Assembly (NCBI GenBank): GCA_030697165.1
Contig: JAUYQQ010000004.1
Location: forward strand, 331,390-395,389
Reading direction: 5' to 3'
DNA: 64,000 bases
From: Acidobacteriota bacterium
GTDB lineage: Bacteria; Acidobacteriota; Vicinamibacteria; Vicinamibacterales; UBA2999
The position numbers were made by a program, and so were the translations under genes. The notes beneath the pieces were generated by a model. That model was not told where the DNA came from, ran no database searches, and worked only from the letters and a program-made list of their open reading frames with translations. Below, piece after piece: positions 1 through 64,000 of this stretch (its first letter is position 1; each line of letters opens with the position of its first letter).

Positions 1-320
1 CGAAGTACAAGCGGTTCCGCCACGGCGAGGCGGTCGGCTACGGGATGCTGGCGGCGTTGTCGCTCGGCGCCGCGCGCGGCGTGACCCCGCCCGACCTGTA
101 CGACGAAGTTCTGGACCTGATCACCCACCTGGGGCCGCTGCCACCGGTGTCGGACATCTCGTCGAAAGAAGCGCTGGCGGCGATGGGCCGCGACAAGAAG
201 GTGGTGGCCGGCACGCTGCACTTCGTGGCGGCCACCGGACGCGGCGAGACGACGACGCTGACCGACGTGACTGCCAAGGAGTTGAAGGCTGCTCTGAAGA
301 AGCTGGGGCTGCGGAGCTAA
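1..320 (+). CDS. aroB: 3-dehydroquinate synthase, C-terminal part (5' end outside window)
   Basis: The last 105 residues of 3-dehydroquinate synthase, read in the frame starting at base 3. The enzyme makes 3-dehydroquinate from DAHP in the cytoplasm, the second step of the shikimate pathway. The segment HGEAVGYGM (bases 21-47) carries a metal-binding His of the family, and the block DKKVVAGTLHFV near the end is typical of the AroB C-terminal domain. The gene ends with TAA at 318-320 and converges on the next gene, with one base between the two stops. The identification is firm; the N-terminal NAD-binding domain is not visible. Confidence 0.93.
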   Translation, partial: KYKRFRHGEAVGYGMLAALSLGAARGVTPPDLYDEVLDLITHLGPLPPVSDISSKEALAAMGRDKKVVAGTLHFVAATGRGETTTLTDVTAKELKAALKKLGLRS

Positions 321-321
321 C

Positions 322-1713
322 CTAGAGCTTGAGCTCGCGCATCTTCGCTTCGAGCGCCTTGTAGTTGATTTGAAGCAAGTCGGCCGCGCGGCCGCGGTCG
401 CCGCCGGCCTCGAACAGCGCCTGCTGGACCTTGCGGCGTTCCACCTCGCCCACCGCCCTCGCGGTGGCCTCGGCGAGGCTGCCGTGCAGGTCGACGCGCT
501 CCCACGGGTCGCTTGACGAGCCGCTTCTCGGCACCGGTGACAGGCTCAAGTGACGCGGCAGCAGGGTGTCGCCGTCGGCCAGAATCACCGCCCGCTCGAG
601 GGCGTTCTGCAACTCGCGGATGTTACCGGGCCAATCGTGCGCCATCAAAGTGGCCACGGCCTCGGGCGACAGCGTGATCTTCCTGCCGACGTCCTTCGCC
701 ACCCGTTCGACGAAGTGGTGCGCCAGCTTGGGGATGTCTTCAAGCCGTTCGCGCAGGGCCGGAACCTCCACCGGGAACACCGACAGGCGGAAGTAGAGGT
801 CTTCGCGGAACTGGCGCGCGGCTACGGCTTCGCGCAGCCGGCGGTTGGTGGCGGCCACAATGCGGACATCGAGCTGGATCGAGGCGCCGCCGCCCAGCCG
901 TTCGATCTTGTGGGTTTCGATCGCGCGCAGCATCTTCGCCTGCACGGTCATGGGCATCTCGCCAATCTCGTCCAGGAACAACGTGCCCCGCTGCGCCATC
1001 TCGAAGCGACCCAGCTTGCGCTGGTTGGCGCCGGTGAAGGCGCCGCGTTCGTAGCCAAACAGCTCGGCCTCGAGCAAGGTGTCGGGAATGGCGGCGCAGT
1101 TGATGGCGACGAACGGGCCCTGGGCGCGGGGACTGCGGTTATGTAGCGCGCGGGCGCAGAGCTCCTTGCCGGTGCCGCTCTCCCCTTCCAGCAAGACCGT
1201 GGTGTCGCTGGCGGCCGCCCGATCGATGGCGGTCATGGCCTGGCGCAAGGCCGGCGAGTCGCCAATGATGTGGGGCCCGCCGCGACGCGCCGCCGCTTCT
1301 TCCTTGAGCAGCCGATACTCGCTCAGCAGGCGGCTCTGCGCCAAGGCGCGGTCCACCAGCAGCAACAGGTGATCGGGATCGACCGGCTTGGCGAGAAAGT
1401 CGAGCGCCCCCTGCTTCATGGCGGCGACCGCGTCCTGGATGCTGCCATGCGCGGTCATCACGATTACGGGCATCTCGGGGTCGGCTTCACGGGCGGCGCG
1501 CAACACGCCGAGCCCGTCGCCGCTCGGCAGGCGCAGATCGGACAGCACGATGGCGGGTTGAGAGAGGCGAAGGGCGGCGATCGCTTCCGGCTCGTCGCGG
1601 GCCTCGATCACAGCGTAGCCCTGCGCCTCGAGCGCCAGGCGCAGCATGGCCCGCAGTGAGTCCTTGTCTTCGACGAGGAGGATCGACGCCGCCGGTGCCG
1701 TGCGCGCGCTCAC
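322..1713 (-). CDS. NtrC-family sigma-54-dependent response regulator
   Basis: 463-residue activator with a receiver domain (residues about 10-125, phospho-acceptor Asp59, Lys109), an AAA+ domain and a C-terminal Fis-type helix-turn-helix. The Walker A motif GESGTGKE is at 177-184, the sigma-54 contact loop GAFTGA at 224-229 and the Walker B segment GTLFLDEIGEM near 243. It should drive sigma-54 promoters by ATP hydrolysis. The start is GTG; its first bases overlap the stop of the upstream gene (GTGA), which implies translational coupling. It ends the run of minor-pilin genes, so a pilus-related target is likely. Its partner could be the orphan-looking kinase at 4664-5908. It is distinct from pilR at 11519-12985, which sits next to pilS. 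Confidence 0.93.
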   Translation of the reverse strand: MSARTAPAASILLVEDKDSLRAMLRLALEAQGYAVIEARDEPEAIAALRLSQPAIVLSDLRLPSGDGLGVLRAAREADPEMPVIVMTAHGSIQDAVAAMKQGALDFLAKPVDPDHLLLLVDRALAQSRLLSEYRLLKEEAAARRGGPHIIGDSPALRQAMTAIDRAAASDTTVLLEGESGTGKELCARALHNRSPRAQGPFVAINCAAIPDTLLEAELFGYERGAFTGANQRKLGRFEMAQRGTLFLDEIGEMPMTVQAKMLRAIETHKIERLGGGASIQLDVRIVAATNRRLREAVAARQFREDLYFRLSVFPVEVPALRERLEDIPKLAHHFVERVAKDVGRKITLSPEAVATLMAHDWPGNIRELQNALERAVILADGDTLLPRHLSLSPVPRSGSSSDPWERVDLHGSLAEATARAVGEVERRKVQQALFEAGGDRGRAADLLQINYKALEAKMRELKL

Positions 1714-2324
1714 GCGCCGGGTCGCAACCAGCCGGACGGCACGCCGGCCCGGCGGGCCTCATCTTCGATCGCGGCGATCTCCTTCTGTTGCTTCTCGATC
1801 TCCGCGCGAACCCGATCCAGTTCGGCCAGCGCCGACTTGCGGTCGGTTTCAATCACGGCGCGCTGCGCCGGGTCGTCACGGTTCACGAAATCGGTGGTCA
1901 GGGCGTTAATGCGGCTCTGCAGCGCCTCGGCAAACATGCGCGAGCGATCGAGCGCGGTGCGCGCGGTGGTGATCCGGCCGCTCCAAAATTCCTGGTCGCC
2001 GGTCGGGGCCGCCGGCGCGGAGCCGGTCCCGCCGGGCAGGTTGACGACGGCTGCGCCTGGCGTGACGTTGCCCGGGGTCTCTGGCGTCGCGGGCGTGGCC
2101 GGGGTGGGCGGCAGGGGGCGAACCGTCCCGTGGTCAGGCTTCAGGTCGTTGTTGGTGTAGACCTTGGCGGGCTTGCGAACACCCTTGCGGCGCTCCTCCT
2201 CCGCCTTGGCCACGTCGACCAGCGTCGGCGACGACGGCTGCTGCGCCGATCCCGATTGGGCCGCTTCTGCCACGACCGGCCCGATCAGGACGCTGAGGGT
2301 CAGAATGGCAATCACGCGCTTCAT
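1710..2324 (-). CDS. exported coiled-coil protein of unknown function
   Basis: 204 residues. The first 22 form a signal peptide (Lys-Arg start, hydrophobic core, cleavage near AEAAQ). The next ~90 residues are low-complexity, with Pro/Thr/Ala-rich runs, and include a charged segment AKAEEERRKGVRKPAKVY. The last ~90 are a predicted long helix or coiled coil rich in Glu, Arg and Ala, ending with a short Gly/Pro tail. I do not recognise a named family. It lies between the minor pilins and the sigma-54 regulator and overlaps the latter by 4 bp, so a periplasmic role linked to pilus assembly or its sensing is plausible but unproven. Confidence 0.75.
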   Translation of the reverse strand: MKRVIAILTLSVLIGPVVAEAAQSGSAQQPSSPTLVDVAKAEEERRKGVRKPAKVYTNNDLKPDHGTVRPLPPTPATPATPETPGNVTPGAAVVNLPGGTGSAPAAPTGDQEFWSGRITTARTALDRSRMFAEALQSRINALTTDFVNRDDPAQRAVIETDRKSALAELDRVRAEIEKQQKEIAAIEDEARRAGVPSGWLRPGA

Positions 2325-2335
2325 ATGCGTTTGTT

Positions 2336-2353
2336 ATCGGCCGGAAGGCCGAT
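2336..2353 (-). terminator. small GC hairpin between pilX-like gene and coiled-coil gene
   Basis: Inverted repeat ATCGGCC-GGAA-GGCCGAT, a perfect 7-bp stem with a 4-base loop, 40 bases after the stop of the pilX-like gene. There is no T-run after it, so it is a weak terminator candidate; it could equally be an mRNA-stability hairpin just upstream of the next start. Confidence 0.3.
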
Positions 2354-2392
2354 TTCCCCCTGCCGTGATCGTACGCCTCGCGCGCTGGCGGG

Positions 2393-3097
2393 TCAAGGAA
2401 CCAGCTGGCGCACTTCCTGCCACGATTGCACACGAATACCGGGCTGGCAGATCTCCTCGTCGGCGATGCCAAAACACACGCGGGCCAGCTCAGCCTCAAT
2501 GGCCTGGCGTCCGCCCATGGGACCGTACGCCACCGCCCGCGCGCGCAGCACGCCGCGACCCTCGAGATCGCCATCGGTTTCAGGATCACCATCCACCTCG
2601 GCCGAGTCGTCCGCGATCCACACAGCGAGAAAACACGGGACCGGCCGTGCCACCGCGGCGAGGTTTTCGAACGCGCCGTACGCATAGAGACGCCACCGCG
2701 GGTTGTTGACGCCCCACGGGCGCTCGTCAGAGTTCGCATTCATGTGCCCCGACGTGCACGCGGTGGTCTTGCCGCAGTTGAGCATGTTGGTTTCGGCGGT
2801 GAGGTTGACGGCGCCGCCGCCGGGAATGGCGCGCACGCCGGTAGGGCTGCCGTCCGAGAACGTCGCCTGCTCCGCGCCCTGGAGCACGGCCGGCCAATCG
2901 GCGCGCGCGAGTTCATGTGCGGCCAGCTCAATGCCCGCCTCGGCCGCGTGCATCAGTCCGACGGCTGCCTTGACGTTGCCGGTGGCCAGGCGATCCATGA
3001 ACACGACGATGGCGAGGCCAAGGCCCACGGCGGAGAGGAAGCTCGTGAGCAGCAACGCGAGAATGAGCGCGATGCCGCGCTGGGCGCTGGCGCTCAT
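2393..3097 (-). CDS. PilX-like minor pilin assembly protein
   Basis: 234 residues. A short N-terminus (MSASAQRGIALILALLLTSF) leads into one transmembrane helix, with the motif HAAEAGIELAAHEL around residue 50. This is the architecture of PilX N-terminal-domain proteins, which start with ..RG(I/S)ALI..LLL.. rather than a classic GFTLIE. The family is part of the minor-pilin priming complex of type IV pili. The C-terminal ~170 residues are a Cys-containing globular part. The gene overlaps the preceding pilW-like gene by 4 bp and is the last of three coupled minor pilins. Assignment rests on the N-terminal pattern and position. Confidence 0.8.
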   Translation of the reverse strand: MSASAQRGIALILALLLTSFLSAVGLGLAIVVFMDRLATGNVKAAVGLMHAAEAGIELAAHELARADWPAVLQGAEQATFSDGSPTGVRAIPGGGAVNLTAETNMLNCGKTTACTSGHMNANSDERPWGVNNPRWRLYAYGAFENLAAVARPVPCFLAVWIADDSAEVDGDPETDGDLEGRGVLRARAVAYGPMGGRQAIEAELARVCFGIADEEICQPGIRVQSWQEVRQLVP

Positions 3098-3903
3098 GAC
3101 GGGTTCCTCAACGCCACCGCGAGGCGGCTGGTGCGAGCGGGTACGGCCCGTCGCGGCAACGAGGTCCGCGCGCCGACACGGACCATGACGTCAACGCGCG
3201 TCAACTGGCTGGCTCGATACGAGCCGGCCAGTTTCAACTCGGTGACGAAATCGACCACTGGCTGAATGGCGCCAGCGGCCGTTTGCCTCACCAGGCTCGA
3301 CGAACCGTCCGGCTGCTCGTCCAGGTAGTAGGTGTGGGCCGACACGGCGAACAGCGCCGAGCCGGTTGGATAGGCCCGATCGAGCGCGCGCGAGGCCGTG
3401 ATCGAATTGGCGCCCTTGTTGACCGAGGCAATGGTGAAGACGTCGAACCGGCCTTCGAGATCAACGATCGCGGCCGCCATCCCCGTGGTGAAGCCGCACA
3501 CGTCACCGGCCGAGGGGCACGGCGCGCCCGGCCGAAGGACGAGCGCACCGGACGGCGTGGCTTGATCGGCCGCCAGCACACCGCGTCCAAACCCGGAGAG
3601 CGCAATCACCTGGAGCGCGTGGAACCGTTCCTCGGCCTCATCGGGATCGAGCAGTGCCACGGCCGGCGCGGCCGGTCCGGCCAGGCCGTCGGCGTCGGTG
3701 GCCCTGATGAAGGCGGCCGACCGAAGCGAGCGGGCGAGGACATCGGCAACAGTTCGTTGGCGCTGCTGCAGGTCCAGTATCTCGGGGGTGGCGTGGAACA
3801 GCGCCCGTGCCGGCGGCGCCGCCGCAGCGATCGCGCCCGACAGCAACGCGCACACCGTCAGCGCCACCAGCAGTTCAAGCAGCGAAAACCCGCCCGACCT
3901 CAT
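3094..3903 (-). CDS. PilW-like minor pilin (prepilin-type N-terminus)
   Basis: Starting at the ATG at 3903 gives 269 residues with a prepilin leader: MRSGG followed by FSLLELLVALTVCALLSGA, where cleavage precedes Phe and Glu is the fifth mature residue. A longer reading to 4050 is possible but would bury the leader. The chosen ATG overlaps the stop of the upstream pilin (ATGA), typical of coupling. The remainder is a long variable globular domain, as in PilW-type minor pilins. It should be processed by PilD (5915-6685) and join the pilus tip or priming complex. Confidence 0.84.
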   Translation of the reverse strand: MRSGGFSLLELLVALTVCALLSGAIAAAAPPARALFHATPEILDLQQRQRTVADVLARSLRSAAFIRATDADGLAGPAAPAVALLDPDEAEERFHALQVIALSGFGRGVLAADQATPSGALVLRPGAPCPSAGDVCGFTTGMAAAIVDLEGRFDVFTIASVNKGANSITASRALDRAYPTGSALFAVSAHTYYLDEQPDGSSSLVRQTAAGAIQPVVDFVTELKLAGSYRASQLTRVDVMVRVGARTSLPRRAVPARTSRLAVALRNPS

Positions 3904-4400
3904 GGCTGCCTCGTCCGAACCGTGGCCAGGCAGACCTGGGCGGCCCGCGGCGCAAGTCCATCGGCCGGGTATGAGAAGAGGCACACTTCGATCGCCAGCG
4001 CTTCCGGCGCGTAGGTATCGATCGGCGTGATCCGCCAGCGCCGGGTCCACACCGCGCCGTGTCCATCACGCTCGATGTCCACGACTGCTCCATCGGCGCT
4101 GAGGTAATCCACGAAGCCGTCGGTGTCGTCGCCAAGGCTGCCGGCGTTGAACACCGCTAGCGCCGGGTCGGTGATGGCCTCACCGAGCGGCCCATAGCCA
4201 AGGGCCAGCGCCCGCAGCCATTCGATCTTGTCTTGTGCCGCGGTCAGGACGGCGCCCTGAGCGCCAGCGTCTCTGGCGGATCGCGCGGTCAGCGCGAAGA
4301 GTTGCGCGAGGCCAGTGAGCGCCGTGACCAGGACACCGGTCGCGACCACCGTCTCGAGCAACGTGAAGCCGTCGTTCGACGAGCGAGTGAGCGTCTGCAT
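3900..4400 (-). CDS. PilV-like minor pilin (prepilin-type N-terminus)
   Basis: 166 residues with a class III leader: MQTLTRSSNDG, then FTLLETVVATGVLVTALTG as the N-terminal helix, Glu at mature position 5. Short length and first place before PilW- and PilX-like genes match PilV/GspI-type minor pilins. It would be cleaved by prepilin peptidase and incorporated with the two following proteins. The 263 bases upstream (4401-4663) hold no gene; they contain GC-rich imperfect hairpins, and I see no convincing promoter there. Confidence 0.83.
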   Translation of the reverse strand: MQTLTRSSNDGFTLLETVVATGVLVTALTGLAQLFALTARSARDAGAQGAVLTAAQDKIEWLRALALGYGPLGEAITDPALAVFNAGSLGDDTDGFVDYLSADGAVVDIERDGHGAVWTRRWRITPIDTYAPEALAIEVCLFSYPADGLAPRAAQVCLATVRTRQP

Positions 4401-4663
4401 GCCGAGGGATAGTGCAATCGGCCTGCCCGCTCGCGGATCGAGCGTTCGGTGAGGTTACTGGCGGAATTCACCTGGCCGTCCCTGGCACGAGAAGCCGACG
4501 CGATCAGTTACTGCGTACGACGTCGACCTTCCCCGTTGCAGATCCTGCTGCGGTGTGGGACGCTTCCCCACGAGCCGCGCGAGCGGCGAGTCTTACGATG
4601 GCCGCGGGAGCGGCCGAGCCCGACGAGCGGCGGAGCCGCGAGCCCCACGCGCGACGCGCGCCC

Positions 4664-5908
4664 TCAGGCCTGCCCTTCATGAATCGGCAGCCGCACCCGG
4701 AACCGCGCGCCACCGGCGGCACTGCTGCCGGCGATCACCACGCCGTTGTGCGACACGATCACCTTCTGCACGATGGCGAGGCCCAACCCGGTGCCGGCGG
4801 CCTTGGTCGTGGCAAATGGCTGGAACAAGCGGCTGAGGGCCGCGGGCGACAGCCCGGGACCGTTGTCGTCCACGGTCACGTAGACGTCGCTGCCGATCAC
4901 CTCGCCACAGACGCTGATCGCGGTCTGCCCGGCCGTACAGGCTTCCAGACTGTTCCGCAGCAGATTGCTGAACGCCTGCCGCAACAGCACATCGTCTCCG
5001 TTGACGATGGCGAAGTCGCCTTTGCAGACGGTGACGGCCGCGGCGCCCGGCAGGTCGTCGATCGCGCGCGTCACGATCGCGCCGAGGTCCACCGGCGCCA
5101 TGGCGAACTGCTCGGGCTTGGCGAAGCGCAGAAAGTTGGTGACGACCTCGCCGAGCGCGGTGGTCTCGGCGCGGATGCCCTCCACGTAGGTGCGCGCCGG
5201 CTCAGGCAGCGCAGCCGGATCGAGCAGGCGGCCATACCCATGGATGGTGGCCAACCCGTTGCGGAACTCGTGCGCCAGGCCCGCGGTCAGCTCGCCCAGC
5301 CGCGCCAGCGCCTCTTTCAGCCGCAGCCGCTCCTCGAGCTCGACCACGGCGGTGAGGTCGGTGAAGAGGCAGACCACGGCCTGCATGGCGCCGTCGGCGC
5401 CGGTGATGGGAGACACGGTCACACCGAGGTGTGACGTGCGGGCGCCGTCCTGGAGCGTGACGGTCCGGCGCACGATCGGCGTGGTGGTACGCAGCGCCTC
5501 GTCGATCACGCCGGCCAGCGCCGGCACCCGGCTCAGCACCTCGGCCACCGGGCCAGTGCCGGCGGTGGCGTCGAGGCCGAGGATGCGCCGGGCCGCGGGG
5601 TTCATGGTCTGCAGCACGCCGTCGCGATCGACCACCACCATGCCCGACGTCAGTCCCTCGACAATCTGGCTGGCCAGCCGCTCCGACGCCTCGGCCCGCG
5701 CCGCCATCTGGCGCTCCTGCGCCTTCAGCTTGGTCACGGCTTCTTGCAGCGCCACCGACAACAGCACGGTCTCGCCGCGATCGGTCCGGCGCGCCCGCCG
5801 GCGGCCGCTGGCGGCACGCACGACCATGACCACGGTCACAATCAGCAGGAACGCCACCATGAGCGCAAGGCCAAGCAGCGCCGGTCCGGCGGTGGTCAGT
5901 GTTTCCAT
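4664..5908 (-). CDS. membrane-anchored PAS histidine kinase (NtrB/PilS-like)
   Basis: 414 residues. One N-terminal transmembrane helix (about 10-31), a short coiled linker, a PAS domain (about 80-190), HisKA with the phospho-acceptor His213 in LTAGLAHEFRNGLATIHGYG, and an HATPase domain with N box, DNGPGLSP and GTGLGLAI. There is no extracytoplasmic domain, so the PAS domain is the likely sensor. It follows pilD by 6 bases and so is probably in the same transcript. No regulator is adjacent; the NtrC-type protein at 322-1713, beyond the minor pilins, is the most economical partner, by inference. Confidence 0.88.
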   Translation of the reverse strand: METLTTAGPALLGLALMVAFLLIVTVVMVVRAASGRRRARRTDRGETVLLSVALQEAVTKLKAQERQMAARAEASERLASQIVEGLTSGMVVVDRDGVLQTMNPAARRILGLDATAGTGPVAEVLSRVPALAGVIDEALRTTTPIVRRTVTLQDGARTSHLGVTVSPITGADGAMQAVVCLFTDLTAVVELEERLRLKEALARLGELTAGLAHEFRNGLATIHGYGRLLDPAALPEPARTYVEGIRAETTALGEVVTNFLRFAKPEQFAMAPVDLGAIVTRAIDDLPGAAAVTVCKGDFAIVNGDDVLLRQAFSNLLRNSLEACTAGQTAISVCGEVIGSDVYVTVDDNGPGLSPAALSRLFQPFATTKAAGTGLGLAIVQKVIVSHNGVVIAGSSAAGGARFRVRLPIHEGQA

Positions 5909-5914
5909 GGCGGA

Positions 5915-6685
5915 TTAAAAGAAGCCGGCGTACCAGGCGATCAGCGGATCACCCACGAGCATCGCGGCGACCGCGCCGACGGCCAGGAAGGTTCCGAACG
6001 GCAACGCCAGCTTCATGCCGCCACGTTGCGCGGCAATCAGCGCCATGCCAATGAGGGCGCCCGAGAACGACGACAACACGAGCGTGACCAGCACGGCCTT
6101 CCATCCCAGGAACGCGCCGATCATCGCCAGCATCTTCACGTCACCCATGCCCAGGCCTTCTTCACGCCGCACTGCGTAGTAAGCGGCGGCGATCCCATAC
6201 AAGACGCCGGCGCCGAGCAGGGTGCCGAGCAGCGCGTCTTGCCAGCCCGGTGGCGCAATGGCGCTGAACATCAGGCCGATCACAATGCCCGGCAGGGTGA
6301 TCGAGTTGGGCAGAATCTGGTGCTCGAGGTCGATCCCGAAAAGCGCCACGAGGATGGCGACCAGGATCAAGCGGCTGAACAGGAGCGGCCCCACCGGCGT
6401 GAGCCACGCGACCAGCACGAACAACAGCCCCGTGATGATTTCGACCACCGGATACTGGATCGAAATGGCCGTGCGGCACTGGCGGCACCGCCCGCCGAGC
6501 AGCGCCCAGCTGAGCACCGGCACGTTGTCGTACCAACGCAGCTGGTAGCCACACTTGGTGCAACGGGACCCGGGCGACACCAACGATTGCCCGAGCGGCA
6601 GGCGGTAGATGACGACGTTCAGGAAGCTGCCGATGCATAAGCCCATGAACAACGCCAGGATCAACACTTGGATTTCGGCAGTCAT
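5915..6685 (-). CDS. pilD: prepilin peptidase / N-methyltransferase
   Basis: 256-residue polytopic membrane enzyme that cleaves the leader of type IV prepilins after Gly and methylates the new N-terminal Phe. The methyltransferase half has the four-Cys metal site (Cys42, 45, 67 and 70, in RCTKCGYQ and GRCRQC). The peptidase half has both catalytic aspartates: Asp119 in GIDLEHQILPN and Asp182 in GMGDVKM. About eight hydrophobic segments are visible. It overlaps the upstream TPR-like gene by 4 bp (ATGA). It should process pilA and the three minor pilins in this window. Confidence 0.96.
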   Translation of the reverse strand: MTAEIQVLILALFMGLCIGSFLNVVIYRLPLGQSLVSPGSRCTKCGYQLRWYDNVPVLSWALLGGRCRQCRTAISIQYPVVEIITGLLFVLVAWLTPVGPLLFSRLILVAILVALFGIDLEHQILPNSITLPGIVIGLMFSAIAPPGWQDALLGTLLGAGVLYGIAAAYYAVRREEGLGMGDVKMLAMIGAFLGWKAVLVTLVLSSFSGALIGMALIAAQRGGMKLALPFGTFLAVGAVAAMLVGDPLIAWYAGFF

Positions 6686-7611
6686 CGTGGGGGCCCGGGA
6701 ATCGGCGCGGCCGGCAACGGCCAGAGGGCCGACTCGCGCGACACGTCGGCGCGGCCGGTCGCAGGATCGAGCGCGTAAGGGATGCCAGTGGGGTCGAGCG
6801 GGATGCCACGCAGCCGCTCGCCGACGACCAGCTCGCGCCAGTCACGGGGCGGCCGCCCTTCCCTGGCCGTGAACCGCTGCACCGCGCGGTTCAGTTCGTC
6901 AACGACATCCATCGCGTCCAGTTGGACGAGACGCATCTCGGCATTGCGCTTGAACCAGCCCTCGTCCACGCTATCGCGAAACTGCCGCCACATCATGCGC
7001 GCCGACTCGCGATCGCCGCCCTGCGCGAGGGTCGTCGCCGCCAGCGGCGCCAGCCAGCGTGGCGCATCCGGCAGGCGGCCCGCCCTCTCGAACCACCGGC
7101 CGGCCTCCGTGTAGTCCCGCAGCCACCAGTAATAGACAAACCCGATGTCGTGCATGTACTCCCAGGCCTCCGGGCTGGCCTCGGCCCCTCGCTGTAGCAG
7201 CGCGATGGCGCGATCGGGCCGGCCCGGGCCGCGTGGATAGCCCTCGGTCAGGAAGATCGCGCCAAAGCGGTAAGCCACCTTGAAACGCGGATCGAGGGTG
7301 GTGACGAAGTTCAGCAAGGGGTCGAGGAGGCCGTAGTCGCGCCGCTCGCCTTCCGCCAGGCGCGCGCTGCCGTAATAGATGACGGCCCTCATCCAGTAGA
7401 CATCGGCGACCAGGTTCTCGAACCCGAGCGAGGCGCGCTTCAGCAGGGGCCCTGACTGAAACCACAGGACCGGCGTGACCGGCTGATACGGTTGCCAACC
7501 GCGATCGCGGACCACCTGCACGGCGGTGGCACCCGCCAGCAACCCCACGATCGCCGCCACGAGCAGCCGGCTCGAGGGGCGTTGGGCGGCGCGCGGTGCG
7601 GTCAGCGACAT
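6682..7611 (-). CDS. TPR-like membrane-anchored protein in pilus operon
   Basis: The ATG at 7611 gives 309 residues; an open frame continues upstream to 8013 but overlaps the permease gene and is spurious. A transmembrane anchor (about residues 14-33) is followed by helical, tetratricopeptide-like segments rich in Trp, Arg and Ala, for example DVYWMRAVIYYG and YTEAGRWFERAG. It follows the ABC permease by 5 bases and overlaps pilD by 4. In Myxococcus xanthus a three-gene ABC system (pilGHI) lies between pilA and pilD and is needed for pili. This protein could be the accessory third member, though I see no sequence proof of homology to PilG. Confidence 0.72.
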   Translation of the reverse strand: MSLTAPRAAQRPSSRLLVAAIVGLLAGATAVQVVRDRGWQPYQPVTPVLWFQSGPLLKRASLGFENLVADVYWMRAVIYYGSARLAEGERRDYGLLDPLLNFVTTLDPRFKVAYRFGAIFLTEGYPRGPGRPDRAIALLQRGAEASPEAWEYMHDIGFVYYWWLRDYTEAGRWFERAGRLPDAPRWLAPLAATTLAQGGDRESARMMWRQFRDSVDEGWFKRNAEMRLVQLDAMDVVDELNRAVQRFTAREGRPPRDWRELVVGERLRGIPLDPTGIPYALDPATGRADVSRESALWPLPAAPIPGPPR

Positions 7612-7616
7612 GGCGG

Positions 7617-8423
7617 CTACTTGAAGTCGCGGCGGCGGAAGACCGCGACCGCCGCCACGAGCAACGCGGCGATGTAGACCGCGGCGTACAGCAGGGTGAA
7701 GCCGACGTGCGCCAACGTGACGGGCATTCCGTAGACCACCTCCGCCCTCACGTTGAACGGGGCGAGATTCGGCAACAGGTAATACAGGGAGCGCGCCAGC
7801 CACGCGACCGCCGGCTGATCCACCACCTGCTCGAACTGGCGCAGGTCGGCGTTGAAGTGCCCGGCCACCCACAAGCCGAGGGTCAGCACGGCTGACAGGA
7901 GCGGGCTCGAGAAGGTCGAGAAGAACAACGCGACGGCGGTCACGAGCGCCAGCTCGCCCATGACGAGCACGATCGCCACCAGTTGCCGCGGGTCGAGCGC
8001 CGGGGCGGCCCATCCGGCCCGCAGGCTGTCGGTGGCGGTGGCATCCATGTAGCCCAGCACCAGGTAATACGCGATCGTCATGACCGACAGGTTTACCGCC
8101 AGCGTGGCCACCAGGCCGAGGTACTTGCCGAGAATGAACTGGGTGCGGGTCACCGGCTTGGTCAGCAGGCCGTAGACGCTCTTGCGCTCGACCTCTTTCG
8201 ACACCAGGCCAATGCCGATGAACACGGCAATCAGCAGGCCGAAGATCGACAGCGCGGCCAGCCCCAGGTCCTTGATGATCTTGAGGTCCTGCCCGGCGGT
8301 GAGCTGGGCGATCAGGAACGACGCCGCGATCATCAGCACCGCGAACACCACCATGGTGTAGGGCACACGATCGCGAACCGATTCACGGAACGCGGCGCCG
8401 GCCACGATCGCGATCGTCCTCAC
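7617..8423 (-). CDS. ABC-2 type transporter permease of pilus cluster (PilI-like by position)
   Basis: 268 residues, about six transmembrane helices, GTG start overlapping the stop of the ATPase gene by 4 bp. The segment KEVERKSVYGLLTKPVTR after the second helix is the coupling loop typical of ABC-2 permeases that work with gliding/Nod-type ATPases. It pairs with the ATPase at 8420-9385. Its place between pilA and pilD matches M. xanthus pilI, so a role in pilus export or assembly is likely. The substrate is not evident. Confidence 0.85.
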   Translation of the reverse strand: MRTIAIVAGAAFRESVRDRVPYTMVVFAVLMIAASFLIAQLTAGQDLKIIKDLGLAALSIFGLLIAVFIGIGLVSKEVERKSVYGLLTKPVTRTQFILGKYLGLVATLAVNLSVMTIAYYLVLGYMDATATDSLRAGWAAPALDPRQLVAIVLVMGELALVTAVALFFSTFSSPLLSAVLTLGLWVAGHFNADLRQFEQVVDQPAVAWLARSLYYLLPNLAPFNVRAEVVYGMPVTLAHVGFTLLYAAVYIAALLVAAVAVFRRRDFK

Positions 8424-9385
8424 GCGCCTACCCCGCGCGCGTCGCGGGCCGCGGTCGCAGCGACGGCCTCCACGAAATAGTCTTCGAGCGTTTCCCGCAC
8501 CGGGTTGAGCGACACGATGTGCGCGCCGCGGCGGGTCAGATCAGGCAGCAGGCGATCGGGCTCGGCGTCGGGCACCAGGTGCAACATCACGTGGCCGTCG
8601 CCCAGGTCGGTAGTCCGCCGCGCGAGTGCGGCCAGTTCCGGGCGGAGCGTGTCGGTCACGCCCGACACGACCAGCTCCCAGCCCTTCAGCTCGAAGCCCA
8701 GGATGGCCGAGAGCGGACCGGACGCCACGAGGCGCCCCTGCACCAGGACCCCGACCCTGGTGCACAGCGCCTCGGCATCCGACAGGATGTGCGAGCTGAA
8801 GAACACGGTGCAGCCGCGCGCGCGCAGGCCGAGAATCAGGTCGCGGACGTGGCGGCGGCCCAGCGGATCGAGGCCGGACATCGGCTCGTCCAGGAAGACC
8901 ACCTCCGGGTCGTTGAGCAGGGCCTGCGCCAGGCCGACGCGCTGGAGCATCCCCTTGGAGAACCGCCGCAGGCGCAGCCGCCGCTCCTTGCCAATGCCCA
9001 CGTCATCGAGCACCCGCGAGACGCGCGTCGTCGCGTCGGCGCCGCGATACCCGAACAGCCGCGCAAAGTAGGCCAGCAGTTCCTCGGCGGTCAGGTAGTC
9101 GTAGTAGTAAGGATTCTCGGCCAGGAAGCCAATGCGCTGCCGGATGCTGGCGTCACCCACCGGGCGCCCCAGGATGCGGGCGTCGCCGGCGGTGGGATAC
9201 AGCAACTGCATCAGCAGCTTGAGCGCCGTGCTCTTGCCGGCGCCATTCGGGCCGAGAAACCCGAACACTTCCCCGGCAGCCACGGTGAGCGTGAGGCGAT
9301 CGAGCGCGCGGTAGGGCCGGGGGCGCCAGAAGCCGACGGTGAAATCCTTGGTCAGCCCCTCGGTCTCAATCGCTGGCGCCATCAT
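8420..9385 (-). CDS. ABC transporter ATP-binding protein of pilus cluster (PilH-like by position)
   Basis: 321 residues from the ATG at 9385, which overlaps the stop of the VKOR-DsbA gene (ATGA). Walker A is GPNGAGKST (about residue 48), the signature region RRFSKGMLQRVGLAQALL, Walker B VVFLDEPMSGLDP and the switch His in FFSSHILSDAEAL. A C-terminal ~90-residue extension is typical of CcmA/NatA-like ATPases. The signature is FSKGM rather than LSGGQ, a known variant in this subfamily. It should energise the permease encoded just downstream. The synteny pilA-ATPase-permease-pilD resembles M. xanthus pilA-pilGHI-pilD. Confidence 0.9.
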   Translation of the reverse strand: MMAPAIETEGLTKDFTVGFWRPRPYRALDRLTLTVAAGEVFGFLGPNGAGKSTALKLLMQLLYPTAGDARILGRPVGDASIRQRIGFLAENPYYYDYLTAEELLAYFARLFGYRGADATTRVSRVLDDVGIGKERRLRLRRFSKGMLQRVGLAQALLNDPEVVFLDEPMSGLDPLGRRHVRDLILGLRARGCTVFFSSHILSDAEALCTRVGVLVQGRLVASGPLSAILGFELKGWELVVSGVTDTLRPELAALARRTTDLGDGHVMLHLVPDAEPDRLLPDLTRRGAHIVSLNPVRETLEDYFVEAVAATAARDARGVGA

Positions 9386-10626
9386 TTCCCGCTGGTGACC
9401 CGCCGCAGTTCCCACGCAATGGCCGCGTCGAAATACTCGGCCCGCAGGCCGGGCAAGCGCATGCCGTTCATGAAGAAGGTGGGCGTGCCCGTGACCTTCA
9501 AGGCGGAGCCCTGCGCCACGTCGGCCTTCACGAGTTCCAGCGTCGCCGCGTAGCGCGCGTCGAAGTCGGTGACGCCGGCAACCGTCTGGACCGCGGACTT
9601 GACACTGGCCGGCGACAGCGACGGCTGGTTGGCGAAGAGCCACTCTTCCATCGCGTCGGCCTTGCCCTTCTCGCGGGCCAGCCGCACGGCGACGGCCGCT
9701 TCGCATGACGCGGGGTGCAGGTCCTGGTTGACGAACGCATTGCACTCGCGCTCGATCGCATAGTCGCGCGTCACGTAGCGGACCTTCCCGGGCTGCTCTT
9801 TCGCCCACTTCGCGAACACCGGCTTGTACTCCATGAAGGTCTGGCGGCACGGCGGGCACTGGTAGTCGTTGAACTTCACCACGACCACGGCCGCGCCTTC
9901 GGCCGGCACCACCATCGGCACGCGCGGCTGCTGCGCCAGGTATTCCTCGAACTGGGTGATCTGGGCGGCAGTCAGGCTGGCGGCAGCAGGCGCCTGCTCG
10001 GCGGCGGCGCCCGCGTCGGCCGAGACGGTGGCGACCGACTGGCCGGGAAACCACGCAACCGCGGCTCCGGCCGCAATCACAAACGCAACCGCGGCCGCCA
10101 ACGCCGACGGCGTCCGAAGCAGCAATCGCAGATCTCCAAGGACACGGTTCGGGAGGCTGGTCATGGGATACCTGGTGGCCGATCCCGACAGCAGGAACAG
10201 CCCGATGACGGCGGCATACGTGCCCACGCAGAGCACGCACACGGCCTTGAGGATGACGAACGAGGCATACGCGAGATAGAGCACCACGGCGAGGCCGATG
10301 GTGGACGAAGCAAAGATGTAGCCGGGCAGGTTGCCGGCGGCGGCCGGCGATGCCGAACAAAGCGCCACCAGCCCGAGAACGAACACAAAGAAGATCACGC
10401 CGAAGACCGCCACGGGTACGCCACCGACTGCGCCGTATCGGCTCGAATAGGCTTCCGTGCAACTGAACGTCGCGTTTACGTCGCAGAAGCTGGCATAGGC
10501 CGGATCGTTAATGAGCTGATAGTGCACGATGGCCGAGGCCGAGGATGCCACCAACCCGAGAAGGGCGAAGCCGGCGAACCACCCGGTCTTGGCCGGCGTG
10601 CCTGAGGGCGCGGACGCGAGGGACAT
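9382..10626 (-). CDS. vitamin K epoxide reductase-DsbA fusion (disulfide bond formation)
   Basis: 414 residues joining two modules. Residues about 15-150 form a VKOR membrane domain with the loop cysteines Cys48 and Cys56 and the active site CVLC (130-133) that reduces quinone. After another membrane helix (about 175-195), residues 240-414 form a DsbA-like thioredoxin domain with CPPC at 257-260 and the cis-Pro loop TGTPTFFMNG. The fusion should introduce disulfides into exported proteins and pass electrons to quinone on one chain. It is the first gene after pilA and is coupled to the ABC ATPase, so pilus components are probable substrates; the mature pilin in this locus has exactly two Cys. 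Confidence 0.92.
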   Translation of the reverse strand: MSLASAPSGTPAKTGWFAGFALLGLVASSASAIVHYQLINDPAYASFCDVNATFSCTEAYSSRYGAVGGVPVAVFGVIFFVFVLGLVALCSASPAAAGNLPGYIFASSTIGLAVVLYLAYASFVILKAVCVLCVGTYAAVIGLFLLSGSATRYPMTSLPNRVLGDLRLLLRTPSALAAAVAFVIAAGAAVAWFPGQSVATVSADAGAAAEQAPAAASLTAAQITQFEEYLAQQPRVPMVVPAEGAAVVVVKFNDYQCPPCRQTFMEYKPVFAKWAKEQPGKVRYVTRDYAIERECNAFVNQDLHPASCEAAVAVRLAREKGKADAMEEWLFANQPSLSPASVKSAVQTVAGVTDFDARYAATLELVKADVAQGSALKVTGTPTFFMNGMRLPGLRAEYFDAAIAWELRRVTSGK

Positions 10627-10648
10627 GCCGGAGATTCTACCTGTACAG

Positions 10649-10680
10649 ACGAAGGGTGCGGCACGGGCCGCACCCTTCGT
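10649..10680 (-). terminator. perfect 14-bp hairpin between pilA and VKOR-DsbA
   Basis: ACGAAGGGTGCGGC, loop ACGG, then its exact complement, starting 22 bases after the pilA stop. The stem is strong but lacks a following T-tract on the minus strand, so it may act as a leaky terminator or an mRNA 3'-end stabiliser that keeps pilA mRNA in excess over the downstream genes. Confidence 0.6.
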
Positions 10681-10701
10681 GGTGACGTTTCGGTCGTGCT
10701 G

Positions 10702-11241
10702 CTACTGCAGAACGGTGCCGGTGCCGGGGGCCGCGTCAACCGCGGTCTCGCCGGAGAGGGTGGACGCGAAGGTGTAGATCGTGCCCAGGGTGTTGGTCCA
10801 GAAGTAACGCGTTCCGGTGGAGCCCTCGTTGGCCGGGTCGGCATACGCGTAGTAGCCGGCACCCAGGTCCCCAACGACACCGTTGCAGGGAGCAATCGTC
10901 GGCGCCGTCGCCGGCGCTTCACCGGCCATCGTGATTTCGTAGCCGCTCTTCGTGATCGGGGCCGCGCCGATCAGGTCGGGGCTGATGAAGGGCGTGCCGC
11001 CGCCGCTCGGCGGTTCGCCCAGAACCACGAGGTCCATCGCGTAGAAGCCGTTGCCGCAGCTCGATGAATAGGCCTGCTGGGAGCTGTTGATCGCGCGGAG
11101 CGAACCAATGGCCGACGCTTCGTTACCCGACATGCGGGCGCGGAGCAGGCCGGGGACGGCGATGGCCGCGATGATGCCGATAATCGCGACGACGATCAGA
11201 AGTTCGATGAGCGTGAAGCCCTTGTTGCTACGAATACGCAT
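10702..11241 (-). CDS. pilA: type IV major pilin
   Basis: The ATG at 11241 gives 179 residues; a TTG five codons upstream is less likely because GGGAGA lies 8 bases before the ATG. The leader MRIRSNKG is followed by FTLIELLIVVAIIGIIAAIA, with cleavage after Gly8 and the essential Glu at mature position 5. The mature pilin is 171 residues. It has two cysteines (positions 62 and 119 of the precursor), which could form a disulfide. It is the only single-gene unit in the cluster: a sigma-54 promoter upstream and a strong hairpin downstream. It assembles into the retractile fibre using PilB, PilC and PilT. Confidence 0.95.
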   Translation of the reverse strand: MRIRSNKGFTLIELLIVVAIIGIIAAIAVPGLLRARMSGNEASAIGSLRAINSSQQAYSSSCGNGFYAMDLVVLGEPPSGGGTPFISPDLIGAAPITKSGYEITMAGEAPATAPTIAPCNGVVGDLGAGYYAYADPANEGSTGTRYFWTNTLGTIYTFASTLSGETAVDAAPGTGTVLQ

Positions 11242-11336
11242 GATGGTCTCTCCCAAAATCTTGCCCAGGTTGCCGTAAGTTGTTCGTCAGTCTCAACGCC
11301 GCTCACCCGGAGGCGGCGTCGTTCGTCCCTTACTAG

Positions 11337-11352
11337 AGCAACCGCTATGCCA
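11337..11352 (-). promoter_or_regulatory. sigma-54 promoter of pilA
   Basis: On the minus strand the sequence reads TGGCATAGCGGTTGCT, an almost exact match to the sigma-54 -24/-12 consensus (TGGCAC-N5-TTGCW) with GG and GC ten bases apart. It lies 95 bases upstream of the pilA ATG, leaving a leader of about 85 nt. The sigma-54 activator gene pilR is immediately upstream, as in other T4P systems. Confidence 0.88.
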
Positions 11353-11518
11353 ACAGGACCATAACCGGCGCTCATTTCCCTAAGTGCTTGTTATCAGTAG
11401 TCTTATCGGGCTATCTCGGAATCGGTTTAGGCCCGGGAGGCAAGGCATTTATGACAATTCCTGTCAGGAGCCCCTGCCAGTTTCTGTCACCGGCCGGGGA
11501 GGCGGAGGCGGAGGCGCA

Positions 11519-12985
11519 TCATTTGAGGCCGTACTTCTTGGCCAGGTAGCGGAACTGCCGAAAGCTCAGGCCCAGGACATCCGCCGCGCGCGTCTGCACG
11601 CCGCCCGAGCGTTCAAGCGCGCGTTCGAGGTGCGACCGCTCAATGTCCTGGAGGTGGCGCTCGAGGTTGAAGCCCAGGCCATCTTCAGGATGGGCCGCAA
11701 TGTGGCCAGGGCGGGCTGCTGTGGCCTTCCCATCGCGCAAATTCGCCGGCAACGTCGCCAGCTCGACTCGACGCTCCGACTCGAGGGCCACGGACCGTTC
11801 CACGACATTCTCAAGCTCTCGCACGTTGCCCGGCCACGCGTAGGCTCGCAGCGCTGCGATTGCGTCTGCCGAAAAGCCCTCGATGGCCTTGTTCATCTCG
11901 CGCGTGTATTTCCTGAGGAAGTGCTCGGCGATGAGCGGTATGTCATCAACCCGCTCTCGGAGCGCAGGCATCTTGAGCGGAATCACGTTCAGTCGATAGA
12001 ACAAGTCTTCACGGAATTGCCCGTCCCACACCCGCTTGGTCAAGTCACGATTGCTCGCCGCAATCACCCGAATGTCAGCGGGCGCCTCGTCAGTGCCGCC
12101 GACCCGACGAAACCTTCGCTCCTGGAGCACGCGCAGCAACTTCACCTGCATCGGCGGCGTCATCTCACCGATCTCATCCAAGAACACGGTGCCGCCTTCG
12201 GCAACTTCGAACAGGCCCTTCTTGTCACGATCAGCACTGGTGAATGCCCCCCGTACATGGCCAAAGAGCTCGGATTCGAGCAGGGCCTCGGGCATGGCGC
12301 CGCAGTTGACCGCCACGAACGGCTTCCCACCGCGCAGCGACTGCGCATGAAGGGCGCGCGCCACCAGTTCCTTGCCGGTGCCCGACTCGCCCGAGATCAA
12401 CACCGTGCTGTTGGTACGGCAGACCGTCTCGACCAGCCGGAACACCTCGAGCATCACCGGGCTGCGGCCGATGATGCCGGCGAACCCGAGCTCGGCGTTG
12501 GTCTTGCGCAGAACGGTCAGCTCGTGGCCCTGGCGGCGGCTCTTGAGCAAATGGCCGACCTGGAGCGTCACCAGATTCACGTCCTGGAACGGCTTTTCGA
12601 AGAGGTACTTGGCGCCGAGTTTCTCCGCCTCCTTCCATTCGGCCGAGTCCTGGGTCCAATGCGCGGTCATCATCACCACAACCACATCGGGCGCAAGATT
12701 GCGAATGGCCTGGAGCAACTGCACGCCATCGAGCCGGGGCATGCGGATGTCGGTGAGCACGACGTCGATAAACTCCTGCGCCAGCACCTCAAGCGCAGAC
12801 ACGCCGTCTCCCGCCAACAGGACGTCGTACCCAACCTTGGCGAACAGTTGGCGCGTCATCTCGCGCATCGACTGCTCGTCGTCCACGATCAGGATGCGCG
12901 GCTTGTCGGCCCCCTGATCCCTGATCCCCGATCCCTGATCCCTGATCCCCGATCCCTGATTCCTGGTCCCCGATCCCTGGCTCAC
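11519..12985 (-). CDS. pilR: type IV pilus sigma-54 response regulator
   Basis: 488 residues: receiver domain (about 29-150, Asp79), AAA+ domain with GESGTGKE at 199-206 and a C-terminal Fis-type helix-turn-helix. It should activate the pilA sigma-54 promoter nearby. The GTG start overlaps the pilS stop by 4 bp. Two oddities: residues 3-24 are encoded by ten 7-base tandem units that precede the receiver domain, and the sigma-54 contact loop reads GAFTSA (246-251) instead of GAFTGA. If the repeats changed by one unit the frame would be lost. Identity is firm from pilS adjacency and domain order. Confidence 0.93.
   Translation of the reverse strand: MSQGSGTRNQGSGIRDQGSGIRDQGADKPRILIVDDEQSMREMTRQLFAKVGYDVLLAGDGVSALEVLAQEFIDVVLTDIRMPRLDGVQLLQAIRNLAPDVVVVMMTAHWTQDSAEWKEAEKLGAKYLFEKPFQDVNLVTLQVGHLLKSRRQGHELTVLRKTNAELGFAGIIGRSPVMLEVFRLVETVCRTNSTVLISGESGTGKELVARALHAQSLRGGKPFVAVNCGAMPEALLESELFGHVRGAFTSADRDKKGLFEVAEGGTVFLDEIGEMTPPMQVKLLRVLQERRFRRVGGTDEAPADIRVIAASNRDLTKRVWDGQFREDLFYRLNVIPLKMPALRERVDDIPLIAEHFLRKYTREMNKAIEGFSADAIAALRAYAWPGNVRELENVVERSVALESERRVELATLPANLRDGKATAARPGHIAAHPEDGLGFNLERHLQDIERSHLERALERSGGVQTRAADVLGLSFRQFRYLAKKYGLK
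12912..12981. repeat. heptanucleotide tandem repeat inside the 5' end of pilR
   Basis: Ten consecutive 7-base units on the plus strand: CCCTGAT, CCCTGAT, CCCCGAT, CCCTGAT, CCCTGAT, CCCCGAT, CCCTGAT, TCCTGGT, CCCCGAT, CCCTGGC. They follow the pilR GTG codon at once and are translated as repeats of GSGIRDQ. Three units make seven codons; one unit gained or lost shifts the frame. Confidence 0.95.
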
Positions 12986-14673
12986 AAAACCTGCCCTTCC
13001 AGCTGCGGCTGCGCCGTCCCGGCCGGCCGCGCCGCCGGGAACGTGACCCGGAAGGCGGTGCCGCCGCCGGGACGCGAGCGCACGACGATCTGCCCGCCGT
13101 AGTCGGTGACGATCCGGTGCACGATGGCGAGGCCGAGGCCGGTGCCCTTGCCGAACGACCCGCGGAAGGGCTGGAAGATCGCCTCGACGTCTTCGGGCGC
13201 AATGCCGACACCCTCGTCTTCCACCAGCAGCACCGACTGCCGGTGATCCCCGGCGGCTTCTTCAGCCGCGCTGAGCGTCAGCGCCCCGTGGCCGGGCATG
13301 GCGCGCAGGCCGTTGGTGGCCAGGTTCCAGATAATCTGGCGGACCTGGCCCTCGTCGGCGTCGATCAGCACCGGCTGGTCGGGCAAGCGGACGTCGATGG
13401 TATGCCGCTCCGCCACTTCGGTGCTGTTGCGCAGCAGCATGGCGGTTTCCTGCACCATCTGGCGAAGGTCGAGCCGCTGGACCTGGAACCGCTGCGGCCG
13501 GGCGTAGGCGAGGAACGACTTGATGGTCTGGTTCAACCGCTCCGACTCGCGCAAGACGATGTCCATCAACTGCGCCTGGTCGGTCGACAGCGGGAGCTCC
13601 TGTTTCAGCATCTGCATCGAGCCCGACATCGAGGCCAGCGGATTGCGAATCTCGTGGGCGATGCCGGCGGCCATTTCGCCGACGGCGGCCAGCCGCTGCT
13701 GCAGCCGGGCGCCGTGCTCGAAACGCTTGGCGTCGGTGACGTCCTGGAAGGTGTAGAGATAGCCGCGCGTGCCGTCGGGCAGCGGCAGCGCCGCGGCGCT
13801 CACGCCGAGGTCAATCACCTGGCCGTCGGTGCGGCGGAACTGGTAGTCGGTGCGCTTGCTGCGCACCCGCGACAGGTCCTGCGCGATCGTGGCGGCAAAC
13901 GGCTCCGGCAGTTGCAGGACGGTGGCCGCCGGCTCGCCGAGCGGCAGGGCGCCGGTGCGGCCGGTGATCAGCATGGCCGAGCGGTTGAAGGTCAGCAGCC
14001 GGCCGCGGCTGTCGGCGGTCGCCAGCCCGCTCACCAGGTTATCGAGCACGTACTGGTTGAACGCCTGCAGGTCGGCAATTTCCTCAGTCGCCTGCTCGAG
14101 CCGGGCTTCGCCCTTCCGCGCCCGTTCGGCCAGCGACCCGCTCAGCACCGCCACGGCGAAGAAGCCGAAGCAGTTGAGCGCCACCGTATACTGCGCGACG
14201 TTGACCGGCGGCAGGGTGGTCACCGGCAGCGTGAACGGCACGTCGAGACTGTTGGCGGTGTAGAGATACTGCATCAGCACCAGCCCGAAGAACAGGATGC
14301 TGCTGAGGGTCGCCAACTGCAGCCCGCCGCGGCGAAACTGCACCGACGCCGCCGCCACGATCGGCAGCATGTAGAGGATGGTGAACAGGCTCTCGACCCC
14401 GCCGCTCAGCATGATCGCAGCCGAGATGATCACCGCGTCGATGGCGAAGTGCACGTCGGTGAGCCACGGCCAGCGGTCGACGAACCGCAACGAGCCGATG
14501 AAGCCGAGGCTCACCGCGTAGGTGAGGCCGATCAGGAAGAAGAACGGGTTGATCGCCCAGGCGCCTGGGGTGCGCAGTTGCACCACCAGGGCCAATCCGA
14601 GCAGCACGGTCGCCACCACCAGGCGGACGGCAATGTGGGCCGCCAGCCGCTGCCGGAGGGTCCGCTCCTTCAT
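12982..14673 (-). CDS. pilS: type IV pilus sensor histidine kinase
   Basis: 563 residues. About six transmembrane helices fill residues 11-185, as in PilS, followed by a PAS domain (about 205-315), HisKA with His340 in GIAHEIRNPLASMSGS, and HATPase with DEGVGIAPEDVEAIF and GTGLGLAI. In other bacteria PilS senses unassembled pilin in the membrane and signals to PilR to control pilA. It overlaps pilR by 4 bp and follows pilC by 4 bases, so pilB-T-C-S-R form one unit. Confidence 0.95.
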   Translation of the reverse strand: MKERTLRQRLAAHIAVRLVVATVLLGLALVVQLRTPGAWAINPFFFLIGLTYAVSLGFIGSLRFVDRWPWLTDVHFAIDAVIISAAIMLSGGVESLFTILYMLPIVAAASVQFRRGGLQLATLSSILFFGLVLMQYLYTANSLDVPFTLPVTTLPPVNVAQYTVALNCFGFFAVAVLSGSLAERARKGEARLEQATEEIADLQAFNQYVLDNLVSGLATADSRGRLLTFNRSAMLITGRTGALPLGEPAATVLQLPEPFAATIAQDLSRVRSKRTDYQFRRTDGQVIDLGVSAAALPLPDGTRGYLYTFQDVTDAKRFEHGARLQQRLAAVGEMAAGIAHEIRNPLASMSGSMQMLKQELPLSTDQAQLMDIVLRESERLNQTIKSFLAYARPQRFQVQRLDLRQMVQETAMLLRNSTEVAERHTIDVRLPDQPVLIDADEGQVRQIIWNLATNGLRAMPGHGALTLSAAEEAAGDHRQSVLLVEDEGVGIAPEDVEAIFQPFRGSFGKGTGLGLAIVHRIVTDYGGQIVVRSRPGGGTAFRVTFPAARPAGTAQPQLEGQVL

Positions 14674-14677
14674 CGAC

Positions 14678-15892
14678 CTAGGTCAGCTGGCTGATCAGGT
14701 CGAAGATCGGCATGTACATCGCGATCACGATGCCGCCGACCGCGCCGCCGAGCAGCGCAATCATCAACGGCTCGAGCAGCGTCAGCAGGCCCTCGACCGC
14801 GACGTCGACTTCCTCCTCGTAGAAGTCGGCGATCTTGCCGAGCATGGTGTCGAGCGCACCGGTCGCCTCGCCGACGCTGATCATCTGGCACACCATGCCG
14901 GGAAACACGCCCGTCTCCTTGAGCGGCGCCGAGATCGTTTCGCCGCGCTCGATGCTCTTGCGGGTCACCTGGATGGCGTCTTCGATAATGGCGTTGCCCG
15001 AGGTGCGGGCGGTGATGTCGAGGCCGTCCAGGATCGGCACGCCCGACGCCATCAGCGTCGACAGCGTCCGGCAGAACCGGGCGACCGCGATCTTGCGCAG
15101 GATCGGGCCGAGAATCGGCAGCTTGAGCGAAATCTGGTCGATCACCCGCCGCCCCTTCGGAGTCGCGTAGTAGGTGCGGAAGCCCCAGCCGCCGGCGAAG
15201 AACGTCACGAACAGCACCGGCATGAACCGGATCAGGTTTTCGCTGAGGGCAATGACGATGCGGGTCGGCAGCGGCAGGGTCGCGCCGAGGCCGGCAAACA
15301 GCGTCGCGAAGGTCGGGATCACCTTCCACAGAATGACGCCAATCACCACGCCGGCAATCACGATCACGGCGATCGGGTAGATCATCGCCGACTGCACCTG
15401 GCCCTTGAGCTTGACCGCCTTCTCAATGTAGACCGCAAGGCGCTTCAGGATGGTGTCGAGAATACCGCCCGCTTCGCCGGCGGCAATCATGTTGCAGAAC
15501 AGCGCGTCGAACACCCGCGGATGCCGCTTCATGGCCTCGGCCAGCGACATGCCGCCTTCGACGTCGGAGCGGGTGGCCAGGATCACCTGCGAGAAATAGG
15601 CGTGCTCTTCCTGGTTGCCGAGAATGTCGAGACACTGCACCAGCGGCAGGCCGGCGTCGATCATCACCGAGAACTGGCGCGTGAACACGGCCAGGTTCTT
15701 GGCCGGCACGCTGCGCGCCTTCAGGGTCTTGACCACCTTGGCCTGGGCCTTGGCCTGGGCCGGCTGGATGCGGGTGACCTGGATCTGCTCCCGGCGCAGC
15801 GCCGACACCACGGCGTCCATGGTGTCGCCCACGCGTTCGCCCGACACGGCCTCGCCGCTCCGGTTGCGTCCTGAGAATGCAAAAGTCGCCAT
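14678..15892 (-). CDS. pilC: type IV pilus inner-membrane platform protein
   Basis: 404 residues from the ATG at 15892 (GGAG 7 bases upstream); a TTG two codons earlier is possible. Two homologous T2SSF domains of ~125 residues each carry the ARTLSTL/LPLVQCLDILG-type motifs and the conserved pattern GEATGALDTML / GEAGGILDTIL, with membrane helices near residues 170, 220 and 375. PilC is the cytoplasmic-membrane platform on which PilB and PilT act. It is 39 bases after pilT. Confidence 0.96.
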   Translation of the reverse strand: MATFAFSGRNRSGEAVSGERVGDTMDAVVSALRREQIQVTRIQPAQAKAQAKVVKTLKARSVPAKNLAVFTRQFSVMIDAGLPLVQCLDILGNQEEHAYFSQVILATRSDVEGGMSLAEAMKRHPRVFDALFCNMIAAGEAGGILDTILKRLAVYIEKAVKLKGQVQSAMIYPIAVIVIAGVVIGVILWKVIPTFATLFAGLGATLPLPTRIVIALSENLIRFMPVLFVTFFAGGWGFRTYYATPKGRRVIDQISLKLPILGPILRKIAVARFCRTLSTLMASGVPILDGLDITARTSGNAIIEDAIQVTRKSIERGETISAPLKETGVFPGMVCQMISVGEATGALDTMLGKIADFYEEEVDVAVEGLLTLLEPLMIALLGGAVGGIVIAMYMPIFDLISQLT

Positions 15893-15931
15893 GTTCAATC
15901 TCCGCGGGAAGGCACAGAGATTCTACTTCCC

Positions 15932-17077
15932 TTACGACCCCGGCCGCACCGGCGGCCGCGGACCGGCGCCCGGCCCCCCCGGGCGCCCCATGCCGGCCCC
16001 GGCCACGACGCCGGCCCCGCGGTTGATCATCTCCTGCAGTTCTTCGCGGTTGGACGAGGCGTTGATCGCCGTATCCAGGGTGATGATGCGGCGGAAATAC
16101 AACGTGGCCAGCGACTGGTTCATGGTCTGCATGCCCAGTTTTTCCTGGCCGGTCTGCATCGCCGAGTAAATCTGGTGGACCTTGTCCTCGCGAATCAGGT
16201 TGCGGATGCCCGGAGTCGGCACCAGGATCTCGAGCGACACCGCCCGGCCCTTGCCGTCGGCCCTCGGCAGCAGCGCCTGGCAGACGATGCCCTCGACCAC
16301 CAGCGACAGCTGGGTGCGAATCTGCGACTGCTGGTGCGAGGGGAACACGTCGATGATGCGGTTGATGGTCGAGGCCGCCGAATTGGTGTGCAGCGTGCCG
16401 AACGTGAGGTGGCCGGTCTCGGCGATACGCAGCGCCGATTCGACAGTTTCCAGGTCGCGCATTTCGCCGATCAGCACGACGTCGGGGTCCTCGCGCAGGG
16501 CGGCGCGCAGCGCGTTGGTGAAGCTCTGGGTATCGCTGTGCAGTTCGCGCTGGTTGATCAGGCAGTTCTTGTGCTGGTGCAGGTACTCGATCGGATCTTC
16601 GACGGTCAGGATGTGGCCGTGCCGCTCGTTGTTGATCTTGTCGATCATCGCGGCCAGCGTGGTCGACTTGCCGCTGCCGGTCGGCCCGGTCACGAGCACC
16701 AGGCCGCGCGGACGTTCGGCCATTTTGGCCAGCACCGCCGGCAGGCCCAGCTCCTCGAAGGTCCGGATCTTCTCGGGGATCTGCCGATAGACCGCGCCCA
16801 CGGCGCCCTTCTGGTTGAACATGTTGCAGCGGAAACGGGCCACGCCGCGAATGCCGAACGAGAAGTCGAGCTCGAGCATCTCCTCGAAGCGCTTCTTCTG
16901 CGCGTCGGTCAGCACCGCATAGGCCAGCGCTTTGGTGTCGGACGCCGTCAGCTCCGGATGATCGAGCTTCTGCAGTTCGCCGTGCACCCGGACCTGGGGC
17001 GGCGAGCCGATCGACAGGTGCAGGTCCGAGCCGGAAATCTCAACGGTCTTCTTCAACAAGTCAGGGAGGGTAGCCAT
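15932..17077 (-). CDS. pilT: type IV pilus retraction ATPase
   Basis: 381 residues. Walker A GPTGSGKST at 131-138, Walker B LIGEMRDLETVESAL, His box HLTFGTLHTNSA and the PilT signature GIRNLIRE (usual form AIRNLIRE). The last ~25 residues form a Gly/Pro/Arg-rich tail not needed for the ATPase fold. PilT powers pilus depolymerisation and twitching. It follows pilB by three bases. Confidence 0.97.
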   Translation of the reverse strand: MATLPDLLKKTVEISGSDLHLSIGSPPQVRVHGELQKLDHPELTASDTKALAYAVLTDAQKKRFEEMLELDFSFGIRGVARFRCNMFNQKGAVGAVYRQIPEKIRTFEELGLPAVLAKMAERPRGLVLVTGPTGSGKSTTLAAMIDKINNERHGHILTVEDPIEYLHQHKNCLINQRELHSDTQSFTNALRAALREDPDVVLIGEMRDLETVESALRIAETGHLTFGTLHTNSAASTINRIIDVFPSHQQSQIRTQLSLVVEGIVCQALLPRADGKGRAVSLEILVPTPGIRNLIREDKVHQIYSAMQTGQEKLGMQTMNQSLATLYFRRIITLDTAINASSNREELQEMINRGAGVVAGAGMGRPGGPGAGPRPPVRPGS

Positions 17078-17080
17078 AAG

Positions 17081-18877
17081 TTATTTCACCGTCTCTCGTA
17101 ACACTTCTTCCATGGTCGTCACACCGTCTTTGATCTTGCGCAGGCCGCTGCCACGCAGCGTGATCATGCCTTCTTCAATGGCCTTGCGGCGAATTTCGAG
17201 CGACGAGGCGCCAACCAGGATCAACTCGCGAAGTTCGTCGGTAATCTCCATCACCTCGTAGAGGCCGACGCGGCCCTTGTAGCCGGTCTTCAGGCACTTG
17301 TCGCAGCCAGTCCCCTTCTTGGGCTTGACCGTTGCCGCATCCTCGCGCGAGAAGCCGACCTGCTCCATCGCCGCCGGCGGCACTTCGTCCTCGATCTTGC
17401 AGTTGACGCAGACGCGGCGCACCAGGCGCTGGGCGCAGACCAGGTTGAGCGAGCTCGCCACCAGGAACGGCTCGATGCCCATGTTCATCAGGCGGTTGAT
17501 GGTGCTGGGGGCGTCGTTGGTGTGCAGCGTCGACAGCACCATGTGGCCGGTGAGCGCGGCCTTGACGGCAATCTCGGCGGTCTCGAAGTCGCGGATTTCG
17601 CCGACCAGGATGATGTTGGGGTCCTGGCGCAGGAAGCTGCGCAGCGCGGCCGCGAAGTTGAGGCCGATCGACTCGCGCACCTGCACCTGGTTGACGCCGA
17701 TCAGGTTGAACTCGACCGGGTCTTCCGCCGTCATGATGTTGGTTTCGGGGGTATTGAGCTTGGCGATCGACGAGTACAGCGTGTTGGTCTTGCCGCTGCC
17801 GGTCGGGCCCGTCACCAGGCACATGCCCCACGGCTTGGCGATCTGCGCCTCGAGCTTGGCCAGCGACTCGGGCTCGAAGCCGAGCTTGGTCATGTCGAGC
17901 ATCAGCTTGCCCTTGTCGAGCAGGCGCATGACGATCTTCTCGCCGAACAGGGTCGGCAGGCACGAGACGCGGAAGTCGATGTCCTTGGCCTGGCCGTTGT
18001 CGCTGAAGCGAATCTTGATGCGGCCGTCCTGCGGCAGGCGCTTCTCGGCGATGTCGAGCTTGGCCATGATCTTGATGCGCGAGGTGATCGCATCGCGCAT
18101 CTTCAGCGGCGGCGCCATGATGTTGTAGAGAATGCCGTCCATGCGGTAGCGGACGCGGTATTCCTTCTCGTACGGCTCGATGTGAATGTCGCTGGCGCCC
18201 TTGGAGATGGCCGACATCAGGATGACGTTGACCAGCTTGATGACCGGCGCCTCTTCGCCCTGGCGGGCGAGCATCTCGGCGCTGATCTCTTCGAGGTCGT
18301 CCATGACCTCGACGTCGCCGGCGACGTCGGCGAGCATGGTCGGCATCTCGGTCAGCGACCGGGTCGCCATGTCGAGCGCGCTCTCGCCGGTGTCCTGGGG
18401 TGCCGCGGTCGCGGTGGCGCCGCCGCGCGAGGACTGGGTCTGCGCCGGGCCGCCGACGCCGTAGTACTTGTCGATCGAGTCGAGCACCGCCGTTTCCGAC
18501 GCGACCACCGGCTCGACGTTGTAGCCGGTCATGAACTTCACGTCGTCCATGGCGAAGACGTTGGTGGGGTCGGTCATCGCGATCGTCAGCGTCGCGCCGG
18601 CGCGGCTGAGCGGGACGATCTGGTACTTGCGGGCGGTCTCGGCGGGCACCAGCTTGATCACCGCCGGGTCGATCTCGAATTGGTTCAGGGCAATCGAGGG
18701 CACGCCGTACTGCTTCGACAGCAGCGCGGTGATTTCCTCATCCTTCACGAAGCCCATCTTCACGAGGTTGGCGCCGAGCTTCCCCCCGTTCGTCTTCTGG
18801 TAGTTCAGGGCTTCCTGAAGTTGGATCGCCGTGATGCGCTTCTCTTTGAGAAGCAGTTCACCAATCCTGACCGCCAT
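17081..18877 (-). CDS. pilB: type IV pilus extension ATPase
   Basis: 598 residues. The N-terminal GspE/MshEN domain (about 1-140) is followed by a variable linker with Ala/Thr/Asp-rich sequence, then the ATPase domain with Walker A GPTGSGKT (357-364), Asp box LRQDPNIILVGEIRD and His box LSTLHTNDAPST. The zinc-binding tetra-Cys loop (CVNC ... CDKC) near residues 480-525 is present, as expected for PilB rather than PilT. It powers pilus polymerisation. First gene of the pilBTCSR unit. Confidence 0.97.
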   Translation of the reverse strand: MAVRIGELLLKEKRITAIQLQEALNYQKTNGGKLGANLVKMGFVKDEEITALLSKQYGVPSIALNQFEIDPAVIKLVPAETARKYQIVPLSRAGATLTIAMTDPTNVFAMDDVKFMTGYNVEPVVASETAVLDSIDKYYGVGGPAQTQSSRGGATATAAPQDTGESALDMATRSLTEMPTMLADVAGDVEVMDDLEEISAEMLARQGEEAPVIKLVNVILMSAISKGASDIHIEPYEKEYRVRYRMDGILYNIMAPPLKMRDAITSRIKIMAKLDIAEKRLPQDGRIKIRFSDNGQAKDIDFRVSCLPTLFGEKIVMRLLDKGKLMLDMTKLGFEPESLAKLEAQIAKPWGMCLVTGPTGSGKTNTLYSSIAKLNTPETNIMTAEDPVEFNLIGVNQVQVRESIGLNFAAALRSFLRQDPNIILVGEIRDFETAEIAVKAALTGHMVLSTLHTNDAPSTINRLMNMGIEPFLVASSLNLVCAQRLVRRVCVNCKIEDEVPPAAMEQVGFSREDAATVKPKKGTGCDKCLKTGYKGRVGLYEVMEITDELRELILVGASSLEIRRKAIEEGMITLRGSGLRKIKDGVTTMEEVLRETVK

Positions 18878-18901
18878 GACTAGCTTTTGATTCCCCCCGA
18901 T

Positions 18902-18987
18902 GTCCGCCTAAAGGCGGACGCTACATCGAACTGTGGCGTCCGGCTTTAGCCGGACCATCCCAATGTGGCGTCCGGCTTTAGCCGGAC
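18902..18987. repeat. REP-like hairpin array (three copies) between pilB and barrel gene
   Basis: Three 18-bp palindromes: GTCCGCCTAAAGGCGGAC at 18902-18919, and GTCCGGCTTTAGCCGGAC at 18938-18955 and 18970-18987. The last two are embedded in a 32-base direct repeat beginning TGTGGCG. The same core with the flank GCCACATT occurs at 28011, 51646, 51680 and 56135, so this is a dispersed family of the REP type. Confidence 0.9.
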
Positions 18988-18993
18988 CACTCC

Positions 18994-19926
18994 TCAAAAC
19001 GAATACCGCAACCCCAGGCCCCACGACCGCTCGCCGGCGTCGCCACCGGCCCAGTAGCCCTCGAGGTACATCCCCGAGAACATCCATGATGCCCCGGCCG
19101 TCATTACGCCGCGCGCCTCGCCGACCGTGCTGCCACGCAGGCCGCCCCGCACGCCAAGACGCCGCGCGAGCCACCACGTCTCCACACCCGCCGCCAGGTC
19201 GCGGCGCTCGCCGCTCGGCGTCGCGCGCGTCACCACGTCGCCATCGACCGCGACCACGACCCGCGAATGCCCCGGCCAGCCCGAGCCCCATCCGCCACCC
19301 ACCCGCACCTCGGTGGCCAACTCCGCCTCCTCGGCGCCGGAGTCGTCCAGTGCAAAGGACGGCGTCGTCAGGTTGCGGGCCGTGACCCCCAGGCGAAACT
19401 GCGTGATGGCAAGCATCGCGCTGGCGTCGACATCAACCGTGAACGATTCACCACCCCATACGAACTTGGGCGTCGCCGACACCACTACGTATTCCGTCAG
19501 CGACTGCAGCAGGCTGATGGCAAATGTCGAGGTCGTGAACGCGTGCACACTGCGCCGCACTTCTTCTCGGCCTTGGTCGCCCGTCACTGCAGGCCCTGGG
19601 GGACGCTCGCCAAAAACCCCCTGCCGGTAGTAGGCCAGGCCCACTGGCGGAAGCGAAATGGCCACCAGCCCGTGATTCAGGCCGTCCCGCGCCCCGGGGC
19701 CGTCGGGCTTGAACTCGCCAAACTCCAGATTAACGCTCGCCAGGGCCCCTGTAGCCAGGCCAGCCGGGTTCCAATAAACTGCTGTACCGTCATCGGCGAC
19801 GCCCACAAACGCCCCGCCCATACCGTTCGCCCGAACCCCGACAGAGGATTGAGCTTCGGCCAGAGTGGACAGTGCCAGGGACAAAACCACGGCAAAGAGC
19901 GACCGGTTGAAGGTGTTTGATGGCAT
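18994..19926 (-). CDS. outer-membrane beta-barrel protein (FadL/PorV-like)
   Basis: 310 residues from the ATG at 19926, giving a clean signal peptide (MPSNTFNRSLFAVVLSLALS, cleavage near AEAQS). The motif GMGGAFVGVADDGTAVYWNPAGLA just after it is the hallmark of FadL/UPF0164/PorV-like barrels; the rest is alternating strand-like sequence and the protein ends in Phe (GLGLRYSF), as outer-membrane proteins do. It precedes pilB with a REP array between, so it may be co-transcribed; a link to pili or to export is only contextual. Substrate unknown. Confidence 0.82.
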   Translation of the reverse strand: MPSNTFNRSLFAVVLSLALSTLAEAQSSVGVRANGMGGAFVGVADDGTAVYWNPAGLATGALASVNLEFGEFKPDGPGARDGLNHGLVAISLPPVGLAYYRQGVFGERPPGPAVTGDQGREEVRRSVHAFTTSTFAISLLQSLTEYVVVSATPKFVWGGESFTVDVDASAMLAITQFRLGVTARNLTTPSFALDDSGAEEAELATEVRVGGGWGSGWPGHSRVVVAVDGDVVTRATPSGERRDLAAGVETWWLARRLGVRGGLRGSTVGEARGVMTAGASWMFSGMYLEGYWAGGDAGERSWGLGLRYSF

Positions 19927-20057
19927 GAAATGCTGTTTTTGAGCCTGCAAAACGACCGGATTTCGGAAGGGATGGGCGCGACCGCCCGCCTGCGCAAAGC
20001 GCTTCGGCGTGGCAAGTCCATCGTATTCAGCAGTTTGGAAGGCTGTCAAGGAAACCA

Positions 20058-20780
20058 ATGGGCGTCGAGATTCGTATCAAACACCGAAGGATCGGCTACA
20101 TGCGGCGTGTGTTCGGCGTGCTTTGGCACCCGCGCCAGACCATGAACGACGTGGTCGCCCGCCCGAGCTTTGCGCTCGCGTGGGTGTTCGTGCTCGCCGT
20201 GGTGGCCGTGTGCGCATTTGCCCTGCTCTCGACCGCGGTGGGCAAGCAGGCGCTGGTGGACGAACGCGTCCGCGTGATCGAGGCGCTCGGCGGCCGTGTG
20301 GACGATGCCGCGTATGGGGCGCTCCAGGCGAAGCCTCCGTGGCTGGTGTATTGGACGAGCGGCGGGCGTTTACTGTTGACGCCGGAAATGACGCTGCTGG
20401 TCGCCGTCGGGCTCGTGGCCCTGGCGAGGTTGGACGGGGCCAGGGTGCGGTACGTGACGGCCCTGGCCGTGACGGTGCATGCCACCGTCGTCTTGGCGGT
20501 GCAGCAGGTGATTACGACGCCGCTGCATTACGTACGGGAATCGCTGACCAGCCCCACCAACCTCGCGGGCCTCATGCCGATGCTTGACGAAGGCAGCGTG
20601 GCGGCCCGGTGGCTCGGGTCGATTGACGTGTTCGGGCTGTGGTGGCTGTGGCTGCTGGCCGTGGGCCTGGCGGCCGCCACCGGCCGGCCGGTCGGGCGCT
20701 ACGTGGGGCGCCTGCTGATGGCGTATGTAGGAGTGGCGGCGATCGTCGCCGTCACGTTCGCGGTACTTGGGGCTCAGTAA
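20058..20780 (+). CDS. Yip1-domain-like integral membrane protein
   Basis: 240 residues (or 226 from the ATG at 20100, which also has an AAGGA site upstream). MRRVFGVLWHPRQTMNDVV is the typical lead-in of bacterial Yip1-domain proteins, followed by five hydrophobic segments (near residues 38-60, 110-125, 140-160, 185-210 and 215-235). Function unknown; bacterial members often sit beside efflux genes, and this one precedes a membrane-fusion protein by 9 bases. The 131 bases between it and the divergent barrel gene must hold both promoters, none of which I can define. Confidence 0.75.
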   Translation: MGVEIRIKHRRIGYMRRVFGVLWHPRQTMNDVVARPSFALAWVFVLAVVAVCAFALLSTAVGKQALVDERVRVIEALGGRVDDAAYGALQAKPPWLVYWTSGGRLLLTPEMTLLVAVGLVALARLDGARVRYVTALAVTVHATVVLAVQQVITTPLHYVRESLTSPTNLAGLMPMLDEGSVAARWLGSIDVFGLWWLWLLAVGLAAATGRPVGRYVGRLLMAYVGVAAIVAVTFAVLGAQ

Positions 20781-20789
20781 GGGGGACAC

Positions 20790-22136
20790 GTGTTTCGCAG
20801 GAAGTGGCTTCTCGTCGTAATCGCGCTGTTGATCATCGGTGGCGGCGCCAGCGCCTTCTTCGCCCGGCGTGGCGATCCCGGCGTGCTGGTCACCGCCGAA
20901 AGCATCCAGAAGCGCGATCTTGAAGCGCTGGTCTCGGCCTCCGGCAAGATCGAACCCAAGAAGACGGTGAACATCAGCGCCCAGACGATGGGCCGGGTCA
21001 CCAACCTGGGGGTCAAGGAAGGCGACCGCGTCAGGGCGGGCCAGTTCCTGCTGCAGATCGACCCGGTCAACCTCGAAGCCTCGGTGCGCCGCGACGAGGC
21101 GGCCGTGCAGGGCGCGATCACCGGCCTCGAACAGTCGAAGGCCTCGCTGCAAAGCTCGCGCGCGGCGCTCGACAATGCCCGCGCTTCGCTCAAGCGGCAG
21201 CAGGAGCTGTCGGCGGCCGGGCTCACGACGCGCGAATCGCTGGAGCGGGCCGAGACCGACGTCGAGATGCGCGAAAGCGACATGAAGGCGCGCGAACAGG
21301 AAATCAAGAACCGCGAGACCATGCTCAACCAGCAGCGCGCTGGCCTGTCGGCCAGCCGCCACACCCTGGCGCAGGTGCGGTTCGAAGCGCCCTTCGATGG
21401 CATCGTCACCCGCCGCAACATCGAAGAGGGCGAGAACGTGATGGTCGGCACCATGAACAACGCCGGCACGGTGCTGCTGACGGTTGCCGACATGTCGGTG
21501 ATCGAGGCCGAAGTGGAAGTCGACGAAACCGACATTCCACTGGTGCAGATGGGCCAGAAGGCCAAGGTCACGATCGACGCCATTCCTAATCAGGTCTTCA
21601 CCGGCACGGTGACGGAGATTGGCAACAGCCCGATCCAGGCGGCGGGCGCCGGCACCACCCGCACCGCCACCAACTTCAAGGTGGTCGTCACCATCGACGG
21701 CCAGATTCCGGACGTGCGGCCGGGGTTCACCTGCACGGCGGAGATCACCACCGCGACCCGCCAGCAGGCGCTGGCCGTGCCGATCCAGTCGCTGACCGTG
21801 CGCGAGCTGGTCTACGACGCCCAGGGCAACGTGGTCCCTGAACCGCGTCCGGCGAAACCGGGCTTCCGGTTCGGCCAGGCGGCTACCCCGGCGCCGACGG
21901 CGGCCCGTGAGCTGCAGCCCGGCCAGAAGCGCGAAGAGGTGGAGGGCGTGTTCCTGATCCGCGACGGCAAGGCGACGTTCGTGAAGGTCGGGCTCGGCAT
22001 TGCCGGCGAGCGCTACCTGGAAGTGCTGTCGGGTCTGAAGGAGGGCGACCAGGTGCTGACCGGGCCGTTCGAGTCGGTCCGCACGCTCTACGAGGGCGAT
22101 CTGGTCAGGACCGCGGCGCCACCGAAGCCAAAGTAG
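20790..22136 (+). CDS. periplasmic membrane-fusion protein (HlyD/MacA-like)
   Basis: 448 residues, GTG start with AAGGGGG upstream. One N-terminal anchor helix (about 5-25), a barrel-sandwich biotinyl-lipoyl-like half near SGKIEPKKTVNISAQTMGRV, a long coiled-coil hairpin (about 100-190) and a beta-barrel domain containing FEAPFDGIVTRRNIEEGENV. This is the MacA/RND-type adaptor layout. Two downstream FtsX-type permeases suggest a MacAB-like tripartite exporter, but no ATPase and no TolC are in the window. The stop codon lies inside a 7-base tandem repeat. Confidence 0.9.
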   Translation: MFRRKWLLVVIALLIIGGGASAFFARRGDPGVLVTAESIQKRDLEALVSASGKIEPKKTVNISAQTMGRVTNLGVKEGDRVRAGQFLLQIDPVNLEASVRRDEAAVQGAITGLEQSKASLQSSRAALDNARASLKRQQELSAAGLTTRESLERAETDVEMRESDMKAREQEIKNRETMLNQQRAGLSASRHTLAQVRFEAPFDGIVTRRNIEEGENVMVGTMNNAGTVLLTVADMSVIEAEVEVDETDIPLVQMGQKAKVTIDAIPNQVFTGTVTEIGNSPIQAAGAGTTRTATNFKVVVTIDGQIPDVRPGFTCTAEITTATRQQALAVPIQSLTVRELVYDAQGNVVPEPRPAKPGFRFGQAATPAPTAARELQPGQKREEVEGVFLIRDGKATFVKVGLGIAGERYLEVLSGLKEGDQVLTGPFESVRTLYEGDLVRTAAPPKPK

Positions 22137-22160
22137 CCAGTAGCCAGTCGCCAGTAGCCG
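22133..22160. repeat. four 7-base tandem units at the adaptor-permease junction
   Basis: GTAGCCA, GTAGCCA, GTCGCCA, GTAGCCG; the TAG of the first unit is the stop codon of the membrane-fusion gene. It belongs to the same heptamer class as the repeats at 12912 and 30674. Confidence 0.9.
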
Positions 22161-22168
22161 GAAATACC

Positions 22169-23392
22169 GTGTCGCAGCTCTACGAGTCAATCGTCCTCGC
22201 GCTCGATTCGATCTGGGCCAACAAGCTCAGGTCGCTCCTGACGCTGCTCGGCAACATCGTGGCGGTGTCGTCGATCATCACGGTGGTGGCGCTGATCACG
22301 GGTGTCAACCTGGCGGTGACCGACGCCATCGTCTCGGACCTCGGGGCCGACTCGTTCACCGTCCAGCGCATGGGCATCACGCAGAACGAGGACGAGTTCG
22401 AGCGGATGCGCAACAACCCGCAGGTCACGCTGAAGGATGCCACCGCGATCAAGCGCTTCGGCGAGGCGGTGCAGTCGGTGATGGCCCAGGCGCAGACTGC
22501 GACGCGGGTCGCCTACCGGGACGAGGAGCTGGAATCGGTCCAGGTGCAGGGGGTCAGCGCCGAGTATCTTGACTTCACCACCTTCGACGCCGAGCGCGGG
22601 CGCATGGTGACCCCCACCGAAGTGAACCGCAAGCGGCAGGTCGCACTCATTGGCTGGGGCGTGGCTGACCGGCTGTTCGGCGCCGCCGACCCGCTCGACA
22701 AGACGATCCGGATTGCCGGTGTCCCCTTCAGGGTGGTCGGCGTCAGCAAGAAGAAAGGCGCCGCCTTCGGCCAGTCGCTCGACGAGTTCGTGGTCATCCC
22801 GCTCGGGTCGTTCCAGAAGCTGTTTGGGGCACGGCAGTCGCTGCAGATCATGATCAAGCCGCGCGACGCGACCTTGGCCGGGATTGCCAAGGACGAGACG
22901 CGGGTCGCGCTGCGGGTCGAGCGCGGCCTGAAACCGGCCGAGCCCGACAACTTCGGCATCGTCGCCTCCGACTCAGTGCTGGGCATCTTCCAGCAGGCCA
23001 CCGCCGGCATCGCGGTGTTGCTGGTGGGCATTGTCGGGTTGTCGCTGCTGGTCGGCGGCATCGTGATCATGAACATCATGCTGATGGTGGTAAGTGAGCG
23101 GACCCGCGAGATCGGCCTGCGCAAGGCGCTCGGCGCCAAGCGCCGCGACATCATGTCGCAGGTGCTGACCGAGTCGATCACTTTGTCGATCGTCGGCGGC
23201 ATCGTCGGCATCGCGCTCGGCGCGTTGTTCTCGACCATCATCTCGGCGCTCACCCCGGTGCCGTCCGCGGTCGAACTGTGGTCGGTGGCACTCGGCGTCA
23301 CCATTACGGCGCTGGTCGGCCTGGTGTTCGGCTATTACCCAGCCCGCCGCGCCGCGTCCCTGGATCCCATCGAAGCCTTGCGCCGGGAATAA
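22169..23392 (+). CDS. MacB/FtsX-type ABC transporter permease (first of pair)
   Basis: 407 residues, GTG start. The N-terminus (LDSIWANKLRSLLTLLGNIVAVSSIITVVAL) is the first transmembrane helix, followed by a ~230-residue periplasmic MacB_PCD domain and three C-terminal helices of the FtsX domain with SERTREIGLRKALGAKRRDI. It lacks the N-terminal ATPase of true MacB. It pairs with the second permease four bases downstream and with the upstream adaptor; probable role, export or membrane-stress mechanics of an unknown substrate. Confidence 0.88.
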   Translation: MSQLYESIVLALDSIWANKLRSLLTLLGNIVAVSSIITVVALITGVNLAVTDAIVSDLGADSFTVQRMGITQNEDEFERMRNNPQVTLKDATAIKRFGEAVQSVMAQAQTATRVAYRDEELESVQVQGVSAEYLDFTTFDAERGRMVTPTEVNRKRQVALIGWGVADRLFGAADPLDKTIRIAGVPFRVVGVSKKKGAAFGQSLDEFVVIPLGSFQKLFGARQSLQIMIKPRDATLAGIAKDETRVALRVERGLKPAEPDNFGIVASDSVLGIFQQATAGIAVLLVGIVGLSLLVGGIVIMNIMLMVVSERTREIGLRKALGAKRRDIMSQVLTESITLSIVGGIVGIALGALFSTIISALTPVPSAVELWSVALGVTITALVGLVFGYYPARRAASLDPIEALRRE

Positions 23393-23395
23393 GCC

Positions 23396-24694
<1,299 letters not shown>

Positions 24695-24792
24695 CGCCTC
24701 TCGCTGACGGGAGCAGGCCACGACTTGCCGGGAGTTACCGGAAACTCGTCGGGAATGGCGAAGATCCCGTCGGGACTGCCCCGACTCCCCCG

Positions 24793-24846
24793 ATAAGAGG
24801 TGCCCTCCCGACAAGAGGTGCCCTCCCGACAAGCAGTGCCCTCCCG
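24793..24846. repeat. three 18-base tandem units upstream of the EF-G paralogue
   Basis: Units beginning AYAAGAGGTGCCCTCCCG, ACAAGAGGTGCCCTCCCG and ACAAGCAGTGCCCTCCCG. They lie in the 229-base gap between the permease and the EF-G paralogue, which holds no gene. Related partial units continue to about 24875. Confidence 0.85.
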
Positions 24847-24853
24847 ACAGACC

Positions 24854-24884
24854 TTGATCCCTCTCCCGGCAAGAGGCATATGAT
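24854..24884 (+). promoter_or_regulatory. possible sigma-70 promoter of EF-G paralogue
   Basis: TTGATC at 24854-24859 and TATGAT at 24879-24884 are separated by 19 bases, 2 more than ideal. The -10 box sits in a small inverted repeat (AGGCAT-ATG-ATGCCT). Moderate to weak evidence. Confidence 0.3.
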
Positions 24885-24923
24885 GCCTTTATCGGGCGTT
24901 TACCGCCCGGGAGGGTACCTCCT

Positions 24924-27017
24924 ATGAAGGTCTACGACGCTGCCAGCATCCGTAACGTGGCCGTGGTGGGGCACGGCGGGTCTGGTAAGACACAACTGGT
25001 CTCGGCCCTGTTGTTCGACACCGGAATGATCAACCGCCTCGGCCTGGTCGACGATGGGACGACCACCACCGACTACGACGAAGAAGAAATCGCCCGCAAG
25101 CACACGCTCTCGGCCAGCCTCGCCTACGCCGAGTGGAACAAGACCAAGATCAACCTGATTGACACGCCCGGCTTCGGCAACTTCTTTGCCGATGCGCGCG
25201 CCGCGCTGCACGTGGCCGACGCCGCGCTGGTGGTGGTCGATGGGGTCGCCGGCGTCGAGGTGCAGACCGAGAAGGCGTGGGCGGTGGCCGAGGAACTGGC
25301 GCTGCCGCGCCTGGTCGTCGTCAACCGCATCGATCGTGACCGCGCTTCGCTCGAACGCACGCTCGAGTCGGTTCGCCAGTCGCTCGGCCGCACCATCATT
25401 CCCATCCAGTTGCCGATTGGCGAAGAGAGGGCGTTCAGCGGCGTGATCGACCTTGTGTCGATGAAGGCCTACACCTTTGCCACCGACGGCTCCGGCAAGA
25501 TGACCGAAGGCGCCGTGCCGGCTGCCCTCGCTGACGCCGCTGCGAGCGCCCGCGATGCCTTGATCGAGATGGTGGCCGAAGCCGACGAGTCGCTGATGGA
25601 AGCGTTCTTCGATGCCGGCACGCTGACGCAGGAACAGTTGCTGAAGGGCCTGGCCACCGCCACGCGCGCAGCGAAGGTCTTCCCGCTGGTGTGCACCTCG
25701 GGCCTGCAGAACATGGGCGTGCAGCCGTTGCTGGACGCGGTGCTCGCATACCTGCCATCGCCGGCCGAACGGCCGTTTACGGCGCTGGCCGGCGGCGAGC
25801 CCGTCTCGCGTGCGGCCGACGAGAAGGCGCCGTACGCCGCCTTCGTGTGGAAGACGGTGGCCGACCAGTTCGCCGGCCGCATCACGATGTTCCGCGTCTA
25901 CCAGGGCGTGCTGAAGGCCGATTCGAGCGTCACCAACGCCACGCAGGACAAGCCCGAGCGGCTGGGCCACCTGATCGTCATGCAGGGCAAGACCGCCACC
26001 AACGTGCCGGAACTGAAGGCCGGCGACCTGGGCGCGGTGGCCAAGCTCAAGGAGACGCGCACCAACGACACGTTGGCCGACAAGGCCGCCGGCATCACCT
26101 TCGCGCCCATGCACTTCCCCGAGCCGGTGTTGTCGTATGCCATTGAACCGAAGAGCCGCGGTGACGAAGACAAGATCAGCACCGCCATGCACCGGCTCGA
26201 AGAGGAAGACGGCACCATCCGCTACCAGCGCGATCCGCAAACGCACGAACTGCTGCTCGCCGGCCAGGGACAGTTGCATATTGAAGTGACGGTCGCGAAA
26301 CTGAAGCGGCGCTTCGGCGTCGATGTCGTCCTGAAACCGCCCCGCATTCCCTATCGCGAGACCATCACCGCCCGGGTCGAAGCGCACGGCCGGCACAAGA
26401 AGCAGACCGGCGGCCACGGCCAGTTCGGCGACTGCAAGATCCGCATGGAGCCGCTGCCGCGCGGCAGCGAGTTCGAGTTCGTCAACGAGACGTTCGGCGG
26501 CTCGATCCCGAGGCAGTTCATCCCGGCCGTGGAGAAAGGGATCCAGGAATCACGGCTGCGCGGCTATCTCGCCGGCTACCCAGTGGTCGACTTCCGCGTC
26601 GTCCTCTACGACGGCTCGTACCACGACGTCGACTCGAACGAGCTGTCGTTCAAGACCGCCGGCTGGCTGGCGTTCAAGGACGCCATGTCGAAGGCGCATC
26701 CGGTGCTGCTCGAGCCGGTGATGAACGTGGAGATCTACGCGCCCGGCGATCACGCCGGCGACCTGATGGGCGACCTGAACGGCCGGCGGGGGCGCATTTC
26801 CGGTATGGAAGCCAAGGGCCTGACCACCGTGATCAAGGCGCAGGTGCCGATGTCGGAGATGCTGACCTACGAGCAGCACCTGACGTCGGTGACCGGCGGC
26901 CGGGGCTCGTACCACATGGAGTATTCGCACTACGACGAGGTGCCGGCAGTGATGCAGCAGAAGATCGTGGCCACGGCCAAGGCGGCCGGACACCACGTCG
27001 CGGAGGAGCCTTCGTAA
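24924..27017 (+). CDS. EF-G-like GTPase paralogue
   Basis: 697 residues with all EF-G domains: G domain, domain II, and domains III-V with GDLMGDLNGRRGRISGM. The nucleotide site is atypical: P-loop GHGGSGKT (canonical [11 protein letters not shown]; compare the true fusA at 44449), DTPG kept, and NRID in place of NKxD. Such proteins (EF-G-2/FusA2 type) occur beside a standard EF-G in many bacteria; the role in translocation or recycling is unclear. GGGAGGG is 8 bases before the ATG. Confidence 0.9.
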   Translation: MKVYDAASIRNVAVVGHGGSGKTQLVSALLFDTGMINRLGLVDDGTTTTDYDEEEIARKHTLSASLAYAEWNKTKINLIDTPGFGNFFADARAALHVADAALVVVDGVAGVEVQTEKAWAVAEELALPRLVVVNRIDRDRASLERTLESVRQSLGRTIIPIQLPIGEERAFSGVIDLVSMKAYTFATDGSGKMTEGAVPAALADAAASARDALIEMVAEADESLMEAFFDAGTLTQEQLLKGLATATRAAKVFPLVCTSGLQNMGVQPLLDAVLAYLPSPAERPFTALAGGEPVSRAADEKAPYAAFVWKTVADQFAGRITMFRVYQGVLKADSSVTNATQDKPERLGHLIVMQGKTATNVPELKAGDLGAVAKLKETRTNDTLADKAAGITFAPMHFPEPVLSYAIEPKSRGDEDKISTAMHRLEEEDGTIRYQRDPQTHELLLAGQGQLHIEVTVAKLKRRFGVDVVLKPPRIPYRETITARVEAHGRHKKQTGGHGQFGDCKIRMEPLPRGSEFEFVNETFGGSIPRQFIPAVEKGIQESRLRGYLAGYPVVDFRVVLYDGSYHDVDSNELSFKTAGWLAFKDAMSKAHPVLLEPVMNVEIYAPGDHAGDLMGDLNGRRGRISGMEAKGLTTVIKAQVPMSEMLTYEQHLTSVTGGRGSYHMEYSHYDEVPAVMQQKIVATAKAAGHHVAEEPS

Positions 27018-27020
27018 GGG

Positions 27021-27611
27021 TTACGCCTTGAGCGACACGCCCAGGTCGTGAATCAGGCCATCCTGCAGGCCGTAGATCCAGCCGTGCAACTCGAGCGGCT
27101 GGTCGCGGCGCCACGCGTCCTGGACGATGGTGGTGCGGGCGATGTTGCGCACCTGCTCCATCACGTTGAGCTCGGCCAGGCGGTTGATACGCGCGTCGAC
27201 GTCGGCCAGGCCCAGCAACTCGGCCTGGTGCGCATGCTGCACGTCCTGGACGTGCTGCAGCCAGTTGTCGATCAGCCCGTGCGCGGTGCCGTCGAGGGCA
27301 GCGCGAACCCCGCCGCAGCCGTAGTGGCCGCAAACGATGACGTGCCTGACTTTTAACATGTCGACCGCATACTGCAGCACCGACAGGCAATTGACGTCGG
27401 TGTGGACGACGACGTTGGCGACGTTGCGGTGCACGAACAACTCGCCAGGATCCAGGCCGACGATTTCGTTAGCCGGCACCCGGCTGTCCGAGCAGCCGAT
27501 CCACAAGAATTTTGGAGCCTGCTGGCCGGCAAGCCGGGCGAAAAACCCGGGGTCTGACTTGACCCGATCGGCGGCCCAGGCGCGGTTCTTGGCAAGCAGC
27601 GTCGTCGGCAT
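27021..27611 (-). CDS. beta-class carbonic anhydrase
   Basis: 196 residues from the ATG at 27611 (an open frame reaches 27644 but would overlap the methyltransferase). Zinc ligands are visible as CSDSR and CGHYGCGG, about 50 residues apart, with the Asp-Arg dyad of the beta class. It interconverts CO2 and bicarbonate in the cytoplasm. It converges on the EF-G paralogue, 3 bases apart, and lies 11 bases after the methyltransferase on the same strand. Confidence 0.93.
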   Translation of the reverse strand: MPTTLLAKNRAWAADRVKSDPGFFARLAGQQAPKFLWIGCSDSRVPANEIVGLDPGELFVHRNVANVVVHTDVNCLSVLQYAVDMLKVRHVIVCGHYGCGGVRAALDGTAHGLIDNWLQHVQDVQHAHQAELLGLADVDARINRLAELNVMEQVRNIARTTIVQDAWRRDQPLELHGWIYGLQDGLIHDLGVSLKA

Positions 27612-27622
27612 CGGCCCCCAGT

Positions 27623-28276
27623 TTACCGTCGTCTCGCCACCCACGTCGTCATCGACCGTTGGTCGTGGACGACGGTGGTCTTGATGGGGTCGAGCAGGTC
27701 GCCGCCCAGGCGGGCGGTCCAGTCGAGGATGGTATCTGCGTCGACGAGGTAGCGGTTGGAGCCGTCCGGCAAGCGGTAGCGGTTATTACCAAGGGGGCGC
27801 ACCTGGTCGGCCACCCCGATGGTGGACGCCAGCCGTGCGAAGAACAGCCCACCCGGCTTGAGCACCCGCCACAGGGCATGAACCATGGCCGCGAAGTGGG
27901 CATCGTCCCGGGCGAAATGCAGCACGGCGCTGGCAATCACGACATCAGCCGAGGCGTCCTCGAACGAGGTGTCTTCGATGGCCTCGTGGCGGAAGTCCGC
28001 GCCAGCATCGGTCCGGTTGAAGCCGGACGCCACAGTACTTGCCAGGACCCGCACCTTCGCAATGGCCTCGGCGCTGGCGTCGTTGCCGAACACCTCGAAA
28101 CCCTGGCGCAGGAGGTAGACCAGGTTGCGCCCGCCGCCGCAGCCGGCGTCGAACACCCGCATGCCCGGGGCAATGCGGCCGCGCAGCAGCTGGTCGAAGA
28201 CGTAGATGTCGATGTCGCCGAATTCCGTACGTAAGGACGCCGGGTTGAATTTCGCGGTATTGGTCACGAAATTCAA
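27623..28276 (-). CDS. SAM-dependent methyltransferase carrying a translated REP insert
   Basis: 217 residues if read from a TTG at 28276; a GTG at 28267 is also possible. There is no ATG, so the true start is uncertain. Class I fold: motif I VFDAGCGGGRNLVYLL, motif II around NDASAEAI, motif IV VVIASAVLHFARDD and a post-motif VLKPGGLFFARL. The target is unknown. Codons for STVASGFNRTDAG between strand 2 and strand 3 come from a REP-like hairpin (28011-28028), evidently tolerated in a surface loop. Its start region overlaps a 19-bp inverted repeat after rplQ. Confidence 0.8.
   Translation of the reverse strand: MNFVTNTAKFNPASLRTEFGDIDIYVFDQLLRGRIAPGMRVFDAGCGGGRNLVYLLRQGFEVFGNDASAEAIAKVRVLASTVASGFNRTDAGADFRHEAIEDTSFEDASADVVIASAVLHFARDDAHFAAMVHALWRVLKPGGLFFARLASTIGVADQVRPLGNNRYRLPDGSNRYLVDADTILDWTARLGGDLLDPIKTTVVHDQRSMTTWVARRR
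28011..28036. repeat. REP-like hairpin inside methyltransferase coding sequence
   Basis: GTCCGGTTGAAGCCGGAC followed by GCCACAGTA, matching the family core and flank seen at 18938, 51646 and 56135. On the coding strand it is in frame and encodes TVASGFNRT. Confidence 0.85.
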
Positions 28277-28285
28277 CCCGGCGTC
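28236..28285 (-). terminator. 19-bp perfect inverted repeat after rplQ, overlapping next start
   Basis: Arms GACGCCGGGTTGAATTTCG and its exact complement at 28236-28254 and 28267-28285, loop 12 bases. It begins 14 bases after the rplQ stop and is the best candidate for the end of the alpha operon, although no T-run follows. Both possible starts of the methyltransferase lie within it. Confidence 0.6.
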
Positions 28286-28299
28286 TTGGTCGGACTCGG

Positions 28300-28911
28300 T
28301 TAGGCGCCGCCGGCCTTGCGGGGCGTCGAGGTCTGCTTCTTGCCACGAGCCGGCTTGCTCGCCTTCGTCTTGGGCCCGCCGTCGCCCTTGTTCTTCTGGC
28401 CGCCGCCGATGCTCTTGGCCGCGGCCTTGAGGCGCTCGCCCACGCTCTTCTGCGACTTCGGCTGTTCACCGGCCGCCGCGGCCTCTTCGGCCGCCTTCTT
28501 CTCGGCTTCGGCCTTCTTGGGGTCGAACTCGCTGCCGAGCAGTTCGATCTGCGCGATCTCCGCTGCGTCGCCGCGGCGGTGACCGAGCTTGAGGATGCGG
28601 GTGTAGCCACCCGGGCGATCCATGAACCGGGGCGCCAGCACGTCGAACAGCTTGGTGACCACGGTTTCGTTGAGGACGTCACGCATCACCAGGCGGCGCG
28701 CCGACAGCGACACACCCTTGGGGTCGTTCGCCTTGACGCCGCGCTTGGCAATCGTGATCAGCCGTTCCACGTAGGGGCGCAACTCCTTCGCCTTCGGAAC
28801 GGTGGTTTCAATCCGCTCGTGGCGAAGCAGGGCCTCGGCCTGGTTACGGAGCAGCGCCGTGCGGTGCGCCGTGTCCCGGCCGAGCTTGCGATGTGCATTC
28901 TGGTGACGCAT
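28300..28911 (-). CDS. rplQ: ribosomal protein L17 with long basic tail
   Basis: 203 residues. The first ~125 match L17 (MRHQNAHRKLGRDTAHRTAL, then RIETTVPKAKELRPYVERLI); the family is usually about 120-130 residues. The extra ~75 at the C-terminus are Ala-, Lys- and Gly-rich and probably disordered. Last gene of the alpha operon, 6 bases after rpoA. Confidence 0.95.
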   Translation of the reverse strand: MRHQNAHRKLGRDTAHRTALLRNQAEALLRHERIETTVPKAKELRPYVERLITIAKRGVKANDPKGVSLSARRLVMRDVLNETVVTKLFDVLAPRFMDRPGGYTRILKLGHRRGDAAEIAQIELLGSEFDPKKAEAEKKAAEEAAAAGEQPKSQKSVGERLKAAAKSIGGGQKNKGDGGPKTKASKPARGKKQTSTPRKAGGA

Positions 28912-28917
28912 GACTGT

Positions 28918-29895
28918 TTATTCCGCCGCCGCCGAGTCGAGCTTCATGCCGAGGCTCAACCCCATCGACGTCAGGATCTCCTTGATCTCGTTGAGCGACT
29001 TGCGCCCAAAATTCTTGGTCTTCAGCATCTCGGTTTCGGTCTTGCCCACCAGCTCGCGGATGGTCCGGATGTTGGCGTTCTTGAGGCAGTTGTACGACCG
29101 CACCGACAGTTCGAGCTCTTCGACGCTCTTGTCGAGATGCTCGTTGGTGACGCCGACGCGCGGCGTTTCCGCGCCCGCTTCCGACGATTCGTCATCGGCC
29201 TCATCGAGGCTGACGAAGATGTTCAGGTGGTCGCGGATCAGCTTGGCCGACAGCGACACGGCGTCGCGCGGCGTGACCGAGCCGTTGGTCCACACTTCGA
29301 TGGTGAGCTTGTCGTAGTCGGTGGTCTGGCCGATGCGCGCGCCCTCGACCAGGTAGTTCACTTTCTTGACCGGCGAGTGGACCGAGTCGATCGGGATCCA
29401 GCCAATGCCGAGATCCTCGTCGAAGTTGCGGTCGGCCGAGACGTAGCCGCGGCCGCGCTTGACGCGCAGCTGCATGTGCAGCTTGCCGCCCTCGGCGATG
29501 GTCGCAATCACGGCATCCGGTTCCAGGATTTCGATGTCGGCGTCGGCTTCGATGTCCGAGGCGCGGACCGGGCCCGGCTTGTCCTTCCGCAGCGTCAGCG
29601 TCTTGGTGTAGTCGACGTGACAGGTCAGCGGCAGCTGCTTCAGGTTGAGGATGATGTCGGTCGCGTCCTCGACCACGCCCTTGATCGGCGAGAACTCGTG
29701 GAGCACGCCGTCAATCTGCACGGCGGTGATGGCCGAACCCTCGATCGACGACAGCAGCACGCGGCGCAGGGCGTTGCCGACAGTGGTGCCGAAGCCGCGC
29801 TCGAAGGGCTGCGCGTAGAAGCGGCCGAACCGATCGGTCAGCGTCTCGCGTTCGAACTCGAGGCGCTTGGGGCGCTGAAAACCTTTCCACAACAT
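28918..29895 (-). CDS. rpoA: RNA polymerase alpha subunit
   Basis: 325 residues. The N-terminal dimerisation domain (about 1-230) begins [15 protein letters not shown] and contains [21 protein letters not shown]; an acidic linker follows, then the C-terminal domain with helix-hairpin-helix [20 protein letters not shown] and [13 protein letters not shown]. It binds the beta subunits and, through the C-terminal domain, UP elements and activators. In the expected alpha-operon place between rpsD and rplQ. Confidence 0.98.
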
Positions 29896-30008
29896 GGGAT
29901 CTCTTCCTTTTCGCTACGGGCCAACAGTCTTGGCCACCAGGCCTGCGGGTAATGACCACGCTCGCTCGCTGCAGGCCTGAAAAGCTGCTGGAGCGCGGCT
30001 TGCGAATA

Positions 30009-30035
30009 GGCGACGGCTGAAGCCGTCGCCCTCCG
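30009..30035. repeat. intergenic hairpin of the GGAGGGCG family (rpsD-rpoA gap)
   Basis: GGCGACGGCTGAAGCCGTCGCC followed by CTCC; on the minus strand it reads GGAGGGCGACGGCTTCAGCC. It lies in the 145-base gap between rpsD and rpoA, which also has a second inverted repeat CAGGCCTGC...GCAGGCCTG (29938-29979) and no gene. Similar elements are at 31636 and 43343. Confidence 0.7.
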
Positions 30036-30040
30036 AACGA

Positions 30041-30670
30041 TTACTTGCTGTAGAGCTCGACGATGAGCTGTTCCTGCACGGGCAGGTTGATCTGTTCGCG
30101 GGTCGGCATGCTGACAACCTTGCCGCCCATCTCGCCCTCGAGCGAGAGCCACTCGGGAACGCCCCGGCCCTTCACTTCTTCGGTGGCGTGGATGATGGTC
30201 GTGTTGGCGCGGCTGCCCTCGCGGACCTGCACGGTGTCGCCGGCCTTCAGCGAGTACGACGGAATGTCGACCTTCTTGCCGTTGACCAGGAAGTGGCCGT
30301 GGCGAACCAGCTGGCGCGCCTGGGCGCGCGAGGTGCCCAGGCCCATGCGGTAGACCACGTTGTCGAGACGGCGCTCGAGCAGCTGCAACAGCGTTTCGCC
30401 GGTGATGCCGCCGCGGGTGCGGTCGGCCTGGGCGAAGTAGCCGCGGAACTGGTCTTCGAGCACGCCGTAAATGCGCTTGACCTTCTGCTTCTCGCGCAAC
30501 TGGACGGCGTAGCCGACCATCTTCGCCTTGCGCAGGCGGCCGTGCTGGCCCGGGGGCATGTTGCGCTTTTCGATCGCGCACTTCTCGGTGTAGCAGCGCT
30601 CGCCCTTGAGGAACAGCTTCATGCCCTCACGGCGGCACAGGCGGCAAACGGGTCCGTTATATCGAGCCAT
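30041..30670 (-). CDS. rpsD: ribosomal protein S4
   Basis: 209 residues, normal length. Zinc-binding (C+) form: Cys9, Cys12, Cys26 and Cys31 at the N-terminus. The S4 RNA-binding domain follows ([33 protein letters not shown]). It nucleates 30S assembly and in many bacteria represses its own operon. Between rpsK and rpoA. Confidence 0.98.
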
Positions 30671-30673
30671 AAA

Positions 30674-30694
30674 TCAGTATCCAGTATCCAGTAG
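30674..30694. repeat. 7-base tandem units between rpsK and rpsD
   Basis: TCAGTAT, CCAGTAT, CCAGTAG, then a degenerate CAGTAAT that runs into the stop codon of rpsK (30701-30703). They fill most of the 30-base gap upstream of the rpsD ATG. Confidence 0.8.
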
Positions 30695-30700
30695 CAGTAA

Positions 30701-31129
30701 TCAGACGCGACGGCGCTTGGGCGGCCGGCAGCCGTTGTGCGGGATCGGCGTGACGTCGCGGATCGATCGCACTTCGAGGCCCGCCGTCTGCAGCGCGCGG
30801 ATCGCCGACTCGCGGCCGGAGCCGGGGCCCTTGACCAGCACGTCGCACGAGCGCATGCCGAAGGTCTTGGCGGCGTTGGTGGCGCTGAGCGCGGCCTGGG
30901 TCGCCGCGAACGGCGTGCCCTTGCGCGAGCCCTTGAAGCCAATCGCACCGGCGCTCGACCACGACACCACCGCGCCCTCGGCGTCGGTGATCGTGATCAG
31001 CGTGTTGTTGAACGACGCCTGCACGTGCACGAAGCCGTGGTGGACAATGCGCTTCTCGCCGCGCTTCTTGAACGCCTTTTTCTTCTTGGTCGGGGCTTCC
31101 GCGCCGCCGGGATTCTCTGCTTTGGCCAT
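30701..31129 (-). CDS. rpsK: ribosomal protein S11
   Basis: 142 residues. A basic N-terminal extension (about 20 residues) precedes the S11 core with [15 protein letters not shown] and [15 protein letters not shown], ending [15 protein letters not shown]. Binds 16S rRNA at the platform. Follows rpsM by 3 bases. Confidence 0.98.
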
Positions 31130-31132
31130 GAT

Positions 31133-31507
31133 TTAAACCGTCTTCTTCTTTGCCACGGCGCCCTTGCGCGGGCCCTTCCGCGTGCGCGCGTTGGTCTTGG
31201 TCCGCTGCCCGCGCAACGGCAGGTTGCGGCGGTGACGGCCGCCACGATAGCTGCCGATCTCGATCAGCCGCTTGATGTTCAAGGAGATCTCCTTGCGGAG
31301 GTCGCCTTCCACGCCGCCCTGGTCTTCGAGGACGCGAGTGATCTTGCGGACGTCGTCTTCGGTGAGGTCCTTCACCCGGACGCTCGGATCGACCTCGGCG
31401 GCCGCCAGCACGACGTTCGCGCGGTGACGGCCGATGCCGAAGATATACGTGAGACCAATCTCAATGCGCTTCGTGCGCGGGAGATCGACACCTGAAATAC
31501 GCGCCAT
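31133..31507 (-). CDS. rpsM: ribosomal protein S13
   Basis: 124 residues: [20 protein letters not shown], helix-two-turn-helix core and the tail [20 protein letters not shown]. Located in the 30S head, contacting tRNA and the 50S. Three bases after rpmJ; first gene of the alpha group. Confidence 0.98.
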
Positions 31508-31510
31508 GTC

Positions 31511-31624
31511 TTATCCTTGCCGCTGCTTGTGCTTTTGGTTCGCGCAGATCACCCGGACCACCCCTTGGCGGCGGACAATCTTGCACTTAACGCAAATCTT
31601 CTTTACCGAGGCTCTTACTTTCAT
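31511..31624 (-). CDS. rpmJ: ribosomal protein L36
   Basis: 37 residues, too short for many gene callers: [20 protein letters not shown] and on to [11 protein letters not shown]. Zinc ligands Cys11, Cys14, Cys27 and His32 mark the C+ form. It sits in its canonical place between infA and rpsM. A GGAGGGCG-family hairpin lies just upstream. Confidence 0.97.
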
Positions 31625-31635
31625 CGCGCTTCTCC

Positions 31636-31660
31636 GGCGGCCCTAAAGGACCGCCCTCCT
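31636..31660. repeat. intergenic hairpin of the GGAGGGCG family (infA-rpmJ gap)
   Basis: GGCGGCCCTAAAGGACCGCC with one mismatch, followed by CTCCTGGCA. Closely similar to the element at 43343 (GGCAGCAC-TAAA-GTGCCGCC then CTCCTGGCA). Confidence 0.75.
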
Positions 31661-31664
31661 GGCA

Positions 31665-31898
31665 CTACAACTTCTCGACTATCCGTCCGCGGCCTGGGTC
31701 GTTGCTCATGAGCGCGACCCTCACCCGATCCCCTACCAGCACGCGGACGTAATTGCGTCCGACCGGGCTGGCCAGGTGCGCCGTCACCTGGTGCCGTCCC
31801 GCCAGCTCCACTCGCACGAGCTGGCTGGGCAGCAGTTCCATCACCACGCCGTCAGCGGTGTTATCCTTCGACTCGCTCACGTGTTCACGGTCGCTCAC
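31665..31898 (-). CDS. infA: translation initiation factor IF-1
   Basis: 77 residues from GTG at 31898, or 71 from GTG at 31880; the second start (MSESKDNTADGVVMELLPSQ) matches the usual IF-1 length and N-terminus better. The OB fold is clear: VRVELAGRHQVTAHL, NYVRVLVGDRVRVAL, GRGRIVEKL. It blocks the ribosomal A site during initiation. The sequence SPVG replaces the usual SGKMR-like loop. The start region has three copies of a GTGAGCGA-like direct repeat. Between map and rpmJ, as expected. Confidence 0.93.
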   Translation of the reverse strand: MSDREHVSESKDNTADGVVMELLPSQLVRVELAGRHQVTAHLASPVGRNYVRVLVGDRVRVALMSNDPGRGRIVEKL

Positions 31899-31927
31899 AC
31901 GTTCGCTCGCTCAGGACTCACGCCCGT

Positions 31928-32707
31928 CTACGCCGAAGCGCGGTCCTCGAACGCCGCGTCGGGCGGCAACGTCAGCACCCGGCACCCGTGTTCGGTGACG
32001 ACCACCGTGTGCTCGAAGTGCGCGGACAGGGCCTTGTCTTTCGTGACCGCCGTCCAGCCGTCTCCAAGCACCTTCACCGCGGGCTTGCCCGCGTTCACCA
32101 TGGGCTCGATCGCGAGCGCCATGCCTTCCGCCAGCCGCGGACCGCGTCCGGCGGTCCCGTAATTCGGAATCTGCGGCTCCTCGTGGAGCGACGTTCCGAT
32201 GCCGTGGCCCACGAACTCGCGGACCACCGAAAACCCCTGCGCCTCGACGTATGACTGCACCGCGGCGCCAATATCCGAGACCCGGGCGCCGGCCTTGACC
32301 GCCGCCACCGCGCGATCGAGCGCCGTCCTGGTGACATCAAGCAGCCGCTGCGCTTCCGCGCTGACCGCGCCAACCGGCACCGTCACCGCCGAGTCGCCGT
32401 AAAACCCGTCGAGCTTGGCGCCCATGTCGATGGAGATGATGTCCCCTTCGACCAGGGCGCGCGGCGATGGAATGCCGTGCACGACTTCTTCGTTCACCGA
32501 CGCGCAAATCGTCGCCGGGTATCCGTGATACCCCTTGAAGGCCGGCTCGGCGCCCGCTTCGCGCAACCGCTGTTCCGCGATCGCATCGAGGTCAGCGGTG
32601 GTCACGCCCGGCCGCACCGCCGCCGACAGTTCCTTCAGCACGCGCGCCACGAGGGCGTTCACGCGCGCCAGCTTCTCGATCTCCGCCGCCGATCGGCAGA
32701 CAATCAC
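31928..32707 (-). CDS. map: methionine aminopeptidase
   Basis: 259 residues from the GTG at 32707, which overlaps the adk stop (GTGA). The frame stays open to 33079 but that part overlaps adk. Metal ligands are recognisable in IISIDMGAKLDGFYGDSAVT (two Asp), VGHGIGTSLHEEPQIPNY (His), LAIEPM (Glu) and the late HFEHTVVV. It removes initiator Met from new proteins. Typical spc-operon position. Confidence 0.97.
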   Translation of the reverse strand: MIVCRSAAEIEKLARVNALVARVLKELSAAVRPGVTTADLDAIAEQRLREAGAEPAFKGYHGYPATICASVNEEVVHGIPSPRALVEGDIISIDMGAKLDGFYGDSAVTVPVGAVSAEAQRLLDVTRTALDRAVAAVKAGARVSDIGAAVQSYVEAQGFSVVREFVGHGIGTSLHEEPQIPNYGTAGRGPRLAEGMALAIEPMVNAGKPAVKVLGDGWTAVTKDKALSAHFEHTVVVTEHGCRVLTLPPDAAFEDRASA

Positions 32708-33474
32708 GCCTGCGCCCCGTTCTTCGGCCGTGCGCCCCGGGGCGAGACGTCTTCGCCGCCCAGCTTCTGGGCCACCATGCTCGGCAACTGCGCCGCCGAC
32801 AGGCCCAGTGCCGAGGCCACCGCGCCGACCAGCGCCTCGCGCACCTGCTCGGGCGATTGCAGCCCGTCGATCACGCGGAACGTCGGCCGCGCGCTGTAGT
32901 ACTCGATCATCGGGCGCGTATCGCGCCAGTAGATCTTCAACCGTTCCCGCACCACCGCTTCCGAGTCGTCCGAACGCGCCACCCACTTCGGGCCGATACT
33001 CCGGCACCGTTCGGTGTTCTGGCACAGGTCCGACAGCGTGTCGGCCTTGGTCTCGAACGCGTCGGCGTTGGCGCCGCAATCGTCACAGACCCGCCGGCCG
33101 CGGACCCGCCGCACCAGCTCTTCGTCCGGCACCTGGATCTCGACGCAAATCACCGGTCCCCGCGCCGCCGTAATCTCATCCAGCGCACCGGCCTGCGTGG
33201 CGGTGCGCGGAAAGCCGTCGAGCACGAACCCGGCCTGCGCGTCCGGAAGCATCAGCCGCTCGCGGACGATGCCGATGATCAGGTCGTCGCCGACCAGCTC
33301 GCCGCGTTCCATCACCGCTTTCACGGCGCGGCCCAACTCCGAATCGCTGTGCACCGCTTCGCGCAGGATGTCCCCGGTCGACACCTTGGGAATCCCATGT
33401 TCGCGGGCAAACCGCTCTGCCTGCGTGCCCTTACCCGCTCCCGGCGGGCCAAGCATCACGAGGTTCAACGCCAC
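32704..33474 (-). CDS. adk: adenylate kinase with C-terminal extension
   Basis: 256 residues; the usual length is about 215. P-loop GPPGAGKGTQ (residues 9-18), NMP-binding part STGDILREAV, and GFVLDGFPRT. The LID domain keeps cysteines (CDDCG and further Cys near DLC and ERC), consistent with zinc binding. The last ~40 residues are an unusual tail (ASALGLSAAQLPSMVAQKL and a basic end). It interconverts ATP+AMP and 2 ADP. One base after secY. Confidence 0.97.
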   Translation of the reverse strand: MALNLVMLGPPGAGKGTQAERFAREHGIPKVSTGDILREAVHSDSELGRAVKAVMERGELVGDDLIIGIVRERLMLPDAQAGFVLDGFPRTATQAGALDEITAARGPVICVEIQVPDEELVRRVRGRRVCDDCGANADAFETKADTLSDLCQNTERCRSIGPKWVARSDDSEAVVRERLKIYWRDTRPMIEYYSARPTFRVIDGLQSPEQVREALVGAVASALGLSAAQLPSMVAQKLGGEDVSPRGARPKNGAQA

Positions 33475-33475
33475 G

Positions 33476-34864
33476 TTAGCCGCGCCGTCCCCGGATTCGC
33501 GTCTTCTTCATGAACCCGTCGTAATGCCGCATGATCAGCTGCGACTCGATCTGGTTCACGGTGTCCATGGCCACGCCGACCACGATCAGGAGCGACGTTC
33601 CGCCGAAGAAGAACGTCACGCCGAGGCCGTTGGTGACGAACCGCGGCAGGATCGCGTCGAGCGACTCGCCGATGAACGGAATCGGCGCCACCTTGAAGCC
33701 GGTCATCAGCCACTCCGGGATGATCGCGACCATCGCCAGGTAGACCGCGCCGACAATCGTGATGCGCGCGAGAATCGTGTCGATGTACTCCGCGGTCCGC
33801 TTGCCGGGTCGAATGCCGGGCACGAAGCCGCCGTACTTGCGCATGTTCTCCGACACGTCATCCGGGTTGAAGATGATGGCGGTGTAGAAATACGCGAAGA
33901 AGATGATGCTCAACACGTAGAGCAGGTTGTAGAGCGGCATCCCGTAATTGATCTGCCGAATCGCCGCGTCGGCCCAGCCGCCCGGGGTCGCCAGCCCCGA
34001 CATCATCGTCGGGAACGTCAGGATCGAGCTGGCGAAGATCACCGGGATCACGCCGCCGGTGTTGACCTTGAGCGGAATGTGGGTGCTCGAGCCGCCGTAC
34101 TGGCGCCGCCCGACCACCCGCTTGGCGTACTGCACCGTGATCCGCCGCTGGCCGCGCTCGACGTAGATGATCGCGGCAATCACGCCGACCATCAGCAGCA
34201 CCAGGAACGCCATCGTGATCAGCCCGATCTGGCCGGTCTGCATCTGCTCGATGGTGCCGACCACGGCGCGCGGGAAGTTGACGACGATGCCGGCGAAGAT
34301 GATCAGCGACATGCCGTTGCCGATGCCGCGCTCGGTAATCTGCTCGCCCAGCCACATGATGAACATGGTGCCGGTGGTCAGCGTCAGGACGCAGCCGAAG
34401 CGGAAGGCCCAGCCCGGCTCGTAGACCAGCGGCAGGCCGCCGGCAATTTCGGTCTGGCGCTCCAGGAAGATCGCGATGCCGAGCGACTGGACCATCGCCA
34501 GCACCAGCGTGAGGTACCGCGTGTACTGGGTGATCTTGCGCCGCCCGAGCTCGCCTTCCTTCGACAGCCGCTCGAGGTACGGCCACACCACCGTCAGCAG
34601 CTGCAGGATGATCGACGAACTGATGTACGGCATCACGCCGAGCGCGAAGATGGTGACGCGCGACAGGCTGCCGCCGGTAAACATGTCGTAGAGGCCGAAC
34701 ATGGTGTTCTGCGCCTGCTCGGACATGATCCGCAGCGCCTCGGAATTGACTCCGGGCGTCGGGATAAAGTTGCCCACGCGGTACACCGCCAGCATGCCGA
34801 GCGTAAACAGCACCCGGTTGCGGAGGTCCGCGACGGCAAACAGATTCTTCAGTGTATCCAGCAC
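33476..34864 (-). CDS. secY: protein translocase channel subunit
   Basis: 462 residues with ten transmembrane helices, beginning MLDTLKNLFAVADLRNRVLF. The sequences GNGMSLIIFAGIV and VRVPGIRPGKRTAEYID-type loop (FVPGIRPGKRTAEYID) are signatures of SecY. It forms the Sec channel with SecE and SecG. Between rplO and adk. Confidence 0.98.
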   Translation of the reverse strand: MLDTLKNLFAVADLRNRVLFTLGMLAVYRVGNFIPTPGVNSEALRIMSEQAQNTMFGLYDMFTGGSLSRVTIFALGVMPYISSSIILQLLTVVWPYLERLSKEGELGRRKITQYTRYLTLVLAMVQSLGIAIFLERQTEIAGGLPLVYEPGWAFRFGCVLTLTTGTMFIMWLGEQITERGIGNGMSLIIFAGIVVNFPRAVVGTIEQMQTGQIGLITMAFLVLLMVGVIAAIIYVERGQRRITVQYAKRVVGRRQYGGSSTHIPLKVNTGGVIPVIFASSILTFPTMMSGLATPGGWADAAIRQINYGMPLYNLLYVLSIIFFAYFYTAIIFNPDDVSENMRKYGGFVPGIRPGKRTAEYIDTILARITIVGAVYLAMVAIIPEWLMTGFKVAPIPFIGESLDAILPRFVTNGLGVTFFFGGTSLLIVVGVAMDTVNQIESQLIMRHYDGFMKKTRIRGRRG

Positions 34865-34890
34865 AACAGCCCTCAGTTACTTACTGATTG

Positions 34891-35367
34891 CTAAGCTTTG
34901 TCAGCGACGACGGCCGAGCCATCCGGAATCGCCTCGGCGCGGCCACCGGCGGCGGCCACCTTCTCGGCGGCCTTTCCGCTGAACTTGTGAGCGTGCACCG
35001 TCAGCGCCTTGGTCAGTTCCCCGCGGCCGAGGATCTTGACGAGCGACTTGCGGCTGCCGACCAGGCCATGCTCGCGCAGGGTCTCGACGGTCACGGTCGC
35101 GCCCTGGTCGAACGCCGCCTCGAGCTGGTCCAGGTTGACCACGTCGTACTCGGTGCGGAAGATGTTGGTGAAGCCGCGCTTCGGCACCCGGCGGTGCAGC
35201 GGCATCTGGCCGCCTTCGAAGCCGCGCTTGAACGAGTAGCCCGAACGCGACTGCGCGCCCTTGTGGCCACGGCCCGAGGTCTTGCCCAGGCCCGACCCGG
35301 GACCGCGCCCGACCCGCTTCTTCTTGAACTTCGACCGTTCGGCCGGCTTCAGCTTATCGAGACTCAT
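34891..35367 (-). CDS. rplO: ribosomal protein L15
   Basis: 158 residues. Glycine-rich N-terminus [20 protein letters not shown] and the core [17 protein letters not shown], ending with the globular [15 protein letters not shown]. Late 50S assembly protein. Three bases after rpmD. Confidence 0.98.
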
Positions 35368-35370
35368 AAG

Positions 35371-35577
35371 TTACTCGCTCACCGTCACGAGGTGACGGAC
35401 CTTGAAAATCATCCCGCGGGTCTCCGGCGTGTCCGCCAGCGTCACCGAGTGATTGATCTTCCGCAGGCCGATGCTCTGGACCACCGTCGCCTGGTTCTTG
35501 TTAAAGCCGATCGGGCTCTTGGTGAGCTTGATCGTGACGGTCTTCGCCGCCTGCTTGGTTTGCTTCGCCTTAGCCAT
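35371..35577 (-). CDS. rpmD: ribosomal protein L30
   Basis: 68 residues; family about 60. A short basic N-terminal extension ([12 protein letters not shown]) precedes [16 protein letters not shown] and [19 protein letters not shown]. Between rpsE and rplO; the 83-base gap to rpsE is filled with tandem repeats. Confidence 0.97.
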
Positions 35578-35594
35578 TTGTCGTCATTCCATCC

Positions 35595-35663
35595 GTGCTA
35601 ATCGGTGCCTAATCGGTGGCTGTCTAATCGGTGCCCAATCGGTGGCTGTCCGATCGGTGGCTA
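35595..35663. repeat. TAATCGGTG-type tandem repeats between rpsE and rpmD
   Basis: Six units built on (G)TGCCTAATCG or GTGGCTGTCTAATCG, alternating periods of 11 and 15 bases. The last unit supplies the TAG stop of rpsE (35661-35663). The same motif recurs at 44425 and, inverted, at 54141. Confidence 0.85.
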
Positions 35664-36191
35664 ATTCGAGGCCCGGCCGCCGGCCAGCTCTTCGAGCGTG
35701 TCCTTGCCGCGCAGCCGCATCAGCTTGCCCGGATCCTTCAATTCCTTGAGCGCCGTGAACGCCGCCCGCACCACGTTGTGGGGGTTGGCCGAGCCGAGCG
35801 ACTTGGTCAGCACGTTGGTCACGCCCGCCGACTCCACCACCGCGCGCACCGCGGCGCCGGCGATGATGCCCGTGCCATCCGGCGCGGGCTTGAGCAGCAC
35901 ACGGCCGGCGCCATAGCGCCCGACGATCGGGTGCGGCACCGTGGTGCCCTGCACCGGGACGCGGATCAGGTTCTTCTTCGCCGCCTCGATGCCCTTCTTG
36001 ATCGCCGAGGGCACTTCCTTGGCCTTGCCGACGCCGTAGCCCACCACACCGTGGGCGTCGCCGACCACGACCAGCGCGCTGAAGCTCAGGTTCTTGCCGC
36101 CCTTGACGACCTTGGTCACGCGGTTAATGGAAACCACCGTGTCCTTGAGGTCGAGCTGCGCCGGGTCAATCTTTTCGCGTGTCCGAATCAT
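35661..36191 (-). CDS. rpsE: ribosomal protein S5
   Basis: 176 residues. S5 N-terminal dsRNA-binding domain ([20 protein letters not shown]) and C-terminal domain with [19 protein letters not shown]. Involved in decoding accuracy. Follows rplR by 13 bases; stop codon lies in a tandem repeat. Confidence 0.98.
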
Positions 36192-36204
36192 TTATGCCAC
36201 CCGC

Positions 36205-36579
36205 CTAAAACTCGAGGCCCGCGGTACGGGCGGCCTCGGCCACGGCGCGCACGCGCCCGTGGTACAGGAACCCGTTCCGATCGAACACCACCTTGGTGAT
36301 GCCCTTTTCCTTCAGCCGCTCGGCGATCGCGGTGCCCACCAACTCGGCGCCCTTGAGGTTGCCGCCGGCGACGCCCTTCGGCATCTGCCCCTTCACCACG
36401 GCATCGATGCTCGACGCCGAGGCCACGGTCTGGCCGGTGCGGTCGTCGATCACCTGCACGTAGATGTGCGACACGCTGCGAAACACGCTCAGGCGCGGCT
36501 TCTCGGACGTGCCGGCCATTTTCTTGCGAATCCGGAACTTGATCCGGTCGCGGCGGTCTTCCTTGGTTTTGATCTGCAT
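36205..36579 (-). CDS. rplR: ribosomal protein L18
   Basis: 124 residues. RKKMAGTSEKPRLSVFRSVS followed by IYVQVIDDRTGQTVASASS and the C-terminal VVFDRNGFLYHGRVRAVAEA. Binds 5S rRNA together with L5. Two bases after rplF. Confidence 0.98.
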   Translation of the reverse strand: MQIKTKEDRRDRIKFRIRKKMAGTSEKPRLSVFRSVSHIYVQVIDDRTGQTVASASSIDAVVKGQMPKGVAGGNLKGAELVGTAIAERLKEKGITKVVFDRNGFLYHGRVRAVAEAARTAGLEF

Positions 36580-36581
36580 AA

Positions 36582-37118
36582 CTACGCTCCGGTCTTTCCG
36601 GCCTTCTTCTTCAACACTTCACCGGTGTAACGCACGCCCTTCTGCTGATACGGGTCGGGCTTGCGCAGGCGACGCAGGTTGGCGGCCACCTGGCCGACCA
36701 GCTGCCGATCGACGCCCGTCACGGTGATGTGCGTCTGCTTCTCGATGACCACGTCGATCCCCTTCGGGATGTCGAACACCACCGGATGCGAATAGCCCAG
36801 GGCGAGATGCACCTGCTGGCCCTTCATCTCCGCGCGGTAGCCGACGCCGACGATGTCGAGCTCGCGCTTCCAGCCGTCGGTCACGCCGAGCACGGCGTTG
36901 TTGACCAGGCTGCGCGCCAGGCCGTGGAACTTGTCGAGCTGCTTGTCGTCCGAGATCTTCTTCGTGACGAGGCTGCCGTCTTCCACCGCGGCGGTAACGC
37001 CGGGCGGCAGCGGCTGCGTGAGCTGTCCCTTGGGGCCCTTCACGTCAACGGCCGCGCCGTCGACCTTGATGGTCACCCCTTTCGGGATCGTGATCGGTTT
37101 CTTTCCAATTCGTGACAT
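36582..37118 (-). CDS. rplF: ribosomal protein L6
   Basis: 178 residues, two L6 domains; [20 protein letters not shown] at the start and [20 protein letters not shown] followed by [15 protein letters not shown] near the end, the family signature. Sits near the factor-binding site. Confidence 0.98.
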
Positions 37119-37135
37119 GGCTTAACCGTTTCCCC

Positions 37136-37549
37136 TTACCAAACGTTGCAGAGGATTTCGCCACCGACGCCAGCCTGCCTGGCGGCGCGGCCCGTCATCA
37201 CTCCGCGCGAGGTCGTCAGGATGGTCACGCCGAGCCCGCCGAGCACCGACGGCACCTCGCCGCTCCCGGCATAGACGCGGCGGCCCGGACGGCTGACGCG
37301 CGAGATGCCCGAAATCGCCTTCTCGCCGCCGGGTCCGTACTTCAGGAACATCCGCATCTGCTGGCGCGGCGCCTTGCCCGGACGTTCAGCCGGCGTCTCC
37401 ACCATCTTGAACCCCGAGATATACCCCTCGTCCTGCAGGATCCGCGCAATCTCGGACTTCAGCTTGGAAGCCGGCATCTCGACGCGCGCGTGGCGCGCCG
37501 TGACGGCGTTGCGGATCCTTGTCAGCATGTCGGCAATCGGATCTGTCAT
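37136..37549 (-). CDS. rpsH: ribosomal protein S8
   Basis: 137 residues: MTDPIADMLTRIRNAVTARH, then an ~8-residue longer middle (ETPAERPGKAPRQQ) than E. coli S8, and the signature GGLGVTILTTSRGVMTGRAA. Central 30S assembly protein and, in E. coli, the spc-operon repressor. Seventeen bases after rplF. Confidence 0.98.
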   Translation of the reverse strand: MTDPIADMLTRIRNAVTARHARVEMPASKLKSEIARILQDEGYISGFKMVETPAERPGKAPRQQMRMFLKYGPGGEKAISGISRVSRPGRRVYAGSGEVPSVLGGLGVTILTTSRGVMTGRAARQAGVGGEILCNVW

Positions 37550-37609
37550 AACTCTCTGCTACTCGCCTTCAGCCGTCGGCTCGTGCCTTCGGCTCAAACA
37601 CCAACCCTT

Positions 37610-37643
37610 AGGCACATCAGGCACTTTAGGCACCTGAGGCACC
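37610..37643. repeat. 9-base tandem repeat between rpsN and rpsH
   Basis: Four units AGGCACATC, AGGCACTTT, AGGCACCTG, AGGCACC. They lie in the 112-base gap between rpsN and rpsH; the rest of that gap is non-coding and shows no promoter I trust. Confidence 0.85.
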
Positions 37644-37661
37644 GGCGGTTAATGAGTTTCC

Positions 37662-37847
37662 CTACCAGCTGCTCTTGGTCACGCCAGCCACGTCCCCGGT
37701 CAGGGCGAGCTCGCGGAAACACAAACGGCACAGCGCGAACTTGCGCATGTAGGCGCGCGACCGGCCGCACCGGCGGCAGCGGTTGCGGTGACGCACCTTG
37801 AACTTCAGGGTCTTTAATTCGCGTGCTTTCTTCGCGCTTGTCGCCAC
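37662..37847 (-). CDS. rpsN: ribosomal protein S14, zinc type
   Basis: 61 residues from the GTG at 37847, exactly the length of type Z S14. The G of this GTG is also the last base of the rplE stop codon (TAGTG). Zinc ligands Cys24, Cys27, Cys40 and Cys43 ([19 protein letters not shown], then RLC). The longer open frame upstream to 38480 overlaps rplE and is not real. Confidence 0.96.
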
Positions 37848-38431
37848 TAGTTGCTCCCTGCGTTCCGGAACGGCATGCCCATCAGCTGCAGCAGCTTGCG
37901 GGCTTCTTCGTCGGTCTTGGCGGTCGTGACCACGCTCACGTTCATGCCGCGGCCCTTGTCCACCTTGAGATAGTCGATCTCGAGGAAGATCAACTGGTCC
38001 TTGAGGCCGAGCGTGTAGTTGCCGCGGCCGTCGAAGCCCTTCGGCGACACGCCGCGGAAGTCGCGGACGCGCGGCAACGCGATGCTGATCAGCCGGTCGA
38101 GGAACTCGTACATCCGGTCGCCGCGCAGGGTGACCATGGCGCCGATCGGCTGGCCCTGGCGCACCTTGAACTGGGCGATCGACTTCTTCGCCTTGCGCAC
38201 GGCGGCCTTCTGGCCGGTGATCTTGCCGAGCTCTTCGGCGCCGGTGTCGACGACCTTGGCGTTCTGGGTCGCCTCGCCGAGGCCCATGTTGACCACCACC
38301 TTGGTGACCTTGGGCACCGCCATCACGTTCTTGTAGCCGAACTCCTTCTGGAGCGCGGGAATCACGTCGGCGCGGTACTTGTCGCGCAGCCGGAGGGTCG
38401 TCTCGCTGGTTGCTGCCTTCGCCTTGCTCAT
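37847..38431 (-). CDS. rplE: ribosomal protein L5
   Basis: 194 residues, with an N-terminal extension of about 12 residues before [20 protein letters not shown]. Core motifs [12 protein letters not shown] and [20 protein letters not shown]. Binds 5S rRNA. Overlaps rplX by 4 bp. Confidence 0.98.
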
Positions 38432-38751
38432 TTGTCCACCACCGCGCCGCTCTTGCGGCCGATACGCACGCGCGTGCCATCGGGCAGCGTCTTGCTGCCG
38501 ATGCGCGTCGGCTCGTTGGTATCCGGGTCGACCAGCATCACGTTGCTGGCATGAATCGCGGCCTCGCGCTCGACGATCCCGCCCTTGATGTTCTTCTGGG
38601 GGTTCGGGCGCGTGTGCCGCTTGATCAGGTTGACGCCCTCGACGATCACCCGGTTCTTCTCGGGCAGGACCGACAGCACGCGGCCGCGCTTGCCGCGATC
38701 CTTGCCGGCCCGGACGACGACCTGGTCGTTTTTACGAATCGACATTGCCAT
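38428..38751 (-). CDS. rplX: ribosomal protein L24
   Basis: 107 residues (a second ATG two codons in is equally good). KOW motif region [19 protein letters not shown] and [20 protein letters not shown]. One of the first proteins to bind 23S rRNA. Four bases after rplN. Confidence 0.98.
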
Positions 38752-38755
38752 GGTG

Positions 38756-39124
38756 TTACAGGACCTCGGGCGCGAGCGAGACGATCTTCATGAACCGGCG
38801 CTCGCGCAGTTCGCGGGCCACCGGCCCGAACACGCGGGTGCCAATCGGCTCGCCCGCGTCGTTAATCAGCACCGCCGCGTTGCGGTCGAAGCGGATGTAG
38901 CTGCCGTCCTTGCGGCGCTGTTCCTTGCGGACCCGCACCACCACGGCCTTGACGACCTGGCCCTTCTTGACGGTGCCTTCCGGGGCCGCTTCCTTGACAT
39001 TGGCGGTGACGATGTCGCCAAGGTAGGCATAGCGCCCGGTCGACCCGCCGATCGGGTTGATCACCGAGATCTTGCGCGCGCCGGAGTTGTCGGCGACGTC
39101 GAGGATCGATCGCATCTGGATCAT
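38756..39124 (-). CDS. rplN: ribosomal protein L14
   Basis: 122 residues, family length. [40 protein letters not shown], and the ending [20 protein letters not shown]. Forms an intersubunit bridge. Confidence 0.98.
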
Positions 39125-39132
39125 GGCGTCTC

Positions 39133-39387
39133 CTAAACCTGCGTGGCCTTCTCGACGACCCGCACCAGCGCCCAGCGCTTGCGCTTGCTGAGCGGCCGCG
39201 ACTCGGCGATCACCACGGTGTCACCGAGCTTCGCTTCGTTGTTCTCATCGTGCGCGACGAATCGCGACGTGCGCTTCTGCATCTTGCCGTAGAGGCCGTG
39301 CTGCACGCGCCGTTCGGTGGCGACAATGCAGCTCTTCTGCATCTTGTCGCTGACCACCACGCCCTGGACTTCCGCTTTGCCCGCCAT
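39133..39387 (-). CDS. rpsQ: ribosomal protein S17
   Basis: 84 residues. OB-fold protein: [20 protein letters not shown] and the closing [20 protein letters not shown]. Early 16S rRNA binder. Two bases after rpmC. Confidence 0.98.
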
Positions 39388-39389
39388 GG

Positions 39390-39581
39390 CTATTTCGCCT
39401 TCTCTTTCAGAATCGTCAGGATGCGGGCGCGCTCGCGGCGCACCGTCTTCATCTTGCCGGGGGCCTCCAGCTGGCCCATCGACTTCTGGATCCGCATGCG
39501 GAACAACTGATCGTCGATCTCCTGCGTCTTGGCGCGCAGTGACTCAACGTCCATGTCTCTCAGTTCAGCGGTCTTCATCAC
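39390..39581 (-). CDS. rpmC: ribosomal protein L29
   Basis: 63 residues from GTG at 39581, or 62 from the ATG at 39578; both overlap the rplP stop (GTGATG). Core: [20 protein letters not shown], then [19 protein letters not shown]. Lies at the tunnel exit near L23. Confidence 0.97.
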
Positions 39582-40000
39582 GCTTTCTCCTCGGCAAACC
39601 GCGTCGCGAACTTGGTCATGATCGGCAGCTTCGCGCCGGCCAGTTCGAACGCGCGGCGGGCTTCGGCCGCCGGCACGCCGTTCATCTCGAACAGGATGCG
39701 GCCCGGCTTGATCACGCAGACCCAGCCCTCGGGCGCGCCCTTGCCCTTACCCATGCGGGTTTCCTGCGGCTTCTTGGTGATCGGCTTGTCGGGGAACACC
39801 CGCACCCACACCTTGCCGCCGCGCTTGACGAACCGGGTCATCGCGACGCGGGCCGCCTCGATCTGGCGGTCCGTCAGCCAGCACGGCTCCAGGGCCTTCA
39901 GCCCGAAGTCGCCGAACGACACGTCGGAGCCGCGCCACGCCTTGCCGCGCATGCGGCCGCGCTGCTGCTTCCGGTACTTGACCTTCTTCGGCATCAACAT
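39578..40000 (-). CDS. rplP: ribosomal protein L16
   Basis: 140 residues. [40 protein letters not shown] and [20 protein letters not shown]. Organises the A site of the 50S subunit. Five bases after rpsC. Confidence 0.98.
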
Positions 40001-40005
40001 GATCG

Positions 40006-40743
40006 TTAGCCTCGTGCTCCGGGACGGTCGCCCTGGGGACGACGCGGGCCACGGTCGCGATCACGGTCACGGCCACCGCCGCCACCCGTGCCAAATTCCT
40101 CTTCGCGGCTGGTCCGCGGCGTCAGCCGCTCGCCCTTGTAGAGCCACACCTTGACGCCAATCTTGCCGTAGGTGGTGTTGGCTTCCGCGAACCCGTAGTC
40201 GATATCCGCGCGCAGCGTCTGCAGCGGCAGCTGGCCGTGCAGGTACCATTCCGAGCGGGCGATTTCCGCGCCGTTCAGGCGGCCCGACACCCGCACCTTG
40301 ATGCCGCGCGCGCCGAAGCGCAGCGCCGACTCGACCGCCTTGCGCATGGCGCGGCGGAATGCGACGCGCTTCTCGAGCTGCATCGCCACCGACTCGCCCA
40401 CCAGCTGGGCATCCAGTTCCGGCTTCTGGATCTCCTGGATGTTGATGAAGACCTCGCGGTTGGTCCGCTTCTGGATCTCCTGCTTCAGCTTGTCGACTTC
40501 CTGCCCCTTGCGGCCGATGATGATGCCCGGCCGCGAGGTGTGGATGTTGATCTTCAGGTTGCGGGCCGCGCGCTCGATTTCGATCATCGCCACGCCGGCA
40601 TGCTGGAACCGCTTCTTGAGATCTTTCTTCAGCGCCAGGTCTTCATGCAGAAGATTGGCGTAGTCCTTGGTCGCGAACCAGCGCGACTTCCAGGTCTTGT
40701 TGAACCCGATCCGAAACCCGTAAGGGTGAACTTTCTGACCCAC
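40006..40743 (-). CDS. rpsC: ribosomal protein S3 with Gly/Arg tail
   Basis: 245 residues. [22 protein letters not shown] domain with [20 protein letters not shown], and the C-terminal [20 protein letters not shown]. The last ~30 residues are rich in Gly, Arg and Asp, longer than in E. coli. Part of the mRNA entry site. Confidence 0.98.
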
Positions 40744-40755
40744 AGCGATCCCCTC

Positions 40756-41211
40756 TTACTCTGCAGCGGCAGGCTGCGATGCCTTGCCGCGCTTTGACGC
40801 CTTGGCCGCCGTGCTCTTCTTGGCTGCCGGCTTGGCCGAACCCTCGGCGCCTACCGCTTTGATCACCTGCGCGCGCTCGGTCACTGCCACCGTGAGGTGG
40901 GTGGTCCGCTTCACAATCCGGAACGCCCGGCCCATCGGGGCGGGACGCACGCGCTTTTGCGAGGGGCCGTTATTGGCGCAGCAGCTCGAGACGAATAGCC
41001 GGGCGACATCGCCGCCGAACGCTTCCTGCTGCTGGGCGTTGGCGACCGCCGACCGCAGCACCTTGGCCACGTCGCGCGCCACCGACTTGCGGCTGAACTG
41101 CAGCGCCGACAGCGCCATGTTCACGTCCTTGCCGCGGATCAAATCGAGCACCAGCCCGGCCTTCTGGGCCGAGGTGCGGATGTACTTGGCTGTGGCCTCT
41201 GCGCGAACCAT
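40756..41211 (-). CDS. rplV: ribosomal protein L22 with basic tail
   Basis: 151 residues; family about 110. Core AKYIRTSAQKAGLVLDLIRG and GPSQKRVRPAPMGRAFRIVK. The final ~35 residues are Ala/Lys/Ser-rich. L22 lines the exit tunnel. Three bases after rpsS. Confidence 0.97.
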   Translation of the reverse strand: MVRAEATAKYIRTSAQKAGLVLDLIRGKDVNMALSALQFSRKSVARDVAKVLRSAVANAQQQEAFGGDVARLFVSSCCANNGPSQKRVRPAPMGRAFRIVKRTTHLTVAVTERAQVIKAVGAEGSAKPAAKKSTAAKASKRGKASQPAAAE

Positions 41212-41214
41212 GGC

Positions 41215-41535
41215 TTAGCCCTTCCCTGCTGGTGCCGACGGCGCGCCGCCAGGAGCCGGCGACGACGACTTGTCGGTGCGAGCCGAGTGCCCCTTGAACA
41301 CGCGGGTCGGCGAGAACTCGCCGAGCTTGTGGCCGACCATGTTCTCGGTGAGATACACCGGCACGAACTTCTTGCCGTTGTGCACCGCCAGCGTGTGCCC
41401 GACCATTTCGGGAACCACGGTGGAGCGGCGCGACCAGGTCTTGACGACCTTCTTTTCGCTGGCGCGGTTCATCGCCTCGACCTTTTCGAGCAGGTGCGTG
41501 TCGACGAACGGGCCTTTTTTGAGTGAGCGGCTCAT
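41215..41535 (-). CDS. rpsS: ribosomal protein S19
   Basis: 106 residues; family about 92. [40 protein letters not shown] and [20 protein letters not shown], followed by a short Ser/Pro/Ala tail. Binds the head of the 30S subunit with S13. Confidence 0.98.
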
Positions 41536-41537
41536 AA

Positions 41538-42362
41538 TTATTTACTGCGGCGTTGAACGATGAACTTGTCGCTCGGCTGCGGCCGGCGCGTCTTGTAACC
41601 CTTGGTCGGCACGCCCCACGGCGTCACCGGGTGACGGCCACCCGAGGTCTTGCCTTCACCACCACCGAGCGGGTGATCGACCGGGTTCATGGCCACGCCA
41701 CGCACGTGCGGGCGCTTGCCCATCCAGCGGCTGCGGCCGGCCTTGCCGATCGAAACGTTCTCGTGATCGATGTTGCCAACCTGGCCGATCGTCGCCAGGC
41801 AGTCCTGGTAAATCTTGCGGATTTCACCCGACGGCATCTTCACCGAGACGTAGTCGCCTTCCTTGGCCACCACCTGCACGCTGGCCCCGGCGCTGCGCGC
41901 CATCTGGCCGCCCTTGCCGGGCTTGAGCTCCACGTTGTGGACCATCGTGCCCTGCGGGATGTTCTTGAGCGGCAGGCAATTGCCATTCAGGATGTCGACG
42001 TTCGGCCCGGCGATGATCGCGTCACCCACCTTCAGCCCCATCGGCTGCAGGATGTAGCGCTTCTCGCCGTCGGCGTAATTGATCAAGGCGATCCGGGCCG
42101 ACCGGTTGGGGTCGTACTCGATCGTCGCGACCTTGCCGGGAATGCCGGTCTTGTCGCGCTTGAAGTCGATGATGCGGTAGAGGCGCTTGTGACCGCCGCC
42201 GCGCCACCAAATGGTCTGCTCGCCCGTGCTGTTGCGGCCACCCGTGGTGTGCAGGTTCTCGGTCAGCGGCCCGTGCGGCTTGTCGGTCGTGATCTCGTCG
42301 AACACGAGCACCGTCATTTGGCGACGGCCCGGCGTAGTCGGTTTGTATTTACGGATCGGCAT
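41538..42362 (-). CDS. rplB: ribosomal protein L2
   Basis: 274 residues, family length. [20 protein letters not shown], and the peptidyl-transferase-proximal segment [20 protein letters not shown]. Primary 23S rRNA binder. Two bases after rpsS on the transcript order L23-L2-S19. Confidence 0.98.
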
Positions 42363-42371
42363 ATCGTCCTC

Positions 42372-42662
42372 TTATGCGCCTTCGAGGAAGTCCGGCATCT
42401 TTTCGCCCGCGCGCAGCGTGACGTATGCCTTCTTCCAGTCGGAACGGCGGCCGACAAAACGGCCCTGGCGCTTCAGCTTGCCGCGGGTGATCGAGGTGCG
42501 CACCGCGGCGACCTTGGTTCCCAACAGCTTCTCGATAGCGCGCCGAACGTCGATCTTGTTCGCGTCCTTGGCCACTTCGAACACGATGGTCTTGCCATCG
42601 TCACGAAGCAGCGTCGTCTTCTCGGTGACGAGCGGGCGGCGGATGACTTCAGTAAGTTTCAT
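42372..42662 (-). CDS. rplW: ribosomal protein L23
   Basis: 96 residues. VIRRPLVTEKTTLLRDDGKT and VDVRRAIEKLLGTKV-like segment (KIDVRRAIEKLLGTKVAAVR). Dock for trigger factor and SRP at the tunnel exit. Between rplD and rplB. Confidence 0.97.
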   Translation of the reverse strand: MKLTEVIRRPLVTEKTTLLRDDGKTIVFEVAKDANKIDVRRAIEKLLGTKVAAVRTSITRGKLKRQGRFVGRRSDWKKAYVTLRAGEKMPDFLEGA

Positions 42663-42680
42663 GATTACCCTTCGACTCGC

Positions 42681-43325
42681 TTACGAGCGCGCGGCGCTCG
42701 CGCGCTCGCTCAGGGCCGCCTCCAGCTTTTCCATCGCCGCGGTCGTCATCACGACCTGGCGGGTGTTGGCCACGTCACGAGCGGTGACCAGGTTGCTCTG
42801 CACCAGCGTGACGCGGGCGAGATTGCGCACCGCCATCGCGAAGTTCTCGTCGAGGCGGGCATCGATCAACAACGCCTTGCCGGTGACGCCAATCGCCTTG
42901 AGCACGCCGGCGGCGGCCTTGGTCTTGACTTCCGAGGCGGTCAGCGCGTCGACGATGATCACGTTGCCCGACTGCAGCTTCTCCATCAGGGCCGCGCGCA
43001 GCGCGCCCTTCTCGACCTTCTTCGGCAGCTGGTACTCGTAGCTGCGCGGCTGGGGGCCGAACACGGTGCCGCCGCCACGCCACAGCGGGTTGCGGATTTC
43101 GCCGACCCGGGCACGGCCGGTGCCCTTCTGGCGCCAGGGCTTCTTGCCGCTGCCGCTGACATTCGCACGGTTCTTGGTCTTGTGCGTGCCACGGCGTTCC
43201 GCCGCGTTCAACCGCACCACCGACTCGTGGATGAGGTCGGTCTTGACGCGGCCGCCAAAGACTTCGTCCTTGAGCTCGACCGAGCCAACCTTCTTGTTTT
43301 CCGCGTTCACTACATCAATCGTCAT
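42681..43325 (-). CDS. rplD: ribosomal protein L4
   Basis: 214 residues. The tunnel loop AERRGTHKTKNRANVSGSGK, KPWRQKGTGRARVGEIRNPL and FGPQPRSYEYQLPKKVEKGA identify L4. In E. coli L4 also represses the S10 operon. Forty-nine bases after rplC; that gap holds a GGAGGGCG-family hairpin. Confidence 0.98.
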   Translation of the reverse strand: MTIDVVNAENKKVGSVELKDEVFGGRVKTDLIHESVVRLNAAERRGTHKTKNRANVSGSGKKPWRQKGTGRARVGEIRNPLWRGGGTVFGPQPRSYEYQLPKKVEKGALRAALMEKLQSGNVIIVDALTASEVKTKAAAGVLKAIGVTGKALLIDARLDENFAMAVRNLARVTLVQSNLVTARDVANTRQVVMTTAAMEKLEAALSERASAARS

Positions 43326-43342
43326 GATTGTTTCTCACCGAA

Positions 43343-43369
43343 GGCAGCACTAAAGTGCCGCCCTCCTGG
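43343..43369. repeat. intergenic hairpin of the GGAGGGCG family (rplC-rplD gap)
   Basis: GGCAGCAC-TAAA-GTGCCGCC with one mismatch, followed by CTCCTGGCA; the flank is shared with the element at 31636. Confidence 0.75.
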
Positions 43370-43374
43370 CAAAA

Positions 43375-44061
43375 TTACTTTTTGCCCTTTTTCGGCTTCT
43401 CTTGCAGCTGCGGCTGCGGCTCGGGCTTCGCGGCCACGGCCTTGCGGATGACCACATAGCCGCCGTTGGCGCCGGGAATCGCACCCTTCACGAGCAGCAG
43501 GTGGTTCTCCTGGTCAATCTTCAGCACCTTGAGGTTGCGGACGGTGATGCGGTCCACGCCCATGTGCCCGTGCGCGCGCATGCCGGGCATGACGCGTGAG
43601 GGGTACGACGAGGCGCCAATCGAACCCGGGGCGCGATGGAACATCGAGCCGTGGGTGGCATCGCCGCCGCGGAAGTGGTGACGCTTCACCACGCCCTGGA
43701 AGCCGTGCCCCTTGCTCGTGCCAATCACGTCCACCCGCTCGCCCTGGTTGAAGATCGAGACCAGCACCTGGTCGCCGGGCTTCGGCGCCTCGGCGCCCTT
43801 GGCGATCTTGACCTCGCGCTGCACGCGGGTCGGCGGCACGTTGGCCTTCTTGTGGTGACCGGTCAGCGCCTTGTTGGCGTTGCGGATCGGGTTGCTCTCG
43901 ACCAGGCCAATCTGCACGGCGTCGTAGCCGTCGGTCTGGCCGTTCTTGCTCTGCACGACGATGCAGGGACCCGCCTGGATGACCGTGGCGGGTTCGAGCG
44001 TGCCGTCCTCGAGGAACAGCTGCGTCATGCCGACTTTCTTGCCGATGATTCCGGTGACCAT
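43375..44061 (-). CDS. rplC: ribosomal protein L3
   Basis: 228 residues; family about 210. [40 protein letters not shown] and [21 protein letters not shown] Gln/Lys/Pro-rich tail of ~15 residues ends it. Initiates 50S assembly with L24. Six bases after rpsJ. Confidence 0.98.
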
Positions 44062-44067
44062 CAGGTC

Positions 44068-44397
44068 CTACTTTCCGTGTTCCTTGCCGAACGCCTTGAT
44101 TTCAACATCGACACCCGCCGGCAGATCCAGCTTCATGAGGGCGTCAACCGTCTGCGGCGTTGGCTCGAAGATATCGATCAGGCGCTTGTGCGTTCGGACC
44201 TCGAACTGCTCGCGCGACTTCTTGTCCACGTGCGGCGAACGGAGCACCGTCCACTTGTTGATTTCGGTCGGCAGCGGGATGGGACCCGCCAGCCGCGCGC
44301 CGGTGCGCTTGGCCGTTTCCACGATCTCGCCGGTGCTCTGGTCGAGCACCCGCGCGTCGTAGGCCTTCAGTCGAATTCGAATCTTGTCGCCCAGCAT
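44068..44397 (-). CDS. rpsJ: ribosomal protein S10
   Basis: 109 residues. [40 protein letters not shown] and [20 protein letters not shown]. Also the NusE partner of NusB in antitermination. First gene of the S10 set, directly after fusA (51-base gap); the usual tuf gene is absent here. Confidence 0.98.
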
Positions 44398-44424
44398 AAT
44401 TAGCTCTCTGCTCTCGCGTCTGTG

Positions 44425-44448
44425 TCTAGTCGGTGTCGAGTCGGTGGC
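44425..44448. repeat. two AGTCGGTG-type units between rpsJ and fusA
   Basis: TCTAGTCGGTG and TCGAGTCGGTGGC (period 11), abutting the fusA stop codon at 44449. Same class as the repeats at 35595 and 54141. Confidence 0.6.
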
Positions 44449-46557
44449 TTACTTCGTGCCCTGCACGCGCGCAATCACTTCTTCGCTCACGTTGCGCGGC
44501 GCCTGCTCGTAGCGCTCGAAGAACATCGAATAGGTGGCGCGCCCCTGCGTGCGCGACCGGAGGTCGGTGGCATACCCGAACATGTCGCTCAGCGGCACCC
44601 GGGCGGAGATGATCTGCGTGCCGCCGCGGTCTTCCTGCGACTGGATGCGGCCGCGGCGCGACGCCAGGTCGCCCATCACGTCGCCGAGGTTGTCCTTCGG
44701 GCAGACCACTTCGACGCGCATCACCGGTTCCATCAGCACGGCGCCGGCCTTCTTGGCGGCGTCCTGGAACGCCAGCGAACCGGCAATCTTGAACGCCATT
44801 TCCGACGAGTCGACGTCGTGGTACGAACCATCGAACAGCTCGATGCGGACATCGTCGATCGGGTAGCCGGCGAGCACGCCACGCGTGAGCGCTTCCTGGA
44901 TGCCCTGGTCGATCGGCTTGACGAATTCGCGCGGCACCGAGCCGCCGACCGTCATGTTCTCGAACTGGTAGCCCGAACCGGGCTCGAGCGGGAACAGGCG
45001 AATCCACGCGTCGCCGAACTGGCCGCGGCCGCCGGTCTGGCGCTTGAACAAGCCGTGGCCTTCGGCCGGCTTGGTGAGGGTTTCCTTGTAGGCGACCTGC
45101 GGCTTGCCGACGCTCGCCTCGACGCCGAACTCGCGCTTGAGGCGGTCGACGATGATTTCGAGGTGCAGTTCGCCCATGCCGCGGATGATGACCTGGCCGG
45201 TCTGCTCGTCGGTGTTGACGCGGAAGGTCGGGTCCTCGGCCATCAGCTTGGCCATGCCCTGGCCGAGCTTTTCCTGGTCGGCCTTGGTCTTCGGCTCGAC
45301 CGCAAGCGAGATGACCGGCTCCGGGAAGACCATCTTCTCGAGAATGATCGGCTTCTTCTCGTCGCACAACGTGTCGCCGGTGGTGACCGACTTCAGGCCG
45401 ACGGCGGCGGCGATGTCGCCGGCGTTGACTTCCTTGATCTCTTCACGCTTGTTGGCGTGCATCTTCAGCAGCCGGCCAATGCGCTCGGTGCGGCCCTTGG
45501 TGGAGTTGATCACCGAGGAGCCCGAGGTCAGCGTGCCCGAGTAGACGCGGAAAAAGGTCAGCTGGCCGACGAACGGGTCGGTCATGATCTTGAACGCCAG
45601 TGCCGAGAACGGCTCCTTGTCGTCGGCCGACCGCTCGATCTTGTTCTCGTCCTTCGAGTCGGGGTCGATGCCGGTGACCGGCGGAATGTCGAGCGGCGAC
45701 GGCAGGTAATCGAGCACCGCGTCGAGCATGGGCTGCACGCCCTTGTTCTTGAAGGCGGTGCCGCAAATCACCGGCACGAACGGCGCCTCTTCATCGCGCA
45801 CCGACGAGATGCAACGCTTGCGGAGGGCGGCCTTCAGTTCGTCGGGGCTAATCGTCTCGCCGCCGAGGTATTTCTCGAGCAGCTTGTCGTCGGCCTCGCT
45901 GGCCTTTTCGACCAGCTTCTCGTGATAGGCCTTGGCCTCTTCCAGCATGTCGGCCGGAATCTCGATCACGTCGTAGTCGGCGCCCATGGTCTCGTCCTTG
46001 TAGACGAGCGCCTTCATCTGGACCAGGTCGACCACGCCGCGGAACTTGTCTTCGGCGCCAATCGGCAACTGGATCGCGACGGCGTTGCCCTGCAGCTTCG
46101 AGCCAATCTGCGACAGCGTCTCCTTGAAGTCCGCGCCGATGCGGTCCATCTTGTTGACGAAGCAGATGCGCGGCACGCGATAGCGGTCGGCCTGGCGCCA
46201 CACCGTTTCCGACTGCGGCTCGACACCCGACACGGCGTCGAACACGGCGACGGCACCGTCGAGGACGCGCAGCGAGCGCTCGACTTCAACCGTGAAGTCG
46301 ACGTGGCCGGGCGTGTCGATGATGTTGATCCGGTGTTCCTTCCAGAAGCAGGTCGTCGCGGCCGACGTGATGGTGATGCCGCGTTCCTGCTCCTGCTCCA
46401 TCCAGTCCATGACGGCGGTGCCTTCGTGCACTTCGCCGATCTTGTACGTGATGCCGGTATAGAACAGGATCCGTTCAGTCGTCGTGGTCTTGCCGGCATC
46501 AATGTGGGCCATGATGCCGATGTTCCGCGTGCGTTCGAGTGGTGCTGAGCGAGCCAT
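44449..46557 (-). CDS. fusA: elongation factor G
   Basis: 702 residues. Canonical G domain: [49 protein letters not shown]. Domains II to V follow, with [19 protein letters not shown] and [15 protein letters not shown]. It drives translocation on the ribosome. In the str operon after rpsG (45-base gap). The paralogue at 24924 has a diverged P-loop; this one is the housekeeping factor. Confidence 0.98.
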
Positions 46558-46602
46558 GATTTAGGTCAGATCTTCCGGTTCAATAATTGCAACTGTGACG
46601 CG

Positions 46603-47076
46603 CTACCAGCGGTAGTGCGCGAACGCCTTGTTCGCTTCCGCCATGCGGTGCGTGTCTTCGCGCTTCTTGACGGCGCCACCGCGCAGGTTGGCGGCGTCGA
46701 GCAGCTCGTTGGCGAGCTTTTCCTGCATGGTCTTGCCGTCGCCGCGCGAGCGGGCAAAGCCGACCAGCCAGCGGATGCTGAGCGACAGGCGGCGGTTCGG
46801 GTTGACCTCGATCGGCACCTGGTAGTTCGAGCCGCCGACGCGGCGCGACTTCACTTCGAGCGCCGGCTTGACGTTGTCCACGGCCTTCTTGAAGATCTTG
46901 AGCGGATCATCGCCCGACCGTTCCTTGATCAGGTCGAAGCTCTGGTAGAGGATGCGCTCGGCGGTCGAACGCTTGCCCTCGCTCATGATCGTGTTGATGA
47001 ACTTGGTGACCAGCGGGCTCCCGTAGAGGGCGTCCGGCAACAGCTCACGTTTCGCGATTACTCGTCTGCGCGGCAT
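46603..47076 (-). CDS. rpsG: ribosomal protein S7
   Basis: 157 residues. [40 protein letters not shown] and [20 protein letters not shown]. Binds the 3' domain of 16S rRNA and in E. coli represses the str operon. Nine bases after rpsL. Confidence 0.98.
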
Positions 47077-47085
47077 AAATCTCTC

Positions 47086-47466
47086 TTAGGACTTCGGGCG
47101 CTTGGCGCCGTACTTCGAACGACCCTGCTTGCGGCCCTGCACGCCCACGGCGTCGAGGGTGCCGCGCACCACGTGATACCGCACACCCGGCAGGTCTTTC
47201 ACACGGCCGCCGCGGATCAGCACCAGCGAGTGCTCCTGCAGGTTGTGGCCGACACCCGGAATGTAGGTGGTGACTTCAATCTTGTTGGTCAGGCGGACAC
47301 GCGCCACCTTGCGAAGCGCCGAGTTCGGCTTCTTCGGGGTTTGCGTGAAGACGCGCACACAGACGCCGCGCTTCTGCGGGCTGTTCTGCAGCGCCGGGCT
47401 CTTCGTCTTCCACTCGACCTTCTCGCGTCCCTTGCGGACCAGCTGACTAATCGTCGGCACGAGCAC
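47086..47466 (-). CDS. rpsL: ribosomal protein S12
   Basis: 126 residues. [20 protein letters not shown] and the loop [20 protein letters not shown]; the Lys of PKKPNS and of RVKDLPG, the sites of streptomycin-resistance mutations, are wild type, so the ribosome should be sensitive at this protein. The Asp of KDLPG is the usual RimO target. First gene of the str operon. Confidence 0.98.
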
Positions 47467-47764
47467 TCCAAAGGCACCGCAAGCGGACGGCTCCGCGCGG
47501 CGCCACTAACGAATCAAAAACTGCCCACATTCACCGATTACCGGCGGCTGTGGTGCCCGAGGCCTGAAAGCAGCGTCAGAAACGCGGCTTGGCACCTTGG
47601 GCGGAAAAACCCTACTTCATGGTGTTTTCGGTATCGGCGGACGCTTTCACCGGGCTTTTCGCAAGCCTGGCCCCGTTAACGGTCCCTTCGATAGGGCGCT
47701 GCGCGGGTGCGTCACGATACGGTTGAGACTAGATAGGGTGTCCTAGTCTCACGAGAACCTGACG
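47467..47764 (-). other. long leader of the str operon (no gene)
   Basis: About 290 bases between rpsL and its candidate promoter carry no open frame worth calling. They contain an inverted repeat (GAGACTAG...CTAGTCTC) close to the start point and several GC hairpins. A structured leader with regulatory function is possible but not recognised. Confidence 0.45.
47725..47750. promoter_or_regulatory. 8-bp inverted repeat in str leader, near start point
   Basis: GAGACTAG, 10 bases, CTAGTCTC. It starts about 15 bases downstream of the proposed -10 box for rpsL, so it could be an operator or the first hairpin of the leader RNA. Confidence 0.45.
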
Positions 47765-47794
47765 AATATAGCACGGCCTTTCAAAAACACGCAA
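47765..47794 (-). promoter_or_regulatory. probable sigma-70 promoter of the str operon
   Basis: On the minus strand: TTGCGT (47789-47794), 18-base spacer, TATATT (47765-47770). The -10 box matches five of six positions. It is the best promoter in the 330-base gap between rpsL and the divergent cytochrome gene, and the -35 box overlaps the possible upstream start of that gene. Confidence 0.5.
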
Positions 47795-47814
47795 GCGTGC
47801 TAACTTTCTCCGCC

Positions 47815-48207
47815 ATGCGCCACTTGACCGCCCCTTGCACTATCACAGTATTTCTCATCTTTTCGCAGGGGTTGACCGCCCAGGCCCCCACCCCGACCGT
47901 GGTCGACAGCCCGACCGTGAAGGTCCTGACCGGCCTGCTCGCCCCTGACTTCCAGGAAGAGATGAACCACATGGTCCAGGCGCTGGGCGTCAGTTGCAAC
48001 ACCTGCCACGTTCCCCGGAACTTCGCGAGCGACGACAACGCCGTGAAGATTACGGCGCGGCGCATGATCGAGATGACCAAGGCCCTGAACCAGCAGTTCT
48101 TCCCCGACTACAAGCCCAAGCCCGGGGAATCGGTGCTCGGCCGGGTCACCTGCTTTACCTGCCACCAGGGCGAATCCACCCCCAAGCTGCCGCCCGGCGG
48201 GGACTGA
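47815..48207 (+). CDS. small diheme c-type cytochrome (reaction-centre cytochrome-like)
   Basis: 130 residues from the ATG at 47815 (GTG at 47797 would add six). Signal peptide MRHLTAPCTITVFLIFSQGL, cleavage near TAQAP. Two heme attachment sites: CNTCH and CFTCH, about 60 residues apart, with the helix KITARRMIEMTKALNQQFF between. This layout is that of the short photosynthetic-reaction-centre cytochrome C-subunit-like proteins frequent in Acidobacteria, which are not photosynthetic. A periplasmic electron carrier is likely; it converges on the cytochrome b-cc gene, 39 bases apart. Confidence 0.87.
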   Translation: MRHLTAPCTITVFLIFSQGLTAQAPTPTVVDSPTVKVLTGLLAPDFQEEMNHMVQALGVSCNTCHVPRNFASDDNAVKITARRMIEMTKALNQQFFPDYKPKPGESVLGRVTCFTCHQGESTPKLPPGGD

Positions 48208-48246
48208 CCCCGAGCAGGCGGCGCCGAGCGGTCTGTCCCCGTCGCG

Positions 48247-49848
48247 TTACTCTCGCGCGGCGAGGTAGTTGGTCAGCGCTTCGATCTGTTCGGGCCTCAA
48301 GCGGTTCCTGAACGGAGGCATCGCGGTCTCGCCGTAGACCTGCGACGCGTCTTCGATGATTGCCTTGATGGCGGCGGCCTCCCGCCGCCCGCCGACCTGC
48401 GTCAGGTCGGGCCCCATGCTGCCGCCGTCACCGGCGATCTTGTGGCACGCCACGCAGGTCTCGGCGTAGGTCAGCGCGGCCAATCGGCCGGCCTCGTCAA
48501 CCACCGGGTGCGGGCGTCCCGCATGCTCGCGCCGCAAGTACGAGACCACCGCCTGCGCCTTGAACCGGGACATCATTGGCCGCGGCGCCGGCTCCTGGGG
48601 CGAGCGCACGCCCGGCGCGAGCGCCACCGGATCGGCCATGTGCGCCAGCAACCACTCCTCGTCGCGCGTAATCCGGGTCTGTGCGAGCGGTGCCGCCGGC
48701 GCGCCCGGGGCGTGGCACCGCGCGCACGGACTCGCCTCGTCAGTGGCAATCTGCCAGCCGGCAATCGGCAGCAAGCCCCATTTGTCGTCGTCGGGCGGCG
48801 GACCATCGGCCACGCCAAGGCCGGTCAGCGTGAGCACCCCCAGGGCGATGGCCACCATCGTGGTCGTGAACGCGCGGCGGGGCGTGCGGAACGGATGGCG
48901 GCCGTCGGCGCGATCAATGAACGGCAGCATCATCAGGAACCCCACCACCGCGCCGGGAATCACCATCGTCGCTACCGGCTCAAGCGGGCCGGGGAAGTAC
49001 TTCAGCAGTTGAAACAGCGACAGGAAGTACCACTCGGGCCGCGGAATGTAATCGGCGTCCGACGGGTTGGCGATCGCATCCAGGGGCGCGGGCACGAGCG
49101 CGGCAACCGTGAACAACGACGCGAAGACGGCGGCCATCATCACCGTGTCGCGGATGACATGCCACGGAAAGAACGCCTCGCCCGGACCGGCCGCCGGCTC
49201 GATCGGACCCGAGATGCCGTGCTTCCGCATCAGCGCGATGTGCGCCACGATCAGCGTGACCAGGATCGCCGGCAGCAGGAAGACGTGCGCGGAGTACCAA
49301 CGGCCGAGCGTAAGCGCGCCCAGTTCGGCGCCGCCACGCAGCACGTCGGCGATGTACTCTCCGAGCAGCGGCGTGCTGCGTGCGACGTTGATGGTGACCG
49401 TGGTCGCCCAGTAGGCTTTCTGGTCCCACGGCAACAAGTAGCCGCTCAACGAGAAGCCGAGGATGACCAGCAGCATCACCAGGCCGCTCAGCCACGTCAC
49501 TTCGCGCGGCGCCTTGTACGAACCGGTGAGGAACACGCGCATCATGTGCATGACCGCCGCCACCACCAGGAAGCTGGCGCCCCAGTAATGCAGGCCGCGC
49601 AACATCCCACCCAGCGGCAGGTCGCGCATGATGAACCGCACGCTGTCGTAGGCCAGCGACGGGGCCGGCACGTAATACATGGTGAGGCCGACGCCGGTGA
49701 TGAACTGGCAGGCCACGAGCAGCGTGACGACGCTGCCGGTGGTAAACGGCCACCCGGTCCCGCGCGGCAGTTCCTCGTACAGCGCGCGCCGCACCAAGGC
49801 GCGATAGCCGGTGCGCGAATCAAGCCAGTCGAGCAGCGGGCCGGTCAT
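48247..49848 (-). CDS. cytochrome b fused to two cytochrome c domains (bc complex)
   Basis: 533 residues from the ATG at 49848; an open frame upstream overlaps the Rieske gene and is not used. Residues 1-~370 are cytochrome b with heme-ligand pairs HYWGASFLVVAAVMH (13 between) and SAHVFLLPAILVTLIVAH (14 between, as in b6-type proteins), and the quinol-site motif RPEWYFL. The last ~150 residues contain CARCH and CVACH, the second with a likely Met ligand in AMPPF. One chain thus replaces cytochrome b and a diheme c1. It oxidises quinol and passes electrons outward. Two bases after the Rieske gene. Confidence 0.92.
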   Translation of the reverse strand: MTGPLLDWLDSRTGYRALVRRALYEELPRGTGWPFTTGSVVTLLVACQFITGVGLTMYYVPAPSLAYDSVRFIMRDLPLGGMLRGLHYWGASFLVVAAVMHMMRVFLTGSYKAPREVTWLSGLVMLLVILGFSLSGYLLPWDQKAYWATTVTINVARSTPLLGEYIADVLRGGAELGALTLGRWYSAHVFLLPAILVTLIVAHIALMRKHGISGPIEPAAGPGEAFFPWHVIRDTVMMAAVFASLFTVAALVPAPLDAIANPSDADYIPRPEWYFLSLFQLLKYFPGPLEPVATMVIPGAVVGFLMMLPFIDRADGRHPFRTPRRAFTTTMVAIALGVLTLTGLGVADGPPPDDDKWGLLPIAGWQIATDEASPCARCHAPGAPAAPLAQTRITRDEEWLLAHMADPVALAPGVRSPQEPAPRPMMSRFKAQAVVSYLRREHAGRPHPVVDEAGRLAALTYAETCVACHKIAGDGGSMGPDLTQVGGRREAAAIKAIIEDASQVYGETAMPPFRNRLRPEQIEALTNYLAARE

Positions 49849-49850
49849 GG

Positions 49851-50327
49851 CTAGACCTGGACCATGATGCGATCGTGCTCGACCCGTACCGGCACTTGCG
49901 CCAGCGGCGTGGGCGGCGGCCCCGACACGACGTTGCCACCGGTGTCGTAAACCCCGCCATGGCAGGGGCACTCGATGTGCCCGCTGTCGGGATTGAACTT
50001 GGTGCGGCATCCAAGGTGTGTGCACGTCGAGTCGAGTGCATACAGTGACTCGCCGTTCTTGACCAAATACACCACGCGCCGGTCGACCGTCTCGCTGGCG
50101 CCATCGGAACGGGCGATCCTCAGCGTCACGGCCGTCGGCACGCCGTCCACCAGTCTCGGCACGGTGCCCGCAGGGAGCCACAACTTCTCGCGCCGCGAGA
50201 AACTGGGCGCGACGATGGCGCCGCCGACAACGAAGGCCAGTGTCGCGCCGATGCCGGCGTGCACCGTCTGGATGATGCGGATGAAGAAACCGCGGCGATT
50301 TTCAGAGGCGTTGATTGGTGGCTCCAT
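49851..50327 (-). CDS. Rieske iron-sulfur protein of bc complex
   Basis: 158 residues from the ATG at 50327 with GGGAG 7 bases before it. Twin-Arg-like NRRGFFIR start, one transmembrane helix (about 20-45), and the [2Fe-2S] motifs CTHLGC and CPCHGG near residues 110 and 130. It takes electrons from quinol and hands them to the c hemes of the fused partner encoded downstream. Confidence 0.95.
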   Translation of the reverse strand: MEPPINASENRRGFFIRIIQTVHAGIGATLAFVVGGAIVAPSFSRREKLWLPAGTVPRLVDGVPTAVTLRIARSDGASETVDRRVVYLVKNGESLYALDSTCTHLGCRTKFNPDSGHIECPCHGGVYDTGGNVVSGPPPTPLAQVPVRVEHDRIMVQV

Positions 50328-50395
50328 GATCCGCTCCCTGGAAGGGAGCAAGGCTTGCTGGCGCGAGCAGGTATTCGGCCCGAACGCTTGCGCGG

Positions 50396-50401
50396 ATTAT
50401 A
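50396..50401 (-). promoter_or_regulatory. possible -10 box of the Rieske-cytochrome b operon
   Basis: TATAAT on the minus strand, about 70 bases before the Rieske ATG. No good -35 box is found at 16-18 bases. Confidence 0.35.
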
Positions 50402-50452
50402 CGGAGCAGGAGAACGGCCGCGACGTCATCTCTTGTCATTCGTCATCCGGGG

Positions 50453-51655
50453 GTGTCTTCGTCCACCGGGTCGTGTGACAATTGGCGCGTGCTTACGCCG
50501 TCGATCGCGACCGCCGACTCGCCGAGCGCCGCCGCGGAGTGGATCGAGGAGTGGCAGTCCGAGCACGACGGCCGCGCGATCGCCGCGCCCTCGCCGGCGG
50601 ATTGGCCCTTCCGTTACCCGCTGGCGGCCGAACTGCCGGCCGGCCCCGTGGTGATTCGCGCCAACGCCTTTGACGAGGCGTTCGTCAACGAGCAGACCGG
50701 CGGCACCGAGCTCGTCACCACCCAGCGCGCCTACCTCGAGGCTGCCTGGGCGGCCGAACTGGCCCCCCATCCCGGTGGCGCGTGGCTCCTGCTCGTCAGC
50801 ACCCCGGCACCGCATCACTACAGCACCACCGCACTTCTCCCCAGGGCGTTTCGGGTCACCGATGCGGCAGAACGCCTCGCACTATGCGTCCAGGCTCTCG
50901 CAGCCTGGCGGACACCCGCCGCCCTGGTGGCAACGGCGAGCGTCTGTATGGAGGTGAACGACCTCGACGCGGCAGCCCGCGATCTGGACGAGGCAATCAC
51001 CCTGGCGCCAGGGTGGGCGGCGGCACGGTACGAATGCGGCAAGCTCTGGCTCCGGCGCGACGATATGGCCCAGGCCGCCGTGGCCTTCGAGGCCGCGGCG
51101 ACGCTACTGCCGAGCTTCGCGCCGGCCTGGGCGAACCTCGGCGCCACGCTCGGCGAACTGGACCGCCCGGCGGAAGCCCTGACCGCGTTCGAGCGGGCCC
51201 TGGCGCTCGAGCCGGCCAGCCCGCAGGCGCTGAACAACGTCGGGGTCGTCCGCCGCGAACTGGGCAAACTCGCGGAATCGGAGGCGGCGTTCCGGCAAGT
51301 GATTGAACTCACCCCAACGCTGGCCTTTGGCCATTACAATCTCGGGCATACACTGTTTTTGCAGGGCCGGTTCCAGGCCGCGCTCGCGGCCTATGCTGAA
51401 GGCCAGGCCCGCGACCCGGAGAAGAACGCGGTGCAAGCGTCGCGGCTGGCACTGTGCAAGGTGGCGACCGGTGATGCCGAAGGCGCGCTGCGAGACCTGC
51501 GGCGCGCCACCGAGGGTTTGCCGCGCGAGTACCGGCAGCAACTGCTCGGCGAGACGAGCGCGATTTTGTGGGCCCTGGTCACCGAGCAGCCGGGCTTGAG
51601 CGGATGGCAACCGGTGCAGGCCTGGCTCGATGGCGAGTTGCGCAGGTCCGGCTGA
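50453..51655 (+). CDS. tetratricopeptide repeat protein
   Basis: 400 residues from GTG at 50453; a GTG at 50489 (388 residues) is as plausible, and neither has a good ribosome site. The N-terminal ~150 residues are globular and unrecognised. Residues about 170-330 hold TPR units, clearest in AWANLGATLGELDRPAEALT, LNNVGVVRRELGKLAESEAA and GHYNLGHTLFLQGRFQAALA. No signal peptide: probably a cytoplasmic scaffold. Its last codons and stop come from a REP-like hairpin. Divergent from the Rieske gene. Confidence 0.82.
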   Translation: MSSSTGSCDNWRVLTPSIATADSPSAAAEWIEEWQSEHDGRAIAAPSPADWPFRYPLAAELPAGPVVIRANAFDEAFVNEQTGGTELVTTQRAYLEAAWAAELAPHPGGAWLLLVSTPAPHHYSTTALLPRAFRVTDAAERLALCVQALAAWRTPAALVATASVCMEVNDLDAAARDLDEAITLAPGWAAARYECGKLWLRRDDMAQAAVAFEAAATLLPSFAPAWANLGATLGELDRPAEALTAFERALALEPASPQALNNVGVVRRELGKLAESEAAFRQVIELTPTLAFGHYNLGHTLFLQGRFQAALAAYAEGQARDPEKNAVQASRLALCKVATGDAEGALRDLRRATEGLPREYRQQLLGETSAILWALVTEQPGLSGWQPVQAWLDGELRRSG

Positions 51656-51699
51656 AGCCGGACGCCACATTGATGTAGTGTCCGCCTTTTTGGGCGGAC
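51646..51699. repeat. inverted pair of REP-like hairpins after the TPR gene
   Basis: GTCCGGCTGAAGCCGGAC at 51646-51663, then GCCACATTGATGTAGT and a second palindrome GTCCGCCTTTTTGGGCGGAC at 51680-51699. The first supplies the TGA of the TPR gene; the second ends 12 bases before the kinase ATG, next to its GAGGA site. Confidence 0.9.
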
Positions 51700-51711
51700 C
51701 ATGAGGACGAT

Positions 51712-53457
51712 ATGAATGACGGAACCAGTCCACGTCCAGGGTGGCACTTGCTGCACGACCGCGGGATGCGCCTCGCCGTCGGCCTGGCCATCGTCGTCGC
51801 CATCCCCATGGCGGTGCTGTTCTACTTCCAGTTCCGCTCGCTCAACGACATCGAGAAGAACTCGTCCATCATCCTGCGGCAGTTGAGCAGCGACACGGCC
51901 AGCTCGTTGACCGAGACGGTGGAGACCGCCCTCAAGCGCCCGTACTTCGACGTGATCCTGCGTGTGCCGCAGGCGCGCATCGAGCCGCTGGACCTGGCGT
52001 TCATCGACCCGGTCATGCACGAGGCGCTGCTGGAGAGCCCGTTCGTGACCGCGTTCTTCGTCTGGACCGAACGCGGGCCCCACGGCGACCAGTGGCTGGC
52101 GTACGACCAGCAGTCGATCGCGCAGGCGGCCGGCACGGTCGAGAGCCGCTTCCGCGAAGACACCGTGTTTGGCGCCAAGCTGCTGCCCCGCCTCCACGAA
52201 CTGGTCAGGATGCGGATGGCGATTGTCGCCTTCACCGAAGAGATCGGCGGACGCCAGTACTACGTGCAGGCGCAGATGCGCTTCGAGTCGTTCGCGCGCG
52301 AGCGCATGACCAGCGTGGTGGCGTTTGCGGTCGACGCCGAGCGCCTGAAGACGGAGTTCATCCCGGCCCTGTTGCGCGATCGGCTCGCGAACGTCCAGCA
52401 ACCGGCGGGCTTCCCCTCGCTCGAGGCCGCGGTGCTCGCGGAAGACGGCACCCGCATTTTCGAGTCGGACCCCTCGCGCAGCGACGACATGCCGGTGGAC
52501 GAACGCAGTTTTCCGGTGGTCTTCTTCGACAAGGAACTGCTGGCGTTCGCCGCGCCGTTCGAACAGCAACGGGAGATCTGGGGCCTGCGCACGGGCTACG
52601 GGCCGGAATCGATCCCGGAAATCGTCAGCGCCAGCACGCGGCCGCAGATGGCGTTGATGGTGGTGTTGGCGGTGGCCATGAGTCTGGGCGTCTTCCTGGT
52701 CGCCGGCGCCGCGGCGCGGGAAGTCCGGGTCGCCGAGCTGAAGTCGAACTTCGTCGCGTCGGTGTCGCACGACCTCAAGACGCCGCTCGCGCTGATCCAG
52801 CTGTTTGCCGAGACACTCGAATTGGGCCGCGTGCGCACGCCGGAACGGGCGCAGGAGTACTACCAGATCATCAACGGCGAGGCCAAGAAGCTGACCCGGC
52901 TGATCGAGAACATTCTCGACTTCTCGCGCATGGAGGCCGGGTTGCGGCCGTACCGCATGGAGCCGGCCGACCTGGGTGAAATCGTGAGCCGGGTGCTGGC
53001 TCGCATGGCCACGCAGTTTTCGCAGGGCAATTTCGTGGTCAAGACCGAGATCGCCCCGGCGCTGCCCCGGGTCCTCGCTGACGAAGGCGCGACCGAGCAG
53101 GCCATCGAGAACCTGCTCGCCAATGCCATCAAGTATTCCGGCGACGCCAAGCAGCTGGAGGTGTCGGCGCGGCGCGCCGGCGACCACGTCGAGGTCAGCG
53201 TCACCGACCACGGCATCGGCATCTCACGGCGCGAGCAGGCTCGCATCTTCCGCAAGTTCTACCGCGTGCAGCGCGAACTGGGCGGTGGGCCCCAGGGCAC
53301 CGGGCTCGGCCTGGCGATTGTCGACCACACCATGCGCGGACACGGCGGCTACGTCCGCGTCACCAGCGAACCCCAACAGGGCAGCACTTTCACCCTGCAC
53401 TTCCCCATTCCCGGCGAGAACGCCTTCGCCCCCACTCTGGCAGAGTCCACACGATGA
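51712..53457 (+). CDS. transmembrane sensor histidine kinase
   Basis: 581 residues. TM1 about 20-41, a large extracytoplasmic domain (about 42-312) of no family I recognise, TM2 about 313-335, then directly HisKA with His353 in SNFVASVSHDLKTPLALIQL and HATPase with NLLANAIKYS and GTGLGLAIVDH. There is no clear HAMP linker. It overlaps the response regulator by 4 bp and should phosphorylate it in response to an outside signal. GAGGA lies 5 bases before the ATG. Confidence 0.92.
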   Translation: MNDGTSPRPGWHLLHDRGMRLAVGLAIVVAIPMAVLFYFQFRSLNDIEKNSSIILRQLSSDTASSLTETVETALKRPYFDVILRVPQARIEPLDLAFIDPVMHEALLESPFVTAFFVWTERGPHGDQWLAYDQQSIAQAAGTVESRFREDTVFGAKLLPRLHELVRMRMAIVAFTEEIGGRQYYVQAQMRFESFARERMTSVVAFAVDAERLKTEFIPALLRDRLANVQQPAGFPSLEAAVLAEDGTRIFESDPSRSDDMPVDERSFPVVFFDKELLAFAAPFEQQREIWGLRTGYGPESIPEIVSASTRPQMALMVVLAVAMSLGVFLVAGAAAREVRVAELKSNFVASVSHDLKTPLALIQLFAETLELGRVRTPERAQEYYQIINGEAKKLTRLIENILDFSRMEAGLRPYRMEPADLGEIVSRVLARMATQFSQGNFVVKTEIAPALPRVLADEGATEQAIENLLANAIKYSGDAKQLEVSARRAGDHVEVSVTDHGIGISRREQARIFRKFYRVQRELGGGPQGTGLGLAIVDHTMRGHGGYVRVTSEPQQGSTFTLHFPIPGENAFAPTLAESTR

Positions 53458-54140
53458 AGAAGATCCTGGTGATTGAAGACGAGCCGCAAATGCGGCTCGG
53501 CCTGCGCGACAACCTCGAACTCGAGGGCTACGAGGTCGAGACGGCCGCCGACGGCGACGAGGGGCTGCTGAAGGCCGGGGTCTTCTCACCCGACCTGGTC
53601 ATTCTCGACGTGATGCTGCCGAAGAAGAACGGGTTCGACGTGTGCCGCGATCTGCGGGCCCGGTCGGTCGCGACGCCGATCGTGATGCTGACCGCCCGCT
53701 CGGCCGAGACCGACAAGGTGCTCGGCCTCGAACTGGGCGCCGACGACTACGTCACCAAGCCGTTCTCGATCACCGAACTGCTGGCGCGCGTCCGCGCCGT
53801 GCTGCGGCGCTCGGGCGCGGGCGTGGTCAAGCCGGCGGCCGAGATCATGCGGATTGGCGACATCGAGATCGACTTCAAGCTGCATCAGGCGCGGCGCGGC
53901 AAGGTCCGCATCGAGTTCACCGCCCGCGAGTTCGACCTGTTGCGCTATTTCGTCCTGCACACCGGCCAGGTCGTGACCCGCGAGCAGATCCTGAACGAGG
54001 TGTGGGGCTACGAGGAATTCCCGACCACCCGCACCATCGACAACTTCGTCGCCAAGCTGCGGCAGAAGATCGAGAAGTCACCCCACGCCCCCGAACACAT
54101 CCTGACGATTCACGGCTCAGGATATAAGTTCGTCGGCTAG
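53454..54140 (+). CDS. OmpR/PhoB-family response regulator
   Basis: 228 residues. Receiver domain with Asp52 (VILDVMLPKKNGFDV) and a C-terminal winged-helix domain with EFTAREFDLLRYFVLHTGQV and TRTIDNFVAKLRQKIE. Cognate regulator of the kinase upstream (4-bp overlap). Targets are not known; nothing in the window suggests its binding site. Confidence 0.95.
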   Translation: MKKILVIEDEPQMRLGLRDNLELEGYEVETAADGDEGLLKAGVFSPDLVILDVMLPKKNGFDVCRDLRARSVATPIVMLTARSAETDKVLGLELGADDYVTKPFSITELLARVRAVLRRSGAGVVKPAAEIMRIGDIEIDFKLHQARRGKVRIEFTAREFDLLRYFVLHTGQVVTREQILNEVWGYEEFPTTRTIDNFVAKLRQKIEKSPHAPEHILTIHGSGYKFVG

Positions 54141-54198
54141 GCCACCGATTAAACACCGATCGGCCGGGCCACAGATTAAACACCGATTAGTCACCGAC
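54141..54198. repeat. CACCGATTA-type repeats after the response regulator
   Basis: Units GCCACCGATTAAA, CACCGATCGGCCGG, GCCACAGATTAAA, CACCGATTAGT and CACCGAC in the 82-base gap. They are the inverse orientation of the TAATCGGTG repeats at 35595, and start right after the stop codon. Confidence 0.8.
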
Positions 54199-54222
54199 AA
54201 GAACAGGTTAGAATCCGACGCA

Positions 54223-55116
54223 ATGGAACCAAAGACCATCTTGCTTGCGGGCATGATCCTGATCGGGGTCATGTACCTTGTGTTCTGGTATACGACCCTC
54301 CAGCGCCAGCGGGCCGCCGGGGCCGGCCCGGCGCCGCTCGCGCCCGAGCCGCGGACGCTCGGCATCTCGTTCATCGCCAACTTCTTCGACACGCTCGGCA
54401 TCGGCTCGTATGCCACGACCACCTCGATGTTCCGCTTCTGGAACGTCGTGCGCGATGAAAAGATCCCCGGCACGCTGAACGTCGGCTACGTGCTGCCGAC
54501 GACGGTCCAGGCGGTGATCTACATCACCATCGTCGAGGTGGAGTTCGTGACCATGGTGGCGATCATCGCCGCGGCCGCCGCCGGCGCCTGGCTGGGCGCG
54601 GGCGTGGTCGCCAGCCTGCCGCGCCGCCAGGTGCAGATCGGCATGGGCTTCGCCCTGATCGGCGCCGCGACGCTGATGCTGTTTTCGCTGACCGGCATCG
54701 GTCCGGCGCCCGGTGTCGCCCTTGGTGTCTCTGGGCTCAAGCTGGGCATCGCCGTCGTCATCTCGGCCTTCCTCGGCGCGCTGATGATGCTGGGCATCGG
54801 CTATTACGCACCATGCCTGATCATGATCAGCCTGCTCGGCATGAACCCGACCGCGGCCTTCCCGATCATGATGGGCGCGTGCGCGTTCCTCATGCCGGTC
54901 GGCAGCCTGCAGTTCATCCGCAAGCAAAGTTACGACCTGCGCGCCGCGATCGGGCTGATGATCGGCGGCCCACTGGCGGTACTGATCGCCGCCTTCATCG
55001 TCAAGTCGCTGCCACTCGATTACGTCCGCTGGGGCGTCGTGGTGGTGGTGATCTACACGGCCATCGGCATGCTGACCACCGCTTCGAAAGAGCGCGCCCT
55101 GCAGAAGGCCGCGTAA
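54223..55116 (+). CDS. TauE/SafE-type membrane permease
   Basis: 297 residues, about eight transmembrane helices. The motif NFFDTLGIGSYATTT in the first third is the signature of the TauE/SafE (DUF81) family of anion exporters; a second copy-like GIGYYAPCLIMISLLG occurs in the C-terminal half, as expected from the internal duplication. The substrate, possibly sulfite, sulfonate or another organic anion, cannot be told. It precedes the propeller gene by 14 bases. Confidence 0.88.
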   Translation: MEPKTILLAGMILIGVMYLVFWYTTLQRQRAAGAGPAPLAPEPRTLGISFIANFFDTLGIGSYATTTSMFRFWNVVRDEKIPGTLNVGYVLPTTVQAVIYITIVEVEFVTMVAIIAAAAAGAWLGAGVVASLPRRQVQIGMGFALIGAATLMLFSLTGIGPAPGVALGVSGLKLGIAVVISAFLGALMMLGIGYYAPCLIMISLLGMNPTAAFPIMMGACAFLMPVGSLQFIRKQSYDLRAAIGLMIGGPLAVLIAAFIVKSLPLDYVRWGVVVVVIYTAIGMLTTASKERALQKAA

Positions 55117-55130
55117 CGAGGGACACCGCC

Positions 55131-56078
55131 ATGACACGAATTGCCGCCGTCTTGTTGCTGCTCGGGCTGACGGCACCGCTCGCCGCGCAGTCGCACGACC
55201 GCATCTTCTTTCTCGACCTGCGAGGCAAGATCGTGTCGTCGGCGACGGACGGCAGCGACCGCCAGGTGGTGATCGACGGCCTCAAGGGCGCGCCCGACGG
55301 CATTGCCGTCGATGTCGAGGCCGGCCACATCTACTGGACCAACATGGGCAACGTGGCGGCGGACGATGGCTCGATTGAACGGTCGAACCTGGATGGCTCG
55401 AACGTCACGACGATCCTGAAGACCGGCGGCACGTGGACGGCCAAACAGCTGGTGCTCGACAAGAAGAACGGCAAGCTGTATTGGTCCGATCGCGAGGGCA
55501 TGCGCGTGATGCGCGCCAACCTCGACGGCTCGGCGCTCGAGACGCTGGTCGAAACCGGGCGCGGCGACGAGGCGCGCAAGGACCAGCGGAACTGGTGCGT
55601 CGGCATGGCGCTCGACCTGGCCGGCGGCAAGATCTACTGGACCCAGAAAGGCGGTGACAACGCCGTCGCGGGCACCATCCGCCGCGCCAACCTCAATATC
55701 CCGAGCGGGCAAACCGCGGCCAATCGGAACGACATCGAGGTGCTGTTCGATCAGCTGCCCGAGCCGATCGATCTGGAACTCGATCTCGCCCGGCGCCACC
55801 TGTATTGGACCGACCGCGGCAACCCGCCCGAAGGCAACACCGTCAACCGCACCTCCATCGACAGCCCGCGCGAACGCACCATCCTGGCCGGCGGCTTCAA
55901 CGAAACGATCGGGATCGCGCTCGACCTCGAAGGCGGACGGATGTTCCTGACCGACCTGCGCGGCAGCGTCTACAGCCTGAAGCTGGATGGCTCGGATCGC
56001 AAGGTGCTGTTCACCGGCCAGGGCTCGCTGACCGGCATTGCCCACGCCGTGCTGTCGCGCCCGACGACGTCTAAGTAG
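55131..56078 (+). CDS. exported YWTD beta-propeller protein
   Basis: 315 residues from the ATG at 55131 (GAGGGA eight bases before). Signal peptide MTRIAAVLLLLGLTAPLAAQ. Then YWTD-type propeller blades: IYWTNMGN, LYWSDREG, IYWTQKGG, LYWTDRGN, each preceded by a D.xxG.I/L pattern. This is the fold of LDL-receptor class B repeats, unusual but known in bacteria. The ligand is unknown. Open reading upstream to 54813 overlaps the permease and is not used. Probably periplasmic and co-transcribed with the permease. Confidence 0.88.
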   Translation: MTRIAAVLLLLGLTAPLAAQSHDRIFFLDLRGKIVSSATDGSDRQVVIDGLKGAPDGIAVDVEAGHIYWTNMGNVAADDGSIERSNLDGSNVTTILKTGGTWTAKQLVLDKKNGKLYWSDREGMRVMRANLDGSALETLVETGRGDEARKDQRNWCVGMALDLAGGKIYWTQKGGDNAVAGTIRRANLNIPSGQTAANRNDIEVLFDQLPEPIDLELDLARRHLYWTDRGNPPEGNTVNRTSIDSPRERTILAGGFNETIGIALDLEGGRMFLTDLRGSVYSLKLDGSDRKVLFTGQGSLTGIAHAVLSRPTTSK

Positions 56079-56134
56079 CCTCCGGCTTCTTGACCCGCCG
56101 GAGCCTCGGCGGAGGCGGTTAGCCGGATAGCAAG

Positions 56135-56160
56135 GTCCGCCTAAAGGCGGACGCCACATT
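56135..56160. repeat. REP-like hairpin between propeller and Calx-beta genes
   Basis: GTCCGCCTAAAGGCGGAC (56135-56152) followed by GCCACATT; identical in core to the copy at 18902. Confidence 0.9.
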
Positions 56161-56163
56161 GAA

Positions 56164-56194
56164 GAAGGGGTCTGCCCCGCAGGCAGACCCCTTC
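56164..56194 (-). terminator. 13-bp hairpin after Calx-beta lipoprotein gene
   Basis: GAAGGGGTCTGCC, loop CCGCA, GGCAGACCCCTTC; starts eight bases past the stop on the minus strand. The T-run is weak (TTCAAT). It lies between two convergent genes and could serve both. Confidence 0.6.
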
Positions 56195-56201
56195 TCCTGC
56201 T

Positions 56202-57458
56202 CTAGCCAATAATCGTGACCGTCGCCGTGGCCGTCGCTGGCGCACCCAGGTCGTAGCTCGCTCCGTCGGTGAGCGTCACAATCACCGTCTCGGCCGCTTC
56301 GGTGATGCCGTCGGCAATCGGAATCACGAACACATCGGCGGTCGCCTGCCCGGCAAGGAACGTGACCGTGACCGGGATGGCCTGGTAGTCGGTGCCGTTC
56401 ACGGCCGTGCCCGTGACCGTGTAGGTCACCGTCAGCGACGAGGTCAGCGCGCCGGTGCGCGAGAAGCGGAACGTCCCCAGGTCGGGTCCCGTTTCCGACG
56501 CGGTCGCATCCAGTGCAACGACCGACACCACCGGGGCGGCGTCGGCAATCGTGACGATACCGGACGTCGGCGAACCCAGCGCAAAGGGCGCCACCGACGA
56601 GAGCGTCAGGATCACCGTTTCCGACCCCTCGGCCAACGCATCCGCAATCGGCGCCACCACGACATCGACCGTGGCCTGTCCGGCCAGGAACGTCGCGGTG
56701 AGCGGCACGTTGGTGTAGTCGACGCCGTTGGTCGCCGTGCCGGTCAGCGTCAGAGTCACCACGAGAGGTGACGTCAGCGGCAACGCCGCACTGGCAACCC
56801 GGGTAAGACGGAAGCGGCCCTGGTCGGTGCCGGTTTCGGCGGCCGTGGCGTCGACGACCGACACCCACACAGTGCCACCATCCTCGTCACTATCATCGTC
56901 ACGGTCGACATTGCCGCCGTCTGGGCTCTGGAGCTTCACTTCGGTTGCTTCGAGCACCGCGCCCTCGATGCGGGCCCGGACGTGCACCCGATCGCCGATG
57001 CTCAGCTCCGAGAACGCCACGGCGCGCTGGCCGAAACGGATGACAGCGGTGACGGGAACGTTGACGGTTCGGCTGTTCACGGTGATCGCCGTGCCCGCAA
57101 TCGCGGAGATCGACCCCTCGAGTTCGACTTTGCTGGTTCCGGGATTGACCGGAGCGGTTGGCGCGCCGGGCGACGTGTTGGCCGGCGGCGTGCTGGTCGA
57201 CGGACCCTTGTCGTTGCCGCTCCCATTGCCGTTCTGATTCCCGTTGCCGTTGCCGGGATTGACTGGCTTCACGGGATTACCCCCGGCCGCGGTAGTGCCG
57301 GACTCGGCGGTCGCATCGGTCGCCTCGACGTTGAGGCTCGCCGCCGCCACGGCCGACGGGGCGGTCGGATTCAGCGACTTCGACGAGTCGCCGCACGCCG
57401 CCGTCGCAAGCAGCGCGCCTACCAGGACGATTGACCCGAACGTCTTCTCACTCAACAT
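56202..57458 (-). CDS. lipoprotein with DUF5666-like domain and two Calx-beta domains
   Basis: 418 residues from the ATG at 57458, with GGAGAG 7 bases upstream. Lipobox near LLATAAC, so a membrane-anchored lipoprotein. A Gly/Asn-rich linker (~residues 55-105) is followed by a DUF5666-like domain (KVELEGSISAIAGTAITVNS, ELSIGDRVHVRARIEGAVLE) and two Calx-beta repeats containing FLAGQATVDVVVAPIADALA and FLAGQATADVFVIPIADGIT, Ca2+-binding adhesion-type modules. Cell-surface role, probably. The 177 bases upstream hold no gene. Confidence 0.87.
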   Translation of the reverse strand: MLSEKTFGSIVLVGALLATAACGDSSKSLNPTAPSAVAAASLNVEATDATAESGTTAAGGNPVKPVNPGNGNGNQNGNGSGNDKGPSTSTPPANTSPGAPTAPVNPGTSKVELEGSISAIAGTAITVNSRTVNVPVTAVIRFGQRAVAFSELSIGDRVHVRARIEGAVLEATEVKLQSPDGGNVDRDDDSDEDGGTVWVSVVDATAAETGTDQGRFRLTRVASAALPLTSPLVVTLTLTGTATNGVDYTNVPLTATFLAGQATVDVVVAPIADALAEGSETVILTLSSVAPFALGSPTSGIVTIADAAPVVSVVALDATASETGPDLGTFRFSRTGALTSSLTVTYTVTGTAVNGTDYQAIPVTVTFLAGQATADVFVIPIADGITEAAETVIVTLTDGASYDLGAPATATATVTIIG

Positions 57459-57635
57459 GCCGTCTCTCCTCAATCAGTGGCCGGGGTAGGGCCTGACCGG
57501 GAGGGGTTGGTGCAAGGGGGATACCGTGAAGGGCCCGGCGGGCCGCCCAGGCGTAAGTGACTTGTCCGCAGCGGCTTAGCAAACTGGGAGCCCGTAGCGT
57601 TGGCACGCGGCCGTGCAAGAATTGCCGGGCGAACG

Positions 57636-59111
57636 TCAGAATTGTATGGCGAGGGGACGGCGTTGATGCGCGGAGGGGTCAACGCCCTTGATGGTGACGA
57701 CGCGGCGGCGGCCGCCGGCGACGATCGTCACTTCGACATCGACGCGGCCGGGCCACGTAGCCGGTACCCCAAGGTGCACCGGCATGGCGTTCTGCGAGCA
57801 GTAGCCGCTGCCGGTATCGACGAGCGCGGCCGCGAGCAGTTGTCGAGTGCGTGGCTGCAAGACGCGCACCTCGCTGCCGGCGAGCGTGCGCCGGCCGGCC
57901 TGGTCTGTCACCTCGACGAAAAACCCACGGCCGCGCGACGGCGCGATATTGCGCAGCAGCGGATGCCCGCCACCATTGGAGTCGTTGTTGGTGAGCGACA
58001 GGTCGAGGCGGCCATCGCCATCAAAGTCGACGAACTGCACGCCGTGCGTGGCGTCGTTCTTCAGGATCACGTCCGGGAGGGACTCGGCGAAGCCCCAGGC
58101 GGCGGAGGCCGGGCCACGATTCATGAACAACGCGTCGCGATAGAGCGGCTGGCCTCCGAGGAAGTTGCCGACGTACAAATCCGGAAGGCCATCGTTGTCG
58201 AGGTCGCCCCACGCCGAGGTGACGCCGTGGCCGGCCAGGTCGATGCCGCTGGCTTTCGCGACCTCGGTGAAGGACTTCCCCGCCTCGTTGCGATAGAGCG
58301 CGCTCGGGCCGTAGTTGGCCACGAACAGGTCGAAGTCGCCGTCGAGATCGAAATCGGCCACGCTCGGCCCGACCCCGCCGTCTGCCGCCGGCCGCGGCGT
58401 GCCGGCCACACCCAGCGCCACGGCGACATCCTCGAACGTGCCGCGGTTCTGCCGGTACAGGCCGTTGGCCTCGCCCTCCTGGTTGGCGGTGAACAGATCG
58501 AGATCACCGTCACGGTCGAAATCCCACCAGACGGCGCTCACGGTCTTGCGGGTGTCGCCGATGCCTGATGCGGCGGTGACATCGACGAAGCGGCCGTTGT
58601 CGTTACGCAGGAGCTTGTTGGCCACGTCCCTGAACGCAACGAACAGATCGAGGTCGCCATCCCCGTCGTAGTCGACCCAGGCCGGCTGGCGGGTCACCCC
58701 GCGGAGGTTCACGTTGAGGGCTGAGGCCACGTTCGTGAACCGGGTTCCACCCTGATCGTTGCGATAGACCTTGGCCGGCACGGCTGGATCGGCAAACCCG
58801 ATGAACAGGTCGGGATCGCCATCGGCGTCGAAATCTCCCCACGCGACGGCGCGGGTTTCCTGGTCGTCGGCCAGCCCGACATCGGCGGCGACATCCCGAA
58901 AGGTGCCGTTGTCGTTGCGATAGAAACGATTGGGTCGGCCGCGAAAGGCGACGAAGTAATCGAGGTCGCCGTCACCATCGGCGTCGGCCCAGGCATTGGC
59001 CTGGCCACCCGGCGCGGCAAACGTGTCAGGCTGGACGCGTTCAAACGAGGGCGGCCCTCCGGCCGCCTGAAAGGCCCATGCCAGGGCCGCCAGCAGCGCG
59101 AGTGCCATCAT
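57636..59111 (-). CDS. exported FG-GAP/VCBS repeat protein with ASPIC/UnbV end
   Basis: 491 residues. Short signal peptide (MMALALLAALAWAFQAAG), then seven FG-GAP/VCBS-type blades with Ca2+-binding DxDGDxD cores, for example DADGDGDLDYFVAF, DFDADGDPDLFIGF and DFDLDGDFDLFVAN. The C-terminal ~80 residues resemble the ASPIC/UnbV domain (YCSQNAMPVHLGVPATWPGR). This fold resembles integrin-alpha-like propellers. It overlaps the stop of the hybrid kinase by 4 bp, so it is translated with it. Ligand and function unknown. Confidence 0.9.
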   Translation of the reverse strand: MMALALLAALAWAFQAAGGPPSFERVQPDTFAAPGGQANAWADADGDGDLDYFVAFRGRPNRFYRNDNGTFRDVAADVGLADDQETRAVAWGDFDADGDPDLFIGFADPAVPAKVYRNDQGGTRFTNVASALNVNLRGVTRQPAWVDYDGDGDLDLFVAFRDVANKLLRNDNGRFVDVTAASGIGDTRKTVSAVWWDFDRDGDLDLFTANQEGEANGLYRQNRGTFEDVAVALGVAGTPRPAADGGVGPSVADFDLDGDFDLFVANYGPSALYRNEAGKSFTEVAKASGIDLAGHGVTSAWGDLDNDGLPDLYVGNFLGGQPLYRDALFMNRGPASAAWGFAESLPDVILKNDATHGVQFVDFDGDGRLDLSLTNNDSNGGGHPLLRNIAPSRGRGFFVEVTDQAGRRTLAGSEVRVLQPRTRQLLAAALVDTGSGYCSQNAMPVHLGVPATWPGRVDVEVTIVAGGRRRVVTIKGVDPSAHQRRPLAIQF

Positions 59112-61384
59112 CCGGCGTCAAGAACCTCACGAAGCTTCGCCGTGAGCACGCTCGCCGTGTAGGGCTTGGCGATGAAGTGCGCGGAGTCGGACGAAAACTC
59201 CTTCCGCAACATCGCGTCGTCGGTATAGCCCGAGCTGTACAGCACTTTCAGGCCCGGGCGCACCGCGCACAGGACCCGGGCCAATTCGGGTCCGCTCATG
59301 CCCGGCATGACCACGTCGGTGACCATCGCGCCCAGGGGGCCCGAGTGCGCCTGCGCCTTGGCCAGCGCGTCGTTACCATCACGCGCCGCCAGCACCTGGT
59401 ATCCGGCGGATCGCAGAATACGCTCCATGATCATCCGCAAGCCATCGTCATCATCCACAATCAGGATGGTCTCGGTCCCCGTTGCCCTGCGCCCGCTCGT
59501 GGCCATGGCCAAGACGGCGTGAGTGCCGGGCTCGGCCCTCCGCAGAGCGATCGTGAATCTGGTGCCGCGGCCTGGCGCCGACTCGACGAGGATGCTGCCG
59601 CCGCTCTGCTGGACGACGCCGTAGACAGTCGCCAGGCCAAGACCCGTGCCCTGACCCTGTTCCTTGGTCGTGAAGAACGGTTCAAAAATCCGCGCCTGCA
59701 CGTCCGGGGTCATCCCGGTTCCGGTATCCACAACGTCGAGGACCACATGATGCCCTGGCGAGATGCCGGGATGACGCGCAGCAAACTCGGCGTCCAACAA
59801 GGCATTACGGGTGGAGATGGTCAACGACCCGCCCCGGGGCATGGAATCGCGCGCGTTGACCGCGAGGTTGAGCAGGATCTGCTCCATCTGTCCGGGGTCG
59901 ACGAACACCGTGTCGAGGCCTGGTTGCGACTCGACCTGCAGCGTGATGTCCTCGCCGATCAGCCGCTTTAACATCTTGGCGGTGTGCTCAACGTGCAGGC
60001 CCAGGTCGATGGCCTGTGGCGCCAGCACCTGCTTGCGGCTGAAGGCGAGCAGTTGGCGCGTCAGGTTGGCGGCCCGGCCGCCGGCCTCCTGAATGTGCTG
60101 GAATTCGATTCGCATGGGATCCCCCGCCGGCAGGTCGGCGAGGGCCATCTCGGAAGTGCCGTTGATCACCGTCAGGAGGTTGTTGAAGTCGTGCGCGACG
60201 CCTCCGGCCAGCCGGCCAATGTTCTCCAGTTTCTGCGCCTGCACCAGTTGCTCCTGAAGACGCTTCTGCTCGGTCATGTCCCGCTTGACGCCAATGTAGT
60301 TGGTGACGACGCCGTCGTGGTTGCGCACCGGCGTGATGGTCTGGTGCTCGACGTACAACGTTCCATCCTTGCGGCGGTTCGTGATCTCGCCCTCCCAGAC
60401 CAGGCCCGACACCAGGGTCTTCCACATCTCCTCGTAAAAACCCGGTTCATGCGCCCCCGAGCGAACCAGGTCGCGCGGGTTCTTGCCGACGGCCTCTGAC
60501 TCGGTAAAGCCGGTGACGGTCGTGAACGCCGGATTCACCCACTGGATGGCGCCGTCTGGATCGGTGATGATGATGGCGTTCGCTGTGGCATGTAGCGCCA
60601 GGCTCTGCAGCCGCATCGACGCTTCGGCCTGCTTGCGGGCGCTGCAATCGCGGACGAACGCGGTGATGAACCAACCTTCGGTGGTCTCCCATCGTGCCAG
60701 CGACCGTTCCATGGTGAACGTGGAGCCGTCTTTCCTCAGTCCCACCCGCTCGCTCAGGCGCTCGAGTTCAAGGCCCCCGACGAGCTGACCCGCTCGCTTC
60801 ATGGCCAGGTCATGACTATCTTCTTGCCCCGGCGCCAGCAGCATCTGGCCGGACTGGCCAAGCGCCTCGGCCTCGGCGTAGCCAAACAGGCCGGCCGCCG
60901 CCGCGCTCCACCCGACAATGCGATCCGCTGAATCGACGGTAATGATGGCGTCATTCGCGGACTGGACCACCGCGCGGTACCGGGCTTCGCTGGCCCGCAG
61001 CCGGCGATCGGCGTGGTCCTTGTGCAGCGCCACTTCGATCGTCGTCCGCAAGCTCTGTTCGTCGAACGGCTTGATCAGGTAGCCGAGCGGCTCGGCACGC
61101 GTGGCCCGCTCGACCATGTCGTCGGTGGCATAGGCCGTCAGGAACACGCTCGGAATCGAGAACTGCTCGCGGATGGCGATGGCGGCGTCGATGCCGTCGA
61201 GGCGCCCGGGCAGGTTGATGTCCATCAACACGAGATGGGGCCGGGTGGCACCGGCCATGGCGACCGCCCCTTCTACCGACATCGCAATGCCGACCACGTC
61301 GTGACCCAGCCGTAGCAACTGGCTCTCGATGTCGCGGGCGATGATGCTTTCGTCCTCGACGATGAGGATGCGTGAACTGGTCAT
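59108..61384 (-). CDS. hybrid histidine kinase, REC-PAS-PAS-HisKA-HATPase-REC
   Basis: 758 residues, no membrane helix. N-terminal receiver (Asp55), PAS 1 (about 135-245), PAS 2 (about 265-370), HisKA with His398 in GRLAGGVAHDFNNLLTVING, HATPase (VVDTGTGMTPDVQARIFEPF, GTGLGLAT) and a C-terminal receiver (Asp690). With two receivers flanking the kinase core it can be both target and source of phosphoryl groups. It overlaps the upstream kinase and the downstream FG-GAP gene by 4 bp each, so three proteins are made together. No DNA-binding regulator is adjacent. Confidence 0.93.
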   Translation of the reverse strand: MTSSRILIVEDESIIARDIESQLLRLGHDVVGIAMSVEGAVAMAGATRPHLVLMDINLPGRLDGIDAAIAIREQFSIPSVFLTAYATDDMVERATRAEPLGYLIKPFDEQSLRTTIEVALHKDHADRRLRASEARYRAVVQSANDAIITVDSADRIVGWSAAAAGLFGYAEAEALGQSGQMLLAPGQEDSHDLAMKRAGQLVGGLELERLSERVGLRKDGSTFTMERSLARWETTEGWFITAFVRDCSARKQAEASMRLQSLALHATANAIIITDPDGAIQWVNPAFTTVTGFTESEAVGKNPRDLVRSGAHEPGFYEEMWKTLVSGLVWEGEITNRRKDGTLYVEHQTITPVRNHDGVVTNYIGVKRDMTEQKRLQEQLVQAQKLENIGRLAGGVAHDFNNLLTVINGTSEMALADLPAGDPMRIEFQHIQEAGGRAANLTRQLLAFSRKQVLAPQAIDLGLHVEHTAKMLKRLIGEDITLQVESQPGLDTVFVDPGQMEQILLNLAVNARDSMPRGGSLTISTRNALLDAEFAARHPGISPGHHVVLDVVDTGTGMTPDVQARIFEPFFTTKEQGQGTGLGLATVYGVVQQSGGSILVESAPGRGTRFTIALRRAEPGTHAVLAMATSGRRATGTETILIVDDDDGLRMIMERILRSAGYQVLAARDGNDALAKAQAHSGPLGAMVTDVVMPGMSGPELARVLCAVRPGLKVLYSSGYTDDAMLRKEFSSDSAHFIAKPYTASVLTAKLREVLDAG

Positions 61385-64000
61385 GACGTCGACTCTCCGT
61401 CCTGGACGCCAGCAGGTTTTTTCGGAATAAACGTGAGACTGAATGTTGTTCCATTACCGGAGGACATGTCCAGTGTTCCGTTCAACTGTCGCGCCAGGTC
61501 CGTTACCAGTTGCAGGCCCAGAGAGCGCTTGCGCGCCTCGTCGAAGTCGGCGGGCAGCCCGGCACCAGAGTCGGCGACCGACAGCCGCATGGCCGGTCCG
61601 CCGGCCACCAGCCGCGCCGAGAGGCGGATGTCGCCGTGACGTCCGCCCGGAAAGGCATGCTTGAGCGCGTTTGACATCAACTCGTTGACGATCAGCCCGC
61701 ACGGTACCGCTTGATCGAGCTCGATCCGAATCGGCTCGACGTCAAATTCCAACGTGATGCCCGCGGCCGGCGCCAACGACCGCACGATCTGCTGGCCCAG
61801 TTGCCGCAGGTAAGCCGCCAGGTCCACCTGGGCCAGATTATCAGAGCGGTACAGCGTTTCGTGGAGAAGCGCCATCGAGAGCACCCGGCTTTGCATTTCG
61901 GCCAGCACCGCCACGACGTTCGGTTGCGACGACCGCCCGGCCTCGAGCCGCAGCAGGCTGGTGATCACCTGCAGGTTGTTCTTGACGCGGTGATGCACTT
62001 CCTTCAGCAGCGCCTCTTTCTCGTGCAATGACGCCCTGACCGCCGCTTCGGCCTCAATCCGCCGCGCGTCGCGGCCGAAGGTGTCGAGCGCAAAGCTGAT
62101 ATCGGTGGCCATCTGCACCAGCAACTCGCGCCCCTCGGGGTCGAAGGCGTCGGCCGTCCGCGCATAGATCGTCAGCGCGCCGACCGCCCGGCCGTCGCGG
62201 GTCAGGGGCAGGCCCACCGACGCTGCCCAGCCGAATCGCTGCGCGCGCTCGTGCCAGGGCCCGGTCGAGGGATCGGCCTGGAAGTTCTCGATCCAGATCG
62301 GCCGATTCTCGCGAATGGCCGTCCCTGTCGGCCCGCGGCCGAACGGGATGTCGGCCGAGGTCAAGACCGGGATGTCATCGAGGTACTCGGTCCCGGTGCC
62401 GAATGACGCCACCGGCGTGACTACGCCGCTGGCCTCGTCGGCCATGCCGACCCAGGCCATGGCCATGCCGCCGTGGGTCACGGCGGCCTCGCAGATCAAC
62501 GGGAACAACTCCGCCTCACCAACGCTGCGGACGATGGCCTCGTTGCAGCGGCTGAGCGCCGCATACATCTGGGCCAGGCGCCGCGAATGCAGTTCGGCGA
62601 TCTTGCGGGCATGGATGTCGGTGTGGGTGCCCAGCATGCGCAGGGGCCGGCCCTCGGGCGTATATGCCACAATCCGCCCGACCGAGAGCGTCCACAGCCA
62701 GCCGCCTGGTTTGGTGCGCTGGCGGAACTCCACGCGGTAGTCGACGGTGCGCCCGTTCACGTAGTCGAGATGCGCCTTTTCAACCCGCGGCCGGTCCTCG
62801 GGATGAATGCGGGCCAGCCACGTCGCGTTCGTCTCCACCAACTCGCCTGGCGCATAGCCAATCTGGGTGGCGTACTCGGGGCTGACCACCGCGTCACCGC
62901 TCTCGACGTTCAGGTCGAACGTGCCCTGGTTCGACACGGTAAGCGCCATTCGCAACCGCTCTTCGCTGTCGCGCAGGAACTCTTCGGCCTTGCGGCGCTC
63001 GGTCACCTCGTTCCAGGCGCCGGTGACCTCGGCGATCCCGAGCGCGTCGCGGCGCACCACTCTCAGGCCATCGCTGATCCACAACTCGCGGCCATCCTGG
63101 CGAAAGAAGCGGTACTCGTGCGTGAGCTCGTCGTCTCGCTCCAGTGCCACCATGCGGGTCAGGGCGCCTACCCGATCGTCGGGATGCAGGTTGGAGACCC
63201 ACCAATGAGGGTGCAGCACCTCCTGTGGCGAAAAGCCCAGGATGCGGTGAACATTCTCGCTGACTTCGGTGGGCACCAGCCGCCCGTCAACCCGCGCGAG
63301 CCGGTAGATGATGGTCGGGCTGCTGCCCAGCATGCCGAGCAACTGGCTCGAGGTGGTCTTTAGCGCCGTGGCCAGGGCGGCCTGGTCACGATAAAACGCC
63401 ACGCGCCGATTGCGCCACATCAGGCCCAGTCCTGAGCCTGCGCTGAACATCAACAACGCCACAAACGCCGAGACGACCCGCACCCGCCGCCACAGCCGGT
63501 CGCTCAATTCAGACCGGTTGATCCGCACCGCCAGGTGCCACGGCGTGTCCGGAATCGCCCCAACGACGCCGACGCTGGGCATGCCGCGATAGTCCACCCC
63601 CTCGACCATGCCGGTCTGGCCGCTCAAGGCCTTCACCGCCATGACGTCGGTCGCGGTCACCGGGATGCGGACGCGGAGGGCCCTGCGCTGGCTGATGAGG
63701 TCGCTCAGGAACACCACCTCGTCACCATCCCGGCGCACCAGCACGGCCTCGGCCGTCGAGCTCGTGGTCGGCCAGTCGCGAATAAGCGTGAACAAAAACG
63801 GTTCCGGGTTAATGCTGAGGGCCAATAGGCCAACCGGCCGGTCAGGCATGACGCCGACGGCGAGCGGTACAAGCAGGGCGAGGTGCGCGTGGCCTTCGTC
63901 ATCGAAGTGAAAATCCTGCAATAGCGGCTCACCGCTGCGCAGGACCTGCTGAATCTGCTCGGCGACCGCCGCCGATGGCCGTCCGTCACGTCTGGGCAAC
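61381..64000 (-). CDS. HisKA_2-type sensor kinase, N-terminus outside window
   Basis: The frame runs off the right edge, so the true start is not visible; 872 residues are seen. An extracytoplasmic part with NTP-like sensor sequence, one transmembrane helix (VVSAFVALLMFSAGSGLGLMW, about 175-195), PAS domains (about 215-340 and 345-465), a GAF domain (about 490-650, TAIRENRPIWIENFQADPS), and a HisKA_2/HATPase end with the acceptor in EVHHRVKNNLQVITSLLRLE. Kinases of this type signal to response regulators or anti-anti-sigma-like partners. Translationally coupled to the hybrid kinase. Confidence 0.88.
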   Translation of the reverse strand, partial: LPRRDGRPSAAVAEQIQQVLRSGEPLLQDFHFDDEGHAHLALLVPLAVGVMPDRPVGLLALSINPEPFLFTLIRDWPTTSSTAEAVLVRRDGDEVVFLSDLISQRRALRVRIPVTATDVMAVKALSGQTGMVEGVDYRGMPSVGVVGAIPDTPWHLAVRINRSELSDRLWRRVRVVSAFVALLMFSAGSGLGLMWRNRRVAFYRDQAALATALKTTSSQLLGMLGSSPTIIYRLARVDGRLVPTEVSENVHRILGFSPQEVLHPHWWVSNLHPDDRVGALTRMVALERDDELTHEYRFFRQDGRELWISDGLRVVRRDALGIAEVTGAWNEVTERRKAEEFLRDSEERLRMALTVSNQGTFDLNVESGDAVVSPEYATQIGYAPGELVETNATWLARIHPEDRPRVEKAHLDYVNGRTVDYRVEFRQRTKPGGWLWTLSVGRIVAYTPEGRPLRMLGTHTDIHARKIAELHSRRLAQMYAALSRCNEAIVRSVGEAELFPLICEAAVTHGGMAMAWVGMADEASGVVTPVASFGTGTEYLDDIPVLTSADIPFGRGPTGTAIRENRPIWIENFQADPSTGPWHERAQRFGWAASVGLPLTRDGRAVGALTIYARTADAFDPEGRELLVQMATDISFALDTFGRDARRIEAEAAVRASLHEKEALLKEVHHRVKNNLQVITSLLRLEAGRSSQPNVVAVLAEMQSRVLSMALLHETLYRSDNLAQVDLAAYLRQLGQQIVRSLAPAAGITLEFDVEPIRIELDQAVPCGLIVNELMSNALKHAFPGGRHGDIRLSARLVAGGPAMRLSVADSGAGLPADFDEARKRSLGLQLVTDLARQLNGTLDMSSGNGTTFSLTFIPKKPAGVQDGESTS

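Follow-up and report, generated by a model that had tools for sequence, protein, structure and literature searches.

Can a REP become part of a working enzyme, and by what route would it arrive there? The question is raised by a methyltransferase gene in the window, our term for the whole 64,000-nucleotide stretch that was analysed (G000:C4:331390-395389 of a 5.39-Mb, 23-contig acidobacterial assembly). A preliminary description of the DNA had placed a hairpin in this gene, as a close copy of extragenic hairpins inserted with the frame retained into a surface loop between class I motifs.

A REP copy within a methyltransferase gene

The REP consensus, GTRGCGTCCGSCTTYAGSCGGACC, comprises a GTRG tag, a 7-bp stem and a TTYA loop (GTRG + GTCCGSC-TTYA-GSCGGAC). 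At ≤3 mismatches it occurs 282 times in the whole genome, with 0 matches to the reversed control pattern, and six times in the window, where 0.00 copies were expected and 100 dinucleotide shuffles yielded none. The window copies and their setting are as follows.

18901-18988: extragenic cluster of three REPs, at 18901-18924 (minus), 18933-18956 (plus) and 18965-18988 (plus); consensus matches, non-coding in the HMM
27623-28276, minus strand: class I SAM-dependent methyltransferase, 217 aa, with a predicted and uncertain TTG start (Pfam, AF2, Foldseek)
28001-28039, minus strand: STVASGFNRTDAG, residues 80-92 of the methyltransferase, made up of REP core and flank and including a 33-nt length difference (codon alignment, residue numbering)
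28010-28033, minus strand: REP core with GTGG tag and hairpin GTCCGG-CTTCAA-CCGGAC, read as VASGFNRT in phase 0; 1 mismatch to the consensus
51645-51668, minus strand: REP of exact consensus, with mixed coding state across the element (consensus match, HMM)
56134-56157, minus strand: extragenic REP of exact consensus (consensus match, HMM)

Two short tandem repeats also lie in the window, one with a 21-nt unit (CCCTGATCCCTGATCCCCGAT; 12912-12979) and one with a 26-nt unit (CTAATCGGTGCC...; 35598-35649).

The methyltransferase core, GTGGCGTCCGGCTTCAACCGGACC, is identical to the consensus at 23 of 24 positions. Its single mismatch, a G-to-A change beside the loop, shortens the coding-strand stem from 7 to 6 bp, and its DNA fold energy is -5.8 kcal/mol as against -7.8 to -8.2 in the other window copies; the mismatch and the weaker stem together therefore indicate a slightly worn copy. 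The bases upstream of REPs are mostly [G/A]AT and here are ACT. The copy is a single unit and not a REPIN, that is, an inverted pair with a short spacer. Its 24-nt core encodes VASGFNRT only (residues 82-89), the remaining five residues of STVASGFNRTDAG being flank. The hairpin originally placed at 28011-28036 is thus present with its bounds moved to 28010-28033, the peptide then reported agrees with our residue numbering, and the presumed kinship with the extragenic hairpins is borne out by the near-identity to a consensus of 282 copies.

By sequence and distribution this is a GTAG-type family: a 5' GTAG/GTGG tetranucleotide adjoins a short palindrome, and the copies are numerous, dispersed and mainly extragenic (~96 of 123 sampled sites were not in frame in a gene). 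CGTC, a tag known from Rickettsia RPEs, does come directly after GTRG here (GTRG-CGTC...), although GTRG is the outermost element; that tag and the RAYT link seen in relatives fit the GTAG class, as judged from sequence. REPs of this type were present in 31 of 60 relatives, at 0 to ~600 copies.

The host gene is intact and under constraint

The open reading frame matches Methyltransf_11 at 66.7 bits (cut-off 21.2, E 3e-18), and Methyltransf_11, Methyltransf_25 and Methyltransf_23 all exceed their cut-offs; no NCBIfam cut-off was reached in a search of that collection. D43, G45, G47 and D66 are invariant in the alignment, and the protein has the motif I, the acidic residue after beta2 and the Rossmann-like sheet of class I enzymes. 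The frame is open over its full length with every motif kept, and comparison with six congeners gives a pairwise dN/dS of 0.18-0.22, a value of ~0.2 that implies purifying selection. The preliminary description had allowed that the gene might be a pseudogene; these data speak against decay, and the frame was retained as it had claimed.

An AF2 model of the protein (pLDDT 88.9, pTM 0.86) has helix alphaB at residues 69-84, a turn, and strand beta3 at 95-97, with pLDDT falling to 76 at residues 81-90; Foldseek confirmed the fold, with 2p8j as best match followed by other class I methyltransferases. In the model the REP insert is the alphaB-beta3 surface turn, in keeping with the proposed loop between class I motifs. 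In class I methyltransferases, the alpha-to-beta turns and the cofactor lie at opposite sides of the sheet, and fold topology would therefore place the insert far from the active site.

The gene immediately upstream is rplQ, named here from its sequence. A perfect 19-bp inverted repeat (GACGCCGGGTTGAATTTCG / CGAAATTCAACCCGGCGTC, 12-nt gap, window 28236-28285) sits between the two genes and overlaps the predicted TTG start; both arms are kept in the congener G003 (L010), and a further copy of one arm is present at another place in the window genome (L265).

Alignment with orthologues, the check originally suggested, revealed neither a REP nor REP-like residues at this loop in any of ~35 sequences, so the same residues are not found without the hairpin. 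The three nearest orthologues (G003, G005, G006) are exactly 33 nt shorter in the codon alignment; the unrelated loops of G008 and of the two more distant congeners (G002, G007) are shorter by 7 and 5 residues, and elsewhere in the order the loop is likewise unrelated and mostly 4 residues shorter. How large the gain is thus depends on the comparison: +11 aa relative to the nearest species, +4 to +5 aa relative to most members of the order. An in-frame REP insertion into a functional methyltransferase gene is well supported, and replacement instead of clean insertion is possible because congeners vary in loop length at the site.

In-frame REPs elsewhere in the genome

To place this copy among others, ~120 stretches around REPs were sampled and used to train a phased Markov coding model, a REP being called intragenic where an open frame with coding signal lay on both sides. 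By this measure 27 of ~123 sampled sites in the window genome are in frame inside genes, older intragenic copies being under-counted because the sample favours near-perfect ones. REP insertion into coding sequence with retained frame had been described as rare, which neither this share nor the published intragenic REPs (Di Nocera 2013, PMC3733652) bear out. MurC (520.9 bits, cut-off 335.1) and GlmU (580.2, cut-off 450) reach their NCBIfam equivalog cut-offs with a REP in frame; other REP-bearing families that could be named with confidence are AIRS domains of PurL type, MeaB, HI0933-like oxidoreductase, PfkB/heptose kinase, GT4, HrpB, GNAT and NHL/thioredoxin proteins. The in-frame cases also take in ten Ser/Thr kinases, described below.

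Phase 0 was used in 39 of 43 intragenic units, giving VASGFSRT forward and GPAKAGRH in reverse, and in 19 of 23 by hand count with kinases left out. The WRPALAG and VRLKPDT frames of the REP are likewise open, and stop codons alone do not account for this strong bias. Where VASGFSRT, GPAKAGRH or VRLKPDT turns up in a protein of this group, annotators should read it as mobile DNA and not as a conserved motif.

Of 46 Pkinase matches 39 were aligned, and in ten of these Ser/Thr kinases (L244, L250, L268-L270, L272, L280-L283) a REP or REPIN occupies the beta4-beta5 turn (IYGLEE[...]ALVMELVEG); paralogues that lack an insert have ESNGVT there. When the insert columns, mostly gaps, were left out of the kinase tree, L244, L270 and L283 formed a group with 100% support whose sisters are paralogues lacking the insert; inner support is weak, and the five parsimony changes in insert state are not a firm count of insertions. 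On contig C13, where paralogues lie in tandem, conversion may have passed the insert between them. Kinases of G002 and G008 have comparable inserts. In G005 the frame of one kinase (L284) continues from the REP onward as unrelated sequence, and the catalytic HRDLKP is missing, which suggests recombination at an intragenic REP.

REPINs shared in essential enzymes

MurC, GlmU and PurL belong to enzyme types that are generally essential. Each has one close match in the genome (a second Mur ligase is 37% identical and a weak MurC match), and insert-free orthologues exist for all three. The PurL REPIN (VRLKPDTT...ADVASGFSRT) occurs in the window genome, G005, G003 and G008 (L096, L215, L217, L220) and is absent from G006, G001, G007, G004 and the outgroups; SDVASG repeats enlarge it in G008. 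The GlmU REPIN is common to the window genome and G006. MurC has a REP pair in the window genome and one unit with a stub in G005, and the G008 sequence has what resembles a scar (L116, L201, L202 across species); this series, from pair to partial deletion to scar, reads as if recombination between the arms removed inserts in frame. Single-copy essential genes in which sister species clearly differ in having or lacking an insert bear on how proteins absorb mobile DNA.

In the PurL REPINs, 1 in 16 synonymous sites differs, compared with 0.38-0.42 outside them in the gene (Fisher p of 0.004-0.008 for the three pairs with the window genome and 0.0008 for G005-G003, the pairs not being independent). 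The GlmU REPIN likewise has 1 in 16 against 0.44, while its nonsynonymous differences (4 in 43.7 sites) are not below the rest of the gene. The contrast suggests that what stays constant in GlmU and PurL is the DNA element and not the peptide; for these two genes, resetting to consensus or constraint at the DNA or RNA level fits better than selection on the peptide. A tentative extension, which we hold to be rather doubtful, is that translated REPs evolve in concert, the PurL and GlmU copies being reset time and again to the genome-wide consensus by gene conversion or re-insertion. If so, a kinase family and otherwise unrelated housekeeping enzymes would have one loop peptide in common, set by a mobile-element population and not by protein function. 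Such mutual overwriting by repeat populations inside genes can be tested by setting synonymous change within shared REPINs against that outside them.

Origin of the methyltransferase insert

The window genome has six Y1_Tnp (RAYT-like) genes, none of them (0/6) with a REP within 1.5 kb. In relatives, Y1_Tnp genes of one clade are flanked by inverted REPs in the REPtron layout (G005, L238; G021, L241; G040, L233), so that the GTAG-type arrangement of a RAYT (Y1_Tnp, HuH) between inverted REPs is seen in relatives and not in the window genome. Two of its own Y1_Tnp proteins (L042, L044) are 37-41% identical to those of the REPtrons, and L043 is 31-38% identical. Since no REP lies near its own Y1_Tnp genes, RAYT is a putative agent of insertion in this genome.

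We consider it probable (roughly 0.88) that a GTAG-type REP of a RAYT-associated population inserted into the methyltransferase turn in this species' lineage and was tolerated. A unit from the REP/REPIN population would have entered the alphaB-beta3 turn; a net length change that is a multiple of 3, with a stop-free phase, would have yielded a short flexible protein stretch; and the enzyme would have tolerated it, presumably neutrally, as the turn is at the alpha-to-beta side of its Rossmann sheet and thus lies away from the SAM pocket. The same process would have decorated many genes of the genome: insertions into surface turns in phase 0 would have survived, and selection presumably purged those elsewhere in genes.

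Among other accounts, the least improbable, though unlikely, is that the gene retains the hairpin because it serves at the DNA or RNA level, for example in mRNA stability, pausing or gyrase/IHF-type binding, with the protein merely tolerating it. The low synonymous divergence (~1 in 16 against 0.38-0.44) of the REPINs shared in PurL (window genome, G005, G003, G008) and GlmU (window genome, G006) would suit such a role, but homogenization by other copies accounts for it equally well, the methyltransferase orthologues manage without a hairpin, and this copy has lost its loop-adjacent base pair and folds worse than the extragenic ones. Still less probable is a newly selected property of the methyltransferase or of other decorated proteins. 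The predicted translated REPIN has been retained in PurL through four species, yet in GlmU it is synonymous and not nonsynonymous change that falls below the rest of the gene, and the methyltransferase insert is limited to one species and to a less confident region of the model. The suggestion that a mobile repeat can give new protein sequence thus stands as regards in-frame residues and not as regards any role for them.

That the methyltransferase gene is decaying, with the REP lodged in a pseudogene, seems more improbable again: the insert is lineage-specific and the predicted TTG start overlaps the 19-bp palindrome, but the full-length frame, the complete motifs and dN/dS of ~0.2 argue otherwise, and similar inserts occur in single-copy MurC, GlmU and PurL. 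A chance resemblance of the loop to a REP, for which only its short length speaks, is ruled out by the absence of matches in the shuffles and the reversed genome control. Tolerated insertion of a RAYT-associated REP remains our preferred reading.

Comparison with known systems

Translated GTAG REPs, paired or single, have been described within the open reading frames of varied enzymes, including repair enzymes (Di Nocera 2013, PMC3733652). The likeness lies in tagged palindromes wholly inside reading frames, sometimes twice per gene; the REP sequence and the acidobacterial hosts differ. The groups for which that survey lists GTAG repeats are Proteobacteria, Cyanobacteria, Chloroflexi and PVC bacteria; for Acidobacteria only TIR-flanked transposases are mentioned. 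The REPINs defined in PLoS Genet 2011 (PMC3116915) share the inverted doublets with short spacer and the REP-flanked RAYT gene, here seen in relatives; they were treated as extragenic, whereas ~60-nt REPINs are here predicted to be translated in GlmU, PurL and kinases, and the window methyltransferase copy, unlike a REPIN, is a singlet.

The Rickettsia RPEs, in the portions of PMC3733652 that deal with them, are likewise in-frame palindromic repeats at tolerant sites of unrelated, often essential proteins; their sequence is unrelated, RPE-1 is longer, the shorter ones are CGTC-tagged, and those portions give no RAYT linkage. Enterobacterial intragenic small mobile sequences (2007, PMC2759123) were also proposed to have a role in new peptides; they are described as MITE-like units of 103-168 bp and are not REPs. 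Since intragenic GTAG REPs and RPEs were already described, the phenomenon itself is known. Less familiar, it seems, are low-divergence REPINs shared in essential genes and the reuse of one kinase turn; the open-access literature searched, incomplete in coverage, yielded no account from Acidobacteriota. Concerted evolution of translated REPs would be the newer, and unproven, part.

A probable second repeat family in methyltransferase orthologues

Further inserts, also in frame, were found in the methyltransferases of congeners (L049, L046, L033, L010, L025). The G006 protein has ~27 extra residues before motif I, including GGRYGETSPKLSDPPGASEGG, with a remnant in G008, and in G003, G005, G008, G006 and G002 a second insert separates beta5 from the strand that follows. 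The inserts at both positions look like a different palindromic repeat (GGCGAGACCTCGCCGAAGC...), to which the window genome has 27 matches, many being the two strands of one palindrome. Taken with the REP, two repeat families would therefore have entered three methyltransferase sites within one genus.
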